Shown here one piece after another: positions 1 through 64,000 of a stretch of DNA of 64,000 bases. Within the stretch, counting starts at the first letter, position 1. Every line of letters starts with the position of its first letter. The stretch is from Bartonella rochalimae ATCC BAA-1498. Lineage in GTDB: Bacteria; Pseudomonadota; Alphaproteobacteria; Rhizobiales; Rhizobiaceae. Both the position numbers and the translations under genes were made by a program. Location of the stretch: NCBI RefSeq assembly GCF_000706645.1, contig NZ_KL407337.1, positions 188,320-252,319 on the forward strand, written 5' to 3'. The notes below the pieces were generated by a model, which was given only the letters and a program-made list of their open reading frames with translations, had not been told where the DNA came from and did no database searches.

Positions 1-161
1 ATAATTTTTTGTTCAGTCAGTATTGGATTTATCAAAACAAAAAATAGCTCGGAAAGAACTTTCAATTTATAATGAGCTAAAAAGGAAAATGTAAGCTCCT
101 ACTTCTTCATCTTTTAAAAAGATTAATAAAACAAACAGATTATGTGAAGGAAAGAAACTGG

Positions 162-233
162 TACGCCCAAGGGGAATCGAACCCCTGTTTCCGCCGTGAA
201 AGGGCGATGTCCTAACCGCTAGACGATGGGCGC
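162..233 (-). tRNA. tRNA-Glu (anticodon UUC)
   Basis: Read on the minus strand this folds as a full cloverleaf. The acceptor stem starts GCGCCCA and pairs with TGGGCGT (one G-U pair at the end), the anticodon loop is CTTTCAC with UUC at positions 34-36, and the T arm AGGGG/CCCCT encloses TTCGATT. The discriminator is A. The genome continues AC after the discriminator, so the CCA end is not fully encoded and would be added or repaired after transcription. It is 72 bases with the discriminator. It stands alone, transcribed leftward, away from glpX. Confidence 0.95.
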
Positions 234-248
234 AGACCAATGATGAGG

Positions 249-277
249 CTTATAGAGAGGATCTTTTTACTTCGCAA
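249..277 (-). promoter_or_regulatory. Probable promoter of tRNA-Glu
   Basis: On the minus strand a -35-like TTGCGA (272-277) is followed after exactly 17 bases by a -10-like TATAAG (249-254). The predicted start of transcription falls at about 242, a few bases before the mature tRNA end at 233. Position and spacing fit a strong stable-RNA promoter; no experimental support can be seen from sequence. Confidence 0.6.
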
Positions 278-337
278 GTCCTATAAGTGATTTTTTTTTA
301 AAAAAATGCATTTTATTGAATTATTTTTTTGAGATAT

Positions 338-362
338 GCCTAGGAGATTATATAATCTAGGC
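338..362. repeat. Hairpin with perfect 14-base palindrome
   Basis: Bases 345-358 (AGATTATATAATCT) read the same on both strands and are flanked by GCCT on the left and AGGC on the right, with a three-base asymmetry. The whole forms an extended hairpin in an otherwise gene-free stretch. On the plus strand it is followed by a short T-rich run, so it could be a decayed terminator or a protein-binding palindrome. Function unknown. Confidence 0.5.
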
Positions 363-964
363 TTATTTTACAAGATTTTAAATGATACAATATCTGATAA
401 CAATCGGTAATACATTTTAGTATACAACAATAGTAATACTTTTATTTTTTCCAATAAAAAAATAGATGAAGATGATCAAGTTAGGGATTTTATAATGTAA
501 TATACTTTTGAGTATTATTTTATTCGTTATTGTAGATTGATTCATAAAAAAGCATTACTAACATAAAAAGTCATTTCAAGAAGATCTGCATCTGCATTTT
601 TTAATAAAAATGAAAATTGTTTATAGAACAATTGACTGAAGTATGGCGATTATATGTTTACTGATCCATTAATAAAACAATCACAAGCTACTGTTTATAT
701 AATGTAAATAAGCTGGAAGAAAATACGCATCGCGAAGCTGAAAATAATGTATATAAAGTGAAAAGAGTTCATTAAAGCAGATAAATATTTACAAGCTACA
801 ATCCTATATAAAGATTCCTAGGTTAGTTAATGAGTACTAAGAGGAATTAGATTATAGTTTTTTTCTTGTGAAAATCTTTCATCTTTGCAAAAGCTGTATT
901 CTTGATATTTAAGAATAAAATGCTAATGTCGTTTTGTGAATACTAATTCAATAGGATTTTTTAT

Positions 965-1954
965 ATGACCCAATCAACTCAAAAGATCTTAAATCGACTC
1001 GATCGTATTTTAACCCTTGAATTAGTACGTGTGACTGAGTATGCCGCTGTTGCAGCTGCGCGTTGGCGAGGACGTGGTGATGAAAAAGCAGCCGATCAAG
1101 CTGCTGTGGATGCGATGCGTCGAGAACTTAATTGTTTACCTATTGATGGCATGGTTGTAATTGGTGAGGGAGAGCGTGATGAAGCTCCTATGCTTTATAT
1201 TGGAGAAAAAGTAGGACTTCAAAATGGAGTAGCTGTTGACATCGCTCTTGATCCACTTGAGGGAACAACTATTTGTGCAAAAAATCTTGCTAATTCACTT
1301 GCTGTGATTGCAATTGCCCAAAAAGGGAATTTACTTTATGCTCCTGATGTTTATATGGAAAAAATAGCTATCGGTCCTGGTTATCCAAAGGGAGTGGTTG
1401 ATATAGATGCGAATCCTGCCGATAATATTCATGCTCTTGCAAAAGCCAAAGGAATAGATGTTAATCAAATTACTGTCTGCATTATGGATCGGCCTCGTCA
1501 TGCAGAATTGATTAATAAAGTGCGTATGACTGGTGCAGCAATTCGTTTAATTAGTGATGGAGATGTTGCTGCTGTTATTCATACAACTGATTCAGAGGCA
1601 ACAGGTATTGATATTTATATGGGTATTGGTGGAGCACCAGAAGGTGTATTAGCTGCGGCAGCTTTACGTTGTACTGGTGGACAAATGCAAGGACGTTTAC
1701 AATTTAATACAGAAGAACAAATTGCTCGTGCTGCCAAGATGGGGATTAAGAATCCTAATAAGGTTTATACAATGGAAGAAATGGCCAAGGGTGATGTTTT
1801 ATTTGCAGCAACAGGTGTAACTGATGGTAATATGTTGTCTGGTGTTAAATTTACTCGTGATTATATTCAAACAGATAGTCTTGTGATGCGTTCATATACT
1901 GGTACAATTCGAAATATTAGAACACAACATAGAAATCAGTTGAAATTTGGCTGA
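965..1954 (+). CDS. glpX: Fructose-1,6-bisphosphatase class II (GlpX)
   Basis: The 329-residue product is full length for class II fructose-1,6-bisphosphatase, the cytoplasmic enzyme that removes the 1-phosphate from fructose-1,6-bisphosphate in gluconeogenesis. Diagnostic motifs are GEGERDEAP near residues 67-75 and DPLEGT near 96-101, which in this lithium-sensitive phosphatase fold bind divalent metal and phosphate. The ATG start is preceded by GGA at short distance. The gene is transcribed alone and ends facing ilvE, with an intrinsic terminator between them. Some members also hydrolyse sedoheptulose-1,7-bisphosphate; that cannot be decided here. Confidence 0.96.
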   Translation: MTQSTQKILNRLDRILTLELVRVTEYAAVAAARWRGRGDEKAADQAAVDAMRRELNCLPIDGMVVIGEGERDEAPMLYIGEKVGLQNGVAVDIALDPLEGTTICAKNLANSLAVIAIAQKGNLLYAPDVYMEKIAIGPGYPKGVVDIDANPADNIHALAKAKGIDVNQITVCIMDRPRHAELINKVRMTGAAIRLISDGDVAAVIHTTDSEATGIDIYMGIGGAPEGVLAAAALRCTGGQMQGRLQFNTEEQIARAAKMGIKNPNKVYTMEEMAKGDVLFAATGVTDGNMLSGVKFTRDYIQTDSLVMRSYTGTIRNIRTQHRNQLKFG

Positions 1955-2005
1955 TGATTTTTAGCTGATATTGCATAAAAATAAGGACGCATTGATTAGA
2001 GAAAT

Positions 2006-2040
2006 ATATCTTTATAAATTTTTGAAGATATTTTTGTTTT
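2006..2040 (+). terminator. Rho-independent terminator after glpX
   Basis: ATATCTT (2006-2012) and AAGATAT (2025-2031) form a seven-pair inverted repeat with a 12-base loop, followed directly by a run of T interrupted once by G. It lies about 50 bases after the glpX stop, in the gap between the convergent glpX and ilvE. The stem is AT-rich and therefore weak. Confidence 0.5.
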
Positions 2041-2052
2041 TTATTATAGATA

Positions 2053-3159
2053 CTATGATAATTGCACAGAGCGTACCCAGCCGTTTTTATCTTCTATATT
2101 TCCTTTTTGTATATCGATAAGTTGTGCACGAAGTTTTTCTGTAATCTCACCATATACTTCATTTCCGATGATACATTCTCCACCTTTATATTTAATACGT
2201 CCGATTGCTGTTATAACAGCAGCTGTGCCACATGCAAAAGCTTCTTTAAGGTGACCATTTTGCACATCTTCTTTCAGTGAATCAAAAGAATAAGGGCGTT
2301 CTTCTATTGTTAAACCCATTTGTTGTGCTAACTTCAAAATTGAATGACGCGTTATTCCTGCTAGAATAGTACCGTTGAGTGCAGGTGTTACAAGTATATT
2401 ATTAGCCATAATAAAGCAAATATTCATTCCACCAAGTTCTTCAATCCATTTTCGTTCAACCATATCAAGAAAAAGTACCTGACTACAATTATTTTGAGTT
2501 GCATTGTTTTGTGCGATTAAGCTTGCTGCATAGTTTCCGCCACATTTAGCAGTTCCTGTACCACCAGGGCCAGCACGGCTGTAGTCTGTTTCGAGACATA
2601 CGCTAATAGTTGTTTTTTGTCCTGTAAAATATGATTCAGCTGGAGATGCTATGACACAAAAGATATATTCTAGAGAAGGATGAACTTTCAATAGGCTGTC
2701 GTTACCAAACATAAAAGGGCGTAAATAGAGGCTAGCATTTGGATGATTAGAAACCCATTTTTGATCAATTTTTACTAATTAGTTCGCTGCATCCAAAAAG
2801 ATACCCTTTGGTAATTCAGGCATAGCTAATCGTTTTGCTGATTCCATAAAACGTTGTGCATTAGCCTCAGGGCGAAATAGTAAAATACGTCCATCCTTTG
2901 CTCGATATGCTTTTAAGCCTTCAAAGATTCCCTGCGCATAATGCAAAATGACACTTGATGGACTAATTTCTAAAGGTTTGTATTGAGAAATAATAGCATC
3001 ATGCCAACCTTTATCTTTAGTCCATTTAATAAGAGCCATATGGTCTATAAAAAATTGACCAAAACCAGGGCTTTTCAGAATTTCTTCACGCTTTTTATCT
3101 GATAAAGGTGAAGGATGTTTATCTATTTTAAACAAAAATGATGATTTAGGAGAATTCAT
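2053..3159 (-). pseudogene. ilvE: Branched-chain aminotransferase, split by one in-frame stop
   Basis: The two halves, 3159-2779 and the continuation to 2053, are in the same frame and together make a full-length (about 368 residues) fold-type IV branched-chain amino acid aminotransferase, a PLP enzyme of Leu/Ile/Val metabolism. They are separated by a single TAA at 2779-2781. Reading through it gives AAN-stop-LVKIDQKWV, where family members usually have a Gln, so one CAA to TAA change would explain it. The motif TAKCGGNYA, with the PLP-binding lysine, sits in the downstream half. The rest is free of frameshifts, so the break is recent, is suppressed, or is a sequencing error. An internal start at 2712 would lack the N-terminal domain. 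Functional state is uncertain. Confidence 0.85.
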
Positions 3160-3429
3160 AAGTTAAACTTTCTGAAACAAGATTTTATTTCTATATCTTT
3201 TGGCAAGATAATAAAAAGTTTCTATAATATTATTATTGGCAATTTTCTTATGTCAATATTTTCATCATATAATATAGACTCTAGCAACTATTAATAGATA
3301 TTCTATTATTAGAATTTTGATTATAATTCGTATCAAGGAGTTTGGAACTTTTATATATACACAGCGTTTTTCGAGATACTGTAAATATTTTTGTCATTGA
3401 ATTATGATTAACAAGTAAAGGAATTCGCT

Positions 3430-3681
3430 ATGATTGAAAAAAAATATCCAATATATGATCAGCAGAAAGCTGTAGAAAAAAGAAACTGTAAATGGTCTAA
3501 TTCAATTGGTAAAAGTATTTTTACTATTATTCTTTCTCTTCTCTTTATTTGGCTTATTGTCGCTTTTTTAGGGTCTTTTTGGAATAAATCATCAGAACAT
3601 ATCCCTAACAGGAATAAGACAGGAGTAAATCAGACAACAACGAATCCAACACAAAATTCAATAGTGCCTCCGATACCTTAA
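3430..3681 (+). CDS. Small single-span membrane protein, unknown
   Basis: This is an 83-residue protein of unknown function. The first 28 residues are polar and basic, followed by one strong hydrophobic segment at about residues 29-49, then a short Asn/Thr/Pro-rich tail. That suggests a protein anchored in the inner membrane with its tail in the periplasm. A good ribosome site (AAAGGA) stands 7-8 bases before the ATG. It is a lone gene between ilvE and the SPOR gene, both on the other strand, and is followed by a hairpin. I recognise no family. Confidence 0.6.
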   Translation: MIEKKYPIYDQQKAVEKRNCKWSNSIGKSIFTIILSLLFIWLIVAFLGSFWNKSSEHIPNRNKTGVNQTTTNPTQNSIVPPIP

Positions 3682-3690
3682 AAAGAACGA

Positions 3691-3712
3691 TACTTTATCA
3701 TTTTATAAAGTA
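3691..3712 (+). terminator. Hairpin after small membrane protein gene
   Basis: TACTTTAT and ATAAAGTA form a perfect eight-pair stem with a six-base loop, ten bases after the stop codon at 3681. There is no clean U-tract behind it, so it may be a weak terminator or a transcript-stabilising stem. Confidence 0.4.
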
Positions 3713-3861
3713 GATTCTGTATAGATAAAAAATGAGATTGACACAAATAAAGAAAATGAAGCATCCTAAAGAATAATTTTGATATTAACTATAACATCTA
3801 GAGAAAGAGAAGAGAACGAATAAAATAGAATGACAGTTGTTTAGGCTGTCATTACATTTGT

Positions 3862-6405
3862 TTAGTTTGTGATAAAACAGCTTCCCCCAGATTGTTTGAT
3901 ATTTTCACAAAGGCTTACAGCTTCATTACGGTTTTGTGTTTGAATTCGAACACGGTAGTAGGTACCTTTCCCTGATATGAGGGCAGATTGAATATTTAAT
4001 GGCCGAGAACCAATAATAGATCCAAATTTAGATTTTATTTTTCTCAAAGAATTTTGTGCTAATTCAGGAGTGGGTTGGGATGAAAGTTGTACATAATATT
4101 TTTCACCATTTTGTACTGCTGTTTGTCCTGAAGAATTTGAATGAGCGGAAGTTGGCATTGGAATCTTTGAATTCAATTGGGCAGGTAAAGGAATTGGTAT
4201 AAGTGAATTTCGAGTTTTTTCTTGAATAGTAGAGATAGCATTACTTTCTGTGATAATGTGGTCAATATCAGTTGTAGGAGTATGTTGCGTTTTTTCTTGA
4301 TTGTTTTCATTGTTCTTTACATCAGGTAATTGTGAAGAAACAGATGATTGTTTTTGAGATTGTTCAGATACAGTTTTTTTAGTCACTTCAGATTGAGCAA
4401 AAGGCTCTTCATTTTTGTAGTGAACTGGATTTACTACAATTGTACCATCTGGTTTTACAACAACAGTTTTAACTTCATGTGTCGGAACAGTATGATTAAG
4501 CGCTGCAGTAATTGCATCTTCAACATAAGCTTCATTAAGGGGAGAAGTTGTAGGATTTTCAGGTTCTTTCTTATTTAACGCTGTTAAATCTTCTGATGGT
4601 GCTTCATTAAGAGAAGAAGCTGTAGGATTTTCGGATCCTTTCTTGTTTAACACTGTTAAATCTTTAGGTGCTTCAGAATTATCAAAAAGAAATTGCTGCG
4701 CATTTTCTTGCTTCTCATTTTTTTCGGTTATCTGTTTGTAAAGATCTAAATTCTGCGTAATATTGCTTTCAGATTCGGTTATTTCTGGTTTGACTTTAAA
4801 AGGCGTATTATCAGCACGAATAATATTTGGACTTTCATTCGTGTCTGATAACATAAAAAAGTGAACATAACTGACAAGACCAATTGCAGCCAAAATAAGA
4901 AAAGCAAGACTTTTAGAGAGAATTCCTACAATAGAAAAACTTTTTGGGGAAGAATTTTCTAATGTATTAGCAGGTATCTCATTTGCATATCCATATTGTG
5001 AATCTTCAGGAAAAGAAGAGTAATAATGTTTCCCATTCTCAGGAGAAGAATAGTTGGTATTTGGTTCTTGAGTATTTATATGTAAATTCGCTGTTAGATT
5101 TTTTTTAGCAGGATAAAAAACTTCACTTTGCTGTTTTTGAGAAAAATTTTTGGTTATAGTGCTACCTACGCCGAATACATCAGTAAATTCTTTTTCTAAA
5201 CCATCATTAGATACATCGTATTTTGGTTCTTCATATGAAACTTCTGAGACCATAATTGGTTCAGTCTGTTCTACTATTTCCTCTGCAAATTTATAGGTAT
5301 CAACATTAGGAGGAGAATTATCGCTATGCGAAGAGTTTTCTATAGGAAAACTATTAGTTTGTGCAATATTAAAAGTCTTTAATGAGGATTGTGTATAATT
5401 TAAATTGTTTTGGTTATGTTGCTCTCTTTGTTCATTATTTTGAGAGTTATTTTTAATACTATGATTATCATTTTTAGTATATTGAATTTGAGCATTATTA
5501 TATAATGAATATTTTGTTTCATTATCTTCTTTTAAAGGTTCTGTTTCATTATGATTAATGATATGCTGTTCTTGTGAAAAGTCTTCTAAACTAACGGATT
5601 TATCAGTGGGTGACGAATCCATCATAGATGAAACATTCGTTGATTTATCCATTGTAGCGCTGTTTATATTTGAAACTGTATTAACAGATGAAGAAAATAT
5701 ACGCGTATCCGTGGAGGAAATTGGTATATTAACTTGACGATCTTCAACAAAATTTTGTTGAGTAGTTGGTCTTTCATATGAGTAATTTACAGATGTATTG
5801 TAAGTATTTTTCTGATAAGCATACTTTGGCTTGACACTATAAATATCTGACTGTTGGTCTTGCATTTGTAAAGGAGTCTTAGCCTCTTTATAAAGAGCTG
5901 CATTAGAAGATATATATCTACTTTGTGTACTCACTTCATCAGGAAAAGAATTTTGTATTTGTGCATTGAAATTATTGGTTTCAAAAGAAGAGTTAATATT
6001 GACAGTTTCTGAGGTGTTTTGTGTTGTCTGAGAGCTTGGGATAGGTAATGGAGAAAGTGTATTTAAAATTTGTTCTTCATTATGAGGAGAATATTCGGCT
6101 ACATTCCTATAGTTTTGGTTGTCGGTATCTAATTGTGGAGCCCATTGTTCATTGTCATCAAATGGTAATTCGCCAACTAAATTATTTTCAGTAATTTCTT
6201 CCAGAAAAGGCAAATCAAATGAAGAAGAGTCTCCAGAATTTTCAGATTCCAAATGTTCCGATTTTAATGAAGAATCAGGATTCTGAGCATTCTTTTTTTT
6301 ATTTTCTAAATTTGAATTGAAAATTTGCGTAAGCCTTTCCACCGGATCATAATGCTCATGATCTTGTTTCATTTCCTCTGGATTTTTGCGATCATTATCG
6401 CTCAT
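3862..6405 (-). CDS. SPOR-domain cell envelope protein
   Basis: This 847-residue protein has three parts. The first roughly 490 residues are a hydrophilic, presumably cytoplasmic region rich in Asn, Ser, Gln and Thr with low complexity. One membrane span follows at about 490-520, and a periplasmic part ends in a SPOR domain (about 768-847, starting near YYVQLSSQPT). SPOR domains bind septal peptidoglycan lacking stem peptides, so a role in division or envelope maintenance is likely. Residues about 577-625 hold two copies of a 24-residue repeat. It follows dgt and argS on the same strand, the order seen in many Hyphomicrobiales. The N-terminal half looks fast-evolving and has no recognised fold. 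Confidence 0.85.
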   Translation of the reverse strand: MSDNDRKNPEEMKQDHEHYDPVERLTQIFNSNLENKKKNAQNPDSSLKSEHLESENSGDSSSFDLPFLEEITENNLVGELPFDDNEQWAPQLDTDNQNYRNVAEYSPHNEEQILNTLSPLPIPSSQTTQNTSETVNINSSFETNNFNAQIQNSFPDEVSTQSRYISSNAALYKEAKTPLQMQDQQSDIYSVKPKYAYQKNTYNTSVNYSYERPTTQQNFVEDRQVNIPISSTDTRIFSSSVNTVSNINSATMDKSTNVSSMMDSSPTDKSVSLEDFSQEQHIINHNETEPLKEDNETKYSLYNNAQIQYTKNDNHSIKNNSQNNEQREQHNQNNLNYTQSSLKTFNIAQTNSFPIENSSHSDNSPPNVDTYKFAEEIVEQTEPIMVSEVSYEEPKYDVSNDGLEKEFTDVFGVGSTITKNFSQKQQSEVFYPAKKNLTANLHINTQEPNTNYSSPENGKHYYSSFPEDSQYGYANEIPANTLENSSPKSFSIVGILSKSLAFLILAAIGLVSYVHFFMLSDTNESPNIIRADNTPFKVKPEITESESNITQNLDLYKQITEKNEKQENAQQFLFDNSEAPKDLTVLNKKGSENPTASSLNEAPSEDLTALNKKEPENPTTSPLNEAYVEDAITAALNHTVPTHEVKTVVVKPDGTIVVNPVHYKNEEPFAQSEVTKKTVSEQSQKQSSVSSQLPDVKNNENNQEKTQHTPTTDIDHIITESNAISTIQEKTRNSLIPIPLPAQLNSKIPMPTSAHSNSSGQTAVQNGEKYYVQLSSQPTPELAQNSLRKIKSKFGSIIGSRPLNIQSALISGKGTYYRVRIQTQNRNEAVSLCENIKQSGGSCFITN
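4531..4675. repeat. Two tandem 72-base units inside SPOR gene
   Basis: Two adjacent units beginning with TTCATTAAG at 4531 and 4603 are similar along their length. In the protein they give units of the type DLTxLNKKxxENPTxSxLNE, 24 residues each, and a third degenerate partial copy (DAITAALN) follows. The unit length is a multiple of three, so copy-number change would keep the frame. Confidence 0.75.
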
Positions 6406-6571
6406 AGGTTTTCTCGCATGAAAATCTGCATTTTTTTATGTACAACTATTAATTCCATTCCATTGTATATTAAACTAATTTACTGTATATTAAATTTAAG
6501 TTTTTACCAATTAAAGAATATACAAAAAATATTCTAAATCAAATACTCATTTTAATATTTATAGAACTTTT

Positions 6572-8338
6572 TCAACGCATTTCTGTTAGTGCTTTTACTC
6601 CAATAATTGTGAGCCCTGATGATAAAATATTAATAATAGCTTGAATTAATCCAAGTCTGGCTAGTGATAATTCTTTATTATCAGGTTTAATAAAACGTAA
6701 ATTAGGATTGTCATTGCCCTTATTCCAATGTCCATGGAAGTTTGATGCAAGGTCATAAAGATAAAACGCTAATCGATGTGGTTCTTTGTAAATGACGGCT
6801 TGTTCAATGATCCGTGGATATTCGGTGAGTTTGCGTATTAACAATATTTCATTCTCATCGACTAATTGGTCAAGATGCGCAATCATTGTACTGTTTGAAG
6901 GATTTTCAGTACGGAAGACTTCTTGCGCTTGACGAAAGACTGAATGACAACGTGCATGTGCATATTGTACATAAAAAACCGGGTTATCTTTCGATTGTTC
7001 TGTTACTTTTGCGAAATCAAAATCAAGAGGTGCTTCGCATTTACGATAAAGCATCATAAAACGAACTGGGTCACGGCCAACTTCTTCTACAACATCACGA
7101 AGAGTAACAAAGGATCCAGCTCTTTTGGACATGCGTACGGGTTGACCATCGCGAAAAAGTTTCACTAACTGACACAAGAGAACAGTTAGTTTGGCTTTAT
7201 TTCCAGAAATTGCTTTTGCTACAGCTTCTAATCGCTTTACATAACCAGTGTGATCAGCGCCTAGAATGTAAATCATTTCATCAAAGTGGCGATTAAATTT
7301 ATCACGAAAATAAGCAACGTCAGCTGCAAAATAAGTATAAGAATTATCTGATTTAATTAGAGCACGATCTTGGTCGTCACCAATGTCAGTTGAACGAAAT
7401 AAGGTCTGTTCGCGTGGTTCCCAATCCTCTACGTTTTTCCCTTTTGGTGGTGGCAGTATACCCTTATAGATATAACCACTTAAAGTAAGATCAGTAATAG
7501 TACTACGGATGGCTTGCGCGTTATTTTCGTAAAGCGTGCGTTCCGAGAAAAAGACATCATGATAAATATTAAGAGCGGCTAGATCTTTGCGAATCATTGC
7601 CATCATTGCATCAATTGCGTGTTCCTGTATTGTAGATAAAGCTTCTTCTTGATCTATAATTAATAATTTGTCACCAAATTTTTTAGCAAGAGATTGCCCC
7701 AATGGTATGAGATATTCACCTGGATAAAGCCCTTCTGGAATTTCACTGATTGTTTGTCCAAGTGCTTCACGATAACGCAACATTACAGAACGGGCGAGTA
7801 CTTTTATTTGTTCACCAGCATCATTGATGTAATATTCTTTAGTAACTTCATAACCAGCAAACTGAAGCAAATTAGCAAGAACATCTCCAATAACAGCACC
7901 CCGGCAATGCCCAACATGCATAGGCCCGGTTGGATTTGCAGAAACATATTCGATATTGATTTTTTTTCCTTGTCCTATTTCAATTTGACCATAGGATATT
8001 CCTTTTTCAATCATTAACTTTAAGGCATTTTGCCAAAATGATTGTTTAAATTTTATATTAATAAATCCAGGGCCGGCTATATTGATGTAATCAATGTCGC
8101 TAACAGATTGATCACTATTGAGGAGCTTTATAATTTTTTCAGCAAGAGCACGTGGATTTAGTCCAACAGATTTAGCAAGTACCATAGCAGCATTTGTTGA
8201 TAAATCGCCATGTAAAGCATCACGTGGAGGGTCAGCAACGATTTTTGATAAATCTAAGATTTCACCATTTTTTCCTTTTATATCAGATAATTCGATTAAT
8301 TTTTTAATTTTATTTTCGAAATTCTTAAAAACATTCAT
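6572..8338 (-). CDS. argS: Arginyl-tRNA synthetase
   Basis: A full-length (588 residues from the ATG at 8338) class I aminoacyl-tRNA synthetase that charges tRNA-Arg. It has the N-terminal Arg-tRNA synthetase additional domain, the HIGH-type signature in [10 protein letters not shown], a KMSKS-type loop seen as VRMSKRAG, and a C-terminal DALR anticodon-binding domain ending in LTEMR. A TTG two codons upstream would overlap the dgt stop, but the ATG is better placed behind GGAATTT. Start lies two bases after the dgt stop codon, so the two are co-transcribed, with the SPOR gene downstream. Confidence 0.96.
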
Positions 8339-8340
8339 GT

Positions 8341-9570
8341 TCAAATTCCATGTTGTATTCGAAATAGTGAATCGAAATCATCTGTATGCTTAAATAACCG
8401 ATGGTATTCACGCAAAGCATAATGATCGGTCATACCTGATAAAAAATCAGCAATAAGCCGCGCTAACTCTTGATCGGTTAAATTAGTTATTTTAATGTAC
8501 CAATTTTCAGGCAATAAGTTTGGATTTTCATAATAACAGTTGAATAATTTTTGTACAATAGATTTCGCTATGTTGCGACGTACAAGAACTTTATTGTGAT
8601 AATAAAGATTTTTAAAGAGAAAATCCTTTAATTGCTTTTCTTGAGTAGCCATTCTTGGAGAAAAGGTAATAATAGTTTGTTTCGCTTGATAAACATCATT
8701 TGTGCTCTTTGGTTTGATAAAAGATAAATTTCTTTGTGATTGTTCGATTACATCTTCAACCATGATTGTTATTTGTCGACGTACTAATTCATATCCGCGT
8801 CGAGTTTGGTCAAGTTTAGGATGTTTTTTTTCGATATCTTTTAATAATGAAGCAGTCAAGGAAACTTGCTCGAACTGATCAATTGTTAAAAAGTGCGAAC
8901 GTAGACCATCATCGATATCATGAGCGTTGTAAGCAATATCATCAGCAACTGCTGCGCATTGCGCTTCTAGTCCAGCATAGCAATTAAGCTCAAGATTGTG
9001 TTGTGCGTTATAGTGTAAAATATCGATAGAAACATTTTTATTGTTAGAATGAGGACCTAAAAGAGGACCATTATGTTTCACAAGTCCTTCAAGTGTTTCC
9101 CAGGTAAGGTTTAATCCGCCAAAATCTGCATAACGCTGTTCTAGTTTTGTAACAATCCGTAGTGTTTGTGCGTTATGATCAAAACCTCCATAAGGTGCCA
9201 TTGCTTCATTCAGAGCATCTTCTCCTGCATGGCCAAAAGGTGTATGCCCAAAATCATGCACAAGGGCAATTGCTTCTGCGAGATCTTCATCAAGATTTAG
9301 TGCACGGGCTAATGTACGTGCAATTTGAGAAACTTCGATTGAATGGGTCAAACGTGTCCGATAATGATCACTTTCATCAGCAATAAAAACTTGAGTTTTA
9401 TGCTTAAGACGTCGAAATGCATTGGAGTGAATAATACGATCACGATCACGTTGAAAAGGTGTACGTATCGTACTTTCTGCCTCATAAAATAGTCTGCCAC
9501 GGCTTTTTTGAGGATTCGTGCTATATACCGCTCGAGATTGATAATTGTAATTGATATTGTTTATATCCAT
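8341..9570 (-). CDS. dgt: dGTPase-like HD-domain triphosphohydrolase
   Basis: This 409-residue protein is a deoxyguanosinetriphosphate triphosphohydrolase-like enzyme, expected to split dNTPs into nucleoside and triphosphate. HD-domain metal ligands are visible: His at 76 in RLTHSIEV, and the His-Asp pair at 105-106 within [14 protein letters not shown], with a later Asp in [13 protein letters not shown]. It matches the shorter alphaproteobacterial dGTPase-like subgroup rather than E. coli Dgt. It heads the dgt-argS-SPOR transcription unit and is divergent from the Fe-S carrier gene, with a shared promoter region of 116 bases. Confidence 0.92.
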
Positions 9571-9686
9571 TGCAAGTTATCCGTTCTCACCTTAAATTTA
9601 GAATCATTTATTATTAACAAAATTCTATGTATTTTGGATACTCTTTCTTTACAATTGAGTTCACTAATTCAAGGATCTAGTAGCGT

Positions 9687-10010
9687 ATGAGTGTAAATAT
9701 TTCAGATATTGCTGCCAAACAAATTGCACAGATACTTGCAGAGCAACCTGGAAAAACAGCTTTACGTATTTCTGTTGAAGGGGGAGGATGTTCTGGCTTT
9801 TCTTATAAGTATGATTTGGTCTCTGAAAGTAAAGAAGATGATTTTGTTATTAAAAAAGATGGAGCGGTTGTATTTATTGATTCAATATCTTTTCCTTTCA
9901 TGGAGGGAGCTGAAATTGATTTTGTCGATGATCTTATGGGGCAATCTTTTCAAATTCATAATCCTAACGCTACTTCATCATGTGGTTGTGGTGTGAGCTT
10001 TTCAATTTAG
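9687..10010 (+). CDS. erpA: A-type iron-sulfur carrier (ErpA/IscA family)
   Basis: A 107-residue HesB/IscA/SufA-type carrier that receives Fe-S clusters from a scaffold and hands them to apo-enzymes. The three conserved cysteines are present: Cys35 in GGGCSGF, and Cys99 and Cys101 in the C-terminal SSCGCGVSF motif. Length and motif spacing are normal. It lies divergent from dgt, as in many Hyphomicrobiales. Assignment to ErpA rather than IscA or SufA rests on this context and is moderate. Confidence 0.88.
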   Translation: MSVNISDIAAKQIAQILAEQPGKTALRISVEGGGCSGFSYKYDLVSESKEDDFVIKKDGAVVFIDSISFPFMEGAEIDFVDDLMGQSFQIHNPNATSSCGCGVSFSI

Positions 10011-10070
10011 AATAATTACTTTTCTATATTACTCCTTGAAAAGATTACCAATTTGATCAACAATGTGAAA

Positions 10071-11033
10071 ATGGAAATTTTTATAAAAAAATCATACCAG
10101 ATTTTGTGGTTGATAATAACATTTATCTTGTTGACTTGGAGTAATGTCACCTTTTCTGAAGAAGGAGAATTTCAAAGGAATCAAGGAGAAGAATTAGTTA
10201 CTTCTATTATGGATTCTCATGATCATGAAGAGGGTGATTCATACTCGCAGCTTATATTACACGCTCAACTAACAAATAAGAGTGAAAATATTATGAGCGG
10301 ATTAGTGTGGCGTGTTTATGCGCCTATTTTGGGAAGCGACAATAAATTGCCATTGGTTGCAACTTATGAAGGTGGTTCCGCACGTTTTGATTTAAAACCA
10401 GGGAGCTATCTTGTTCATGTTTCATTTGGTCATGCAAGTGTTGTGCAACGTGTAAGTTTAGAGAATAGACAACAACTTGTTAAAAATTTTAATCTTGATG
10501 CGGGTGGTATTATTTTAAATAGCACATTATTTAATGGCATAATCAATGAAAAAGAATTGCGTTTTACTATATATGAGGATGAAAGAGAAAATGATGATAC
10601 GGGTGTAATCTTAGCAAATGTTAAACCACAATCGATGGTGCGTTTAAAAGCTGGTCATTATCGTGTTGTTTCTCATTATGGTTCAGTTAATGCCATTATA
10701 CGTTCAGATATTCAGGTAGAAGCTGGTAAAATTACTGAAGTAACCCTTGAACATCAAGCTGCTCAAATTATTTTAAAGTTAGTACGTCAAGAGGGAGGAG
10801 AAGCACTGGCAGATACAAGCTGGTCTATCACTAATGACTCTGGTGATATTATTTATGAAACAGTTGGTGCTTATGTTTTGCTTGTTTTAGTAGAGGGTGA
10901 TTATATTGCTATTGCTAAAAATAAAGACAAAATTTATCGAAAGGTTTTTTCGGTAGTTTCTGGTCAAGATAAAGATGTAGATATTATAGCAAATTCGCAA
11001 AATGTACAGCAATTTGATGAATCAATGGAGTGA
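10071..11033 (+). CDS. Secreted or periplasmic repeat protein, unknown
   Basis: About 320 residues with an N-terminal hydrophobic signal segment (YQILWLIITFILLTW) and probable cleavage near the SEEGEF region. The mature part appears to be built of three beta-rich repeats, each with a pattern like lkpGsYlVhvsyG (GSYLVHVSFGHAS, GHYRVVSHYGS, GDYIAIAKNKD). This recalls carboxypeptidase-regulatory or PEGA-type sandwiches, but that is inference. In-frame TTG (10053) and GTG (10065) codons exist upstream; the ATG at 10071 was chosen because it begins just before the basic signal-peptide head. It lies between the Fe-S carrier and ccdA on the same strand. Function unknown. Confidence 0.7.
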   Translation: MEIFIKKSYQILWLIITFILLTWSNVTFSEEGEFQRNQGEELVTSIMDSHDHEEGDSYSQLILHAQLTNKSENIMSGLVWRVYAPILGSDNKLPLVATYEGGSARFDLKPGSYLVHVSFGHASVVQRVSLENRQQLVKNFNLDAGGIILNSTLFNGIINEKELRFTIYEDERENDDTGVILANVKPQSMVRLKAGHYRVVSHYGSVNAIIRSDIQVEAGKITEVTLEHQAAQIILKLVRQEGGEALADTSWSITNDSGDIIYETVGAYVLLVLVEGDYIAIAKNKDKIYRKVFSVVSGQDKDVDIIANSQNVQQFDESME

Positions 11034-11083
11034 TTCATTATCTTGGATGTTAATTGTAATTGTTAAAGGGGATATTTAAAGTT

Positions 11084-11872
11084 TTGGTTATAGAATTTTC
11101 AACATTAAGTGTTTTTTTTGCTGGTGCATTATCTTTTTTATCACCATGTGTTTTGCCATTAGTTCCTCCTTATTTGTGCTATATGGCAGGTGTTAGCATT
11201 GACGATTTTCGATCAGAAAAACAAGATAGAAGAGCATCTGTACGCTTAGTACTTTTGTCTTCTGTTATTGCTTTTGTTTTTGGGTTTACAACTGTTTTTG
11301 TTCTCTTGGGTGCAAGTGCAAGTACACTTGGCAAATTCATCGGTTACTATCGTGATTGGTTTGCTATTGTATCTGGAATTATCATTATTATTTTTGGTTT
11401 AAATTTTTTAGGGCTTTTCAAGATTGGTTTATTATTGCGTGAAGCGCGCTTTCAAACACGAAAAACGCCTGCTGGACCTTTAGGAGCTTATATTATTGGG
11501 TTAGCTTTTGCATTTGGTTGGACACCATGTATTGGTCCAATTTTAGGGCCTATTATAACGCTTGCAGGAACGAAAGAAACCGTAAGTGAAGGCGCTATGC
11601 TTTTGGGTGTTTATGCATTGGGTCTTGGAGTACCTTTTCTGTTAGCAGCTTTGTTTTCAAGTAGCTTCATGGGATTTTTAGGGGCTTTTCGTGTTCATTT
11701 AGGAAAAGTTGAAAAAATTATAGGTATTTTTCTGATTATTACAGGTATTTTATTTTTGACAGGTTCTATGCAAAATTTATCTTTTTGGCTTTTAGAAAAT
11801 TATCCTTCGTTAGGTAATATTGAAACGATTAGTTGGCATGATATTATAAATTTATTTGGATTTTTTCGTTAA
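11084..11872 (+). CDS. ccdA: CcdA/DsbD-type thiol-disulfide transporter
   Basis: An integral membrane protein of about 262 residues with six predicted spans, matching the CcdA/DsbD transmembrane family that moves reducing power across the inner membrane for cytochrome c maturation or disulfide repair. The two cysteine-bearing signatures are present: [14 protein letters not shown] near the start and [12 protein letters not shown] in the middle. I chose the TTG start at 11084, which follows AAAGGGGA by about eleven bases; another TTG at 11060 has no ribosome site. It stands 14 bases before glmU. No thioredoxin domain is fused. Confidence 0.88.
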
Positions 11873-11886
11873 TTATATGTGCTTTT

Positions 11887-13236
11887 ATGGTTAGAAGTTG
11901 TCTTTCTATTGTTCTCGCAGCAGGTGAAGGGACGCGTATGAAATCGTCTCTTCCTAAGGTCCTCCATAAAGTGGCTGGGTTACCACTTGTGTGTCACGTG
12001 ATAAGACAAATAGAATTATTAAATTCTTCACAATTAGCAGTGGTTGTAGGGGTTGGTGCAGAAGATGTTACTAAAACTGTACAATCATTTGTAAAAAATG
12101 CGATGATTTTTGAGCAAAAAGAGCGACTAGGTACTGCTCATGCAGTTTTATCTGCACGAATTGCTTTGGAAAAAGAAGTGGATGATGTTCTCATTGTTTT
12201 TGGAGATACTCCTTTAATTGAGCAAAATACATTGGTCAAAATTCGTGAACAACTTTCTAAGGGAGCAGATGTTGTTGTCACTGGTTTTTATACTTCTAAT
12301 CCAACAGGTTATGGTCGTCTTCTCAATAAAGATGGTAAGATTATTGCGATTGTAGAAGAACAAGATGCAAGCGATGAAGAGAAAAAAATCTCTTTTTGTA
12401 ATGGTGGAATAATGGCCATTAAGGGAAAGTATGCTCTTTCTCTTCTAGATAAAGTTAATAATAACAATTTGAAAGGAGAATATTATCTAACAGATATTGT
12501 TTCTATTGCAGCTTGTGAGGGGTTAAACATTCAGGTTGTGGAAGTGCCTTTTGATAATGTTGTAGGAATTAATAATTGTTTTGAGCTTTTTGAGGTTGAT
12601 GTTTTATGGCAAAAACGTAAAGCGCGCGATCTCATGTTATCTGGTGTTCGAATATTAAAGCCAGAAAGTGTTTATTTTTCTTATGATACAGAAGTTGAAT
12701 CAGATGTTGTGATTGAACCAAATGTTTATTTCGGATCAGGAGTAAAAGTGCAATCTGGTGCAGTTATTCACGCATTTAGTTATCTAGAAGGTGTTGTGAT
12801 TGGTATGGATGCAGAGATTGGACCTTATGCGCGTTTGCGACCAGGAACAGAGTTAGAACGATCGGTTAAGATTGGAAATTTTTGTGAAATTAAGCAAGCA
12901 AAAATAGGAGAGTGTTCCAAGATTAACCATTTGAGTTATATCGGGGATGCAGAAATTGGGAAGCATACTAATATTGGAGCTGGTACAATTACTTGTAATT
13001 ATGATGGTTTTAACAAACATAAAATTGTGATTGGAGACAATGCTTTTATTGGTTCTAATTCAGCACTTGTTTCTCCTTTGATCATAGGGGAAGGAGCCTA
13101 TATCGCTTCAGGAAGTGTTATCACTGAAAATGTTCCCGCTGACAGTATGGCTTTGGGGCGTGCACGGCAGATTATAAAAGAGGATCGTGCAGAAAAATTA
13201 CGTGAGCGTTTATCAGCAAATAAAAAGAAGAGTTAA
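11887..13236 (+). CDS. glmU: Bifunctional GlcNAc-1-P uridyltransferase/acetyltransferase
   Basis: The 449-residue GlmU makes UDP-GlcNAc in two steps: acetylation of glucosamine-1-phosphate and UMP transfer. The N-terminal Rossmann-like pyrophosphorylase begins with [20 protein letters not shown], the nucleotide-binding loop. From about residue 255 the protein turns into hexapeptide left-handed beta-helix repeats ([40 protein letters not shown]). The product feeds peptidoglycan and lipopolysaccharide synthesis. It is followed by glmS, whose product supplies glucosamine-6-phosphate, so both pathway ends are linked here; only GlmM is missing from the window. Confidence 0.97.
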
Positions 13237-13415
13237 TTGTTTTTATTTATTTCTCAGTTTTAATAGTGATCTAATAATTATGGAGACACTTGTTCTTATT
13301 TATGACCATGCCATATCAATTTATATAATTTATAGGCTGTTTAGATTTAGAATGTAGATCGTTTGATTTTTTATAATGTTTATTATCAATTTGGGGTGTA
13401 AATTGGAGCTTTTTA

Positions 13416-15236
13416 ATGTGTGGAATTATTGGAATTCTTGGAAATAAATCTGTTGCATCCCATTTGATTGATGGCTTGAAGCGTCTTGAGTATAGAGGAT
13501 ATGACTCATCTGGTTTAGCGACAGTGCATAATGGGCGTCTTCATCGTGTTCGAGCTGAAGGTAAATTAGTTCATTTAGAAGAAAAATTAGGAAAAAAACC
13601 TCTGGAAGGTAATTTAGGAATTGGTCATACTCGCTGGGCTACGCATGGGATTGCTGTAGAACGAAATGCTCATCCTCATATGACTGAGAGACTTGCAGTT
13701 GTTCATAATGGCATTATTGAAAATTTTGTAGAACTACAAAAGGAACTCGTTGAGGACGGTTATACCTTCGAAACAGAAACGGATACGGAGGTTATTGCTC
13801 ATTTGATTACACGCGAATTGAAAAATGGTCTTTCTCCACAAGAAGCAACGTACACAGGCTGGAAAAAACTCCAGGGTGCTTTTGCTTTTTCTCTTATTTT
13901 TGAAGGTGAAGACAATCTTATGATTGCTGTTCGCTCTGGACCACCATTAGTGATTGGTTATGGTAAAGATGCGTTTTTTGTGGGGTCTGATGCGATTGCT
14001 TTAGCGCCATTTACAAATCGTATAAGCTATCTGGAAGATGGAGATTATGCAGTTATCAAACGTGAAGGAATAAAAATTTACAATACGGATAATCGGCAAG
14101 TAGAGCGCCCTATTACGACTTTATTTGAAGGGTCTTTGCTCGTTTCTAAAGGTCATCATCGTCATTTTATGCGTAAAGAAATGTTTGAACAGCCTGAAGT
14201 TATTTCACATAATTTGACGCACTATCTTGATTTTAGACAAGGTATTCTGCTTGAAAGTTTGATCGATTGGAGCAAGATTAATCGAGTATTATTCGCTAGT
14301 TGTGGGACAGCTTACTATTCAACTTTAGTTGCGCGTTACTGGTTTGAAAATTTTGCTGCTTTAAGTATCGATAATGATGTAGCTTCTGAATTCCGTTATC
14401 GTGAACCACCGATAACATCTGATGTGTTATCGGTATTTGTTTCCCAGTCTGGTGAAACGGCTGATACTTTAGCGTCTTTACGCTACTGCCGAAATCTTGG
14501 TGTAAAAACAGCAACAGTTGTGAATGTTATGCAATCAACGATGGCAAGAGAAGCTGATTTTGTTTTACCAACCTTCGCAGGACCAGAAATTGGTGTTGCT
14601 TCGACAAAAGCTTTTACTTGTCAATTATCCACTCTTGCTGCAATGGCACTTAGTGCAGCTAAACAGCGTGGATATCTTTCAAAAACAACAGAACAGCAAT
14701 TGGTTCAGCAATTAGCAGAAGTTCCTAGGATTTTAAATGAAGTTTTAAAGCTGGATGAAAAAATTGAACAATTATGTCGTAGTTTAGTAAATGCAAAAGG
14801 TGTACTCTATCTTGGGCGAGGCACTTCTTATCCAATTGCTTTAGAGGGAGCGCTCAAACTGAAAGAACTTTCTTATATTCATGCTGAAGGTTATGCTGCT
14901 GGTGAATTAAAACATGGGCCGATTGCGCTGATTGATGAAAAAATACCAGTTATTGTTGTAGCCCCTTATGATAGATGGTTTGGAAAAACATTCTCTAATA
15001 TGCAAGAGGTTGCTGCGCGTAATGGCCATATTATTTTGATAACGGATAAAAGAGGAGAAGCAGCAGCGACTCATTTTTCTTCCTTATCGACTATTATTTT
15101 ACCAGATGTTCCAGAGTTTATTGCTCCTATTATTTATGCTTTGCCTGTTCAGTTAATTGCTTATCATACAGCTGTTTTGTTGGGGACAGATGTTGATCAA
15201 CCACGTAATTTAGCAAAATCAGTGACCGTTGAGTAA
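13416..15236 (+). CDS. glmS: Glutamine-fructose-6-phosphate aminotransferase
   Basis: A 606-residue enzyme that converts fructose-6-phosphate and glutamine to glucosamine-6-phosphate, the first committed step to UDP-GlcNAc. It starts MCGIIGILG, so Cys2 becomes the N-terminal nucleophile after Met removal. The glutaminase part contains YRGYDSSGLA and GHTRWATHG. Two SIS sugar-isomerase domains follow (VSQSGETADT and YLGRGTSYPIALEGALKLKE), and the C-terminus ends DQPRNLAKSVTVE, as the family does. A 179-base gap separates it from glmU; I see no glmS ribozyme, as expected outside Firmicutes. Confidence 0.97.
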   Translation: MCGIIGILGNKSVASHLIDGLKRLEYRGYDSSGLATVHNGRLHRVRAEGKLVHLEEKLGKKPLEGNLGIGHTRWATHGIAVERNAHPHMTERLAVVHNGIIENFVELQKELVEDGYTFETETDTEVIAHLITRELKNGLSPQEATYTGWKKLQGAFAFSLIFEGEDNLMIAVRSGPPLVIGYGKDAFFVGSDAIALAPFTNRISYLEDGDYAVIKREGIKIYNTDNRQVERPITTLFEGSLLVSKGHHRHFMRKEMFEQPEVISHNLTHYLDFRQGILLESLIDWSKINRVLFASCGTAYYSTLVARYWFENFAALSIDNDVASEFRYREPPITSDVLSVFVSQSGETADTLASLRYCRNLGVKTATVVNVMQSTMAREADFVLPTFAGPEIGVASTKAFTCQLSTLAAMALSAAKQRGYLSKTTEQQLVQQLAEVPRILNEVLKLDEKIEQLCRSLVNAKGVLYLGRGTSYPIALEGALKLKELSYIHAEGYAAGELKHGPIALIDEKIPVIVVAPYDRWFGKTFSNMQEVAARNGHIILITDKRGEAAATHFSSLSTIILPDVPEFIAPIIYALPVQLIAYHTAVLLGTDVDQPRNLAKSVTVE

Positions 15237-15475
15237 AAAATGATTTATTTTTTAAGAATTATAGAAATGATAAATCAGTATCTGCAACTGATATATAAAA
15301 ACATTTTATTTTATCAAAATGACTTTTAAATATATCATCAACAATGACCAGAGTGTTTTAATAAGCTTTTTGATCTTTACAGGAGGATATGCTCTCTTTA
15401 TGCTTATTGAAGTGGGTGAAGATCTTGTTTAACAGTTGATTTTTTGTTGGTTGTGTTGATAAAATTATTAAAAAA

Positions 15476-17581
15476 CTAACCTGCACGTAATAGCTGAAGA
15501 GCATCATCGCGTCCAAAAAGATAAAGAAGTAAGCGCACAGCATATCCCTGTTCTGAAGAAAGATTAGGATCGCGTTGTAATAATAAATTCGCATTCTTTT
15601 TTGCTATAAGTAAAAGATTACGATGGACTGCAAGGTTTGCTATATAGAATTCAGGCATACCAGATTGTCGTGTTCCTAATAATTCGCCTTCACCTCGTAG
15701 ACGCAAATCTTCTTCAGCAATTGTAAAACCATCTTCTGTATTTCGCATGATATTGAGACGTGCTTCAGCTGTTTTGGTGAGAGGGCCCTTATAGAGTAAA
15801 ATACAGGAGGATTTTTTATTTCCTCGTCCAACACGTCCACGTAATTGGTGTAGTTGTGCAAGACCAAAATGCTCCGCATGCTCGATAACAATAATTGAAG
15901 CATCAGGAATATCAACTCCTACTTCAATGACTGTAGTTGCAACTAAAATGCATATATTAGCATTTTTAAAGGATGCCATTACGGTTTCTTTTTCATCAGT
16001 AGACATTTTTCCATGTATCATACCGACACGAGTTCCAAACCGTTTTTGTAAGCTCGCAAAGCGATTTTCAATAGAAGTAAGCTGAAGAGTTTTGGATTCT
16101 TCCACAAGAGGACAGATCCAATAAATTTTTTCTTCTTTTTGTACTGCAGTAGCAATTCGTTCTATAAGTTCATTTATCCGTTCTGAAGGAATTGTTGCAG
16201 TTGTGATAGGATTCCGCCCAATTGGTTTATCTGTAATTTTTGATGCGTCCATATCACCATAAGATGTTAGTATCAACGTACGTGGAATAGGAGTTGCTGT
16301 CATAACAAGCATGTCAGGCTTATTGCCTTTTGCAGTAAGGGTAAGACGTTGGTGTACACCAAAACGATGTTGCTCATCAATAATAGCCAGAGCAAGGTTA
16401 TTATAAGTGACATGCTCCTGTATCAAAGCATGGGTACCGATAATGATAGAAGCTTCTCCTGATAAAATAGTATCAAGAATTTTTGCGCGCACTTTTCCTT
16501 TTTCTCGCCCAGTTAATAGGGCTGTTTGTAAACCGATTTTTTCAGCAAGGGGAGCGATTGTAGCAAAATGTTGTCGAGCAAGAACTTCTGTTGGAACCAT
16601 TAAGGCTGATTGCCCTGAATTTTCAGCAATTTGAGCTATTGCCATCAGTGCAACTACGGTTTTTCCTGTTCCCACATCACCTTGAAGAAGCCTTAACATG
16701 GGTTCAGGTGAAGCTAAATCATTTTCGATATCTTTAATTGCTTTTATTTGTCCATTTGTAAGCTGAAAGGGTAGGATTTCAAGTAGTTTTTTAGTATAAG
16801 CACCTGTAGGTGGGCGAGAAGTACCTGAAAGTGATTTAGTCTCTAGGCGTACAAGGCCAAGAGCTATTTGATTAGCAAAAAATTCATCATAAGCAAGACG
16901 CTTACGCGCTGTACTTTCTAGGGTAAGATCATCAGGATTGATAGGGTCGTGAATACGGCGTAAAGAAACAGCAAAAGAAGAAAAGTTATGCTCCTTTTTT
17001 ATACTTTCTTCTATCCATTCTGGCAAAGAAGGAATAAAATCAAGGGCTTTTTTCGTTGCTCGTCTTAGTGTCTTTGTGGAAAGCCCTGCAGTAGAGGGAT
17101 AAATCGGTTCAATAAATGGCATCTGATCGAGTTGTTCATAAAAAAGTATATGATCAGGGTGAATCATTGAAAGCTGCCCTTTAAACCGTTCTACTTTACC
17201 TGATACGATTACTTTTTTCCCTTTTGGCAATTGCTTCTCTAGCCAAGAGCGTTGGGCGTGAAAAAATATTAAATTTATTGTACCTGTTCGATCATAACCA
17301 ATGACACGATAAGGTGCTCGACTGTGATTCGTTGGTGGTATATGTTGATCGATAATAATTTCAAGAGTAACAATATCTCCTTCTTGTGCGAAAGAAATAT
17401 TGGGTTGTTTTCTGCGGTCTATAACAGAATGAGGCATCAATCGAAGAAGATCAATAAGAGTAGGTTCGCGTTGCACAAGATTAATATTTAAAACTTTAGC
17501 AAATAAAGAACATATTTTTGTATTAACTCCAGCGAGGGTGTTAATAGAGGTAAAAAGGGGATTCAGAAGGCTTGGATGCAT
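15476..17581 (-). CDS. recG: ATP-dependent DNA helicase RecG
   Basis: A full-length 701-residue RecG, the branch-migrating helicase that remodels stalled forks and Holliday junctions. The N-terminal wedge/OB domain is followed by superfamily 2 motifs: Walker A GDVGTGKT, a DEQHRFG motif II, TATPIPRT motif III, and the C-terminal helicase block with QLRGRVGRG. A TRG-type translocation region follows near RLRGEGELLGTRQSG. It is transcribed alone, convergent with glmS and divergent from dnaE. Confidence 0.97.
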   Translation of the reverse strand: MHPSLLNPLFTSINTLAGVNTKICSLFAKVLNINLVQREPTLIDLLRLMPHSVIDRRKQPNISFAQEGDIVTLEIIIDQHIPPTNHSRAPYRVIGYDRTGTINLIFFHAQRSWLEKQLPKGKKVIVSGKVERFKGQLSMIHPDHILFYEQLDQMPFIEPIYPSTAGLSTKTLRRATKKALDFIPSLPEWIEESIKKEHNFSSFAVSLRRIHDPINPDDLTLESTARKRLAYDEFFANQIALGLVRLETKSLSGTSRPPTGAYTKKLLEILPFQLTNGQIKAIKDIENDLASPEPMLRLLQGDVGTGKTVVALMAIAQIAENSGQSALMVPTEVLARQHFATIAPLAEKIGLQTALLTGREKGKVRAKILDTILSGEASIIIGTHALIQEHVTYNNLALAIIDEQHRFGVHQRLTLTAKGNKPDMLVMTATPIPRTLILTSYGDMDASKITDKPIGRNPITTATIPSERINELIERIATAVQKEEKIYWICPLVEESKTLQLTSIENRFASLQKRFGTRVGMIHGKMSTDEKETVMASFKNANICILVATTVIEVGVDIPDASIIVIEHAEHFGLAQLHQLRGRVGRGNKKSSCILLYKGPLTKTAEARLNIMRNTEDGFTIAEEDLRLRGEGELLGTRQSGMPEFYIANLAVHRNLLLIAKKNANLLLQRDPNLSSEQGYAVRLLLYLFGRDDALQLLRAG

Positions 17582-17956
17582 ACGAAAATTTAGCTCTCTT
17601 TGTTTTTTTCTAGTATTTAGAAAGAACTTTTTGAAGATAAATCACTCAGTATATAAAAATAGTTGCATTATTGTTTTCTTAAGATGTGGGTTATGGAATT
17701 AAATAGTCCGATAATGAAGAAAATAAGAACATGATAAAAAGATAATCAACATTAATCATTTTATATGCTACTCTATTTTATTTATATATTTTTTTATTGT
17801 GGCTATAGCTATTTATTTGATGGTCATTTATCGATATCAATGAAATTAGTATGTCTTTTGGATATTCTAGAGTGCTAGGATTGTGGCTTTGGTGTAAGTC
17901 AAAGATCGTTTACAAAAATAAAAATTGCAATTTGGTATCTATTTTAATGGGAAATA
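17582..17956. other. Divergent recG-dnaE intergenic region
   Basis: This 375-base, AT-rich stretch separates recG from dnaE, which are transcribed away from each other, so both promoters must lie here. I find no reading frame with a start and ribosome site, no tRNA, and no striking repeat. Confidence 0.5.
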
Positions 17957-20900
17957 GTGCAAGTGTCAGGAAAAAAAAGAAAAACACCCGATAATAAAAA
18001 CTCTCTCCCTCGCTTTATTCACTTGAGGGTACACTCAGCTTATTCACTTCTTGAAGGTGCTTTAAAAGTCAAACAAATCATTCAGCACGCCATTTCTGAT
18101 CGTATGCCTGCCATAGCTATTACGGATACAAATAATTTATTTGGTGCTTTAGAGTTTTCACAATACTGTTTTTCTGATGGTATTCAACCTATTATTGGTT
18201 GTCAGCTTGCTATTGATTTTGGTGATGAAAATTGTAATTCACCTTTAACTAAATTGCATCATTCTTCTGATTATTCTTCCATTGTATTATTTGCTGCGAG
18301 TGAAACAGGTTATTCGCATTTGGTTCGGCTTGTTAGTCGTGCATATCTTGATAAGAATGATACGGATCTTCCGCATATTAAAGCTGATTTTCTCTTAAGA
18401 CACCATGAAGGAATTATTGCTTTAACTGGTGGACCAGGAGGGCCTATTAATTCGGCTTTAACTGAAGATAAAAAAGAACGAGCTATTGAGCGTTTAACTT
18501 ATTTGAAGAAAATTTTTGGTGATCGTCTTTATGTTGAATTACAACGGCATGGTTCTTATGATCGGAAAGTGGAAGAAGCGCTTATTGAACTAGCTTACAC
18601 CTATGAGATTCCTCTTGTTGCTACTAATGAGGCATTTTTTCTCAATAAAGAAGGATATGCTGCTCATGATGCGCTCATGGCTGTTGCGGAAGGGCAAGTT
18701 GTTTCTAATCCAAATCGTAAACGTGTGACATCAGATCATTATTTAAAGTCACAAGATGAAATGGTTTCACTGTTTTCTGATCTTCCGGAGGCTTTGGAAA
18801 ATAGTGTTGAAATTGCTTTACGCTGTCATGCTTATGCACCAATTAGAAAACCGATTTTGCCTGGTTTTATAGAGCGATCTGCAGATACATCCTCTGTTTT
18901 AGAAGCAGAAGCTAAGGAATTATTAGATCAAGCCAAAGCCGGTTTAAAAATGCGTCTTGAGACAATTGGTTTAGCAGAAGGCTATACAATTGCAGATTAT
19001 GAGCAGCGGCTTAATTATGAAATTTCAGTTATTACGCGGATGCAATTCTCTGGTTATTTTCTCATTGTTTCGGATTTTATCAAATGGGCAAAAGCTCATG
19101 ATATTCCTGTCGGTCCAGGGCGTGGTTCTGGTGCTGGGTCCCTTGTTGCCTATGCACTAACGATCACTGATGTTGATCCTTTACGTTTTTCTCTTTTATT
19201 TGAACGTTTTCTTAATCCAGATCGTGTTTCTATGCCAGATTTTGATATCGATTTTTGTCAAGAACGACGCGAAGAGGTTATTCGTTATGTTCAGCAAAAA
19301 TATGGCTGCGATCAAGTCGCTCAGATTATTACATTCGGTAAATTGCAAGCACGTGCAGTATTGCGTGATGTTGGTCGTGTTTTAGAGGTACCTTATCGTC
19401 TGGTAGACTATCTGACAAAATTAGTTCCTGCTACTCCTGGTAGTAATATTGAGTTAGCACAAGCTATTATAGATGAACCAAAATTTGAAGAAGAAAAGAA
19501 AAAGGACCCTGTTATTGGGCGTATGTTAGATATAGCACTTCAGCTAGAAGGACTCTATCGTCATGCCTCTACTCATGCTGCAGGGATTGTTATTGGTGAT
19601 CGTCCATTATCAGAGCTTGTACCGATGTATCGTGATCCACGCTCTGATATGCCTGTAACTCAATTTAATATGAAATATGTTGAACAATCTGGATTGGTAA
19701 AATTTGATTTTTTAGGTTTAAAAACGCTTACTGTTTTAAAGATGGCTGTTGATTTTGTCGCACGAAAAGGCACGAAGGTAGATTTATCGCATATTCCCCT
19801 TAATGATGAAGCAACTTATGCTATGATGTCACGTGGTGAAACAGTTGGCGTGTTTCAAGTTGAAAGTGCTGGTATGCGTAAAGCACTTATTGGTATGAGG
19901 CCAGATTGTATTGAAGATATTATTGCTCTTGTAGCGCTTTATCGTCCTGGTCCGATGGAGAATATTTCGACATATAATATACGCAAACATAAAGAAGAAG
20001 AAATTACCTCTATTCATCCTAAAATAGACCATTTAGTTAAAGAAACGCAAGGTGTTATTGTTTATCAAGAACAAGTGATGCAGATTGCTCAGGAGCTTGC
20101 TGGCTATTCACTCGGAGAAGCAGATTTATTGCGTAGAGCTATGGGTAAAAAAATTCATAAAGAAATGCAAGAACAACGTGCACGCTTTGTAAGTGGGGCC
20201 GTTGATGGTGGCCTTGATAAGGAGCAGGCTAATGTAATCTTTGATCTTTTAGCAAAATTTGCGGATTACGGTTTTAATAAGTCGCATGCTACCGCTTATG
20301 CGATTGTTTCTTATCATACAGCTTATATGAAAGCACACCATCCTGTAGAGTTTTTGGCTGCATCTATGACATATGATATGACAAATACAGATAAGCTCAA
20401 TGATTTTCGACGTGAGGCATTAAGATTAGGAATTGAGGTTGTTGCGCCCTGTGTGCAAACATCACACCGCATTTTTGAAGTTGGGGAGAATTGTATTTAT
20501 TATTCCCTTTCTGCTGTTAAAGGGGTGGGAGATATGGTCGTTGATCATATCGTGGCTTGTCGTGGAGACAAGCCTTTTAGGGATTTAGAAGATTTTTGTG
20601 AACGTATTGATCCTCGTATTGTGAATAAGCGCGCTATGGAGAGTTTGATTTACGCTGGCGCCTTTGATTGTTTTAATGTTGCTCGTGAAGTTCTACTAGC
20701 AAGCCTGGTAACTCTTAACGCACGTGCTCTTCGTATTCTTGATAATAATTCTAGTGGGCAAGTTGATATATTTGAGATGGTAGGTGGGTTAAAAGAGCCT
20801 TTGATTTTATCTCAAGCATCTCCTTGGTCTGTTGCTGAGAAACTTCATTATGAATTTCAGGTAATAGGTTTTTATTTTTCTGCTCATCCTTTGAGTGAGT

Positions 20901-21451
20901 ATCAAGATGTTCTTATTAAAAAACGTGTTCAGACTTGGAACAATTTTGCTGCTTCAGTTAAAGGGGGAGCTACTGCTGCCCGGCTTGCTGGAACTGTTGT
21001 AGCAAAACAAATTCGTAAAACAAAATCTGGTAAGAAAATGGGAGTGATTCAGTTTTCTGATACGAGTGGGCAATATGAAGCAGTTATATTTTCTGAAGGA
21101 CTTTCTGTATACGGAGATATGCTGGAGCCTGGAAAATCTTTTATCATTACAGTTGTTGCGGAGGATCGCTCTGAAGGAATTAGTTTGCGTATTGAAACAA
21201 TTCAGTCCTTAGAAGAACAAGCACTGCAATGTCATAAAATGATGCGCATTTTCCTAAAAACAATAGATATGCTACCACAAATTGAGCAGAATTTGAATTC
21301 TGAAGGCAAAGGAGAGGTAGCACTTGTACTAATTCAAGAGGACGGACTTCGAGAAGTTGAGATAGCTCTTCCAGAAAGGTATAAAGTGAATGCCCATGTA
21401 GTCAATGCTATAAAAGTTCTTTCTGGTGTAGTTGATGTCGAGTTAAGCTAA
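17957..21451 (+). CDS. dnaE: DNA polymerase III alpha subunit
   Basis: The 1164-residue replicative polymerase subunit of the DnaE1 type. It opens with the PHP domain (HLRVHSAYSLLEGALKV), followed by the C-family polymerase palm with the acidic catalytic motif PDFDIDF and the GPGRGSGAGSLVAYAL loop, then helix-hairpin-helix and C-terminal OB regions (RLAGTVVAKQIRKTKSGK). Two in-frame GTG starts (17957 and 17963) lie behind TGGGA; the second has the better spacing, and either gives nearly the same protein. No exonuclease domain is fused, so epsilon is encoded elsewhere. Confidence 0.96.
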   Translation: MQVSGKKRKTPDNKNSLPRFIHLRVHSAYSLLEGALKVKQIIQHAISDRMPAIAITDTNNLFGALEFSQYCFSDGIQPIIGCQLAIDFGDENCNSPLTKLHHSSDYSSIVLFAASETGYSHLVRLVSRAYLDKNDTDLPHIKADFLLRHHEGIIALTGGPGGPINSALTEDKKERAIERLTYLKKIFGDRLYVELQRHGSYDRKVEEALIELAYTYEIPLVATNEAFFLNKEGYAAHDALMAVAEGQVVSNPNRKRVTSDHYLKSQDEMVSLFSDLPEALENSVEIALRCHAYAPIRKPILPGFIERSADTSSVLEAEAKELLDQAKAGLKMRLETIGLAEGYTIADYEQRLNYEISVITRMQFSGYFLIVSDFIKWAKAHDIPVGPGRGSGAGSLVAYALTITDVDPLRFSLLFERFLNPDRVSMPDFDIDFCQERREEVIRYVQQKYGCDQVAQIITFGKLQARAVLRDVGRVLEVPYRLVDYLTKLVPATPGSNIELAQAIIDEPKFEEEKKKDPVIGRMLDIALQLEGLYRHASTHAAGIVIGDRPLSELVPMYRDPRSDMPVTQFNMKYVEQSGLVKFDFLGLKTLTVLKMAVDFVARKGTKVDLSHIPLNDEATYAMMSRGETVGVFQVESAGMRKALIGMRPDCIEDIIALVALYRPGPMENISTYNIRKHKEEEITSIHPKIDHLVKETQGVIVYQEQVMQIAQELAGYSLGEADLLRRAMGKKIHKEMQEQRARFVSGAVDGGLDKEQANVIFDLLAKFADYGFNKSHATAYAIVSYHTAYMKAHHPVEFLAASMTYDMTNTDKLNDFRREALRLGIEVVAPCVQTSHRIFEVGENCIYYSLSAVKGVGDMVVDHIVACRGDKPFRDLEDFCERIDPRIVNKRAMESLIYAGAFDCFNVAREVLLASLVTLNARALRILDNNSSGQVDIFEMVGGLKEPLILSQASPWSVAEKLHYEFQVIGFYFSAHPLSEYQDVLIKKRVQTWNNFAASVKGGATAARLAGTVVAKQIRKTKSGKKMGVIQFSDTSGQYEAVIFSEGLSVYGDMLEPGKSFIITVVAEDRSEGISLRIETIQSLEEQALQCHKMMRIFLKTIDMLPQIEQNLNSEGKGEVALVLIQEDGLREVEIALPERYKVNAHVVNAIKVLSGVVDVELS

Positions 21452-21718
21452 AGTTTATAGGATAAAGATTATTTTTTTAAGCAAGTAGTATTATATTTCT
21501 TTAGTGTTATGAAAAGTGTTATGAAAATTATATTTTAAGTCAGCTTGAAAGATTAAAGTAAATTAGTATTAGCAAATTGACATTTGCAAAATAAACGCTT
21601 TATTTGCTTTACAAATTGTATTATTAACGTTTAAAATTTTTTTATATTTACAATGAAAATAGAATTGTAATTTTGGTTGTTTAAGGCAATGAGACTATAA
21701 TTTTTATAAATTTTCTAC

Positions 21719-22978
21719 TCAATGCTTTTTAATATTATTTTTTGTCAAGTCCATGGCGTCATAAGAGTATAGCCAATCAAGGCGAGACATAATATTTTCT
21801 GGTGTATGAATTTTCATAAAGAAATTACGTGCAATTGCTATCGGCCCAGTTGCATGATAGACAAATCTATTAAAATCTCCACGTTTTTTTACAGCAGTAA
21901 TACGTGGTTTGCGTATTTTTTCATAAAGTGCAGTGGCTTCAGCGAGTGAGAGATTATCCAGAGAGAGTACTTCTGCTAATGTGGCGGCATCCTCTATTGC
22001 CATAGCAGCACCTTGTGCTGCGAAGGGTAAAAATGCATGCGCACAATCACCTACAAAGACTTGCTGTTGTAAACCTAAAAAACGATTATGATTCATTTGA
22101 AATAATGGCCAATAGCTCCACTCATCAATGTGATTAAAAATTTGCAGAATTTTTGGATTCCAATCATTAAAAAGAGATTTGAGTTTCTCTTTATTTCCTG
22201 TTTGCTTCCATCTTTTTCCTGGATTTTCTCCATGAGTGATGGCTACGAAATTGAATGTTTTTATTGACTCAATAGGATAGGCAACAAGGTGATTTTTAGG
22301 TCCCATCCAAGCAGTAATTGTTTTTATATTTTGTAATAAAGAACAAAATTTTGGAGAAAGACTCTCAAATGATTTTGTTGCTCGCCATGCGATGAAGTTA
22401 GTGAAACTAGCTTTTTCATGAAAGGGGGAAAACTGTCGCAATGTTGACCAAACACCATCACATCCAATGAGAAGTGGTGTTGAATAAAATTGATATCGTT
22501 GTATTCCAGTTTTTTCTTCTATTGTGATTGTTTTTATTTTAATATTATCCCCTGTAGATTGGGTAGATGATATGATGCTTTCTCCCATTTTGTATTTAAT
22601 AAGAGGGTTCTTAATAACAGCATTATATAAAACGTTCTGTAAATCAGCTCGATGAATTGTAATATAAGGAGATTTCCAGCGCTTTTCAGATAAGTTAATA
22701 AGGTCTGCATGTAAATGCGTTTTCAAAGATATACCATCTTTTAATTCAAGAAAACGCGGTTTAATACCTAATTTAATAAGTGTATTAAGCATTCCCCAAC
22801 GGTCAAGAATGCGTGTTGCATTTGGAGTAAGTTGAATACCAGAACCAATACTATCAAGCTGCTTCCGCTTCTCAATAATAGTACTTGCAATTCCTTTATG
22901 AGCAAGTGCTAAAGCAGAGCTTAATCCCGCAATGCCTGCTCCAATGATAATTAGAGATTGATCTTTTAGCTGTTTCAT
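21719..22978 (-). CDS. FAD-dependent monooxygenase (UbiH/PHBH family)
   Basis: A 419-residue flavoprotein hydroxylase. The N-terminal dinucleotide motif IIGAGIAGLSSALAL binds FAD and the C-terminal GD motif FVGDCAHAFLPFAAQGAAMAIEDA completes the flavin site, typical of class A aromatic monooxygenases such as salicylate or ubiquinone-pathway hydroxylases. The substrate cannot be read from sequence. It lies 21 bases downstream of the NDUFS6-like zinc-finger gene on the same strand, so the two may be co-transcribed. A ubiquinone role is possible but is only inference from respiratory context. Confidence 0.85.
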   Translation of the reverse strand: MKQLKDQSLIIIGAGIAGLSSALALAHKGIASTIIEKRKQLDSIGSGIQLTPNATRILDRWGMLNTLIKLGIKPRFLELKDGISLKTHLHADLINLSEKRWKSPYITIHRADLQNVLYNAVIKNPLIKYKMGESIISSTQSTGDNIKIKTITIEEKTGIQRYQFYSTPLLIGCDGVWSTLRQFSPFHEKASFTNFIAWRATKSFESLSPKFCSLLQNIKTITAWMGPKNHLVAYPIESIKTFNFVAITHGENPGKRWKQTGNKEKLKSLFNDWNPKILQIFNHIDEWSYWPLFQMNHNRFLGLQQQVFVGDCAHAFLPFAAQGAAMAIEDAATLAEVLSLDNLSLAEATALYEKIRKPRITAVKKRGDFNRFVYHATGPIAIARNFFMKIHTPENIMSRLDWLYSYDAMDLTKNNIKKH

Positions 22979-22999
22979 ATCAAAGAAAAAGAGAATCTT

Positions 23000-23248
23000 T
23001 TATAAAGAATCTTTGAGATGATACGTACATCCTGTAGGATTTGTCTGATTATGTGGTAGTGTATGATTATAGCGATAAAGTGTTGAACAATAGGGGCAAA
23101 TTTTTTCATCAGCTGCTCCCATTTCAAGAAAAATATGGGGATGATCGAATGGTTGCGTAGCCCCTATACACATAAATTCTTTTACACCAATTTCGATTGT
23201 TTTGTATCCATTATCATTTTGAAAATACGGAATATTATAATCAGCCAT
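23000..23248 (-). CDS. Zinc-finger protein, NDUFS6-like (zf-CHCC)
   Basis: An 82-residue protein with the zf-CHCC pattern: Cys in EFMCIGATQPFDHPHIFLEMG, His in HPHIF, and the pair in KICPYCSTLYRY. This is the bacterial counterpart of mitochondrial complex I subunit NDUFS6, which binds zinc and assists late assembly of NADH dehydrogenase. The length fits the alphaproteobacterial family. Together with the NDUFS4-like gene at 53373 it shows the mitochondrial-style accessory set of complex I. It precedes the FAD monooxygenase gene. Confidence 0.85.
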   Translation of the reverse strand: MADYNIPYFQNDNGYKTIEIGVKEFMCIGATQPFDHPHIFLEMGAADEKICPYCSTLYRYNHTLPHNQTNPTGCTYHLKDSL

Positions 23249-23588
23249 AATGCGTAAACTCCAGATAAATTATCTTAATAAGGTATGATTTAAATCATGT
23301 GTTTTAATTATTAATTTGTAATACGATATACTATAATGCAAGATGCTTTTTCAGATAACTTATAAATGAGGGTAGATTCAATTGTTTTTAAAATATTCAT
23401 ATAGTTAATATGGAGAGAGTTAGTCATTATATTATGATTGAATATTATGATTGAGCCAGGACTTTTGAAATTTTTGCAGTTTACAAAATTTGATAAAAAA
23501 TAGATAAAATTAGGATCTTATCTTCATAAGAGCGCGATTTTTATTTTGTAAAGGTTTCTATAAAATATAAAGAATTTTAACTGAATAT
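23249..23588. other. Intergenic region before ppk
   Basis: A 340-base AT-rich gap between divergent genes (the NDUFS6-like gene and ppk). It must hold both promoters. No reading frame, RNA gene or clear repeat was recognised. Confidence 0.5.
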
Positions 23589-25745
23589 ATGAAACAAACG
23601 CTGACAGATCAAATTACTATGCGGGATATAACGATGGATAATCCAGCGCGATTTGTTAATCGTGAGTTTTCATGGTTACAATTTAATAATCGTGTTTTAA
23701 TGGAAGCTGCAAATTCTAAGAATCCTTTATTGGAACGGGTACAGTTTCTTTCAATTTCAGCAATTAATCTTGATGAGTTCTTCATGGTTCGTGTTGCTGG
23801 CCTTGCTGCTCAAATTCGTTCTGGGATTACAGAATGTAGTGCAGACGGACGTACACCGCAGGAACAGCTGGATTTTGTATTAACTGAGATTGCATATTTG
23901 CAAGCTAATCAGCAACAAGAATTACGTACCTTACGTTATGAGCTAAAACAAAATAATATTGAAATTGTCTGTTCTGACAAGCTTTCCAAAGTTGAAAAAT
24001 TGTGGGTTGAAAGGTATTTTTTAAAGGAAGTTTTTCCTGTTTTAGCACCTTCTCTTATTGATTCTATACATTCTTTTCCTTTTATTCCTAATTTAGGTTT
24101 TTCTCTTGCGTTCCAATTATTACGGCGCGTTGATCAGCATTCTATAATGGTGTTTTTACCTGTTCCTAATACTTTGAAGCGTTTTATTCTTCTTCCTCAA
24201 GAGGAAAATAATTTTCGTTTTATTTTATTGGAAGATCTTGTCTGTCTTTTTATTGATCGTTTATTCCCTGGTTATGATAACAATGGGGCTGGAACATTTA
24301 GAATTATCCGCGATAGCGATATTGAAGTAGAAGAAGAAGCAGAAGATCTTGTTCATTTTTTTGAAACTGCGTTAAAAAAACGTCGTCGTGGAGAAGTTAT
24401 TCGAATTGAATTTAATATGAAAATGCCTGAAAATTTACGCCAATTCATAACGGATGCACTTCGAGTACCTAGTAATTGTGTGAGTGTTATCAATGGTTTG
24501 TTAGCACTAAATATGATTTCAGAAATTGCTTCTATTCCGCGCGATGATTTAAAATTTATTTCTCATAGTCCTCGTATTCCAGAGTGTATTCGTGAGCATG
24601 GTGGTGATTGTTTTGCAGCTATTCGTGAAAGAGATATTGTTATTCATCATCCTTACGAAACATTTGATGTTGTTATACAATTTTTACGTCAAGCTGCCGC
24701 TGATCCTAATGTAATTGAAATCAAGCAAACTCTTTATCGTACATCAAATGATAGTCCGATTGTTAGTGCTCTTATTCATGCTGCTGAGCGAGGTAAGACG
24801 GTGACAGCATTAGTAGAATTAAAAGCCCGTTTTGATGAAGAGGCTAATATTCGTTGGGCACGTGATCTTGAATGTGCAGGAGTTCAAGTAATTTTTGGTT
24901 TTGTTGAATTAAAAACACATGCTAAAATGTCTTTAGTGGTAAGATGTGAAGAGAACTGTCGTCGTTTTTATGTTCACCTTGGAACTGGGAATTATCATCC
25001 AATTACCGCTAAAATGTATACCGATCTTTCCTTTTTTACAACTGATGATGACATTGCTCATGATGTTGGACTGCTTTTTAATTATCTTACCGAATACGCA
25101 CAGCCAAATAAACCAATGAAAATAGCATTTTCACCATTAACATTGCGTAGCCGTATTCTTGAACATATCAAAAAGGAAATTACCAATGCACAACAAGGGC
25201 GGATAGCTGCTATCTGGATGAAGGTAAACTCATTGGTTGATCCTGAAATTATTGATGCTTTATACCATGCTAGTCAAATGGGGGTACAGATTGATTTGGT
25301 TGTGCGGGGTATATGTTGTTTACGTCCTGGTATTCCAGGGATCTCAGATAATATTCGTGTGAAATCAATAGTAGGACGATTTCTTGAGCATAGTCGCATT
25401 TTCTGTTTTGGTAATGGTGAGAATTTGCCAAATAAGAATGCTATTGTTTATTTGGGCTCAGCTGATATGATGCCTCGTAATCTGGATCATCGTGTTGAAG
25501 TATTGGTTCCAATTTTAAATAAAATAGTTCATCAACAAGTTCTTTCAAAAATTATGTTGGCTAATATTATTGATAACCAACAAAGCTTTGATATATTGGC
25601 CGATGGAACATCAAGACGTAGAAAGCCGCAAAAAGATGAAAAGCTATTTAATGCACAGGAGTATTTTATGAGCAATGTGCTTTTTTTCGAGTATGAAAAC
25701 TTTTTTCAGACTTCTACTTCACCTTTGATTGAGTTGCTTCAGTAA
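23589..25745 (+). CDS. ppk: Polyphosphate kinase 1
   Basis: A 718-residue PPK1, which polymerises the gamma phosphate of ATP into polyphosphate. The N-terminal domain shows [20 protein letters not shown], and the two phospholipase-D-like catalytic domains follow, with [11 protein letters not shown], the HAKMSLVVR histidine segment and HLGTGNYHP. The length is typical. Several in-frame Met codons lie within the first 17 residues, so the exact start is uncertain. ppx follows after 32 bases, so synthesis and breakdown of polyphosphate are encoded together. Confidence 0.96.
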
Positions 25746-25777
25746 CAAATGAAAACACTTAAAGACTGAAATATCCA

Positions 25778-27292
25778 ATGACATATATAAATACTCAAGG
25801 TTGGCTGAAAGGGTATAAACCCGTTGCAGTTATCGACATTGGTTCAAATTCTGTTCGACTTGTTGTTTATGAAGGCCTCGTACGTTCACCAGCAGTTTTA
25901 TTTAATGAAAAAGTTTTTTGTGGTCTTGGTCAAGGTGTTGCAAAAACTGGAGTTTTGGAAGAAAAATCAATCGAGATGGCACTACGAGCACTGAAACGAT
26001 TTTATGCTGTTTGTCAACAGGTTGGTGCAGATGAAATCTATACTTTAGCAACAGCAGCAGTACGAGAGGCAAAAAATGGATTAGCTTTTATTCAAAGCGC
26101 TGAAAATATTTTACAAAATAAAATACATGTTCTTTCGGGAAGTGAAGAAGCTATTTATTCAGCTTACGGAGTTATTTCTACTTTTTATCAGCCAAATGGT
26201 ATGTCTGGTGATCTTGGCGGTGGAAGTCTTGAACTTATTGATATTCATGATTCTAATGTATGTGAAGGGATAACGTTGCCATTAGGTAGTTTACGACTGC
26301 AATATTTGTCAAATAATGATTTTATTTTGGCAAAAAAAATTGTTCATGAGCAACTTTGTAAATCTTCCATTGTTATGCGTAAAGATATATCTCGTTGCTT
26401 TTATGCAGTAGGGGGAACTTGGCGTAATCTTGCAAAATTATATATGGTCATCAAAAATTATCGATTACCTGTTATGCATGGCTATGAGGTTGATGCGCAG
26501 GAGATGGAGGAATTTTTGCTTCTTGTTATCAATGGTGGTATTGAAAAAATAAGAGAAATTTCAGTTATTCCCAAAAAACGTCGTCAGCTTTTAGCGTATG
26601 GAGCGATTGTTCTTATTGAACTGATTCAATGCATGAATTTAAAAAAAATAGTTTTTTCTGGAGCAGGGGTTCGCGAAGGTTTTCTTTATTCAAAATTACC
26701 ACGAGAAGATCGTGTTTCTGATCCATTAATTACAGCATGTTTAGAAATGGCTATCTTAAGAGCACGCTCACCAAAACAAGCAAGTGAACTGATTGATTTT
26801 ACCACAGGTGCATTTGAAGCTTTTGAAATTTTAGAAACTGAAAATGAATGTCGTTATCGTAAAGCTGCTTGTCTTCTTTCTGATATCGGTTGGCGTATAC
26901 ATCCAGATCATCGCGGTAATGAAGCAGCTAACCAGATAGCATTAGGATCTTATCCAGGAATTTCACATAAGGGACGTATTTATGCTGCATTAGCAGTCTT
27001 TTTCCGTAATACAGGCTTATCATTTGATAAGGAAGCTCCTGAGATTCTTAAATTAGCAACTAGCGATATTGTTGAAAAAGCAAGAATCCTTGGCGGAATT
27101 ATGCGTATCGCTAATCTTTTTAGTGCCTCTACTGCAGGAATCTTACCTAATTTATCATGGCAAAAAAAGCTAGACAATATTGTATTACATATTCCAGCGC
27201 GCTATGCAAATTTAATAAGCGAACGGCCTTATAAACGCTTACAGCAATTATCAAAAATAACTAAATTTCCCTTAGTTTTTGAAGTTTTTTGA
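25778..27292 (+). CDS. ppx: Exopolyphosphatase Ppx/GppA family
   Basis: A 504-residue member of the Ppx/GppA phosphatases of the actin-like ATPase fold. Phosphate-binding motifs are visible: AVIDIGSNSVRLVVYEG near residues 18-33 and SGDLGGGSLELIDI in the second lobe. The C-terminal part is HD-like (RIHPDHRGNEAANQ). It releases terminal phosphate from polyphosphate, or pppGpp phosphate in GppA-like members; the position directly behind ppk favours polyphosphate. The stop lies close to the convergent rnd gene. Confidence 0.92.
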   Translation: MTYINTQGWLKGYKPVAVIDIGSNSVRLVVYEGLVRSPAVLFNEKVFCGLGQGVAKTGVLEEKSIEMALRALKRFYAVCQQVGADEIYTLATAAVREAKNGLAFIQSAENILQNKIHVLSGSEEAIYSAYGVISTFYQPNGMSGDLGGGSLELIDIHDSNVCEGITLPLGSLRLQYLSNNDFILAKKIVHEQLCKSSIVMRKDISRCFYAVGGTWRNLAKLYMVIKNYRLPVMHGYEVDAQEMEEFLLLVINGGIEKIREISVIPKKRRQLLAYGAIVLIELIQCMNLKKIVFSGAGVREGFLYSKLPREDRVSDPLITACLEMAILRARSPKQASELIDFTTGAFEAFEILETENECRYRKAACLLSDIGWRIHPDHRGNEAANQIALGSYPGISHKGRIYAALAVFFRNTGLSFDKEAPEILKLATSDIVEKARILGGIMRIANLFSASTAGILPNLSWQKKLDNIVLHIPARYANLISERPYKRLQQLSKITKFPLVFEVF

Positions 27293-27348
27293 TTCCTTTG
27301 CAAGGTGAAATATCAAAATATTTATTATAATATTTTCATATTTATAAA

Positions 27349-28500
27349 CTAAAGTTTTTTGATCGTTACTTCTCCGTTGTTATAATAAAATGCTATTTGA
27401 CCTTTTAACATTTGTTCCGCTTTTTGACCAAAAATTTCATAACGCCAACCATTCATAGCAGCGATATTATGAATAATATTGCCATTAGAAATTTTTTCTA
27501 AATCACTGGATGTTGCAATAATTTGAGGTGCAATATTATTTTCGTTTGCAACAAGCTTTAATAGTACTTTAAGAAGATCAATTGTAACAGCTGTTTTATC
27601 ATCAATAGCATTATACTTGGGAAGGGCAGGTAAAGTAGCAAGATCAGCTTTTAAGCCTTGGTGTATGGCTTCGATTAATGTATGCACAGCTGGTGAATGA
27701 TGCCAGCTTTTGTTAATGCTACGTAAACGATACAGAGCAGCTTCATCCTTTGGTTGTTGGATTGCAATTTCAATAAGACATTCATCTTTCATTATATGGC
27801 GACGAGGGACATTATATTGGCGTGCTTCACGTTCACGCCAAGCTGCTATTTTTTGCAATACGGCAAGTTCGCGTTTTTTTGTGATTCTTCCTTTTACTTT
27901 TTTCCAAGCTTCATTTTCTGGTATATCATATGTCGTCGGTGTTAAGAGGAGTGCCATTTCATCATGCATCCAATGAGTACGTTTTTTTTCCTCTAATTGT
28001 TTTTTTAGTGCAAGATAGACGTCTCTTAGATAAGTAACATCAGAAACTGCGTAGAGCAGTTGCTTTTCAGAAAGGGGGCGACAGCTCCAGTCTGTAAAAC
28101 GAGATGATTTATCAAGATGATGTCCAGTGCAACGTTGTACAATTTGATCATAGGAAATAGAATCACCAAATCCACAGATTGATCCTGCTACTTGCGTATC
28201 AAAGAGGGGAGAGGGAATAATTCCTCCGAGATGATAAATAATTTCGATATCTTGGCGTGCAGCGTGAAAAACTTTAACAACTTTTTTATCAATCATTAGA
28301 TCAAAAAATGGTTGTAGATTAATATCTTGCGCCATTGGATCAATAAGTATTGTAATATCTGGTGATGCAACCTGAATCAGGCATAGCTGAGGCCAGAAGG
28401 TTGTTTTACGTATAAATTCAGTGTCTACTGTTACAAAATTAGATTTGCGCAAAGCGGCAATAGAAATTTCAAGATCTATAGTGTTTGTAATAAGTTCCAT
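27349..28500 (-). CDS. rnd: Ribonuclease D
   Basis: The 383-residue 3'-5' exoribonuclease of the DEDD family acts in tRNA 3'-end maturation. ExoI is seen in FVTVDTEFIRKTTFWPQL and ExoII in KVFHAARQDIEIIYHLGG. ExoIII lies in LYAVSDVTYLRDVY, and an HRDC-type helical domain follows (LAVLQKIAAWREREARQ). The frame stays open for 78 more codons upstream, but the ATG at 28500 begins the usual MELITNTIDLE start; the longer form would run into the aspS start on the other strand. It is divergent from aspS. Confidence 0.93.
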   Translation of the reverse strand: MELITNTIDLEISIAALRKSNFVTVDTEFIRKTTFWPQLCLIQVASPDITILIDPMAQDINLQPFFDLMIDKKVVKVFHAARQDIEIIYHLGGIIPSPLFDTQVAGSICGFGDSISYDQIVQRCTGHHLDKSSRFTDWSCRPLSEKQLLYAVSDVTYLRDVYLALKKQLEEKKRTHWMHDEMALLLTPTTYDIPENEAWKKVKGRITKKRELAVLQKIAAWREREARQYNVPRRHIMKDECLIEIAIQQPKDEAALYRLRSINKSWHHSPAVHTLIEAIHQGLKADLATLPALPKYNAIDDKTAVTIDLLKVLLKLVANENNIAPQIIATSSDLEKISNGNIIHNIAAMNGWRYEIFGQKAEQMLKGQIAFYYNNGEVTIKKL

Positions 28501-28569
28501 TATTTTATTATAGCTAAGTAGATTAAATTTGTCTTTTATTGTATTTTTTTTAGTCTTTTTAATCATACC

Positions 28570-28599
28570 TTGACAAATGATTGTTAAAAGGCGTTTGTA
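28570..28599 (+). promoter_or_regulatory. Candidate promoter of aspS
   Basis: A perfect TTGACA (28570-28575) lies in the rnd-aspS gap, with a weak -10-like TTTGTA after 18 bases. The predicted transcript would start about 30 bases before the aspS ATG at 28636. The -10 match is poor, so the call is tentative. Confidence 0.35.
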
Positions 28600-28635
28600 A
28601 CGTATGTAAGGTAAATTACAACCAAAGGAAAAAAT

Positions 28636-30426
28636 ATGCACCGTTACCGCAGTCATAATTGCGCTGCTCTTCGTAAATGCGATATGGGAAGGCAGGTTCG
28701 CCTTTCTGGGTGGGTTCATCGTGTCCGTGATCATGGTGGAATTCTTTTTATTGATCTACGAGATCATTTTGGAATTACACAAATTGTTGTTGATCCTAAT
28801 TCACCAGCATTTACAATTATAGAAAAGGTGCGTTCTGAATGGGTCATTCGTGTAGATGGAGAAGTACGTGCTCGTGCTGATGAAGTTATTAATGCAGCTC
28901 TCCCAACGGGTGAAATTGAAATTTTTGCGAAAGAGGTTGAAATTCTTTCAAAAGCTGATGAACTTCCTTTACCAGTTTTTGGCGAGCCTGATTATCCTGA
29001 GGATATTCGACTAAAGTATCGTTTTCTTGATTTACGTCGAGAGACTATGCACAAAAATATAATGCGTCGTACTGAGATTATTGCTTCCATAAGGCGGCAT
29101 ATGCAAGATTGTGCTTTTACAGAATTTACTACACCAATTTTAACAGCTTCATCTCCAGAAGGAGCACGTGATTTTTTGGTTCCAAGCCGTATTCATCAGG
29201 GAAAATTTTATGCATTACCTCAGGCACCTCAACAATATAAGCAGTTGTTGATGATGTCTGGTTTTGATCGTTATTTTCAAATAGCTCCATGTTTTAGAGA
29301 TGAAGATCCACGAGCAGATCGTTTACCAGGTGAGTTTTACCAATTAGATATTGAAATGAGTTTTGTTGAACAGGAAGATATTCTTGTAACTATGGAGCCA
29401 ATTATACGCTCTATTTTTGAGGAATTTGCAGATGGGAAATCTGTAACGCAAAATTTTCCTCGTATTTCATATGATGAAGCAATGCAGAAGTATGGTTCAG
29501 ATAAACCTGATTTGCGTAATCCAATTATTATGGAAGATGTTTCTCAGCATTTCCGGGATTCTGGTTTTAAGGTTTTCTCTCAGATTTTAGCGAGTGATCA
29601 GAATGCATGTATTTGGGCTATTCCTGCAAAAAATGGAGGTAGCCGTGCTTTTTGTGACCGCATGAATGCATGGGCTCAGGGTGAGGGACAACCAGGTCTT
29701 GGTTACATTTTTTGGCGTGAAGAAAATGGAAATTTTGAAGGAGCCGGCCCTATTGCTAAAAACATTGGTGAGCAAAGATCCGAAGCTATTCGTGTGCAAC
29801 TTGGACTTGAAAGTGGTGATGCTTGTTTTTTTGTTGCAGGAGATCCAAAGAAATTTGCATCTTTTTCTGGAGCAGCACGTACACGGATAGGAGAGGAATT
29901 GGGGCTTATTGATCGAGAATGTTTTTCTTTTGCTTGGATTATTGACTTTCCATTTTTTGAATGGAATGAAGACGAAAAAAAACTTGATTTTGCGCATAAT
30001 CCTTTTTCAATGCCTCAAGGTGGAAAAAATGCTCTTGATTCTCAAGATCCTCTTTCTTTGAAAGCTTTTCAGTATGATCTTGTTTGCAATGGTTATGAAA
30101 TTGCATCAGGTGGAATTCGTAATCATTCACCGGAAATGATGCTTAAAGTTTTTAATCTTGCAGGCCTTTCTCAAGAGGTTGTAGAAGAGCGCTTTGGTGG
30201 TCTTTATCGTGCATTTCATTATGGTGCGCCACCACATGGCGGTATGGCAGCAGGTGTTGATCGCATCGTTATGCTTTTGCAAGGTGTAAAAAATTTACGC
30301 GAAGTTTCTTTATTTCCAATGAATCAGCAAGCGCTTGATCTTTTAATGAGTGCTCCATCCGATGTGTCTGCTGTGCAGTTAAGTGATCTAGGAATTCGAA
30401 TTACCCCAACAGTTAAAAATAAGTAA
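28636..30426 (+). CDS. aspS: Aspartyl-tRNA synthetase
   Basis: A 596-residue bacterial-type class II synthetase. The N-terminal OB anticodon-binding domain ([24 protein letters not shown]) is followed by class II motif 1, motif 2 around [20 protein letters not shown], an inserted GAD domain, and motif 3 in [14 protein letters not shown]. Such proteins in alphaproteobacteria are often non-discriminating and also charge tRNA-Asn for later amidation by GatCAB; that is family knowledge, not visible here. AAAGGA precedes the ATG. The trb relic starts about 50 bases downstream. Confidence 0.97.
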
Positions 30427-30479
30427 GGGAGCTGAATTACACTATTTATGTATGTAACTTTGGATAAAAATATCTATAA

Positions 30480-30596
30480 TCTAACCAACTTTTACAAACC
30501 CGTGCCCTATTAACTGCTCAACAAATAGCTCAAACGGTGAAAATGGCAGCTGAACTGGATGAAAAAGCACGTACTGATACTAGAGTAAAACAATAG
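30480..30596 (+). pseudogene. trbJ: 3' fragment of trbJ (conjugation, VirB5-like)
   Basis: An open stretch of 38 codons without a start, ending in TAG at 30594-30596, reads LLQTRALLTAQQIAQTVKMA and then AELDEKARTDTRVKQ. Its helical Gln/Ala-rich character and its place directly before a trbK-like lipoprotein and trbL fit the C-terminal end of TrbJ, the VirB5-like minor pilus protein of Trb systems. A stop closes the frame on the left at 30477-30479. Similarity is judged by eye from composition and gene order, so identity is moderately supported. Confidence 0.55.
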
Positions 30597-30604
30597 ACTA
30601 CCTA

Positions 30605-30902
30605 GGAGTTTGTACCAAGTTTTCCAAAAGATTGAGGAAGCGTAGATTTTAGAGGGGAATAAAATGAAATCAAATTTACTCATTCTAATCATGACAATAT
30701 TAACAGCAATAGCATTAACAGGATGCGGAGAAGAAAGGCCATACCCAAACGCAGAAAACTGTGCACCAGAAGCATTTGAAAAAGCATATAATAGTCTTCA
30801 AAGTAACAGGAATCGAGATGCTTTTAAAGCAGAATGTGATGCATTCAATGAACATCGCCGTCGGACTGAATGGAAGTTTGTACCAAGTGCTCCAAAAAAT
30901 TG
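30605..30902 (+). repeat. Short direct repeat: trbK 3' end duplicated before trbK
   Basis: Bases 30605-30633 closely match 30873-30902 inside the lipoprotein gene; both contain AGTTTGTACCAAGT and continue alike. In the left copy the frame reads EFVPSFPKD then stop, against KFVPSAPKNW in the intact gene. The left copy looks like the tail of an older second trbK. The listed span covers both copies and the DNA between them. Confidence 0.6.
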
Positions 30903-30957
30903 GCTCGACTATGATTTTGGAACAACAGATTATGATTATGAAACAATAAGTGATTAG
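30664..30957 (+). CDS. trbK: TrbK-like entry-exclusion lipoprotein
   Basis: A 97-residue predicted lipoprotein. The signal peptide MKSNLLILIMTILTAIALTG ends in a lipobox LTGC with Cys at residue 21, so it should be lipidated and sit in the envelope. Two further cysteines (NCAPEAF and AECDAF) could pair. Position between a trbJ remnant and trbL suggests TrbK, the lipoprotein that blocks entry of a second like plasmid. A good GAGGGG ribosome site precedes the ATG. It is the only Trb gene here that looks intact; it may persist by chance or as a protective remnant. Confidence 0.65.
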   Translation: MKSNLLILIMTILTAIALTGCGEERPYPNAENCAPEAFEKAYNSLQSNRNRDAFKAECDAFNEHRRRTEWKFVPSAPKNWLDYDFGTTDYDYETISD

Positions 30958-30969
30958 TAAGTGATTAGT

Positions 30970-32383
30970 ATGAGATATAAACTTACTTTAGGTCTCTTAA
31001 TAACAGTTGGAACAGTAATATTTGTTGATTCAGCAATGGCGGAACAGCTTACCAGTAATGGAATAATGGATGACGTATTGAATCGTTTTCATAACGCAGC
31101 TTCTACATGGGAAGTAGTAGTTATAGCGGCAGCATCTCGGTTATTTTAGGCATTAACTACGATTTCAATGGTCTGGACATTTGGCATGATGGCTTTGTGA
31201 AAAGCCAACATTGGTGAATTTTTTGCAGAATTTGTTCGTTTCACCATGTTCATTGGTTTTTATTGGTGGCTTTTGACAAATGCCTCTATTGGCATGAACA
31301 TTGCAGGCACTATAATAAAATCATTACAAACTCTAGGCGCTCAAGCAAGTAACTTACATATGAAAGCCTTTACACTATCCAGCGTTATTGATGTAGGATT
31401 TCAGATATTTCATAATACTATATTGAATGTTTCATGGATGAGTCCATTTAGTTCATTGGGTGCTTTTTTATTGGCTGCTAGCATTTTGATTATTGTAGCA
31501 TTAGTTGCGATCAATCTACTTCTTGTCATGGTGTCAGCTTGGATTCTACTATATGCTGGTGTTTTTTCTCGGTTTTGGTGGAAGCCGTTGGACTTCTGAT
31601 ATAGCTATCAACTACTACAAAACAGTGTTGAGCATTGCTGTTCAATTCATGTCAATGATACTATTGATTGCAATTGGCCAGACTTTTCTTAATCACTATT
31701 ATACACAAATAAGTAAAGGCATATCTTTGCAAGAATTGGCTGTTATATTGGTTATTTCTTTAATCTTGTTATCCTTAGTCAATAAGGTTCCTCTAATGAT
31801 TTCTGGAATTATGACAGGTGCCAATTTAGGTGCAATCGGTAACACAGTGGGTGTCGGCACAGCAATAAGCGCCACTGCGGCAGCAGCCACAGGGGCAGTG
31901 ATGACCGGTAAAGCGGTAGCAGGAGCTGTTTCCGAAGTAGCTGGTGGTGTGTCTGCTCTTAAAGCCGCATACCAAAAAGCAGCATCTTCTATGAATTTTA
32001 GTAATGATACGCCAAGAATTGGTGATGTACTTAAACAAAGCAAAAACAGTGATAAGGGTCAGGAAGTGGCCACCATGAGCAGTTCACTATATGCCCAAGC
32101 TGCCGGTTATGCCAATATGGATAGTTCTTCAAATATTAGAGGTTTTGACACAGTGGTTCAAGCCGCTAAATTGGCCACAGGAACCACTTCAGAATTGGCC
32201 AAAGGCATTGGCTCACAAATAAAAAAAGGATTACAAGAACGAATTAAAGAGACGACAGGTGGAAAAATCGCTCAATCTATCCGTGAAAGCATGGAGCCCA
32301 AAGAAGAGAGCCAAGAAAATCAATTCTGGGAAAATAGCTTGAGCAAAGCTGATATAAACGACGAAGTTGCAGCATTTAGCTAA
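30970..32383 (+). pseudogene. trbL: trbL (VirB6-like) broken by two stops and a frameshift
   Basis: Pieced together this encodes about 470 residues of TrbL, the polytopic inner-membrane channel protein of Trb conjugation systems. It begins with a signal-like segment ending in VDSAMAEQ. The frame is broken by TAG at 31147 (after AAASRLF, where Trp is expected) and TGA at 31198 (after FGMMAL). It then shifts at a T run at 31562-31567, after ILLYAGV; the next frame resumes FFLGFGGSRWTSD. The remainder is intact to EVAAFS. Membrane segments and the Gly/Ala-rich region (AISATAAAATGAVMTGKAV) are typical. Three lesions make it nonfunctional. Confidence 0.85.
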
Positions 32384-32436
32384 AAATAAAATTTTTTAAA
32401 TTAAAAATTAGGAATATATAACATAAGGAGTTTCTT

Positions 32437-32739
32437 ATGAAAAAAATGCCTAAGAGTTATATAACTGATGCTGAACGCAAAAAATTGCAAGCAAGTGGGT
32501 TATCTCAAAATTGTATTTATATACTTGAAGCAGAAGCAGCAGAAAAAGCTAATGACGGCCAAACAAAATGGGAGTGGTTAGCAATGATTGAGTATCCAGC
32601 GCACTCTCTTTTATGTCTTAGAAAATGGCGTGGTGCACAGTTTATTCGTGATATGGGTTTTTCTACCAAGAGTGCAGATGAAGAATATGGTTCAGACTGG
32701 CTAGATAAAGGCGTTGTGATAGGAGGTCACCATTTCTAA
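32437..32739 (+). CDS. Conserved-looking small protein of the trb relic, unknown
   Basis: A 100-residue soluble protein with a strong ribosome site (ATAAGGAG) before its ATG. It has an early Lys/Arg-rich head, a coiled helix (YILEAEAAEKANDG), a Trp-rich middle (KWEWLAMIEYPAHSLLCLRKWRG) and an acidic tail. I recognise no family. It directly follows trbL on the same strand, where trbF would be expected in a full cluster, so it is probably cargo of the conjugative element or a remnant. The next short frame is in the same phase after two stop codons. Confidence 0.55.
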   Translation: MKKMPKSYITDAERKKLQASGLSQNCIYILEAEAAEKANDGQTKWEWLAMIEYPAHSLLCLRKWRGAQFIRDMGFSTKSADEEYGSDWLDKGVVIGGHHF

Positions 32740-32757
32740 TAATTTGAAGAATTTTTT

Positions 32758-32979
32758 TTGATAAAAGATGGATATAAAAAAGAAATAGAAAAGACATTAT
32801 TATTTCAAACATTGAATAATGTGCAACTGGATTTTTCTAATAATTTACGCAGTATTGGCCGCAGTGATGATATATTATTAATTACTGATACAGAACGCAA
32901 TTTCATTGGTGATGATTTGTTACGCTATGCTAATAGCAAATTTGAGCGGTTTTATAGAAGACTTGTTCCTTATTTTTAA
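32758..32979 (+). CDS. Short reading frame before parC, possible gene fragment
   Basis: 73 codons from a TTG with no clear ribosome site, reading [20 protein letters not shown] and ending [12 protein letters not shown]. The composition looks like real protein (segments [26 protein letters not shown]), so it may be the C-terminal piece of a lost gene. It lies in the same phase as the 100-residue gene upstream, separated by adjacent stops, so the two could once have been one gene. It ends 17 bases before the parC start. No function can be given. Confidence 0.3.
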
Positions 32980-32996
32980 AATTGCTACCTTACATT

Positions 32997-35246
32997 ATGT
33001 CTGATGAGATGATTCGATCCTTTGATAAGGAGCATATTGAGCCAATAGAATTGCGATCTGCTTTGCAAGAACGCTATTTGGCTTATGCACTTTCTACTAT
33101 TACACACCGTGCTTTGCCTGATGTACGTGATGGGTTAAAGCCTGTTCATCGACGTATTATCCATGCGATGCGCTTACTCAGACTTAATCCTGGACAAGCT
33201 TATGCTAAGTGTGCCCGGATTGTAGGTGATGTAATGGGAAAATTTCATCCTCATGGCGATGCATCTATTTATGACGCATTGGTACGTTTAGCTCAGAGCT
33301 TTTCTGTTCGCTATCCATTAATTGATGGACAGGGTAATTTTGGTAATATTGATGGAGATAATGCTGCAGCCATGCGTTATACAGAAGCACGTATGACTGA
33401 AGTGGCAATATTACTTCTTGAAGGAATTAATGAAAATGCGATTGATTTTCGTTTAACCTATAATGAAGAAGATGAAGAGCCTATCGTTTTACCAGGAGCG
33501 TTTCCTAATCTTTTAGCTAATGGTTCAGCAGGTATTGCTGTTGGTATGGCAACGTCTATTCCGCCACATAACGTTGCAGAACTTTGTGATGCCGCATTAT
33601 ATTTGATTGCTAATCCCCATGCAGATCATAAAGATTTAAGTCAATTTGTGCTTGGGCCTGATTTTCCAACAGGCGGTATTTTGGTTGAACCTAAAAAAAG
33701 TATTGAGGATTCTTATCGTACAGGGCGTGGATTATTTCGATTGCGTTCACGTTGGCATCAAGAAGAGGGGAATCGAGGTTCTTATGTGATTGTTGTTACA
33801 GAAATTCCATATCAAGTACAAAAATCACGCCTTATTGAAAAAACAGCAGAGTTATTGCTTGCTCGGCGGTTACCGATGCTTGAAGATATTCATGATGAAT
33901 CAGCAGAAGATATTCGGATTGTACTAGTTCCAAAAAATCGCACAATTGATCCAGAACTTTTGATGGAGTCACTTTTTAAGTTAACGGATTTTGAAGTGAG
34001 GTTTCCTCTTAATCTTAATGTATTAACTTTAGGAAAAGTGCCTAATGTCCTTTCTTTACGTGAGAGTTTGCAGCAGTGGCTTCAACATCGTAAAGAAGTG
34101 CTTATTCGCCGTTCAAATTATCGACTGAATGAAATTGATTGTCGATTAGAGATTCTGCAGGGGTATCTTATTGCATATTTGAATCTTAATGAGGTGATAC
34201 AAATCATTCGTGAACATGATGAACCGAAAAAAGAATTGATTTTGCGCTTTAAATTAACCGAGAATCAGGCTGAATCTATTTTAAATATGCGATTGCGTTC
34301 TTTGCGTAAGCTTGAAGAATTTCAACTTCGTAAAGAGTTTGATTCTCTTAAGATTGAAAAGGAAAAATTACAGAATTTATTAAATTCCAACATCAAGCAA
34401 TGGAAAGTTATTGCTGAGGAGATTACAAGAGTTCGTAAAATTTTTGGTCCTGAAACTTTCTTGGGAAAAAGGCGTACAACATTTGAAGATGCACCAAGGC
34501 ATGATGAAAATGATATTCATCAAGCGATGATTGAAAAAGAACCCGTTACTATTGTTATTTCCGAAAAAGGTTGGGTGCGTGCTTTAAAGGGCCATTTGAA
34601 CGATTATAAAACTCTTTCTTTCAAAGAAGGCGATGGTTTGAAGCTAGCATTTCCAGCATTCACTACAGATAAAATCATAGTGATAAGCACTGGCGGAAAG
34701 TTTTTTACTATTAGTGCCAATACTTTGCCTGGAGGAAGAGGTCATGGCGAACCAATTCGTATTTTAGTAGATATGAATAATGAGCACGATATTCTCACAG
34801 CTTTTGTACACAATGTGCAGGGCAAAAGACTTTTAATTTCATCCTATGGCAATGGCTTTATTGTTTCTGAAACTGATATTATTGCTAATACACGAAAAGG
34901 AAAGCAAGTGATGAATGTAAAATCTCTTGATAGTTTGAAGCTTTGCATTCCAGTAGAAGGCGATTACATTGCAATAGTTGGAGAAAATCGAAAAATGCTT
35001 ATTTTTTCTATTGAACAAATACCAGAAATGAGTCGTGGTAAGGGTGTTCGCTTACAACGTTATAAAGATGGTGGTATTGTCGATGCCAAAACTTTTACTT
35101 TATCAGAAGGTTTGAGTTGGCAAGATACAGCTGAGCGTAGTTTTAATCGCCAGGCTAATGAACTCGTTGAGTGGATGGGAACGCGCGCGGGAACCGGGCG
35201 TTTAGTTCCGAAGGGATTTCCAAAATCAGGTAAATTTTTTAGTTAG
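32997..35246 (+). CDS. parC: DNA topoisomerase IV subunit A
   Basis: The 749-residue cutting subunit of topoisomerase IV, which unlinks daughter chromosomes. The breakage-reunion domain shows [15 protein letters not shown] and the active tyrosine in [10 protein letters not shown]. The C-terminal part forms degenerate beta-pinwheel repeats ([28 protein letters not shown]). The frame is open a little upstream, but the ATG at 32997 gives the usual MSDEM start. The trb relic sits immediately before it. Its partner parE is at the right edge, about 27 kb away. Confidence 0.95.
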
Positions 35247-35335
35247 TACGATGTAGTGTGTTTGATTGCTTGCTTATAAAAGTGTCGTAAAAAATATTAA
35301 AGATTTTATTATAGCAAAAAACTTTATTTTATTAA

Positions 35336-36589
35336 CTAGATTGATTCAGAATTATGTTGCGTAAAAAAACGCCCATGTTCAGCCCACAAGACAAGAAGAA
35401 TAGCTGTGAGACTGAGAAAGAAAAATCCTGCTGAATTAGGAATTGTTGTTTCATCAAAGCATTGTGCTATGAAAAAGCCAAGGCCTGTACCAATGGATGT
35501 TTGAAGAAAACCAGATACAGAAGACGCAGTTCCAGCGATTTTTCCTAGAGGTTCAAGGGCAAGTGTATTAAAATTAGCCATAATACCACCACATGTAAAC
35601 ATTAACATACAGTATAATATCATAAAGAATGGAAAAGATATAACGCCGTCTTTTAAAACTGACCCAAAAAACCAAATACATGAAATACTAGCAAACAGTA
35701 GAAGCATTGTATGAGAAATCCGTCGCATTCCAAAGTGCCCAACGAGACGAGAATTGAGGAAAGATGATACAGCTTGAAATGCAGCGCCAAGAGCAAAGGC
35801 AGCAGGAAACCACATGCCTAAATTATAGATTCCTTCATAAACTTGTTGCGATGTATTAATAGCAGTAAAAATGCAACCTAAAATAATAGAAGTTGCGAGT
35901 GTATAGCAAAGTGTTGAGCGGTTAGTAATGATAAGCCGTAAGTTATTTTTGACGGAAGAAAAAGAAAGAGATCGTGGTGTATAAAGGGTTTCAGGCAAGC
36001 GTATTTGAATCCAAATCATCAATCCAAAACCAACAATTGCCATGAATATAAAAATTAATTGCCATTGTCCAAATAACAAAATAATTTGCCCTATTGCTGG
36101 CCCAATCATTGTTGCAAGAAGAAAAATCATCATGACTATGGACATGACTTCTGCCATTTTTCGACCATCGTAGAGGTCGCGTATAATGGATATTGTGAGC
36201 ACACGCATGGCTGCTCCTCCAACACCTTGCAAGATACGTAGAATAAGTAATATGTGAAAACTGGATACAAATATACATCCAATTGCTGCAAATGAGTAAC
36301 AAGCAAGGCCTATAAGGGTGAGTTTATGCCGTCCATAACGATCACTTATTGGGCCAAAAAATATTTGCGTAGCACCATAGCTAATAAGATAACAAGAAAT
36401 GATATAATGCTGGTCATTTTCATGAGTAGCATGCAAGCTGTTTAAAATATCAGGCATAGCGGGCAGCATGATATCAATTGCTATCGAGTTGATTGCCATA
36501 AGTGCTGCAATGAGGATAACGAATTCTTTATATCCAATTTTTTTTTTAATTGTATCTATGTGCTTTTGTTCGTCGGCAGAATATGACAT
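35336..36589 (-). CDS. MFS drug transporter, Bcr/CflA family
   Basis: A 417-residue inner-membrane protein with 12 predicted spans. The signature GPISDRYGRHKLTLIGL lies between spans 2 and 3, as in major facilitator drug:proton antiporters, and LPAMPDILNSLHA in the first part is typical of the Bcr/CflA subgroup (DHA1). Likely exports toxic compounds such as bicyclomycin or chloramphenicol analogues; the substrate is not evident. It is convergent with parC and lies downstream of the glutaredoxin gene on the same strand. Confidence 0.88.
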   Translation of the reverse strand: MSYSADEQKHIDTIKKKIGYKEFVILIAALMAINSIAIDIMLPAMPDILNSLHATHENDQHYIISCYLISYGATQIFFGPISDRYGRHKLTLIGLACYSFAAIGCIFVSSFHILLILRILQGVGGAAMRVLTISIIRDLYDGRKMAEVMSIVMMIFLLATMIGPAIGQIILLFGQWQLIFIFMAIVGFGLMIWIQIRLPETLYTPRSLSFSSVKNNLRLIITNRSTLCYTLATSIILGCIFTAINTSQQVYEGIYNLGMWFPAAFALGAAFQAVSSFLNSRLVGHFGMRRISHTMLLLFASISCIWFFGSVLKDGVISFPFFMILYCMLMFTCGGIMANFNTLALEPLGKIAGTASSVSGFLQTSIGTGLGFFIAQCFDETTIPNSAGFFFLSLTAILLVLWAEHGRFFTQHNSESI

Positions 36590-36656
36590 ATGTATCCTTA
36601 AAATAAAAAATTGCGACTGAACAATACTTAAAAGAATCCGAATAAATTAGAGATAT

Positions 36657-36989
36657 TTACGATTTGGTAAAAGTTATGCTTCTCTTTTTCAAAAGTTCTT
36701 GTAACTCATTGTTTTGAAACATTTCTTTGACAATATCACAACCACCAATAAATTCACCTTTAATATAGAGTTGTGGAATTGTTGGCCAATTTGAATAATC
36801 TTTTATTCCTTGACGTAATTCATTAGAAGTTAAAATATTAACTCCTTTATAATTTACCCCTAAATAGTTAAGAATTTGAACAACTTGTCCAGAAAATCCA
36901 CATTGAGGAGAACTAGGGGTCCCTTTCATGAATAAAACAACTTCGTTTGTTTTAATTTCATTATCAATAAAATTATGAACAGTAGTCAT
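36657..36989 (-). CDS. grxD: Monothiol glutaredoxin (Grx4 type)
   Basis: A 110-residue CGFS-type glutaredoxin. The active site is [10 protein letters not shown] with the single cysteine near residue 30, and the glutathione-binding region includes [20 protein letters not shown]. Such proteins hold a bridging [2Fe-2S] cluster with glutathione and deliver or sense Fe-S clusters. The second ATG (36989) was chosen because GAGGA then stands six bases before it; the first ATG would touch the ribosome site. It follows the bolA gene after about 100 bases, and BolA and monothiol glutaredoxin form heterodimers. Confidence 0.93.
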
Positions 36990-37088
36990 TATCATTCCTC
37001 AAGATTGTGGATTTAGAAAAACACACATTTATACCCATGTCATTTTTTAATCGTATTCACAGAATGAATGCAAGAGAAAATTTTGAGA

Positions 37089-37322
37089 TTATTTAGGAAC
37101 ACTTGTTTGCAGACTTAAAGCATGAAGAACGTTTCCCATATTTCCTTTAAGAGCATCATAGACCATTTTATGCTGTTGAACACGGCTTTTTCCTCGAAAA
37201 TTTTCTGAAATAACTTCAGCTGCGTAATGTTCGCCATCTCCAGCAAGATCACGAATTGTTATTTTTGCATTAGGAATGCTTTCACGAATAAGGGCTTCAA
37301 TTTCATCTGCACTCATTGCCAT
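37089..37322 (-). CDS. bolA: BolA-family protein
   Basis: A 77-residue BolA-like protein of the class II KH-like fold. The pattern DLAGDGEHYAAEVISENFRG followed by KSRVQQHKMVYDALKGNMG is typical, with the conserved His of the FRGKSRVQQH segment. BolA proteins bind a [2Fe-2S] cluster together with monothiol glutaredoxin, whose gene lies next. I took the ATG at 37322 because GAGGAG is then 7-8 bases away; the ATG at 37328 is too close. Located between purL and grxD, as in other Hyphomicrobiales. Confidence 0.92.
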   Translation of the reverse strand: MAMSADEIEALIRESIPNAKITIRDLAGDGEHYAAEVISENFRGKSRVQQHKMVYDALKGNMGNVLHALSLQTSVPK

Positions 37323-37385
37323 GGACATTCTCCTCGATTTGTCTATTTTTTATGAGAATTAATCTATAATTAGTAGAAGTGAATA

Positions 37386-39599
37386 TTATTTACCTTTGTC
37401 CATAAATTTTGGAAACCAATTTTCATAAGCCTGTGTAAGTTCAGTTATTGAAAGTGTGAATACATCTTTTATATCAAGTGTATCATCTTCAACTGTACCA
37501 AGCTCTATTAAGGGAATTGTATTTGTTTGTGCAAGCATTTTAAGATTATCTAGTGCATCAGGCTTGACTGCTAAAAGGTAACGTCCTTGATCTTCACCAA
37601 AAAGTTCAGCATGATGTGGTGTTTGATTACTTAATTCTACTTTGATTCCTTTATCTGCTTTAATTACCATTTCCGCAAGAGCGATGGCTAAGCCTCCATC
37701 AGAGATATCATGAGCGGCATGAACAAAACCACTATGGATAACATTACGAACAAATTCACCATGTTTTTTTTCAAGATGTAAATCGACACAAGGTGGAGCT
37801 CCTGCCTCAATATTTAAAATATTATGCATATAGACTGATTGGCCTAGATGTGATCCGCAAGAACCAACTAAAACAATAATATCTTCATTCTGCATACCAT
37901 TGATCGTAGCCATTTTTGACCAATCATCAAGGAGCCCAACACCAGCTATTGTTGGTGTAGGAAGAATTGCCTTTCCATTAGTTTCATTATAAAGAGAGAC
38001 ATTTCCTGAAACGATTGGAAAATCAAGTATTTTGCAGGCTTCACCTATACCTTTGAGTGCTAAAACAAGCTGCCCCATAATTTCAGGTTTTTCAGGATTA
38101 CCAAAATTGAGATTATCTGTAGCTGCAAGTGGTATTGCACCTGTGGTACTTATATTGCGCCAGCATTCTGCAACGGCTTGCTTTCCCCCTTCATAGGGAT
38201 CAGCTTCGCAATAGCGTGGTGTTACATCAGTAGAAAAAGCAAGAGCACGTTTATCATTATTGCTTACACGAATAACACCCGCGTCACCTCCTGGTCTAAC
38301 AAGACTGTTCCCTTGGATCAGGGTATCATATTGTTCATAAACCCAGCGTCGTGAGCTTTGATTCGCAGAATTCAAAAGTGTAAGAAGTACGTTACCAAGA
38401 TTATCAACTTTTTCAACTTCTTCTACTTTTAGAGTAGGCTTTTTTAAGGGTTCTGTCCAAGGACGATCATAGATAGGTGCTTCATTACCCAGTTCTTTGA
38501 TTGGGAGGTTTGCTACTTCTTTTTCTTGATGTAGTACACGGAAACGTAAATCATCAGTAGTCTTTCCGATAACAGAGAAATGAAGTCCCCATTTGTGAAA
38601 AATTTCTGCAGCTTGTTCTTCTAATTCTGGCTTAAGTACCATAAGCATACGCTCTTGGCTTTCAGAAAGCATCATTTCATAGGCCGTCATATTATCTTCA
38701 CGAACTGGTACTTGATCAAGATTAAGTTCTATACCTAGATCTCCTTTTGCTCCCATTTCCACTGCAGAAGAAGTCAGCCCTGCCGCTCCCATATCTTGAA
38801 TAGCAATAACAGCTCCTAATGCCATTAATTCTAAACAAGCTTCAAGAAGGCATTTTTCAGTAAAAGGATCACCTACTTGAACAGTTGGGCGTTTTTCATC
38901 AATTGTATTATCAAATTCGGCGGAAGCCATTGTTGCTCCCCCAACACCATCACGACCCGTTTTAGCACCAAGATAAACAACGGGAAGTCCTATACCTTGC
39001 GCTTTGGAATAAAAAATAGAATCTATTTTTGCAATACCAGCTGCAAAGGCGTTAACAAGGATATTACCATTGTAGCGTTTATCAAAATTAACTTCTCCAC
39101 CAACAGTGGGTACACCAAAAGCATTACTGTAACCACCAATTCCAGAAACAACACCAGAAACAAGATGACGTGTTCGAGGATGGTCAGGAGAGCCAAATCG
39201 TAATGCATTCATAGTCGCAATAGGGCGAGCACCCATCGTAAAAACATCACGCAGAATGCCCCCAACACCTGTTGCAGCACCTTGATAAGGTTCAATATAA
39301 GAAGGGTGGTTATGACTTTCCATTTTAAAAACAACGCATTCGCCATTACCAATGTCAATGACTCCTGCATTTTCTCCAGGACCTTGAATGACACATTTCC
39401 CTTTTGTTGGTAAGGTTTTGAGCCATTTTTTCGATGACTTATAAGAACAATGCTCATTCCACATAGCAGAAAAAATTCCAAGCTCTGTAAATGTTGGTTC
39501 TCTACCAATTAACTCCAAAATACGTTGATACTCATCAGTTTTTAAGCCATGGTTTGCAATTAATTCTGGTGTAATGGCAATATCATTGCAAAGAGTCAT
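37386..39599 (-). CDS. purL: Phosphoribosylformylglycinamidine synthase subunit PurL
   Basis: A 737-residue small-type PurL, the ATP-dependent synthetase subunit that turns FGAR plus ammonia into FGAM in purine synthesis. Motifs seen include [14 protein letters not shown] near the N-terminus, [23 protein letters not shown] (ATP/phosphate site) and [13 protein letters not shown]. It works with PurQ and PurS, encoded just upstream on the same strand, as the three-part complex of alphaproteobacteria and Firmicutes. A 246-base gap separates it from purQ, so it may have its own promoter. Confidence 0.97.
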
Positions 39600-39845
39600 T
39601 AGTTTTCATTCCGTTAAATTAATCAAAATTAATATTTATTACTGTCTTTAATCCAGTAATCTGGATTATTAATTTTTTTATTTTTAGATCAACAACAATG
39701 TGTATATAGAATAATATATTTTATTATGATGGGTGAGGAAACATAACTGATAAAATTTACTTTATATATTTTTGTATTACTAGCTATTCTGTATAGAAAG
39801 TTAATGCGAAAATATTTGAGAATTCCAAAAAATATTTTTTTGTGA

Positions 39846-40514
39846 TCATAGTACTAATTCTAAAACACTTTGAAAAAGTAAGCGCCCATCAGTGCCACCA
39901 TGTGCTGCTTCAATAAAGTTTTCAGGATGAGGCATCATACCAAGCACATTACCAACTTTATTGATAATGCCAGCTATATCATTTATTGAACCATTAGGGT
40001 TTTCACCTTTTGCATAGCGGAAAACAATCTGTTTGTTATCTTCCATTTGTTTCAATACATCATTATCAACAAAGTAATTACCATCATGATGAGCAACAGG
40101 GCAGCGAATAATTTGCCCTTTTTTATAAAGTCGAGAAAATTTCGTTTCAGCATTGGTTACTTCAAGTTTTACTTCACGGCAAACAAATTTCAATGAAGTG
40201 TTACGCATCAGAGCACCTGGCAATAATCCTGCTTCTAACAAAATTTGAAAACCGTTACATATTCCTATAATTGCTACACCTTGTTGTGCTTTTTCGCAAA
40301 CAGCTCGTAATACTGGTGTTCTTGCTCCAATAGCACCACATCTTAAATAATCACCATAGGAAAAACCACCAGGAATAACAATCATATCCACATTGGGAAT
40401 TGTTGTTTCTGTTTGCCAAATTTTTAATGGCTGAACACCTGTTATGTCATACAATGCTGCAATCATATCTTGATCACGATTTAATCCGGGTAATTGAATG
40501 ATAGCAGTTTTCAT
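39846..40514 (-). CDS. purQ: FGAM synthase glutaminase subunit PurQ
   Basis: A 222-residue class I glutamine amidotransferase that supplies ammonia to PurL. The nucleophile is Cys86 in IIGICNGFQ, with the His-Glu pair near [16 protein letters not shown] at the C-terminus. Oxyanion region [11 protein letters not shown] is typical. It starts 11 bases after purS on the same strand, so the two are translated from one message. Confidence 0.97.
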
Positions 40515-40525
40515 GGCTAATTCAC

Positions 40526-40765
40526 TTAAAGAAGTTCTATTGTATAATTTTCAATAACAGTATTCGCAAGCAATTGTTCACACATTTGTTCAAGTGTTTG
40601 TTTTGCAGATTCAATAGGCATATCATTAAGGATAATGTCAAAAACTTTCCCTTGGCGGATAGATTGAATATTTGTAAAGGCTAAGCTATTTAAGGCATTA
40701 ACTATTGCTTCCCCTTGTGGATCGAGGACGCTGTTTTTTAAAGTAACTGTGACACGTGCCTTCAT
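40526..40765 (-). CDS. purS: FGAM synthase subunit PurS
   Basis: A 79-residue PurS, the small dimeric bridging subunit that joins PurL and PurQ. The sequence shows the family pattern [22 protein letters not shown] and the C-terminal [14 protein letters not shown]. The length is normal. It lies between purC and purQ on the same strand in the order C-S-Q-L. Confidence 0.95.
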
Positions 40766-40846
40766 TTTTTTTCCTATTATTTAAATAACTCTTTTTTGAA
40801 GAATAGTATTTTTGTTAAGTAAGTTGAGATTGCACTATTTTTCTTT

Positions 40847-41614
40847 TTATTTGACTAAAACTGGACCACTAGGTCGTGGAGGTTCATTTTCATTCATGAT
40901 ACCAAGACGTCTTGCAACATCTTGATAGGCATCAATAAGTCCACCCATATCACGTCGAAAACGATCTTTATCAAGTTTTTCTTTTGTTTGAATATCCCAT
41001 AAGCGAGAAGAATCAGGTGAAATTTCATCTGCGAGAACAACACGCATTGTTTCGCCTGTCCATAAACGACCAAATTCCACTTTAAAATCAACTAACTGGA
41101 TACCGACGCCTGCAAATAAACCAGAGAGAAAATCATTAATACGAAATGAAAGCTGCATAATATCTTCTACTTCTTGTGAGGCAGCCCACCCAAGAGCAAC
41201 GATATGTTCTTCTGTTACCATTGGATCATCAAGAGCATCATTTTTATAGTAAAACTCAATGATAGATTGTGGAAGAGCTGTTCCTTCTTCTAATCCTAAA
41301 CGCTTAGAAAGGGAACCTGCGACGATATTACGTACAACAACCTCTAATGGGATAATCTCAACCGCTTTAATAAGTTGTTCGCGCATATTAATGCGTTTAA
41401 TAAAATGTGTTGGAATTCCTAAACGACTAAGCTGAGTGAAAATATATTCTGAAATACGGTTATTTAAGACTCCTTTGCCATCGATGATTTCATGCTTTTT
41501 TGCATTAAACGCAGTTGCATCATCTTTAAAAAATTGAATATAAGTTCCTGGTTCAGGCCCTTCGTATAGGATTTTGGCCTTTCCTTCGTAAATGCGGTGG
41601 CGACGATTCATCAT
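40847..41614 (-). CDS. purC: SAICAR synthase PurC
   Basis: A 255-residue phosphoribosylaminoimidazole-succinocarboxamide synthase, which joins aspartate to CAIR. Motifs: [15 protein letters not shown] at the N-terminus, [29 protein letters not shown] and the nucleotide-site [14 protein letters not shown]. Two adjacent ATG codons begin the frame (41614 and 41611); either is possible. It is first in the purC-S-Q-L run. Confidence 0.97.
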
Positions 41615-41754
41615 ATTTCTCTATTCGTTTAGAGGTGTTAAATGTTGCTATAAAGGAAAACATTATCCTAATTAGTAAGAATTCTCAATGATTGCTATGA
41701 TATTTACTACAGTTTTTATTATTTAAAGTATGTAAAAGAGAGTTTATAATTGAC

Positions 41755-42303
41755 TTAGAGTTTTGCAAAGAAGTGAGAAAGAATTATTAATCCTTCTGGC
41801 CAAGGCCCATGTCCAGAATCTGCATTAATATGACCAGACTGTCCAGCATCAACGAAAAGTGCTCCCCAATCATGAGCAAGTTTTTTTGCTACTGAAAATT
41901 GGCAAAATTCATCGTTATGGCTAGCTATAACCACTGAAGGAAAAGGTAAATTTTTACGATGATATGGACCAAATGTCATTAAATGTTTGGGACGTATCTT
42001 TTCATTTTCTACATCTGGTGGAGCAACAAAGAAAGCACCACGAATTTTTTCTGGATTATGTGCAATTGCGTGAATAGCTGTTGGAACTCCTAATGAATGA
42101 GCAATAATAGCAATAGGTTTATTAGCCTGTCCAATAGCAATTTCAACAGCATTAACCCATTCTTCGCGGATAGGTTTTGACCATTGGATTTGTTGTACGC
42201 GGCGAGCCGTAGATAATTTTTGTTCCCAGCGTGTTTGCCAATGGTCAGGACCAGATCCTTTATAACCGGGGATAATAAGAATATCGAGTTGATTTGCTTT
42301 CAT
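41755..42303 (-). CDS. RBBP9/YdeN-family alpha/beta hydrolase
   Basis: A 182-residue serine-hydrolase-like protein of the RBBP9/YdeN family. The nucleophile elbow is AHSLG with Ser70, and the histidine lies in SGHINADSGHGPWPEG, a hallmark of the family. The biological substrate is not known for bacterial members. It is placed nine bases after purB on the same strand, an arrangement that suggests co-transcription rather than a role in purine synthesis. Confidence 0.85.
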   Translation of the reverse strand: MKANQLDILIIPGYKGSGPDHWQTRWEQKLSTARRVQQIQWSKPIREEWVNAVEIAIGQANKPIAIIAHSLGVPTAIHAIAHNPEKIRGAFFVAPPDVENEKIRPKHLMTFGPYHRKNLPFPSVVIASHNDEFCQFSVAKKLAHDWGALFVDAGQSGHINADSGHGPWPEGLIILSHFFAKL

Positions 42304-42311
42304 GAGCTTTT

Positions 42312-43613
42312 TTATCCAAAAACTTGTTTAAAAATTGTATCAACATGTTTAGTGTGATAAGAAAGATCAAATTTTTCACGAAGTTCTGCTTCACTTAAAA
42401 TCTTTGAGATATCTTGATCTTTTAGTAATTCTTCTAAAAAATCTTTCCCTTGTTCCCAGACTTTCATTGCATTACGTTGTACAATTTGGTACGCATTTTC
42501 ACGACTAGTACCAGCTTGTGTAAGTGCTAAAAGTACACGCTGTGAATAAATAAGGCCACAAAATTTATTGAGATTTTTTTTCATATTTTCTGGATAAATA
42601 ATTAAGTTTTCAATTACAGATGTTAATCGGGCAAGAGCAAAATCGAGTGTAATAGTAGCATCAGGGCCAATATAACGCTCAACAGATGAATGAGAAATAT
42701 CACGTTCGTGCCAAAGTGCTACATTTTCCATCGCAGGAACTACAAATGCGCGCACCATACGAGCTAATCCAGTTAAATTTTCTGTTAAAACTGGATTACG
42801 TTTGTGAGGCATTGCCGATGATCCTTTCTGACCAGAGGAAAAATATTCTTCTACTTCAAGAACTTCTGTTCGTTGCAAATGGCGTATTTCTATGGCTAAT
42901 CTTTCAATAGATGAAGCGATAATACCAAGTGTTGCAAAAAACATGGCGTGACGATCACGTGGTATAACCTGAGTAGAAATAGTCTCACTATGCATACCTA
43001 ATGCTTTTGCTACATATTTTTCAACACGTGGATCAATATTAGCGAAAGTTCCAACTGCTCCAGAGATAGCACAGGTAGAAATTTCTTCTCGCGCGGCGAG
43101 CAAACGTTTATGACAACGAGAAAATTCAGCGTATGCGAAAGCAAATTTGACTCCAAATGTTGTAGGTTCAGCATGAATACCATGACTACGTCCAATAGTA
43201 ATTGTATCTTTATGTTCAAAAGCACGTTTTTTCAATGCAGTAAGAAGATGGTCTATATCTTGTAGAAGAATATCAGTAGCGCGCATCAATTGGACATTGA
43301 GTGTTGTATCTAATATATCTGATGACGTCATGCCCTGATGAATAAAACGAGCTTCTGGTCCAATAAACTCAGCCAAATGAGTTAAGAATGCTATAACATC
43401 ATGCTTAGTAATTGCTTCAATTTCATTAATACGATTCACATCAAATTTGGCAATTGCACCTTTTTCCCAGATGGTTTTAGCTGCTTCTTTAGGAATAATA
43501 CCAAGCTGGGCCATTGCATCACAAGCATGTGCTTCAATTTCAAACCAAATACGATATTTTGTTTCTGGTGACCAGATTGCTACCATTTCAGGACGAGAAT
43601 AACGTGTGATCAT
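42312..43613 (-). CDS. purB: Adenylosuccinate lyase
   Basis: A 433-residue fumarase/aspartase-superfamily lyase that releases fumarate from SAICAR and from adenylosuccinate. The signature SSAMPHKRNPVLTENL is present, along with TSSDILDTTLNVQL and GRSHGIHAEPTTFG. The length is right for the short bacterial form. AAGGAA stands seven bases before the ATG. It follows rpe by nine bases on the same strand. Confidence 0.97.
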   Translation of the reverse strand: MITRYSRPEMVAIWSPETKYRIWFEIEAHACDAMAQLGIIPKEAAKTIWEKGAIAKFDVNRINEIEAITKHDVIAFLTHLAEFIGPEARFIHQGMTSSDILDTTLNVQLMRATDILLQDIDHLLTALKKRAFEHKDTITIGRSHGIHAEPTTFGVKFAFAYAEFSRCHKRLLAAREEISTCAISGAVGTFANIDPRVEKYVAKALGMHSETISTQVIPRDRHAMFFATLGIIASSIERLAIEIRHLQRTEVLEVEEYFSSGQKGSSAMPHKRNPVLTENLTGLARMVRAFVVPAMENVALWHERDISHSSVERYIGPDATITLDFALARLTSVIENLIIYPENMKKNLNKFCGLIYSQRVLLALTQAGTSRENAYQIVQRNAMKVWEQGKDFLEELLKDQDISKILSEAELREKFDLSYHTKHVDTIFKQVFG

Positions 43614-43622
43614 GATTTTTCC

Positions 43623-44297
43623 TTATTGTGAGAGGATTGCAGCTTGGCGCAGTGCATTAATACGTGTTTTGTAAAGCTCTTTGTTACCATTTTTATAAAT
43701 TGCAGAGCCTGCTACAAATACATTTGCACCTGCTTTTGCAGTTTTTCCAATTGTATCAATGGTAATACCACCATCAACTTCAAGGTCGATGGGACGATTA
43801 GCAATCATATTTTTTACTCGTTTTATTTTATCTTCCATGTCTGGAATAAAATTTTGCCCACCAAATCCAGGGTTAACTGTCATGATAAGGATGAGATCTA
43901 ATTGATCTAGCAAATATTCAAGTACATGTTCTGATGTGCTTGGATTTATTGCAATGCCCGCTTTTTTACCCATTGCTTTGATCATTTGTAATGAACGATG
44001 AAGATGAGTACTTGATTCTGCATGAATAGTTATAATATCTGAACCCGCTTTTGCAAAAGATTCAAGATAAGGATCTACAGGTTTTATCATAAGGTGAACG
44101 TCAAAGACTGCTTTTGTTTGTGGACGTAAAGCTTTAACAACATCTGGCCCAAAGGTGATATTAGGAACAAAATGACCATCCATAATATCAAGGTGAATCC
44201 AATCTGCGCCAGCATCAAGAACATCTGATAGTTCTTGACCGAGTTTAGAAAAATCAGAAGCTAAGAGTGAAGGGGCGATAAGATGGGAACGGGACAT
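43623..44297 (-). CDS. rpe: Ribulose-phosphate 3-epimerase
   Basis: A 224-residue TIM-barrel epimerase interconverting ribulose-5-phosphate and xylulose-5-phosphate, so it links pentose phosphates (source of PRPP) to the purine genes downstream. Motifs: WIHLDIMDGHFVPNITFGP with metal-binding His and Asp, VHLMIKPVDPY, TVNPGFGGQNFIP and EVDGGI. AAGGAG precedes the ATG. It heads the rpe-purB-hydrolase unit. Confidence 0.96.
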   Translation of the reverse strand: MSRSHLIAPSLLASDFSKLGQELSDVLDAGADWIHLDIMDGHFVPNITFGPDVVKALRPQTKAVFDVHLMIKPVDPYLESFAKAGSDIITIHAESSTHLHRSLQMIKAMGKKAGIAINPSTSEHVLEYLLDQLDLILIMTVNPGFGGQNFIPDMEDKIKRVKNMIANRPIDLEVDGGITIDTIGKTAKAGANVFVAGSAIYKNGNKELYKTRINALRQAAILSQ

Positions 44298-44454
44298 TAA
44301 GATCTCCTTAGTTGATCTTTTTTAGCATGTAATTTTATATGATAAAATATACATTTTTATTGTTCGTATATGATATTAAGAGAGTAATAGTGTATAATAA
44401 AAGAAAATATTGAAATATATTCTGAAATTTTAACAGCTATATAAGTAAAAAATT

Positions 44455-44994
44455 ATGTCTAAGCATAAAATACATTTAACATCGAAATCTCAATCAATAG
44501 TTCCTGTTTCATCTCAAGAATATCGGGATACAATGAGTCATTTTGCAGGAGCTGTGCATATTGTAACAACAGATGGTATTAAGGGTAAGCGTGGGGTGAC
44601 AATTTCATCTTGTTGTTCCTTATCAGACAATCCTCCAACACTTCTTGTCTGTTTAATGCGTTATAAGACTGAAAATAAGCTGTTTATGGAAAACGGAAAT
44701 TTTTGTGTCAATAGTTTAACAGGAAAACATCGTTTATTAGCCGATGTTTTTTCTGGACGCCATCGTTTCACACAAAATGAACGTTTTGCTGCAGCTGAAT
44801 GGGGTATCTTGCAGACCGGTGCTCCTAGTTTATTAAATGCTTTGGCTTCGTTTGACTGTAATTTGATTTGTTGTCATGAACATCCAACACACTATATTTT
44901 AATTGGTGAAGTTGTTGCAATAAACCGGAATCAAGAAAAAGATGCTTTAATGTATTTTAATCGTGACTATCAGACCTTATCTTTGCCTTTGTAA
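44455..44994 (+). CDS. Flavin reductase-like domain protein
   Basis: A 179-residue protein of the flavin reductase/FMN-binding split-barrel family (HpaC-like), expected to reduce FMN or FAD with NAD(P)H for a partner oxygenase. The pattern AGAVHIVTTDGIKGKRGVTISSCCSLSDNPPTLLVCL, read in two halves, is typical of the domain, as is HYILIGEVVAI near the end. No partner monooxygenase is adjacent; the FAD enzyme at 21719 is of a self-contained class. It is divergent from rpe. Exact physiological role unknown. Confidence 0.85.
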   Translation: MSKHKIHLTSKSQSIVPVSSQEYRDTMSHFAGAVHIVTTDGIKGKRGVTISSCCSLSDNPPTLLVCLMRYKTENKLFMENGNFCVNSLTGKHRLLADVFSGRHRFTQNERFAAAEWGILQTGAPSLLNALASFDCNLICCHEHPTHYILIGEVVAINRNQEKDALMYFNRDYQTLSLPL

Positions 44995-45220
44995 GTGTGT
45001 TTTTTCAAATATTAGTAATTTACTTATTAGTGTATTTAATTTTCTGATTAGCTTATTCTAGGGCAAAAAATCTTTGCTAAATCATACTGATATTTAAAAT
45101 ATAGGCATATTTTGTCTTGCAAGATGATCAATCAGTTAAATTAGGTTGATTAACACTTTTTTGCACTTTTTCTAAAGCTTTACATGTTTTCCTTTATATA
45201 TACATTTTTTTGATTGGTGA

Positions 45221-45381
45221 AAATCTATTGCAAAAATAGATATAGTTTTGCAACGTATTGATGATGGTATTTATAGATTTTGTGGAAGAAATAAAGATCC
45301 TAAAGTATAAAGCATTTTTGAAGTTAGACGAATTGAAGTGTGGTGTTAGCAACACAAGAATGCTACGAAAAACGAAAATAA
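45221..45381 (+). pseudogene. Possible DksA/TraR-family zinc-finger relic
   Basis: One frame reads KSIAKIDIVLQRIDDGIYRF then CGRNKDP, close to the DksA pattern (helix, ID.AL.RI.DG.YG.C). After a TAA at 45308 the same frame continues SIFEVRRIEVW, and a shifted frame then gives VLATQECYEKRK and a stop at 45379-45381, like the second half of the finger. There is no start codon and at least two lesions, so it cannot make a protein. The match is by eye only. It lies in the 610-base gap between the flavin reductase and the FliO-like gene; the remainder of that gap shows nothing. Confidence 0.45.
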
Positions 45382-45608
45382 ATCTATCGTGAGGATTTAA
45401 AAAACAGCTGTTTGGGAGAGAATAAATCGATTAAATTACCATTTAAATTTTAATATAACGATAAAGAGGAAGACAATACTAACTATAAAGAAGTATCAAA
45501 ATTTATGGAAGAGGATTTTCTTTCTAAAATTTATAGGCATAGAATAAATATTGATGTCTGCTGTATCCATATTAACTAGCTATCTTGTGGTGATTTGTAT
45601 GAGATATT

Positions 45609-45935
45609 TTATGCTGTATATTTTTTAACAACATCTGATTCTACACTTGTAATATTTGATTCTATAATAGTAGCTGTTGGTCCACCGATGAGAACCAAAT
45701 GTTCTGTATTGTCTCGGCGTATTAAAACAAGACGATGTGTACGATCAATAGCGACTGTACCGCATATAGCTAATCGTGGCTGAGACTTGCTGGTAGTTCT
45801 AAATTGTATTTTATTTAAGTTAGTTAAAAGCTTAATAACTATAGTGATTGCTACAATTATTATTATGAGATACAAAAAGTTGATCATCACTTGTGTTATC
45901 GGCACGTTTATATAATCTGATAACCAACCTTTCAT
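45609..45935 (-). CDS. FliO-like single-span membrane protein
   Basis: A 108-residue protein with one membrane span at about residues 16-38 and a cytoplasmic C-terminal part containing RLVLIRRDNTEHLVLIGGPT. The latter is the hallmark of the flagellar-export accessory protein FliO family as found in alphaproteobacteria, including species without an obvious flagellar cluster nearby. A very strong ribosome site (AGGAGGG) precedes the ATG. No other flagellar gene is in this window, so a flagellar role is not supported by context. It is divergent from cckA. Confidence 0.65.
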   Translation of the reverse strand: MKGWLSDYINVPITQVMINFLYLIIIIVAITIVIKLLTNLNKIQFRTTSKSQPRLAICGTVAIDRTHRLVLIRRDNTEHLVLIGGPTATIIESNITSVESDVVKKYTA

Positions 45936-46101
45936 ATTATCCCTCCTAAATATTAATAATAGATCTGTTATTTTTATTTATAATATTACAAAAATTTAGA
46001 CTTTAAAAATTACAGTGTGAAACATAGTATTTTTATATCAATAATTTATAGAGACCGTAAAGGCAATTTGTGACATAAAAATAGTCATAATTGAGGAAAA
46101 A

Positions 46102-48654
46102 ATGGATAAAAATTTTGAAAGTATTAATAAATTATTGTCTACTTTCGTACGCTGGGAAGTTACAATTGGAGTTACTATTTTTACAATAATTTTTTTATTC
46201 ATTATTGGATTAATAGGTTTTTTTTATCCGCAAAGCTATGTCTATAAGACTGCTTTGATATTTCTTTTTGTTTTAGCAATAATAGGTATTATAGCACTTT
46301 TTTTATTAGGGGTGAACATTTTCAAATGTAGTGTTATGCAATTACATAAAGATTTAGATTTTAACATTTTTAATGAGATAGATGATGTAATTATAGTCTC
46401 TGATTTATCTGGTTTTGTTTATTACTCCAATCAAAGTTATCAAAAAATTTTTACTTATAAGCCTGAAGTTTCTTGTTATGTCGTTATTTCTGATCTTCCA
46501 AATACTAGTGCACTCTTATACCGCTTAAAAGTAGCAATATTAGCTGGTTCTGCAGCCCAAGAGGTCTTGAGAACAGATCGATCGATTTTTATTAATTCAC
46601 AACAGAAAGATGTTATTTGGTATAATATTTCTATTCATCCTACGGTTCATAGGGGAAAAAAGCTTTTATTTTGGCGTATTACAGATGTTTCTCATTTGCA
46701 GCAATATCATCAGTATAATGAAACCTTTTTCTTAAATTCACAGGAAGTTATTGGTCATTTAGATGAATCTCCTATTGGATTTTTATCTGTGAATACACAA
46801 GGAATAGTTATCTATTTGAATACTGTTTTTGCTAAATGGTTTTTAATCGATTTAACGAATTTTACTGTTGGTCAATATAGTTTTGATCAATTATTTCATT
46901 CTGTTAGAAATAATAGCACATGGAGTGATATTCGTCGAAACAATAATAAATACCAAAATTTAAATGGCACGATACCCTATACGTTCTCTTTATATTCTAT
47001 TTCTGAAACTGGTAATAAAAGAATATTGAATTGTTTTATGTATGCTTCTTCTCTTGTAGAGGATGAGGCTATTTATCGGATTATTATGATACCACAGCAG
47101 ATAGAAGAGAATGAAAGTAATAACCAATCAAAATTGCCAAGTATATTAACCAAATATTTTAATGTAAGCCCTTTTGCAATAGCAGTCGTTACTCAAAAAG
47201 GACAATTTATATACGTCAATAATGCTTTTCTGTTACTTACGGGGAAATCTAGTAAAGTCGTTAGTCTTTATGATATTATATCTCCCTGTGATCATGTTCA
47301 ATTAGAGCGTGTATTTCAGCAGATTACAGCAAATAGAAACAATTCAATTCCAATAGAAACGGTATTAGAAGGTGATCAAAAACGCTATTTGCGTCTTTAT
47401 ACTATGCTTGTAACATTAGAATATGATAATGCATTACAAGATTTGGTCATTGTATCTGGAACAGAAATAACAGAACAAAAAATATTTGAAGATAAAATGA
47501 TACAAAGCCAAAAAATGCAAGCTGTTGGACAGTTAGCTGGTGGTATTGCTCATGATTTTAATAATGTTTTAACAGCAATTTTAATGTCATGTGATTTTCT
47601 TTTAAATACACATCGCAGTTCTGATCCTGCATACGCTGATCTTATCAACATCAAAAATAATGCTAACCGTGCAGCTGCACTTGTACAACAATTATTAGCT
47701 TTTTCCAGAAAGCAAACGCTTCGACCTCAAAAAGTTGATTTTACAGAGCTTTTATCAGATATACGTAATCTTATTTTACCTCTTTTAGGGAATAATATTC
47801 AATTAAAAATCATTCATGGAAAAGATCTATGGGATGTCAAAGTTGATCAAGCATCTTTTCAACGCGTTATTATGAATTTAGTTATCAATGCACGCGATGC
47901 CATGCTTGATGGAGGAATAGTAACAATTACGACAAATAATATTACAAAACAGCAAAGTGCAGAATTTGATTATGCTGGTTTTGTTGTTGATGAATATGTG
48001 CAGTTGACTATTTCAGATACAGGAACTGGTATACCTGCTGTTATACAAGAAAAAATGTTTGAACCATTTTTTACGACAAAAGAAGTTGGTAAAGGCACAG
48101 GGCTTGGTTTATCAATGGTTTACGGTATTATCAAACAGACAGGGGGATATATTTACTGTGATAGCCAAGAAGGAGAAGGCACAACATTTCATATTTTTCT
48201 ACCACGTTATATTTCTGATATGGGTAGAGAGATTTCTCAACAGATTGAAAAAGTAGAAGAACAGGAAAAAAATGCAGATTTGACAGGTTCTGCCACTGTT
48301 TTATTAGTTGAAGATGAATATTCTGTCAGAATGAGTAGTGTAAGAGCTCTTCAAATGAGAGGATATACAGTTTTAGAAGCTGCAAGCGGAGTGGAAGCGC
48401 TTGCTATACTTGAAAAAAATAAAGGTGCTGTTGATATTATTGTTTCTGATGTAGTTATGCCAGAGATGGATGGACCTACTTTACTCATAGAAGCACGTAA
48501 AAATTATCCTGATATAAAAATCATTTTTGTTTCTGGATATACAAAAGATGCTTTTACTAAAAATCTTCCAGAAGATACTGTTTTTGGGTTTTTATCTAAA
48601 CCATTCACACTTAAACAGTTAGCGCTAGCAGTTAAAGAAACATTGGCACAATAG
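46102..48654 (+). CDS. cckA: Hybrid histidine kinase CckA
   Basis: An 850-residue hybrid kinase that in alphaproteobacteria feeds phosphate through ChpT to the cell-cycle regulator CtrA. Two N-terminal spans lie at about residues 17-38 and 51-75, followed by PAS-like sensor regions. The dimerisation/phosphoacceptor helix holds His484 in [14 protein letters not shown]. The ATPase domain ([21 protein letters not shown]) follows, then a receiver with Asp783 in [11 protein letters not shown]. The HDFNN box is characteristic of CckA. GAGGAAAAA precedes the ATG. DivK, which acts upstream through DivL, is encoded at 58500. Confidence 0.93.
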
Positions 48655-48891
48655 AATACACATTTTTAGCTTTTAAAGCCATAAAACTTCAACATTTCTA
48701 ATGTGTTAGAGCTTAAATAACAAAGATATTTCAGTAACTATATTATTAATTTTTTTATTTCAAGCTATACATTTAAATCAAATAAAACAAAAAATATTGA
48801 AATTGAGTAAATGTTGCATGTGTTCCTATTTCAGATATTCTTTTAGCAGTTTTATATTTTTATCTTAAGATTCTTGATAGAAAATTTTAGT

Positions 48892-49503
48892 TTAAAAAGA
48901 AAAAAGCTGTTGTTGGTAATCTGTTGTTTTATTATTTCCTTGAATAAATGCTTTTAAGGCTTCTGGATAGAGTTTATGTTCAGCTTTCAAAACTCTCTCT
49001 GCTAAACTTTCTATAGTATCATTAGGGTGTATTGGAACTGCAGCTTGAGCCAGAATTTTTCCTGCATCCATTTCTTCTGTAACTAGATGAACAGTACAAC
49101 CAGTAATTTTCACTCCTGCTGCTAAAGCTTTTTCATGGGTATTTAAGCCTTTAAATAAAGGAAGAAGAGAGGGATGGATGTTAAGTATTCGCTCTTTATA
49201 AAGTTTGATAAAATATGATGAGACAAGCTGCATATAACCAGCAAAACAGATCAGGTCTGGTTGATATTGAGATAAAATAGTGAGGATGGCTTCTTCATGT
49301 GTTTTTTTCGTTGAATAATTTTTGCGATCAACGACGTGAATAGGTATATTATTATCATGTGCCTTTTTAATGCCAGAAGCTTGAGGATTATTACAAATAA
49401 CTGCAACGATTTTAGCAGGATATTCTGTTTGTTGGCTAGCCTTAATAAGCGAAACCATATTAGATCCGTTACCGGAAATAAAAACAATTATTTGTTTTTT
49501 CAT
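48892..49503 (-). CDS. purN: Phosphoribosylglycinamide formyltransferase PurN
   Basis: A 203-residue folate-dependent GAR transformylase of purine synthesis. Motifs: [13 protein letters not shown] near the N-terminus, [14 protein letters not shown] with the catalytic His, and [19 protein letters not shown]. Its ATG overlaps the purM stop codon by four bases (ATGA), so translation is coupled. The preceding step (PurD) is not encoded here. Confidence 0.97.
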
Positions 49504-50585
49504 AAATTAAGTTTACCTTTATAAGTAACTTTTTTATTTTGATATTTTGTTAAAATACCAAGTGGAGTAATGGTTTCCCCTTGAGCTTCAAGTGCTTTCG
49601 TAACAGTTGTAGCTGAATTTTGTGCTACAATAACAATCATGCCAATACCACAATTAAAAGTCCGAAGCATTTCTGTTTCTTCTATTTTACCTTGTTGGGC
49701 AATCCATAAGAATACTGGTGTAATAGGAATTGCAGAGAGGTTAATTTCAGCGCAAAGAGAAGATGGTAGAACACGCGGAATGTTTTCAGGAAACCCACCT
49801 CCTGTAATATGTGCGAGAGCTTTAATTCCTTTGTTATTCCGTATAACTGGCAGAAGAGATTTTACATAAATACGAGTTGGTATTAGAAGTGCTTCACCAA
49901 GAGTTATTTCAGGATTAAAAGGGGCAGGGGAATTCCATTTTAGATTATTTTGTTTAATAATTTGTCTTATGAGAGAGAAGCCATTTGAATGTACTCCAGA
50001 TGAGCTAAGACCTAAGATGATATCTCCTTCTGCAAGGTCTTTTGAAGGTAACAATGAATTTCGTTCAGTCGCTCCTACGGCAAAACCTGCTAGGTCATAA
50101 TCTCCTTTTGCATACATACCAGGCATTTCTGCAGTTTCTCCTCCGATAAGAGCAGCTCCTGCTTGTTGACATCCTGCTGCGATACCAGAAACAATTTCTA
50201 TTCCTTGTTTTGCATCCAGTTTTCCAGTCGCAAAATAATCTAGGAAAAATAGAGGCTCTGCACCTTGTACAATTAAATCATTAACGCACATGGCTACGAG
50301 ATCAATGCCAACAGTATTATGAATACCTGTTTCAATAGCAATTTTTAGTTTTGTGCCTACACCATCATTAGACGCTACGAGAATGGGATCTATAAAACCT
50401 GCTGCTTTTAAATCAAATAGACCACCAAAGCCACCAATCTTTGTATCTGCGCCTATTCGTTTTGTTGAGTGCACATAAGGCTTAATTTTTTCTACCATTG
50501 TATTGGCTATGTTAATATCAACGCCACTATCTGCATAGGTAAGACTCTTATTAGTTTTTTTATTGACTAGTTGTTGATTGCTCAT
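49500..50585 (-). CDS. purM: Phosphoribosylformylglycinamidine cyclo-ligase PurM
   Basis: A 361-residue AIR synthetase that closes the imidazole ring from FGAM with ATP. Motifs: [43 protein letters not shown] and [11 protein letters not shown]. It shares its fold with PurL. It overlaps purN by four bases at its end and is divergent from the perM-hdaA unit. Confidence 0.97.
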
Positions 50586-50790
50586 TCGAGTTTTCCTTAT
50601 AGGAAATCAGATTTTGATATTTATATAATGCCATGATAAAGTTATCTCTGCAAGAGTTATTGGATTTATTATTTAAAATACAATTATTGTTTACTTGACT
50701 CAAGCAAAAGAAATTCCATAATCTTTTAAGAGAATTTCAATGATATTTATTAAATGGATATCAATTAGTTAAAAGAACTCTTCACTGCCA

Positions 50791-51960
50791 ATGAATAAGA
50801 AAATGAATAAAAAAAACAAGTCTCATGACTATTATACGGCTTATATACCTGCTTATGCCCAAGTACCATTACCAAATAGTATGAAAAAGCAAATTTTTTT
50901 CTGGCTAGGTACATTGATTTTTTTCATTGTTTTTATGTTTATTTTGGGATCAATTTTATTTCCTTTTATAGCAGGGATTGTATTAGCTTATTTTCTTAAT
51001 CCAATTGTACAAATATTTGAAAAAATTGGAATTCATCGTGTTTTTGGCACTATACTAATTACTTTGTTTATTATTATTATTTTTGTGGTTTCTTTAATAA
51101 TTTTGATTCCTATTATTAGTGGACAAATACAACAATTTATAAGCAATGGTTTACCGATTTATGTCAATCGTATTCAAACTTTTTTTGTTGAGCATAATTT
51201 TAGTTGGGTAAGGCGTTATTTTGATAGTGATCCGAATGAGTTACATACTAATATTAAAGTGCTTTTAGGACAAAGCTCCGACTTTATTACATCTCTATTG
51301 AATTCGCTTTTGAAGTCAGGAAAATCTATTGTTAATATTATTAGTCTATTTGTAGTAACGCCAGTAGTAACATTTTATATTTTATTAGATTGGCCACATA
51401 TGGTTGAGGTCGTTGATTCTTGGATACCACGCAGTCATCTTACAACTGTCCGCAGTCTTTTTCATGAAATGGATAGAGCTGTTGCAGGCTTTGTACGGGG
51501 ACAAGGAACTGTTTGTTTAATTCTGGCAGGATATTATGCTATTGGCTTAACTATTACAGGACTGAATTTTGCTCTTTTAATTGGTATGTTTGTTGGTCTC
51601 ATAAGTTTTATTCCTTACATTGGTACAATGATTGGTTTTATATTATCTATTGGTGTTGCATGGGTTCAATTTTATCCAGATAATTGGGGCTGGGTTATTA
51701 TTGTAATGATAGTTTTTTTTATTGGGCAATTTATTGAAGGTTATATTTTGCAACCGAAGCTTGTTGGTTCATCAGTTGGCCTTCATCCAGTTTGGTTGAT
51801 GTTTGCACTTTTTGCTTTTGGTTCATTATTTGGCTTTACAGGTATGCTTGTTGCTGTTCCTGCAGCTGCTATTATTGGCGTTCTTGTTCGTTTTGTTCTT
51901 CATATTTATCTGAATTCTCAGATGTATGCTCAAAATGAGAATTTGGAGTCAATAGAATGA
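50791..51960 (+). CDS. AI-2E/PerM-family membrane protein
   Basis: A 389-residue polytopic inner-membrane protein of the AI-2E transporter (PerM/YdiK) family, with about seven to eight spans. The family motif region FIPYIGTMIGFILSIGVAW and the later LQPKLVGSSVGLHPVWLMFALFAFGSLFG, read in parts, are conserved. Members are putative exporters or ion antiporters; the substrate is unknown. It overlaps hdaA by four bases (ATGA), a pairing usual in Hyphomicrobiales. Paired Met codons at the start leave the exact start open. Confidence 0.87.
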   Translation: MNKKMNKKNKSHDYYTAYIPAYAQVPLPNSMKKQIFFWLGTLIFFIVFMFILGSILFPFIAGIVLAYFLNPIVQIFEKIGIHRVFGTILITLFIIIIFVVSLIILIPIISGQIQQFISNGLPIYVNRIQTFFVEHNFSWVRRYFDSDPNELHTNIKVLLGQSSDFITSLLNSLLKSGKSIVNIISLFVVTPVVTFYILLDWPHMVEVVDSWIPRSHLTTVRSLFHEMDRAVAGFVRGQGTVCLILAGYYAIGLTITGLNFALLIGMFVGLISFIPYIGTMIGFILSIGVAWVQFYPDNWGWVIIVMIVFFIGQFIEGYILQPKLVGSSVGLHPVWLMFALFAFGSLFGFTGMLVAVPAAAIIGVLVRFVLHIYLNSQMYAQNENLESIE

Positions 51961-52646
51961 ATAAGTATGAAACGCAGTTACCATTGGATTTTTCTCATAA
52001 ATCAGTTTTTCAATTTGATGATTTGGTAATGACAGATAGCAATCGCATGGCTTTTCAATTGATTAATCATTGGCCAAATTGGGTGCCTCCTATTGCGGTC
52101 TTAATCGGGGATAAAGGATCTGGTAAGACGCATTTTTCTAGTGTATGGGCTCAAAAAGCTAATGCCTTAAATGTTTGTCATGATGAAATTGATCAGGTTA
52201 TCGCCATGGCTTCTTCAGGTAAATCATTTTTAATTGAGGATGTTGATTCAGGTGAAATCAGTGAAACTGGTCTTTTTCATTTGATTAATAGCATTAAACA
52301 AGCAAATCTCGGAATAAATCAAGCTACTTTATTGATGACTGCACGTACATTACCATCTACATGGAATTTGCAATTGGATGATTTGAAAAGTCGCCTTAAC
52401 TCAGTGATGCTCGTTGTATTAAAGCAACCTGATGATGCATTATTAACGGCTATTGCTTTTAAGCTATTTTCTGATCGGCAAATTACAGTTCATCCGAGTG
52501 TTATTCACTATCTTATAAACCATTGTGAGCGTTCTTTATTCTCATTAAAGCGTGTTATTGATTCTGTTGATCGATTAGCTTTACAAAGAAAAAGTAAAGT
52601 AACACGCTCTATTATTAGCGAAGTTATTAATATGCAAATTCAGTAA
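51957..52646 (+). CDS. hdaA: DnaA-related regulatory protein HdaA
   Basis: A 229-residue protein with the AAA+ half of DnaA but no DNA-binding domain IV, matching HdaA/Hda. The N-terminus QLPLDFSHKSVFQFDDLV includes the clamp-binding QLPLDF motif, and the Walker A is GDKGSGKTHFS. The sensor region LKSRLNSVMLVVLKQPDD fits the family. Hda proteins bind the sliding clamp and stimulate ATP hydrolysis by DnaA to prevent re-initiation. Translationally coupled to the PerM-family gene upstream. Confidence 0.9.
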   Translation: MNKYETQLPLDFSHKSVFQFDDLVMTDSNRMAFQLINHWPNWVPPIAVLIGDKGSGKTHFSSVWAQKANALNVCHDEIDQVIAMASSGKSFLIEDVDSGEISETGLFHLINSIKQANLGINQATLLMTARTLPSTWNLQLDDLKSRLNSVMLVVLKQPDDALLTAIAFKLFSDRQITVHPSVIHYLINHCERSLFSLKRVIDSVDRLALQRKSKVTRSIISEVINMQIQ

Positions 52647-53202
52647 ATAATTTTTGATATATTCTAATGCTTTTTTAGCTTAATATTCTCTATGGGAAAG
52701 AAAAATGCCCCTTCATTTTTTTAGCTATAATGTTTGTTTTTCAAGCAATAATTTCATTTGTAGTTTTTAGTGTGGTTATATTTCCTAATTTTTTAGCAAA
52801 TAATAAAAATTTAGAGGCCTAATATTAGTAGGCTATTTTTATTTTATTCTATAAACAACATACTTATTTAAATAAGTCATTAAAATAAAAAATAACTCAT
52901 CTAAAATAAGCAGTTTTTCAATTTTTTATGTATATTATCTTTTGCAATCATTATAACAGTCGGTTATTGCTATAATGAATTATTATTCAGTTTGTTGAAA
53001 ATCTATGTTAAGAATATTTTTATTCTGCCTGCTATGGGTTTTATTTTTATAGAGTGTTTTTTGATTTCTATAGTTTATTATTTAATAAAAAAGTGTTTAA
53101 AAGAATTATTATATGTTAAGGAATAGAAAAATTAAAAAAGTGTGTTTTGCTCTTGCACTTCTGCTATAAAAATTTTAGGGAAGGTAAATTAAATATAAAT
53201 GA
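52647..53202. other. Long AT-rich gap between hdaA and tRNA-Pro
   Basis: About 555 bases with no reading frame on either strand that has a start and plausible ribosome site. A terminator-like stem lies at 52817-52846. A -10-like TATAAA at 53165-53170 may belong to the tRNA-Pro promoter, although no convincing -35 is visible at the right distance. Nothing else recognised. Confidence 0.5.
52817..52846 (+). terminator. Possible terminator 170 bases after hdaA
   Basis: GCCTA (52817-52821) and TAGGC (52829-52833) pair around a seven-base loop, followed by a T-rich run. An overlapping palindrome CTAATATTAG uses the same bases. The short stem makes it a weak candidate. Confidence 0.35.
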
Positions 53203-53279
53203 CGGAGCGTAGCGCAGTCTGGTAGCGCACCTGATTTGGGATCAGGGGGTCGTAGGTTCGAATCCTATCGCTCCGACCA
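53203..53279 (+). tRNA. tRNA-Pro (anticodon UGG)
   Basis: A complete 77-base cloverleaf with encoded CCA. The acceptor CGGAGCG pairs with CGCTCCG, the anticodon loop is TTTGGGA with UGG at 34-36, and the T loop is TTCGAAT. The NDUFS4-like gene follows, then tRNA-Arg. Confidence 0.96.
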
Positions 53280-53372
53280 TTCTTATTCGATTAAGGATAA
53301 TATTACAAATTGGATGGTATGCAGTAAAGTTATTATTTAGCTATTGCTTTATCTAAGGGAAAAAGAAGATCT

Positions 53373-53678
53373 ATGGTTGCACGTATTTATAGTCCTGCAA
53401 AAACACCAATGCAATCAGGCAAAGCAAATACTGGTTTTTGGATTCTTCAATATGAGCCAGTACAGGCAAAAATGATTGAACCTCTTATGGGTTATACAGC
53501 GACCTCTGATATAAATAGTCAGATAAAAATTCGGTTTCAAACAAAAGAAGAAGCAATAAATTTTGCTATAAAAAATGCTATTCCTTATCGTGTAGAAAAT
53601 TTGCATAAAGCTTTACGACGCGCTATTTCTTATTCTGATAATTTTCATAGTAGTCGACAACAGCCTTGGACACATTAA
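53373..53678 (+). CDS. NDUFS4-like complex I subunit
   Basis: A 101-residue protein of the ETC complex I subunit conserved region family, counterpart of mitochondrial NDUFS4 (18 kDa). Conserved features are RIYSPAKTPMQSG at the start, FWILQYEP, MGYTATSDINSQIKIRF and FAIKNAIPYRV near the end. In alphaproteobacteria it is an accessory subunit on the peripheral arm of NADH dehydrogenase. It sits alone between tRNA-Pro and tRNA-Arg, far from any nuo operon. Confidence 0.9.
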   Translation: MVARIYSPAKTPMQSGKANTGFWILQYEPVQAKMIEPLMGYTATSDINSQIKIRFQTKEEAINFAIKNAIPYRVENLHKALRRAISYSDNFHSSRQQPWTH

Positions 53679-53712
53679 CGAGGATGTTGCTTAATTAAGA
53701 TGTTTCTTGTTT

Positions 53713-53789
53713 GGTCCCGTAGCTCAGTTGGATAGAGCAACGGCCTTCTAAGCCGCAGGTCACAGGTTCGAATCCTGTCGGGATCGCCA
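53713..53789 (+). tRNA. tRNA-Arg (anticodon UCU)
   Basis: A complete 77-base cloverleaf with encoded CCA. The acceptor GGTCCCG pairs with CGGGATC (one G-U), the anticodon loop is CTTCTAA with UCU at 34-36, and the T arm is ACAGG/CCTGT with loop TTCGAAT. The accessory island begins right after it, so this tRNA may have been the integration target, though I found no copy of its 3' end at the far side. Confidence 0.96.
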
Positions 53790-53961
53790 AATATCAATAA
53801 AATCAATAAGTTATATAAAGGTAAGGGAATTTTATAGTTATTGATTTTATTATGTTTTTTCTGTTCTATTCCGAACCTTTTTATAGCTTATTCTCAATCA
53901 TTTTATCCAAATATAAAACTAAATTTGGTTGTATAAAACTTAACCCTTATTTTTATTAATC

Positions 53962-53978
53962 GTATAGTGATGCTATAC
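53962..53978 (+). promoter_or_regulatory. Operator/promoter of higBA
   Basis: GTATAG (53962-53967) and CTATAC (53973-53978) form a perfect inverted repeat with a five-base centre, 24 bases before the toxin start. The left arm contains a -10-like TATAGT. In many higBA loci the HigA dimer binds just such a palindrome over the -10 box to shut off its own operon. A weak -35-like TTAACC lies at the right distance at 53940-53945. Confidence 0.65.
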
Positions 53979-54001
53979 AATAAGGGGCTGCAATAGCAAT
54001 T

Positions 54002-54274
54002 GTGAGTTTCAAACATAAGGGCTTAAAATTATTTTATACAACAGGGTCTACAAAAGCTATTAGAGCAGATCACGTAAAAAAGTTATGCGTTATCTTAACG
54101 GCTTTAACAAGTGCTACTACGTCCGAAATCTTGAAAGCACCTGCCTTTAAAATGCCTTCTCTTAAAGGTGAACTTACAGGATATTATTCTCTATGGGTGA
54201 ATGGAAATTGGCGTGTTACTTTTCGCTTTATAGGAACAGATGTGGAGCTTGTTGATTATCAAGACTATCATTGA
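54002..54274 (+). CDS. higB: HigB/RelE-family toxin
   Basis: A 90-residue mRNA-interferase-type toxin of the HigB (RelE superfamily) group. It starts SFKHKGLKLFYTTGSTKAI, the common HigB opening, and ends with NGNWRVTFRFIGTDVELVDYQDYH, where Arg and the terminal DYH motif are typical catalytic or binding positions. It probably cuts mRNA on the ribosome. A GTG start was chosen because the frame has no ATG there and closes with TAA 21 bases upstream. The antitoxin follows after 18 bases, the reverse order (toxin first) usual for higBA. Confidence 0.85.
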   Translation: MSFKHKGLKLFYTTGSTKAIRADHVKKLCVILTALTSATTSEILKAPAFKMPSLKGELTGYYSLWVNGNWRVTFRFIGTDVELVDYQDYH

Positions 54275-54292
54275 TAAAAGGAACAAAAAGTG

Positions 54293-54940
54293 ATGCATAA
54301 TTCTGCACATCCGGGTGAAGTTCTAAAAGTGGCTTTCTTGGAAGAAATGGGGCTATCAATACAAAAATTAGCTGACCATCTCCATATGACAAGAGCTTCT
54401 CTCTCAAGAGTGATTAATGGTCATGCTTCTATGCGTACAGAGCTTGCAATTAAATTAGAATTAGCTGGTTTTAGTAAAGCTAAATTTTGGTTGGATATGC
54501 AAAAAAATTATAATTTATGGCAAACTAAGCATTTTGGTTTGACCATAGAACAGGAAAAAAATCCGCTTTCGAGTATTTACATAGGGTGGCTTTGTTTGAA
54601 AGGTGAGCTCACTCAAGAGCAATATGATGCAGCACAAAAATATCTACAGATAAGAAACAATTACCTTTGTGCAAAAGGTTTTCCTTGTGCTATTTATGAT
54701 GAAATGCCTTCCTCTTCTGATGAGAAGGAAAGAGATAAATGGGTTCAGTTGGCAACAGAACAATTTTCAAGTATGCAAAAGATAGTAAGAGAAGTACAAT
54801 GCCGCTATAAACAATATAACCTGCATTCCGCATTACAATATCTTGTCGTAGAAGATCAAACATTACCGTATCTTGTGTCTTCATTGCGATTTGCTCTGAA
54901 TGCTCTCCGGAAATATTTTGTCAGAAAAACTAAATGTTAA
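54293..54940 (+). CDS. higA: HigA antitoxin fused to a phage-like C-terminal domain
   Basis: A 215-residue protein, about twice normal HigA length. Residues 1-80 are a standard HigA/XRE domain (HPGEVLKVAFLEEMGLS, then LADHLHMTRASLSRVINGH), which binds DNA and neutralises HigB. From about residue 85 a second segment starts, including YIGWLCLKGELTQEQYDAA and YLCAKGFPCAIYDEMPSSSD, with a long helical end. That part resembles small hypothetical proteins of alphaproteobacterial prophages, not antitoxins, and may be a gene fusion by deletion. The ATG at 54293 follows AAGGA; a GTG at 54290 is the alternative. Confidence 0.75.
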   Translation: MHNSAHPGEVLKVAFLEEMGLSIQKLADHLHMTRASLSRVINGHASMRTELAIKLELAGFSKAKFWLDMQKNYNLWQTKHFGLTIEQEKNPLSSIYIGWLCLKGELTQEQYDAAQKYLQIRNNYLCAKGFPCAIYDEMPSSSDEKERDKWVQLATEQFSSMQKIVREVQCRYKQYNLHSALQYLVVEDQTLPYLVSSLRFALNALRKYFVRKTKC

Positions 54941-54986
54941 ATGTTTTACTGGTATTTTTATAAAAGCATTAAAAGCTCTTGAGTTC

Positions 54987-55023
54987 TTGAAATAGTTTTC
55001 AGAATGTTATATATTTATATAAT
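54987..55023 (+). promoter_or_regulatory. Promoter and AT-rich palindrome of mazEF
   Basis: TTGAAA (54987-54992) and TATATT (55010-55015) are spaced by 17 bases ahead of the mazE-like ATG at 55043. The -10 overlaps a near-palindromic AT run ending at 55023, a plausible site for autoregulation by the antitoxin-toxin complex. Confidence 0.5.
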
Positions 55024-55042
55024 ATTTGAGAGAGAGTGTTTT

Positions 55043-55300
55043 ATGCATACAACAAAATTACGTAAAGTTGGAGGATCAGTGATGCTTTCCATACCGCCAG
55101 CATTACTTGATGTTCTTCATCTTACAGAAAATACGCAAGTTGGTTTGGCTGTTGATAATGGACAATTGATTGTGAAACCACAGACATTCCCTAGTTATAC
55201 TCTTGATGAATTATTAGCCCAATGTAATTCCTCAGATGATTTTGCAGATGAAGATATGGAGTGGTTTGGTGCTCAACCTGTTGGTAAAGAGCTGTTGTGA
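55043..55300 (+). CDS. MazE/PemI-type AbrB-fold antitoxin
   Basis: An 85-residue antitoxin with the SpoVT/AbrB swapped-hairpin DNA-binding domain: TTKLRKVGGSVMLSIPPALLDVL followed by LAVDNGQLIVKP, then an acidic tail (SSDDFADEDMEWF) that would wrap the toxin. The ATG at 55043 has GAGAGAG upstream; the frame is open 13 codons further but without a ribosome site. Its stop overlaps the toxin start (TGATG), so translation is coupled. Specific subfamily (MazE, PemI or ChpS) is not certain. Confidence 0.88.
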   Translation: MHTTKLRKVGGSVMLSIPPALLDVLHLTENTQVGLAVDNGQLIVKPQTFPSYTLDELLAQCNSSDDFADEDMEWFGAQPVGKELL

Positions 55301-55632
55301 TGAAGCGGGGAGAAATTTGGTTTGTATCTCTTGACCCATCTTCAGGCTATGAGCAAAAAGGAACGCGTCCTGTACTAATTGTATCACTGGAGGCATTTAA
55401 TCGTGTAACGAAAACACCCATTGTCTTGCCTATTACAAGCGGAAGAAATTTTGCTAGAACAGCAGGTTTTGCTGTATCATTAATGGGAGCGGGATTGCAT
55501 ACAACGGGCGTAATACGTTGTGATCAACCACGTGCTCTTGATATTGGAGCGCGTCAAGGGAAGAAACTGGAAACAGTTCCACCTATGATTATGAATGAAG
55601 TCCTTGCTAAGCTAGCGACATTTCTGACGTAG
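55300..55632 (+). CDS. MazF/PemK/ChpB-type endoribonuclease toxin
   Basis: A 110-residue MazF-like RNase. Family marks: KRGEIWFVSLDPSSGYEQKGTRP with the catalytic Arg region, VLIVSLEAFN, LPITSGRNFARTAGFAVSL and the VIRCDQPRALD segment. It cuts mRNA at short sequences when the labile antitoxin is lost. It looks intact, with a complete antitoxin gene directly before it. An in-frame GTG precedes the ATG by one codon. The tail of a second, related toxin gene lies about 900 bases downstream. Confidence 0.9.
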   Translation: MKRGEIWFVSLDPSSGYEQKGTRPVLIVSLEAFNRVTKTPIVLPITSGRNFARTAGFAVSLMGAGLHTTGVIRCDQPRALDIGARQGKKLETVPPMIMNEVLAKLATFLT

Positions 55633-55695
55633 TTGGTTTAAATCTTTATCTTGTTGTGCCGTAAAACACCATTCTTTGAGACGGGGGAAAAAGTC

Positions 55696-55966
55696 ATGTA
55701 AAAGATTCATTTGATATGAAAAAAAAGCTCTCAGTTTTTTAAAAAAATGCGATAAAAAAGAAGCACATCGGATTGTTGATTTTTTAGATCAGCATGTCGC
55801 TTCTCTTGAAGATGTGCGTGCAATAGGTAAGCCCTTAAGAGGCCAATTATCAGGTTTATGGAGGTATCGTGTAGGAGATTACAGGATACTCTGTGATCTT
55901 TATGATAAAGAGCTTGTCGTGTTAGTCTTGGCTGTTGGACATAGAAAAAATATATATAAAGGTTAA
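55696..55966 (+). pseudogene. relE-type toxin relic
   Basis: From 55718 an open frame of 82 codons reads EKKALSFLKKCDKKEAHRIV, then DFLDQHVASL, LWRYRVGDYRILCDLYDK and VLAVGHRKNIYKG before TAA at 55964. It is a near-complete RelE/ParE-superfamily toxin with the usual WRYRVGDYRI and VGHR motifs. The start is lost: ATG at 55696 is followed at once by TAA, and the frame that gives KIHLI must shift to join the rest. No intact antitoxin gene is next to it, so the lesion was probably needed for its survival. Confidence 0.8.
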
Positions 55967-56068
55967 GGAAAATCTTTCAGAAAATATTTTGATTGTTAGA
56001 GCATTGTCCAAATAAATTTGATCAACGCTATAACTGCTTAAATTTGATAAATACACTTAAGATTATTT

Positions 56069-56377
56069 TTAAATGCTACAGAATGTTGGAATTTCACTGA
56101 CATCTGTTTCACGTTCAGCGTGCCAAGCATCATAAGCTGCTTGCATACGTAACCAAACAGCAGCTCCATCACCAAACATTTTTCCTAGACGTGCCGAAAC
56201 AGAAGGCAAAATAGATTTTTTTGCCTTCAAGATATCATAAAGATGCTGACGCGATATACCAAGCATTTGTGCAATTTCCAATTTTGTTTTGCCGGTTTTT
56301 GGAATAATTTCTGCTAATAAATCACCTGGATGAGAGGGGCAGCGGTTTTTATGGCGTTTTGCTGGAAAATCATTCAT
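56069..56377 (-). CDS. higA: Orphan HigA-family antitoxin
   Basis: A 102-residue XRE-type HigA antitoxin: CPSHPGDLLAEIIPKTGKTKLEIAQMLGISRQHLYDILKAKK, read in parts, then VSARLGKMFGDGAAVWLRMQAAYDAWHAE. The ATG at 56377 lies behind GAGGACA; the frame is open 40 codons more upstream but that part is the out-of-frame shadow of a higB tail. Its toxin partner, directly upstream, is truncated. It is of normal HigA length, unlike the fused HigA at 54293, and may still repress its own promoter or cross-neutralise another HigB. Confidence 0.85.
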   Translation of the reverse strand: MNDFPAKRHKNRCPSHPGDLLAEIIPKTGKTKLEIAQMLGISRQHLYDILKAKKSILPSVSARLGKMFGDGAAVWLRMQAAYDAWHAERETDVSEIPTFCSI

Positions 56378-56387
56378 AATTTTGTCC

Positions 56388-56520
56388 TCAATGATATTGT
56401 TCAAGATCAACACGATAGGCATTATATGCCTCAAATTCGAATGTAATACACCATGGTCCATTAACATGGATAGTGTAACGGATAGGATGAAATCCAATCA
56501 AAGCATGAAAATTAAATCAA
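56388..56520 (-). pseudogene. higB: C-terminal relic of a second higB toxin
   Basis: On the minus strand a frame without a start reads FNFHALIGFHPIRYTIHVNG, then PWCITFEFEAYNAYRVDLEQYH and TGA at 56388-56390, ten bases before the orphan higA ATG. This is the C-terminal half of a HigB toxin, including the terminal YH motif. The N-terminal half is missing, cut where the mazF relic begins at about 56516, so one recombination joined two broken toxin genes tail to tail. Confidence 0.75.
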
Positions 56521-56587
56521 AGTAGAAAGTTTGCCAACAGCTATTATGAATGAGGTATTGGCGAAGGTCGTGACGATCTTTAGTTAA
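56516..56587 (+). pseudogene. 3' end of a second mazF-type toxin gene
   Basis: The plus strand reads IKVESLPTAIMNEVLAKVVT then IFS and TAA at 56585-56587. It aligns directly with the end of the intact MazF-like toxin (KLETVPPMIMNEVLAKLATFLT). Only the last 23 codons remain. It meets the higB relic of the opposite strand at its left end. Confidence 0.75.
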
Positions 56588-56625
56588 CCAATTATATGTA
56601 GGAGCCAGTTTTCAGATCAGATATC

Positions 56626-57296
56626 TTATAGAAGATCAAGCAGTTCAAGTTTATTACGGATTGCTCTTCTGATCTTTGAAGCTGTGAATCTTATGTGAAA
56701 AAAGCTAAATAATGTATACATGAATATTTCAAAAAATACGACGTAGATTACAGTCTTTTTATCTGTGTAGTTGCCGTAGAATTGAAACCAGAAAAGCATT
56801 ATCTGTATTAAAAGTGAAAGAGGTAGCACCTGTATTCTACGTTGGATTGGTGCTATACAGACTGTAAGAGGAAGAGCAGGCATTAAAATGATTAGCGCTA
56901 GCAAATAAGGAGAAAAAGAGTCAGGAAGACATACAAAAACGACTAATATGAGACATATAATAATGAAAGTGCCTGCTGCTGCACGGAAGAAAACAATTCT
57001 ATTGTGTTTGGCAAATTGATTTTTTTCTTAATTGTTATGCGTTTTCTAAGTTTTTCTCGTTTCTCGATTAATTCTTTCCATTTGCTTTTATCTTTTGTAA
57101 AGGCATAGCTAATTGTTTCTACCATTGGTAATGTTATTATATATAGTGTTACCGGTGTTACAATTATTATTGCCCATATTATAGCTAATGCTACTCCCAG
57201 AATTCCGCTAATAACGTAAAATGCTAATACAGTGATACCAATTAATAGTGGGATTATTATGTAAATAGTTATTACAACTTGTATGATAAACCACAT
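56626..57296 (-). pseudogene. Multi-span membrane protein frameshifted in an A7 tract
   Basis: The first part, from the ATG at 57296 with an excellent GGAGGGA ribosome site, encodes several membrane spans and a basic loop (KWKELIEKREKLRKRITIKKK). At a run of seven A (minus strand, 57020-57026) the frame must gain one base. It then continues NQFAKHNRIVFFRAAAG and further hydrophobic spans, to LELLDLL at 56626. The total of 671 bases plus one is exactly 224 codons. As written, the first frame would end at 56943 after 117 residues with an odd tail. It could be a pseudogene, a phase-variable gene, or a sequencing error. No family recognised. Confidence 0.65.
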
Positions 57297-57429
57297 TTTC
57301 TCCCTCCATTTGCTAGTTTTCAGTCGTGTAATCGATTCCTTCAGATGATACAACGATATCTTATTTGTTACTAAAAACACTGGATTTAGATAAAGGAAAC
57401 AAAAAAACACAATATATAGATTTTTTGAG

Positions 57430-57458
57430 TTGACAAAGTGTTTTGTTTAGTGTTTAAT
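57430..57458 (+). promoter_or_regulatory. Strong sigma-70-type promoter
   Basis: A perfect TTGACA (57430-57435) is followed after exactly 17 bases by TTTAAT (57453-57458). Transcription should start near 57465. It lies upstream of the prophage genes, but a strong terminator intervenes before them. Confidence 0.65.
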
Positions 57459-57464
57459 GACGCT

Positions 57465-57536
57465 ATTGTACTTAGTCGACTTGTATCTAAAATTGAGATG
57501 TATTTTTCTGTATACCCCGCAAATGCGGGGTTTTTT
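57465..57536 (+). ncRNA. Candidate small RNA between promoter and terminator
   Basis: A consensus-like promoter ends at 57458 and a strong intrinsic terminator ends at 57536, which predicts a transcript of about 70 bases with no reading frame. It might be a small RNA or a leader that is read through by antitermination into the phage genes starting at 57558. There is no known family match that I recognise, and the start point is predicted only. Confidence 0.35.
57514..57536 (+). terminator. Strong Rho-independent terminator
   Basis: ACCCCGC (57514-57520) and GCGGGGT (57525-57531) form a seven-pair G+C-rich stem with loop AAAT, followed by a run of six T. It is the most G+C-rich stem in this AT-rich island. 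Confidence 0.85.
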
Positions 57537-57557
57537 GTTATTTAGAGGGCGTATTTA

Positions 57558-57890
57558 ATGACATCAGCAAAGATCACTCAGCCTTCACCAACAGTCAAGA
57601 GGCGTCTTCCTCCAAGAGCAGGGAGTGGCCGTGTTAAAGGCGTTCCGAATAAAATGACGCGTATTTTGAAAGAAGCAGTGCTTAAAGCCGCTGAGAATGC
57701 CGGGAATAAAATAGGGAATGATGGTTTGGTTTCGTATTTAGAAAAGCAAGCTGTCAACTGTCCAGCGGCTTATTTGGCATTGCTTGGTAAAGTTTTACCG
57801 TTACAGGTTACGGGTGAGAATGGTGGAGCAATTCAGATGATAGGGCGCGTAGAAATAGCGCCTTTGGTTCATGACAGTAAGACAGATTAG
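57558..57890 (+). CDS. Prophage protein preceding the terminase
   Basis: A 110-residue protein beginning with a basic, Pro/Arg-rich segment (KRRLPPRAGSGRVKGVPNKMTR), then helices and the stretch AAYLALLGKVLPLQVTGENGG. Proteins of this kind sit directly before the large terminase in alphaproteobacterial prophages and may serve as the small terminase or a packaging accessory; that is inferred from position. It overlaps the terminase start by 20 bases. It looks intact, but is useless without the rest of the phage. Confidence 0.65.
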   Translation: MTSAKITQPSPTVKRRLPPRAGSGRVKGVPNKMTRILKEAVLKAAENAGNKIGNDGLVSYLEKQAVNCPAAYLALLGKVLPLQVTGENGGAIQMIGRVEIAPLVHDSKTD

Positions 57891-58314
57891 GATTGTCCCG
57901 AAGCTTATACCGATTTTTTCAGGAGATGCTTTTGTAAGAGCGGCATGGGGCGGACGAGGATCAGGGAAGACCAGGTCCTTTGCTTTGATGGCCGCTTTAA
58001 AGGGGTATCAATTTGGTATGGCCGGTATATCAGGGATGCTTCTTTGTGCACGACAGTTTCAGAATTCGCTTGCAGAGAGTTCATTAGAAGAGATTAAACG
58101 GGCGATAGAAGCGTATGATTTTTTACAGGACTATTATAAGGTCGGAGAGGCATCGATTAAGTCGCGTGATGGTCGTATAGTTTTTCAGTTTTCTGGATTA
58201 GACCGGAATATAGCGAGTATCAAATCAATGGGTCGGATTTTGCTTTGTTGGGTTGATGAGACCGAACCGGTGACTGAGATGGCTTGGCAAATGCTGACAA
58301 TAATACAATTGTAG
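57871..58314 (+). pseudogene. Large terminase subunit, N-terminal fragment
   Basis: A 147-residue fragment of a PBSX-like (Terminase_3) large terminase, the packaging motor ATPase. It has the Walker A loop WGGRGSGKTRS and the Walker B region ILLCWVDETEPV. It then breaks off after EMAWQML, where full proteins run on for another 250 or more residues with the nuclease domain. The last few residues (TIIQL) come from DNA past the deletion point near 58295. No other phage gene follows; divK starts 190 bases on. Confidence 0.85.
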
Positions 58315-58344
58315 AAACATTATAGATTTTTAGTGTTTAGAAAA

Positions 58345-58360
58345 GTATCATAAGTGATAC
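58345..58360. promoter_or_regulatory. Inverted repeat upstream of divK
   Basis: GTATCA and TGATAC form a perfect six-pair inverted repeat with a four-base centre, 140 bases before the divK ATG and just after the prophage junction. It could be a regulator site or part of the deletion scar. No known binding protein is assigned. Confidence 0.35.
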
Positions 58361-58499
58361 ACTAGATAATGAAAAAATGCTTCTATCATGATTTACTTAG
58401 ATTTCTCAAAGTTTACAGTTTTTCATCATCTTTGCTTAGTGATAATATATTTTAGTATATAATAGCCTTTTATGTGGAAAGGGTAGGAGAGTTATACGA

Positions 58500-58865
58500 A
58501 TGTTAAAAAAAGTCATGATCGTAGAAGATAACGAACTTAATATGAAATTATTTCGTGATCTTATAGAAGCATGTGGTTATGAAACCGTTGAAACGCGTAA
58601 TGGCCTTATTGCGCTAGATCTAGCTCGTTCCTCAAAACCTTCGCTTATTCTCATGGATATTCAATTGCCTGAAGTATCAGGGATTGATATTATTAAGCAA
58701 TTGAAAGAAGATGAAGAACTCAAATCTATTCCCGTTATTGCTGTAACCGCTTTTGCTATGAAAGGAGATGAAGAACGAATTCGCGCAAGTGGGTGTGAAG
58801 AATACATGTCAAAACCCATTTCTGTTCCTCACTTTATTACAATGGTAAAGTCCTTTTTAAACTAA
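58500..58865 (+). CDS. divK: Single-domain response regulator DivK
   Basis: A 121-residue receiver with no output domain. The phosphoacceptor is Asp53 in [13 protein letters not shown], the acidic pocket is VEDNELN near the N-terminus, and the conserved Thr and Lys are in [10 protein letters not shown] and YMSKPI. In alphaproteobacteria DivK is phosphorylated by PleC/DivJ-type kinases and controls CckA through DivL, setting cell polarity and CtrA activity. CckA is encoded about 10 kb upstream. pleD, often next to divK, is not present here; rpsI-rplM follow on the opposite strand. Confidence 0.93.
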
Positions 58866-58981
58866 GAGCCTCATTTTAGATAATAACAATAAAAAATACT
58901 GTTTGATAAATAATTTTAGTTATTTGTTTTAAATAAAAAAATCCTGACTGAAAACAAGAACTCAATCTACCATTATAAAAA

Positions 58982-59467
58982 TTAACGTTTTGAAAATTGG
59001 AAAGAGCGTCGCGCTTTTGCTTTACCATATTTCTTACGTTCAACAACACGGCTATCACGCGTAAGAAATCCTCCTTTTTTTAAAATAGCGCGGAGTGCAG
59101 GCTCGTAATAAGTTAGCGCTTTTGAAAGTCCATGCCGTACTGCACCTGCTTGACCCGAAAGGCCTCCTCCAGCGACAGTTGCAACAACATCAAATTGAGT
59201 ATCCCTTTTGGTTGCCACAATCGGTTGACGAAGAATCATTCTAAGAACAGGACGAGCAAAATATTTGTCGAATTCTTTATTGTTAATAGTAATTTTCCCA
59301 GACCCTGGTTTGATCCATACACGAGCAATAGCATCTTTACGTTTGCCTGTTGCATAAGCACGTCCTTGTGAGTCAAGTTTTTGTACGTGAATGGGAGCAA
59401 CATTTTCATTAGATTCTACAATACCTGTTGCGGTACTAAGTTGAGAAAGGGAATTAAGTTCAGCCAT
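58982..59467 (-). CDS. rpsI: 30S ribosomal protein S9
   Basis: A 161-residue S9 with the usual alphaproteobacterial N-terminal extension. The core starts at [21 protein letters not shown] and ends in the invariant basic tail [11 protein letters not shown], whose last Arg reaches the P-site tRNA. It follows rplM after two bases on the same strand, the standard L13-S9 operon. Confidence 0.97.
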
Positions 59468-59469
59468 AT

Positions 59470-59934
59470 CTAAGCAATCCTTTTATTTTTGCAATTTAAA
59501 GCACCTACATTAAGAATTTCAGGCTGCTGTGCTACATGTGGATGTTCACTACCAGCATAAACACGCAAATTTTTCATTTGACGACGACCAAGAGGGCCAC
59601 GAGGGATCATACGTTCTACGGCTTTTTCAATAACTCGTTCGGGAAAACGCCCTTCAAGAATTTGACGAGCTGTACGTTCTTTGATGCCGCCGATATAACC
59701 GGTATGCCAATAATATTTTTTATCGGTATATTTTTTTCCGGTAAGAACTACTTTATCTGCGTTTATAACAATAACATTATCTCCATCATCGACATGCGGA
59801 GTAAAAGTAGCTTTGTGTTTTCCACGTAAGCGGTTAGCAACGAGCGTGGCAAGACGACCTAAAACGAGGTTTTCTGCGTTAATAATAACCCATTTTTTCA
59901 CCACTTCAGCTGGCTTTTGTGAAAAAGTTGCCAT
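59470..59934 (-). CDS. rplM: 50S ribosomal protein L13
   Basis: A 154-residue L13 starting [20 protein letters not shown], with [19 protein letters not shown] and [10 protein letters not shown]-type motif ([16 protein letters not shown]) typical of the protein. The ATG at 59934 is preceded by AAAGGA; the frame is open 29 codons more upstream without a ribosome site. It heads the rplM-rpsI operon and is divergent from recJ. Confidence 0.97.
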
Positions 59935-60170
59935 AGAAGTATCCTTTATAAGAATCCCTTTAGAAAGTAAGGGCATTTTTTGTTGCTTGGCGTTGTGTAT
60001 TATTATCACAACAAAATACACTGCAAATATGCTATTTATTTGATATAATGTCTGATGATTTGCGTCAAGAGAAAATAAAACTTATATAAATGTGCTGTTA
60101 TAATAACTGTGCCAATAATGATTTACTCATTATTATATTTTTGTTATTTATTGGAGTATTATCAGCAGTA

Positions 60171-61955
60171 ATGGGACGATTTCGTTATTTACTTAATATT
60201 CAATCTTCTGCTTGTAATCAAGCTTGGATTGATGCGCTTGATATGGATAGGACTAATAACGCTCGTGCCATTTCTCAAAAGTTTGGTTTACCAGACCAGC
60301 TTGCTCGGGTTCTTGCAGCAAGAAATGTTGATGAATCAGAAGCTGTGGTTTTTATTAATCCTACACTGCGCGCTTTAATGCCTAATCCAAAAAAATTTAC
60401 AGATATGGATTGTGCAGCAGAGCGTTTAGTTAGAGCTATTATAAACCAAGAAAAAATTACTGTTTTTGGTGATTATGACGTTGATGGTGCTTGTTCAGCA
60501 GCGCTTTTAGCACGTTTTTTACATTGTTTTGGTATAATAGTAAAAATCTATATTCCTGATCGTATTATTGAAGGGTATGGTCCAAATGAACAAGCAATGA
60601 AAGGATTAGTACAAGAAGGAGCGAGTTTAATTATTACAGTTGATTGTGGTGCGAATAGTCCCAATGCTATAAGAGCGGCGAGGCTTGCGGGTGCTGATGT
60701 TATTGTTTTAGATCATCATCAAATGGAAAATATTCATGAAGAAGCAGTTGCCCTTGTTAATCCTAATCGTCCTGATGATTTTTCTGAGCAAGGACATTTA
60801 TGCGCTGCTGGTGTTGTATTTATTACATTAATGTGGGTTAATCGTTTATTGCGGGAGAAAAAGTGGAAAGGGGCGTTACCTGATCTTTTAAGTATGCTTG
60901 ATCTTGTTGCATTAGCTACCATATGTGATGTTGTTCCATTACAAGGCGTTAATCGTGCTTTTGTGGTTAAAGGGCTTCAGGTGGCTCGTTCTATGCATAA
61001 TCCTGGAATAGCTGCTTTAGCAAAAGTTGCACGTATAGGAGAACCACTTAATAGTTTTCATTTGGGTTTTTTATTGGGGCCTAGGATTAATGCAGGAGGA
61101 CGTATAGGAAATCAGGCCTTAGGGGCATATTTACTCAGCTGTAACGATAGAGATGAGGCAGATAGAATAGCGCAACAACTAGACCAACTTAATAAAGAAC
61201 GCCAAGAAATGGAGATATCTCAATTAGCTCAAGCCGAAGCTTATATTGATTCCATTTATCAAGAAAGGACAATACCATCATCATTTGTAATTGCTCATAA
61301 AGGATGGCATCCGGGTATCATTGGTATTCTTGCAGCCCGTTTAAAAGAACGTTTTTTCTGTCCTGTTTTGATAATAGCTTTGAAGGAAGATGGTAGTGGT
61401 ATTGGATCAGGTCGTTCGATTAGTGGTATAGATTTGGGAGCGCTTGTGCATGAAGCCGTTGCACTAAATTTATTAGAAAAGGGTGGGGGACACAGTATGG
61501 CTGCAGGATTTACAATTCAATCAGACAAAATTGAAGCTTTTCGTGAATGGTTAGAAGAAAAAATATCTTTAATAGTTTCGCAATTACGTGCCGAGAAGTC
61601 TCTTAATATAGATGGTTTTCTTTCTGCTTCTGGTGCTAATAAAGATCTTTTTGATATGATTGAAAAAGCTGGTCCTTTTGGCTCAGGAAATGCTACACCT
61701 GTTTTTGTTTTTCCTTCTCACCGGTTAGTTAATTTATATGAAGTTGGAAAAGGCCATTTGCGTCTTATTATTTCTAATATTGAAGGCGAAAAATTGCAAG
61801 GAATAGCTTTTGGTGCAGTAGGAACAGCTCTTGGTAAGTTTCTTTCTGAAAATATTGGTAAAACAATTCATTTAGCTGGTAATCTTAGTTTAAATCACTG
61901 GAGAGGAAATATCAGCCCACAATTGCGTGTTATTGATGCAGCTGCAGTGGTTTGA
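60171..61955 (+). CDS. recJ: Single-strand DNA exonuclease RecJ
   Basis: A 594-residue 5'-3' exonuclease of the DHH phosphoesterase superfamily, acting in recombination and mismatch repair. Metal-binding motifs: FGDYDVDGACSAALL, TVDCGANS and VLDHHQ (the DHH motif), then the DHHA1 region with GGGHSMAAGFTI. The frame is open 27 codons further left, but that part is a hydrophobic stretch foreign to RecJ, so the ATG at 60171 (MGRFRYLLN) was chosen; a weak ribosome site makes this less than certain. It is convergent with parE. Confidence 0.93.
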   Translation: MGRFRYLLNIQSSACNQAWIDALDMDRTNNARAISQKFGLPDQLARVLAARNVDESEAVVFINPTLRALMPNPKKFTDMDCAAERLVRAIINQEKITVFGDYDVDGACSAALLARFLHCFGIIVKIYIPDRIIEGYGPNEQAMKGLVQEGASLIITVDCGANSPNAIRAARLAGADVIVLDHHQMENIHEEAVALVNPNRPDDFSEQGHLCAAGVVFITLMWVNRLLREKKWKGALPDLLSMLDLVALATICDVVPLQGVNRAFVVKGLQVARSMHNPGIAALAKVARIGEPLNSFHLGFLLGPRINAGGRIGNQALGAYLLSCNDRDEADRIAQQLDQLNKERQEMEISQLAQAEAYIDSIYQERTIPSSFVIAHKGWHPGIIGILAARLKERFFCPVLIIALKEDGSGIGSGRSISGIDLGALVHEAVALNLLEKGGGHSMAAGFTIQSDKIEAFREWLEEKISLIVSQLRAEKSLNIDGFLSASGANKDLFDMIEKAGPFGSGNATPVFVFPSHRLVNLYEVGKGHLRLIISNIEGEKLQGIAFGAVGTALGKFLSENIGKTIHLAGNLSLNHWRGNISPQLRVIDAAAVV

Positions 61956-61972
61956 TCAATATATTTTGAAGA

Positions 61973-64000
61973 TCAAATATCTAAATTATCTGCAAAAGTA
62001 GAATTTTCTTGGATGAAGCGAAACCGTGCTTCTGGCTTAGTTCCCATCAAACTTTCTACTGTATTTTTGGTTTCTTGCATATCAACTGCATCGATAGCAA
62101 TACGTAAAAGTGTGCGTTTTTTGGGATCCATAGTTGTTTCTTTAAGTTGTTCGGCTCGCATTTCTCCAAGGCCTTTAAAACGTCCAATTTCAATTTTAGC
62201 TTTTCCAGTAAATTCAGTTTTTAATAATTCATCTTTATGGTTATCATCACGCGCATAAGCAACTTTTCCTCCTTGTGATATTCTATAGAGAGGGGGCACA
62301 GCAAGATATAAATGCCCTTGACGAATAAGATCAGGCATTTCTTGAAAGAAAAAGGTAATCAAAAGTGATGCAATATGAGCACCATCAACATCTGCATCTG
62401 TCATAATAATGATACGTTCGTATCTTAGATCATCTTCACGATATTTAGAACGTATTCCACATCCTAGCGCGAGGATAAGATCATTAATTGCTTGGCTTGC
62501 ACTCATTTTTTCACGAGCTGCACTCGCTACATTTAATATTTTTCCACGAAGAGGTAAAATTGCTTGATTAACTCTATTTCGTGCTTGTTTAGCAGAACCA
62601 CCAGCAGAATCTCCTTCAACAATGAATAATTCAGCTCCAACAGCGGAGTTTTGACTACAATCTGCTAATTTTCCAGGTAATCGCAATTTACGTACAGCCG
62701 TTTTTCGATTTATTTCTTTATCTTGGCGCCGTTTTACACGCTCTTCAGCACGCTCAATAATCCAATCAAGAAGTTTTGTAGCCTCTTGTGGAGAATTAGC
62801 AAGCCAATGGTCAAAAGGATCGCGTATTGCATTTTCAACAATACGTTGCGCTTCAATTGTTGCTAATCGATCTTTAGTTTGTCCAACAAACTCAGGTTCT
62901 CTGATGAAAACTGAAAGGATTGCAATTGCTGAAATCATTACGTCATCGGAAGTAATAATAGCAGAACGTTTATTGCCTATTAATTCAGCATAGGCTTTTA
63001 GACTACGCAAGAGAGCTTGTCGTAATCCTGCTTCATGTGTCCCACCTTCTCCCGTTGGAATAGTGTTACAATAAGAGTGTACGCAAGCATCACCACCATA
63101 CCAAGCGATAGCCCATTCAACTGAACCATGAGCCCCATGCTGTTTTGTTTTACCAGAAAAAACCTTAGATGTTACACGATATTCATTTTTCAATGAGGAT
63201 AATAAATAATCTTTTAATCCATCAGGAAAGTGAAAAACAGCTTTTTCAGGAATATTTTTTATACCTTCAAGCATTTTAGAATCACAATTCCAGCGAATTT
63301 TTACTCCACCAAAAAGATAGGCTTTAGAGAGCGCCATCTTATAGATTTTTTCTGGTTCAAAGGCTACTTTCTCACCAAAAATTTTACTATCGGGATGAAA
63401 GCGGACGCGCGTACCGCGACGATTATAAACATCACCTAGATTTTCTAAGCCAGATTGAGGAATACCGCGTGAAAAACGTTGACGATAAAGTTTACGATCT
63501 CGTGCTACTTCAACTTCCATATCATCAGAAAGAGCATTAACAACAGAAATGCCTACTCCATGTAATCCACCAGAGGTTTGATAAGCTTTCCCATCAAATT
63601 TTGCACCTGAATGAAGTTGTGTCATAATGACTTCAAGAGTAGATTTATCTGGCATTTGAGGATGATTTTCAACAGGGATTCCACGTCCATTATCTGTAAC
63701 TGTTAAATAACCTTGCTCATCCAATGAGACATCAATTAAATCGGCATAACCAGCGACAGCTTCATCCATTGCGTTGTCGATAATTTCAGAAAATAAATGA
63801 TGAAGCGCTTTGCTATCTGTTCCACCAATATACATCCCAGGTCGTAAGCGTACAGGCTCTAAACCTTCGAGTACTCGGATAGATAAGGCGTTATACTCAT
63901 CTTTTTTTATATCATTTTTAGAAGCAGAGGTAGAAATTGACCGAGATGTTTCTTGTGGGGTTACTGAAATTGGCTTATTTTTCTCTTTTGCTTCTATGCG
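61973..64000 (-). CDS. parE: DNA topoisomerase IV subunit B, 5' end outside window
   Basis: The gene enters from the right edge and stops at 61973; 675 codons are visible, without the start. The GHKL ATPase domain shows SEIIDNAMDEAVAGYAD and TVTDNGRGIPV, with GGLHGVGISVVNALS as the lid. The Toprim domain follows with VEGDSAGGSAKQARNR and IMTDADVDGAHIASLL. The C-terminal end ARFRFIQENSTFADNLDI is typical of ParE rather than GyrB. The visible N-terminal residues form a poorly conserved polar linker before YNALSIRVLEGLEPVRLRPG. Its partner parC is at 32997. Confidence 0.95.
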   Translation of the reverse strand, partial: RIEAKEKNKPISVTPQETSRSISTSASKNDIKKDEYNALSIRVLEGLEPVRLRPGMYIGGTDSKALHHLFSEIIDNAMDEAVAGYADLIDVSLDEQGYLTVTDNGRGIPVENHPQMPDKSTLEVIMTQLHSGAKFDGKAYQTSGGLHGVGISVVNALSDDMEVEVARDRKLYRQRFSRGIPQSGLENLGDVYNRRGTRVRFHPDSKIFGEKVAFEPEKIYKMALSKAYLFGGVKIRWNCDSKMLEGIKNIPEKAVFHFPDGLKDYLLSSLKNEYRVTSKVFSGKTKQHGAHGSVEWAIAWYGGDACVHSYCNTIPTGEGGTHEAGLRQALLRSLKAYAELIGNKRSAIITSDDVMISAIAILSVFIREPEFVGQTKDRLATIEAQRIVENAIRDPFDHWLANSPQEATKLLDWIIERAEERVKRRQDKEINRKTAVRKLRLPGKLADCSQNSAVGAELFIVEGDSAGGSAKQARNRVNQAILPLRGKILNVASAAREKMSASQAINDLILALGCGIRSKYREDDLRYERIIIMTDADVDGAHIASLLITFFFQEMPDLIRQGHLYLAVPPLYRISQGGKVAYARDDNHKDELLKTEFTGKAKIEIGRFKGLGEMRAEQLKETTMDPKKRTLLRIAIDAVDMQETKNTVESLMGTKPEARFRFIQENSTFADNLDI

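Follow-up and report, generated by a model that had tools for sequence, protein, structure and literature searches.

The window, a 64,000-nucleotide stretch of Bartonella rochalimae ATCC BAA-1498, contains a HigBA-type toxin-antitoxin locus whose antitoxin gene is fused to part of a prophage gene (Table 1). Directly 3' of the frame of a RelE-fold HigB toxin, a single unbroken frame of 215-216 residues runs from a GTG at 54290 or an ATG at 54293 to a stop at 54940. Residues 1-80 of its product corresponded to positions 1-80 of the 81-position family model TIGR02607 (antidote_HigA), with a score of 97.7 bits against a cut-off of 47.7, and the HigA domain is thus complete in the fusion. In a PHROGs profile search residues 77-214 corresponded to positions 41-178 of the 181 positions of phrog_15385 (E 1.2e-67), a prophage protein family without functional annotation in that collection. 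This match covers most of the family length; the first 40 positions are missing from the fusion. Pfam recognised the helix-turn-helix of the HigA half alone. Both profile matches lie far beyond chance and bear out the preliminary description of this DNA, which had proposed an ordinary HigA joined to a prophage-like domain of about 130 residues. That description gave HigA the first 80 residues and began the added part at residue 85; comparison with both parent genes moved the boundary to residue 77/78 (54525/54526).

Table 1. Coordinates of the features discussed, in window numbering except for the last row, which gives sites in ten genomes.
Feature	Position	Strand	Evidence
tRNA-Arg (tct) beside the prophage remnant	53713..53789	+	ARAGORN
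Promoter-like site of higBA, -35 and -10	53940..53968	+	Consensus scan, 9/12 matches
Operator palindrome TCGTATA-N7-TATACAA	53960..53980	.	Same palindrome form in 16/16 related higBA loci
HigB toxin frame, 90 aa from GTG	54002..54274	+	PF05015 HigB-like_toxin, E 7e-18; start comparison across 16 loci
HigA part, residues 1-77 and first two bases of codon 78	54293..54525	+	TIGR02607; identity to ordinary HigA
Deletion joint between higA parent and phrog_15385 parent, one shared base	54525..54526	.	Base-by-base comparison with both G041 parents and other loci
Prophage part, phrog_15385 minus its first ~40 residues	54526..54940	+	phrog_15385, E 1.2e-67; AlphaFold2
Small gene, antitoxin by position, with MazF-like toxin gene; same two genes downstream of phrog_15385 in G055	55043..55632	+	phrog_4324, 1.8e-21; phrog_1936 MazF-like growth inhibitor, 5.5e-32
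RelE-like remnant, same prophage kind	55709..55993	+	92.7% DNA identity to G055; name from frame reading
Small gene just before terminase, phrog_11043	57558..57890	+	PHROGs; same-strand downstream neighbour of phrog_15385 in 19/41 viral loci
Terminase large-subunit gene, 5' fragment	57871..58314	+	Matches first part of the 441-aa G055 protein
HigA-fragment sites	G067:C29, G052:C10, G028:C57, G049:C6, G026:C1, G050:C74, G054:C10, G055:C1:16884, G039:C1, G066:C2		

Each half was compared with its unfused relatives. The HigA half was 94-96% identical to the ordinary HigA of genomes G055, G028, G018 and G041. A search of the genus genomes with HigA residues 1-78 alone returned 35 other copies from 30 genomes at 86-96% identity, none with an inner stop. 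From stop to stop these frames measure 100-119 codons against 220 for the fusion, in agreement with the earlier claim of an antitoxin of doubled length. The phage half was, among the matches listed, 76% identical to the stand-alone protein of G041 (Bartonella sp. AR 15-3); in one alignment it was 60-76% identical to 18 of 19 Bartonella stand-alone copies and 52% identical to the remaining one. As in an ordinary type II HigBA module, the toxin gene comes first and the antitoxin second, and the fusion shares with ordinary HigA the N-terminal 77 residues, including the helix-turn-helix, and a palindromic operator at the promoter. It differs from the ordinary HigA of the same Bartonella prophage family in that the last ~21 residues are replaced by 138 residues of phage protein. 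Stand-alone phrog_15385 proteins were mostly 164-179 residues long in the alignment. Unlike them, the fusion is without the ~40-residue N-terminus, which in many stand-alone copies contains, near the start, a KKRGRPK stretch that we take to be AT-hook-like.

Similarity to the two parents breaks sharply at the joint. Sequence up to 54531 matched higBA units and aligned at 80-93% to 16 higBA loci, and sequence from 54525 onward matched and aligned to stand-alone phrog_15385 genes elsewhere. In all 16 of the fetched loci higA continues past the position equivalent to the joint for about 20 more codons, which form the ordinary C-terminus and are unrelated to the phage half. These loci rule out that the phage half is merely the end of a long HigA.

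Related Bartonella prophages carry, in order, higBA, a convergent integrase, early genes, ssb, phrog_15385 and the terminase genes. In four genomes (G041, G055, G052 and G018) higA and the phrog_15385 gene lie on the same strand, 9.8-10.9 kb apart; the distance from the joint-equivalent position to the start of the phrog_15385 gene was 10,877 bases in G055, 9,831 in G052 and 10,731 in G018. It was 2,059 bases in G048, because that prophage has a deletion of its own, and in locus L072 higBA has the phrog_15385 gene at its opposite side. The remaining 11 of the 16 loci end 0.4-9.0 kb to the right, before any phrog_15385 gene is reached. An integrase gene or fragment convergent to higA was present in 16/16 loci, with similarity that sets in no earlier than 43 bases before the joint-equivalent position and no later than 141 bases after it. 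In the window, no integrase similarity and no ssb were found between 48001 and 64000. PHROGs assigned an integrase, annealing protein, exonuclease, repressor, primosomal protein, ssb and terminase genes to the G055 prophage.

The cleanest unfused case is G041, in which a single prophage holds both parents. Its order is higB, higA, an exonuclease and an integrase on the opposite strand (the integrase beside higA), a RuvC-like gene named from a reading of its frame, a replication gene, ssb, phrog_15385, the pre-terminase gene and terminase; no match to the annealing protein or repressor of G055 was found in it. Base-by-base comparison with G041 showed that 10,564 bases are missing in the window, from higA codon 78 to about codon 41 of the phrog_15385 gene, and that the two parents are joined in frame with one shared base. 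Judged from the sequence, a single shared base is as expected for illegitimate recombination. The DNA flanking the remnant was 91% identical to the window in G010, 90% in G041, 87% in G042 and 86% in G015. The interval 54525-54948 was closest to G041 (84.7%), and the block 54527-55634 (85%) was matched only by prophages of the G055 type. By these alignments the prophage of the window is a mosaic.

Elsewhere in the genome of the window, 28 matches to the lost segment were found, the best at 82%. Two regions that hold part of these matches, C1:500-525 kb and C2:168-182 kb, are other remnants and lack the end of the window's higA. We considered whether the fusion was the reciprocal product of recombination with the C2 integrase remnant and rejected this, as that remnant lies beside a tRNA-Ser and has no higA end. 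In the second remnant (L004, G000:C1:510000-525000) another HigA occupies a 100-codon frame and HigB is shortened; ssb is matched too, and the phrog_15385 copy is interrupted by a stop codon within its profile match. In the third (L143, G000:C2:168000-182000, positions 5050-7060) an integrase of the same type, now decayed, comes immediately after a tRNA-Ser, and higBA is absent. An independent, smaller remnant of the deletion type was observed in G048 (L070, 8415-11794): only the last ~75 residues of an integrase are matched, ssb and then phrog_15385 follow about 1.5 kb further on, and the higA and phrog_15385 frames are both open.

The remnant that carries the fusion extends from the tRNA-Arg gene to about 58297, where the sequence of prophage-free sites resumes. 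The matching interval in the close relatives G042, G015 and G010 measures 0.3-0.8 kb, and at prophage-free sites similarity continues for 19-75 bases beyond the tRNA. The higBA unit likewise starts beside a tRNA-Gln or tRNA-Lys in loci L057, L064, L065, L067 and L068. At the right end, phage similarity stops at 58289-58297 in the loci that reach that far. The phrog_11043 gene is presumably, by its position, the terminase small subunit. The 441-residue G055 protein to which the next gene corresponds belongs to phrog_3717, terminase large subunit (4.4e-68); since this gene is cut in the window at about 58297, the remnant has suffered at least two losses.

Several genes of toxin-antitoxin type lie side by side between 53960 and 56500: higB with the fused higA, the small gene with the MazF-like gene, the RelE-like remnant and, on the minus strand, a HigA-like frame at 56069-56497, which like the RelE-like remnant was named from a reading of its frame. 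The remnant keeps these genes; the integrase, the replication genes and most of the terminase are gone. In lacking integrase and replication genes, lying beside a tRNA and having a cut terminase, it resembles grounded (defective) prophages, and it differs from the usual ones in that a deletion happens to join two genes in frame. Grounded prophages have, according to a review, a strong tendency to suffer deletions (PMC6379469), which fits an origin of the fusion by deletion.

The phage half belongs to a widespread family. With the full fusion as query, at least 63 of the 71 genus genomes matched one half or the other, with at least 26 matches in one genome, and among the matches listed stand-alone phrog_15385 copies were abundant in Bartonella. 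A profile of the stand-alone protein found 19 matches in 397 genomes of the order, 17 of them outside the genus. Eight of these 17 spanned most of the profile at E 2.8e-17 or better; the other nine had weak scores and covered part of the first half only. The family thus reaches beyond Bartonella into further genera of the order; as had been proposed, the added part comes from a prophage protein.

In viral contigs (IMG/VR) 41 phrog_15385 loci were found. Several of the contigs are near-identical, and the locus counts that follow are not independent. In 41/41 loci the phrog_15385 gene is preceded, on its own strand and at a distance of no more than about 1.1 kb, by ssb, which is often its immediate neighbour and in several loci is separated from it by another gene; in the 3 kb fetched downstream, the small pre-terminase gene was present in 19/41 and a terminase large-subunit gene in 17/41. 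This order of ssb, phrog_15385 and terminase is not kept in the window, where ssb is missing, higA adjoins instead and the terminase side is retained. A different HigA (45-48% identical) was observed shortly before ssb, on the opposite strand, in 11/41 of these loci (L102-L142), and a HigB match in 9/41, several of the contigs being near-identical.

Searches for the nature of the phage half gave few leads. tblastn against the INPHARED phages returned no match, Pfam and NCBIfam assigned it no family, and nothing above the Pfam cut-offs was obtained for seven stand-alone or distant copies (six about full length and one fragment). PDB sequences gave weak rows only, the best being Caprin-2 (E 0.011). 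A sub-significant resemblance to phrog_1510, annotated as superinfection exclusion, was seen in L080 (E 0.014), L017 (E 0.14) and the window's phage half (E 0.15). The AlphaFold2 model of the phage half (pLDDT 84.1, pTM 0.77) predicts that this part folds independently; modelling of the complete fusion gave a result of too low quality for use (pLDDT 54.3, pTM 0.31). No PDB fold and no entry of a viral fold library matched the phage-half model at E <= 0.001. The best viral entry was the uncharacterised A0A6J5PRJ2 (E 1.2e-3, TM 0.74), with a DUF6456 protein at rank 5 (E 0.022), and sigma-28 appeared at rank 19 of the PDB fold search (E 3.6). A fold like that of Q21, a phage late-transcription regulator, or like that of sigma factors is suggested by these models as a lead only.

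We then asked how widely the fusion occurs, in genome sets that hold one genome per species. Of the 71 genus genomes, 1 contained a degenerate joint pattern, with two mismatches allowed. None of the viral contigs and none of the GTDB r220 contigs, two collections from which the window's own genome is possibly absent, contained the exact 23-base joint, and none of 59 loci from a protein search of the GTDB r220 contigs covered the whole fusion. Among the matches listed, eleven stretches with long frames or odd matches were inspected. None was recognisable as a HigA fusion; in two of them (L207 and L208) a run of N takes the place of the part before the domain. In the matches listed from the literature, no title or abstract opening named a HigA-prophage fusion in Bartonella. 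The preliminary description had offered the fusion, if conserved, as a candidate for an undescribed phage-responsive toxin-antitoxin system; its occurrence in a single genus genome, with the intervening DNA present in relatives and absent here, speaks against this. As far as the genome sets allow, the fusion is confined to one genome and lies at an evident deletion, with ~10 kb lost between the parents. Of the possibilities raised beforehand, relatives that hold both parents and the intervening sequence support the passive one, a by-product of two genes being joined by a deletion.

Two other arrangements were observed during these searches. In L010 (G011, 1504-2469, minus strand) a phrog_15385 gene is continuous in frame with an upstream membrane-protein-like gene in an open frame of 322 codons, for which no Pfam match was found; in several related loci the membrane-protein-like protein upstream of phrog_15385 is apparently a separate frame. 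In addition, a HigA fragment recurs in 10 genomes, where residues 2-34 (or 2-35) are matched at 67-76% identity, each within a 43-codon open frame (Table 1).

Pairwise dN/dS of the phage half was 0.16-0.39 against ten stand-alone copies; most of the divergence behind these values must predate the fusion. Relative to 53 outgroups, pN was 0.188 for the fused domain and 0.173 and 0.167 for its two nearest stand-alone relatives, with the larger value falling to the fused domain in 49 and in 50 of the 53 comparisons, respectively; these comparisons are not independent of one another. The corresponding pS was not higher (0.503, against 0.531 and 0.527). At columns common to at least 95% of the other sequences the fused domain departed twice, which placed it sixth (tied) of 57, the median being 0. 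The open 215-codon frame, the retention of nearly all residues conserved in the family and the dN/dS values fit either constraint or a young fusion. The pattern of pN and pS would likewise fit a young fusion or mildly relaxed constraint, and shows no new function.

The toxin gene and its control region were compared with related loci. The HigB frame is open and was 87-93% identical over 90 residues in 7 of 10 loci; the other three gave partial matches at 67-91%. At the usual HigB start position, where 16/16 relatives have a standard start, the window has no standard start codon (region 53990-54004); the earliest codon that could serve instead is a GTG three codons downstream. HigB was present with its full 93 residues in 12 of the 16 relatives and broken or shortened in the other four; loss of the toxin is therefore common and the module often dispensable. 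The -10 of the promoter-like site lies within the operator, and the -35 box matches the consensus at fewer bases than do those of the 8 relatives, out of 16, that were compared in register. The promoter scan alone proves nothing, because six such sites were found in the region against 5.7 expected from shuffles. Toxin gene and operator had been described as intact: the operator palindrome and the open HigB frame were confirmed, and the usual start codon and the full strength of the -35 box were not. That the fusion must still neutralise HigB, as had been concluded, does not follow, because a toxin without the start position used by 16/16 relatives may hardly be made. The HigA half probably still binds the operator and HigB, to judge from its sequence.

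The explanation that best accounts for these results is that the gene is a chimera, produced when a tRNA-associated Bartonella prophage lost about 10 kb from its interior, with an active HigA half, a passenger phage half and a weak HigB (probability about 0.88). According to this explanation, ~10 kb between higA and phrog_15385 was lost and the ends were joined in frame by chance. The deletion would have grounded the prophage, leaving it without integrase and replication genes, and the fused frame would be transcribed from the higBA promoter. With the conserved HigA domain whole, the HigA half could still dimerise on the operator and cover HigB, while the phage half would be an independently folded and inert passenger. 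With its usual start codon lost, HigB may be expressed weakly or not at all; the antitoxin's tail would then be under little selection, and the fusion tolerated for that reason. A C-terminal tail is not essential in another HigA: when the last 42 residues of Mycobacterium tuberculosis HigA1 are removed, the protein is still a soluble dimer and works in vivo (PMC6377645). HigA1 with its chaperone-addiction sequence (ChAD), part of a tripartite toxin-antitoxin-chaperone system, resembles the fusion in being a HigA with extra C-terminal sequence; the addition there is a short chaperone-addiction tail with its own SecB partner (PMC6377645), in contrast to the phage domain of the fusion, which is predicted to be folded.

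Other explanations were weighed against the same evidence. Wrong joining of two prophage copies during assembly might be suspected, as further remnants of the same prophage kind exist in the genome, but the only other copies of the halves that were found are 44% (HigA) and 61% (phage half) identical and so cannot recruit the same reads. Moreover, the joint lies inside a 1.10 Mb contig, and what borders it on either side, the tRNA-Arg gene and the downstream sequence, also borders the shorter site in G042, G015 and G010; an artefact is scarcely credible. It is improbable, though less far-fetched, that the phage half alters the stability or solubility of the antitoxin and that the locus is a working module with a shifted set-point, both halves being selected. 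The HigA half spans the family model in full and reaches 96% identity to ordinary HigA, the frame is open, and by analogy with M. tuberculosis HigA1, where a C-terminal extension alters how stable the antitoxin is (PMC6377645), the added domain might act in this way. No sign of selection for the fused state was found, however; the expression signals of the toxin have decayed, and the breakage or shortening of HigB in 4/16 related loci marks the module as one that is often dispensable.

The fusion could also be a functional phage-responsive antitoxin. Its phrog_15385 domain would then detect a phage during infection, for instance through mixing with the phrog_15385 protein that this phage makes or with that protein's partners; HigA would be withdrawn or degraded, and HigB would arrest the cell. 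The predicted independent folding of the domain, the retained operator and the frequency of stand-alone phrog_15385 prophages in the genus, among the matches listed, and in viral contigs are compatible with such a role, and the sub-significant resemblance to the superinfection-exclusion family phrog_1510 is a hint at most. None of this gives the role positive support, and we consider it very unlikely, given the presence of the fusion in 1/71 genomes, its origin by deletion with the unfused state present in relatives, the lost toxin start position and weaker -35 box, and amino-acid change in the phage half that is slightly faster than in the two nearest stand-alone relatives while pS is not higher. 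There is an equally slight chance that the chimera tethers a domain from the ssb-terminase region of a phage to the higBA operator and to HigB, and that the phrog_15385 protein of a superinfecting phage could pull the antitoxin off. If that were true, decay of the prophage would by accident have made an addiction module sense this family of phages. Should the fusion prove to be present in every strain of the species and responsive to phage, it would illustrate how an antitoxin first acquires a sensor domain.

The best reading remains that the fusion is real but an ordinary chimeric gene, a passive scar of prophage decay. It cautions against inferring a new defence system solely from an antitoxin of doubled length beside an open toxin frame. 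As both parents, the lost segment and the joint can be named, the locus offers a clean worked example of how prophage decay creates multidomain genes.
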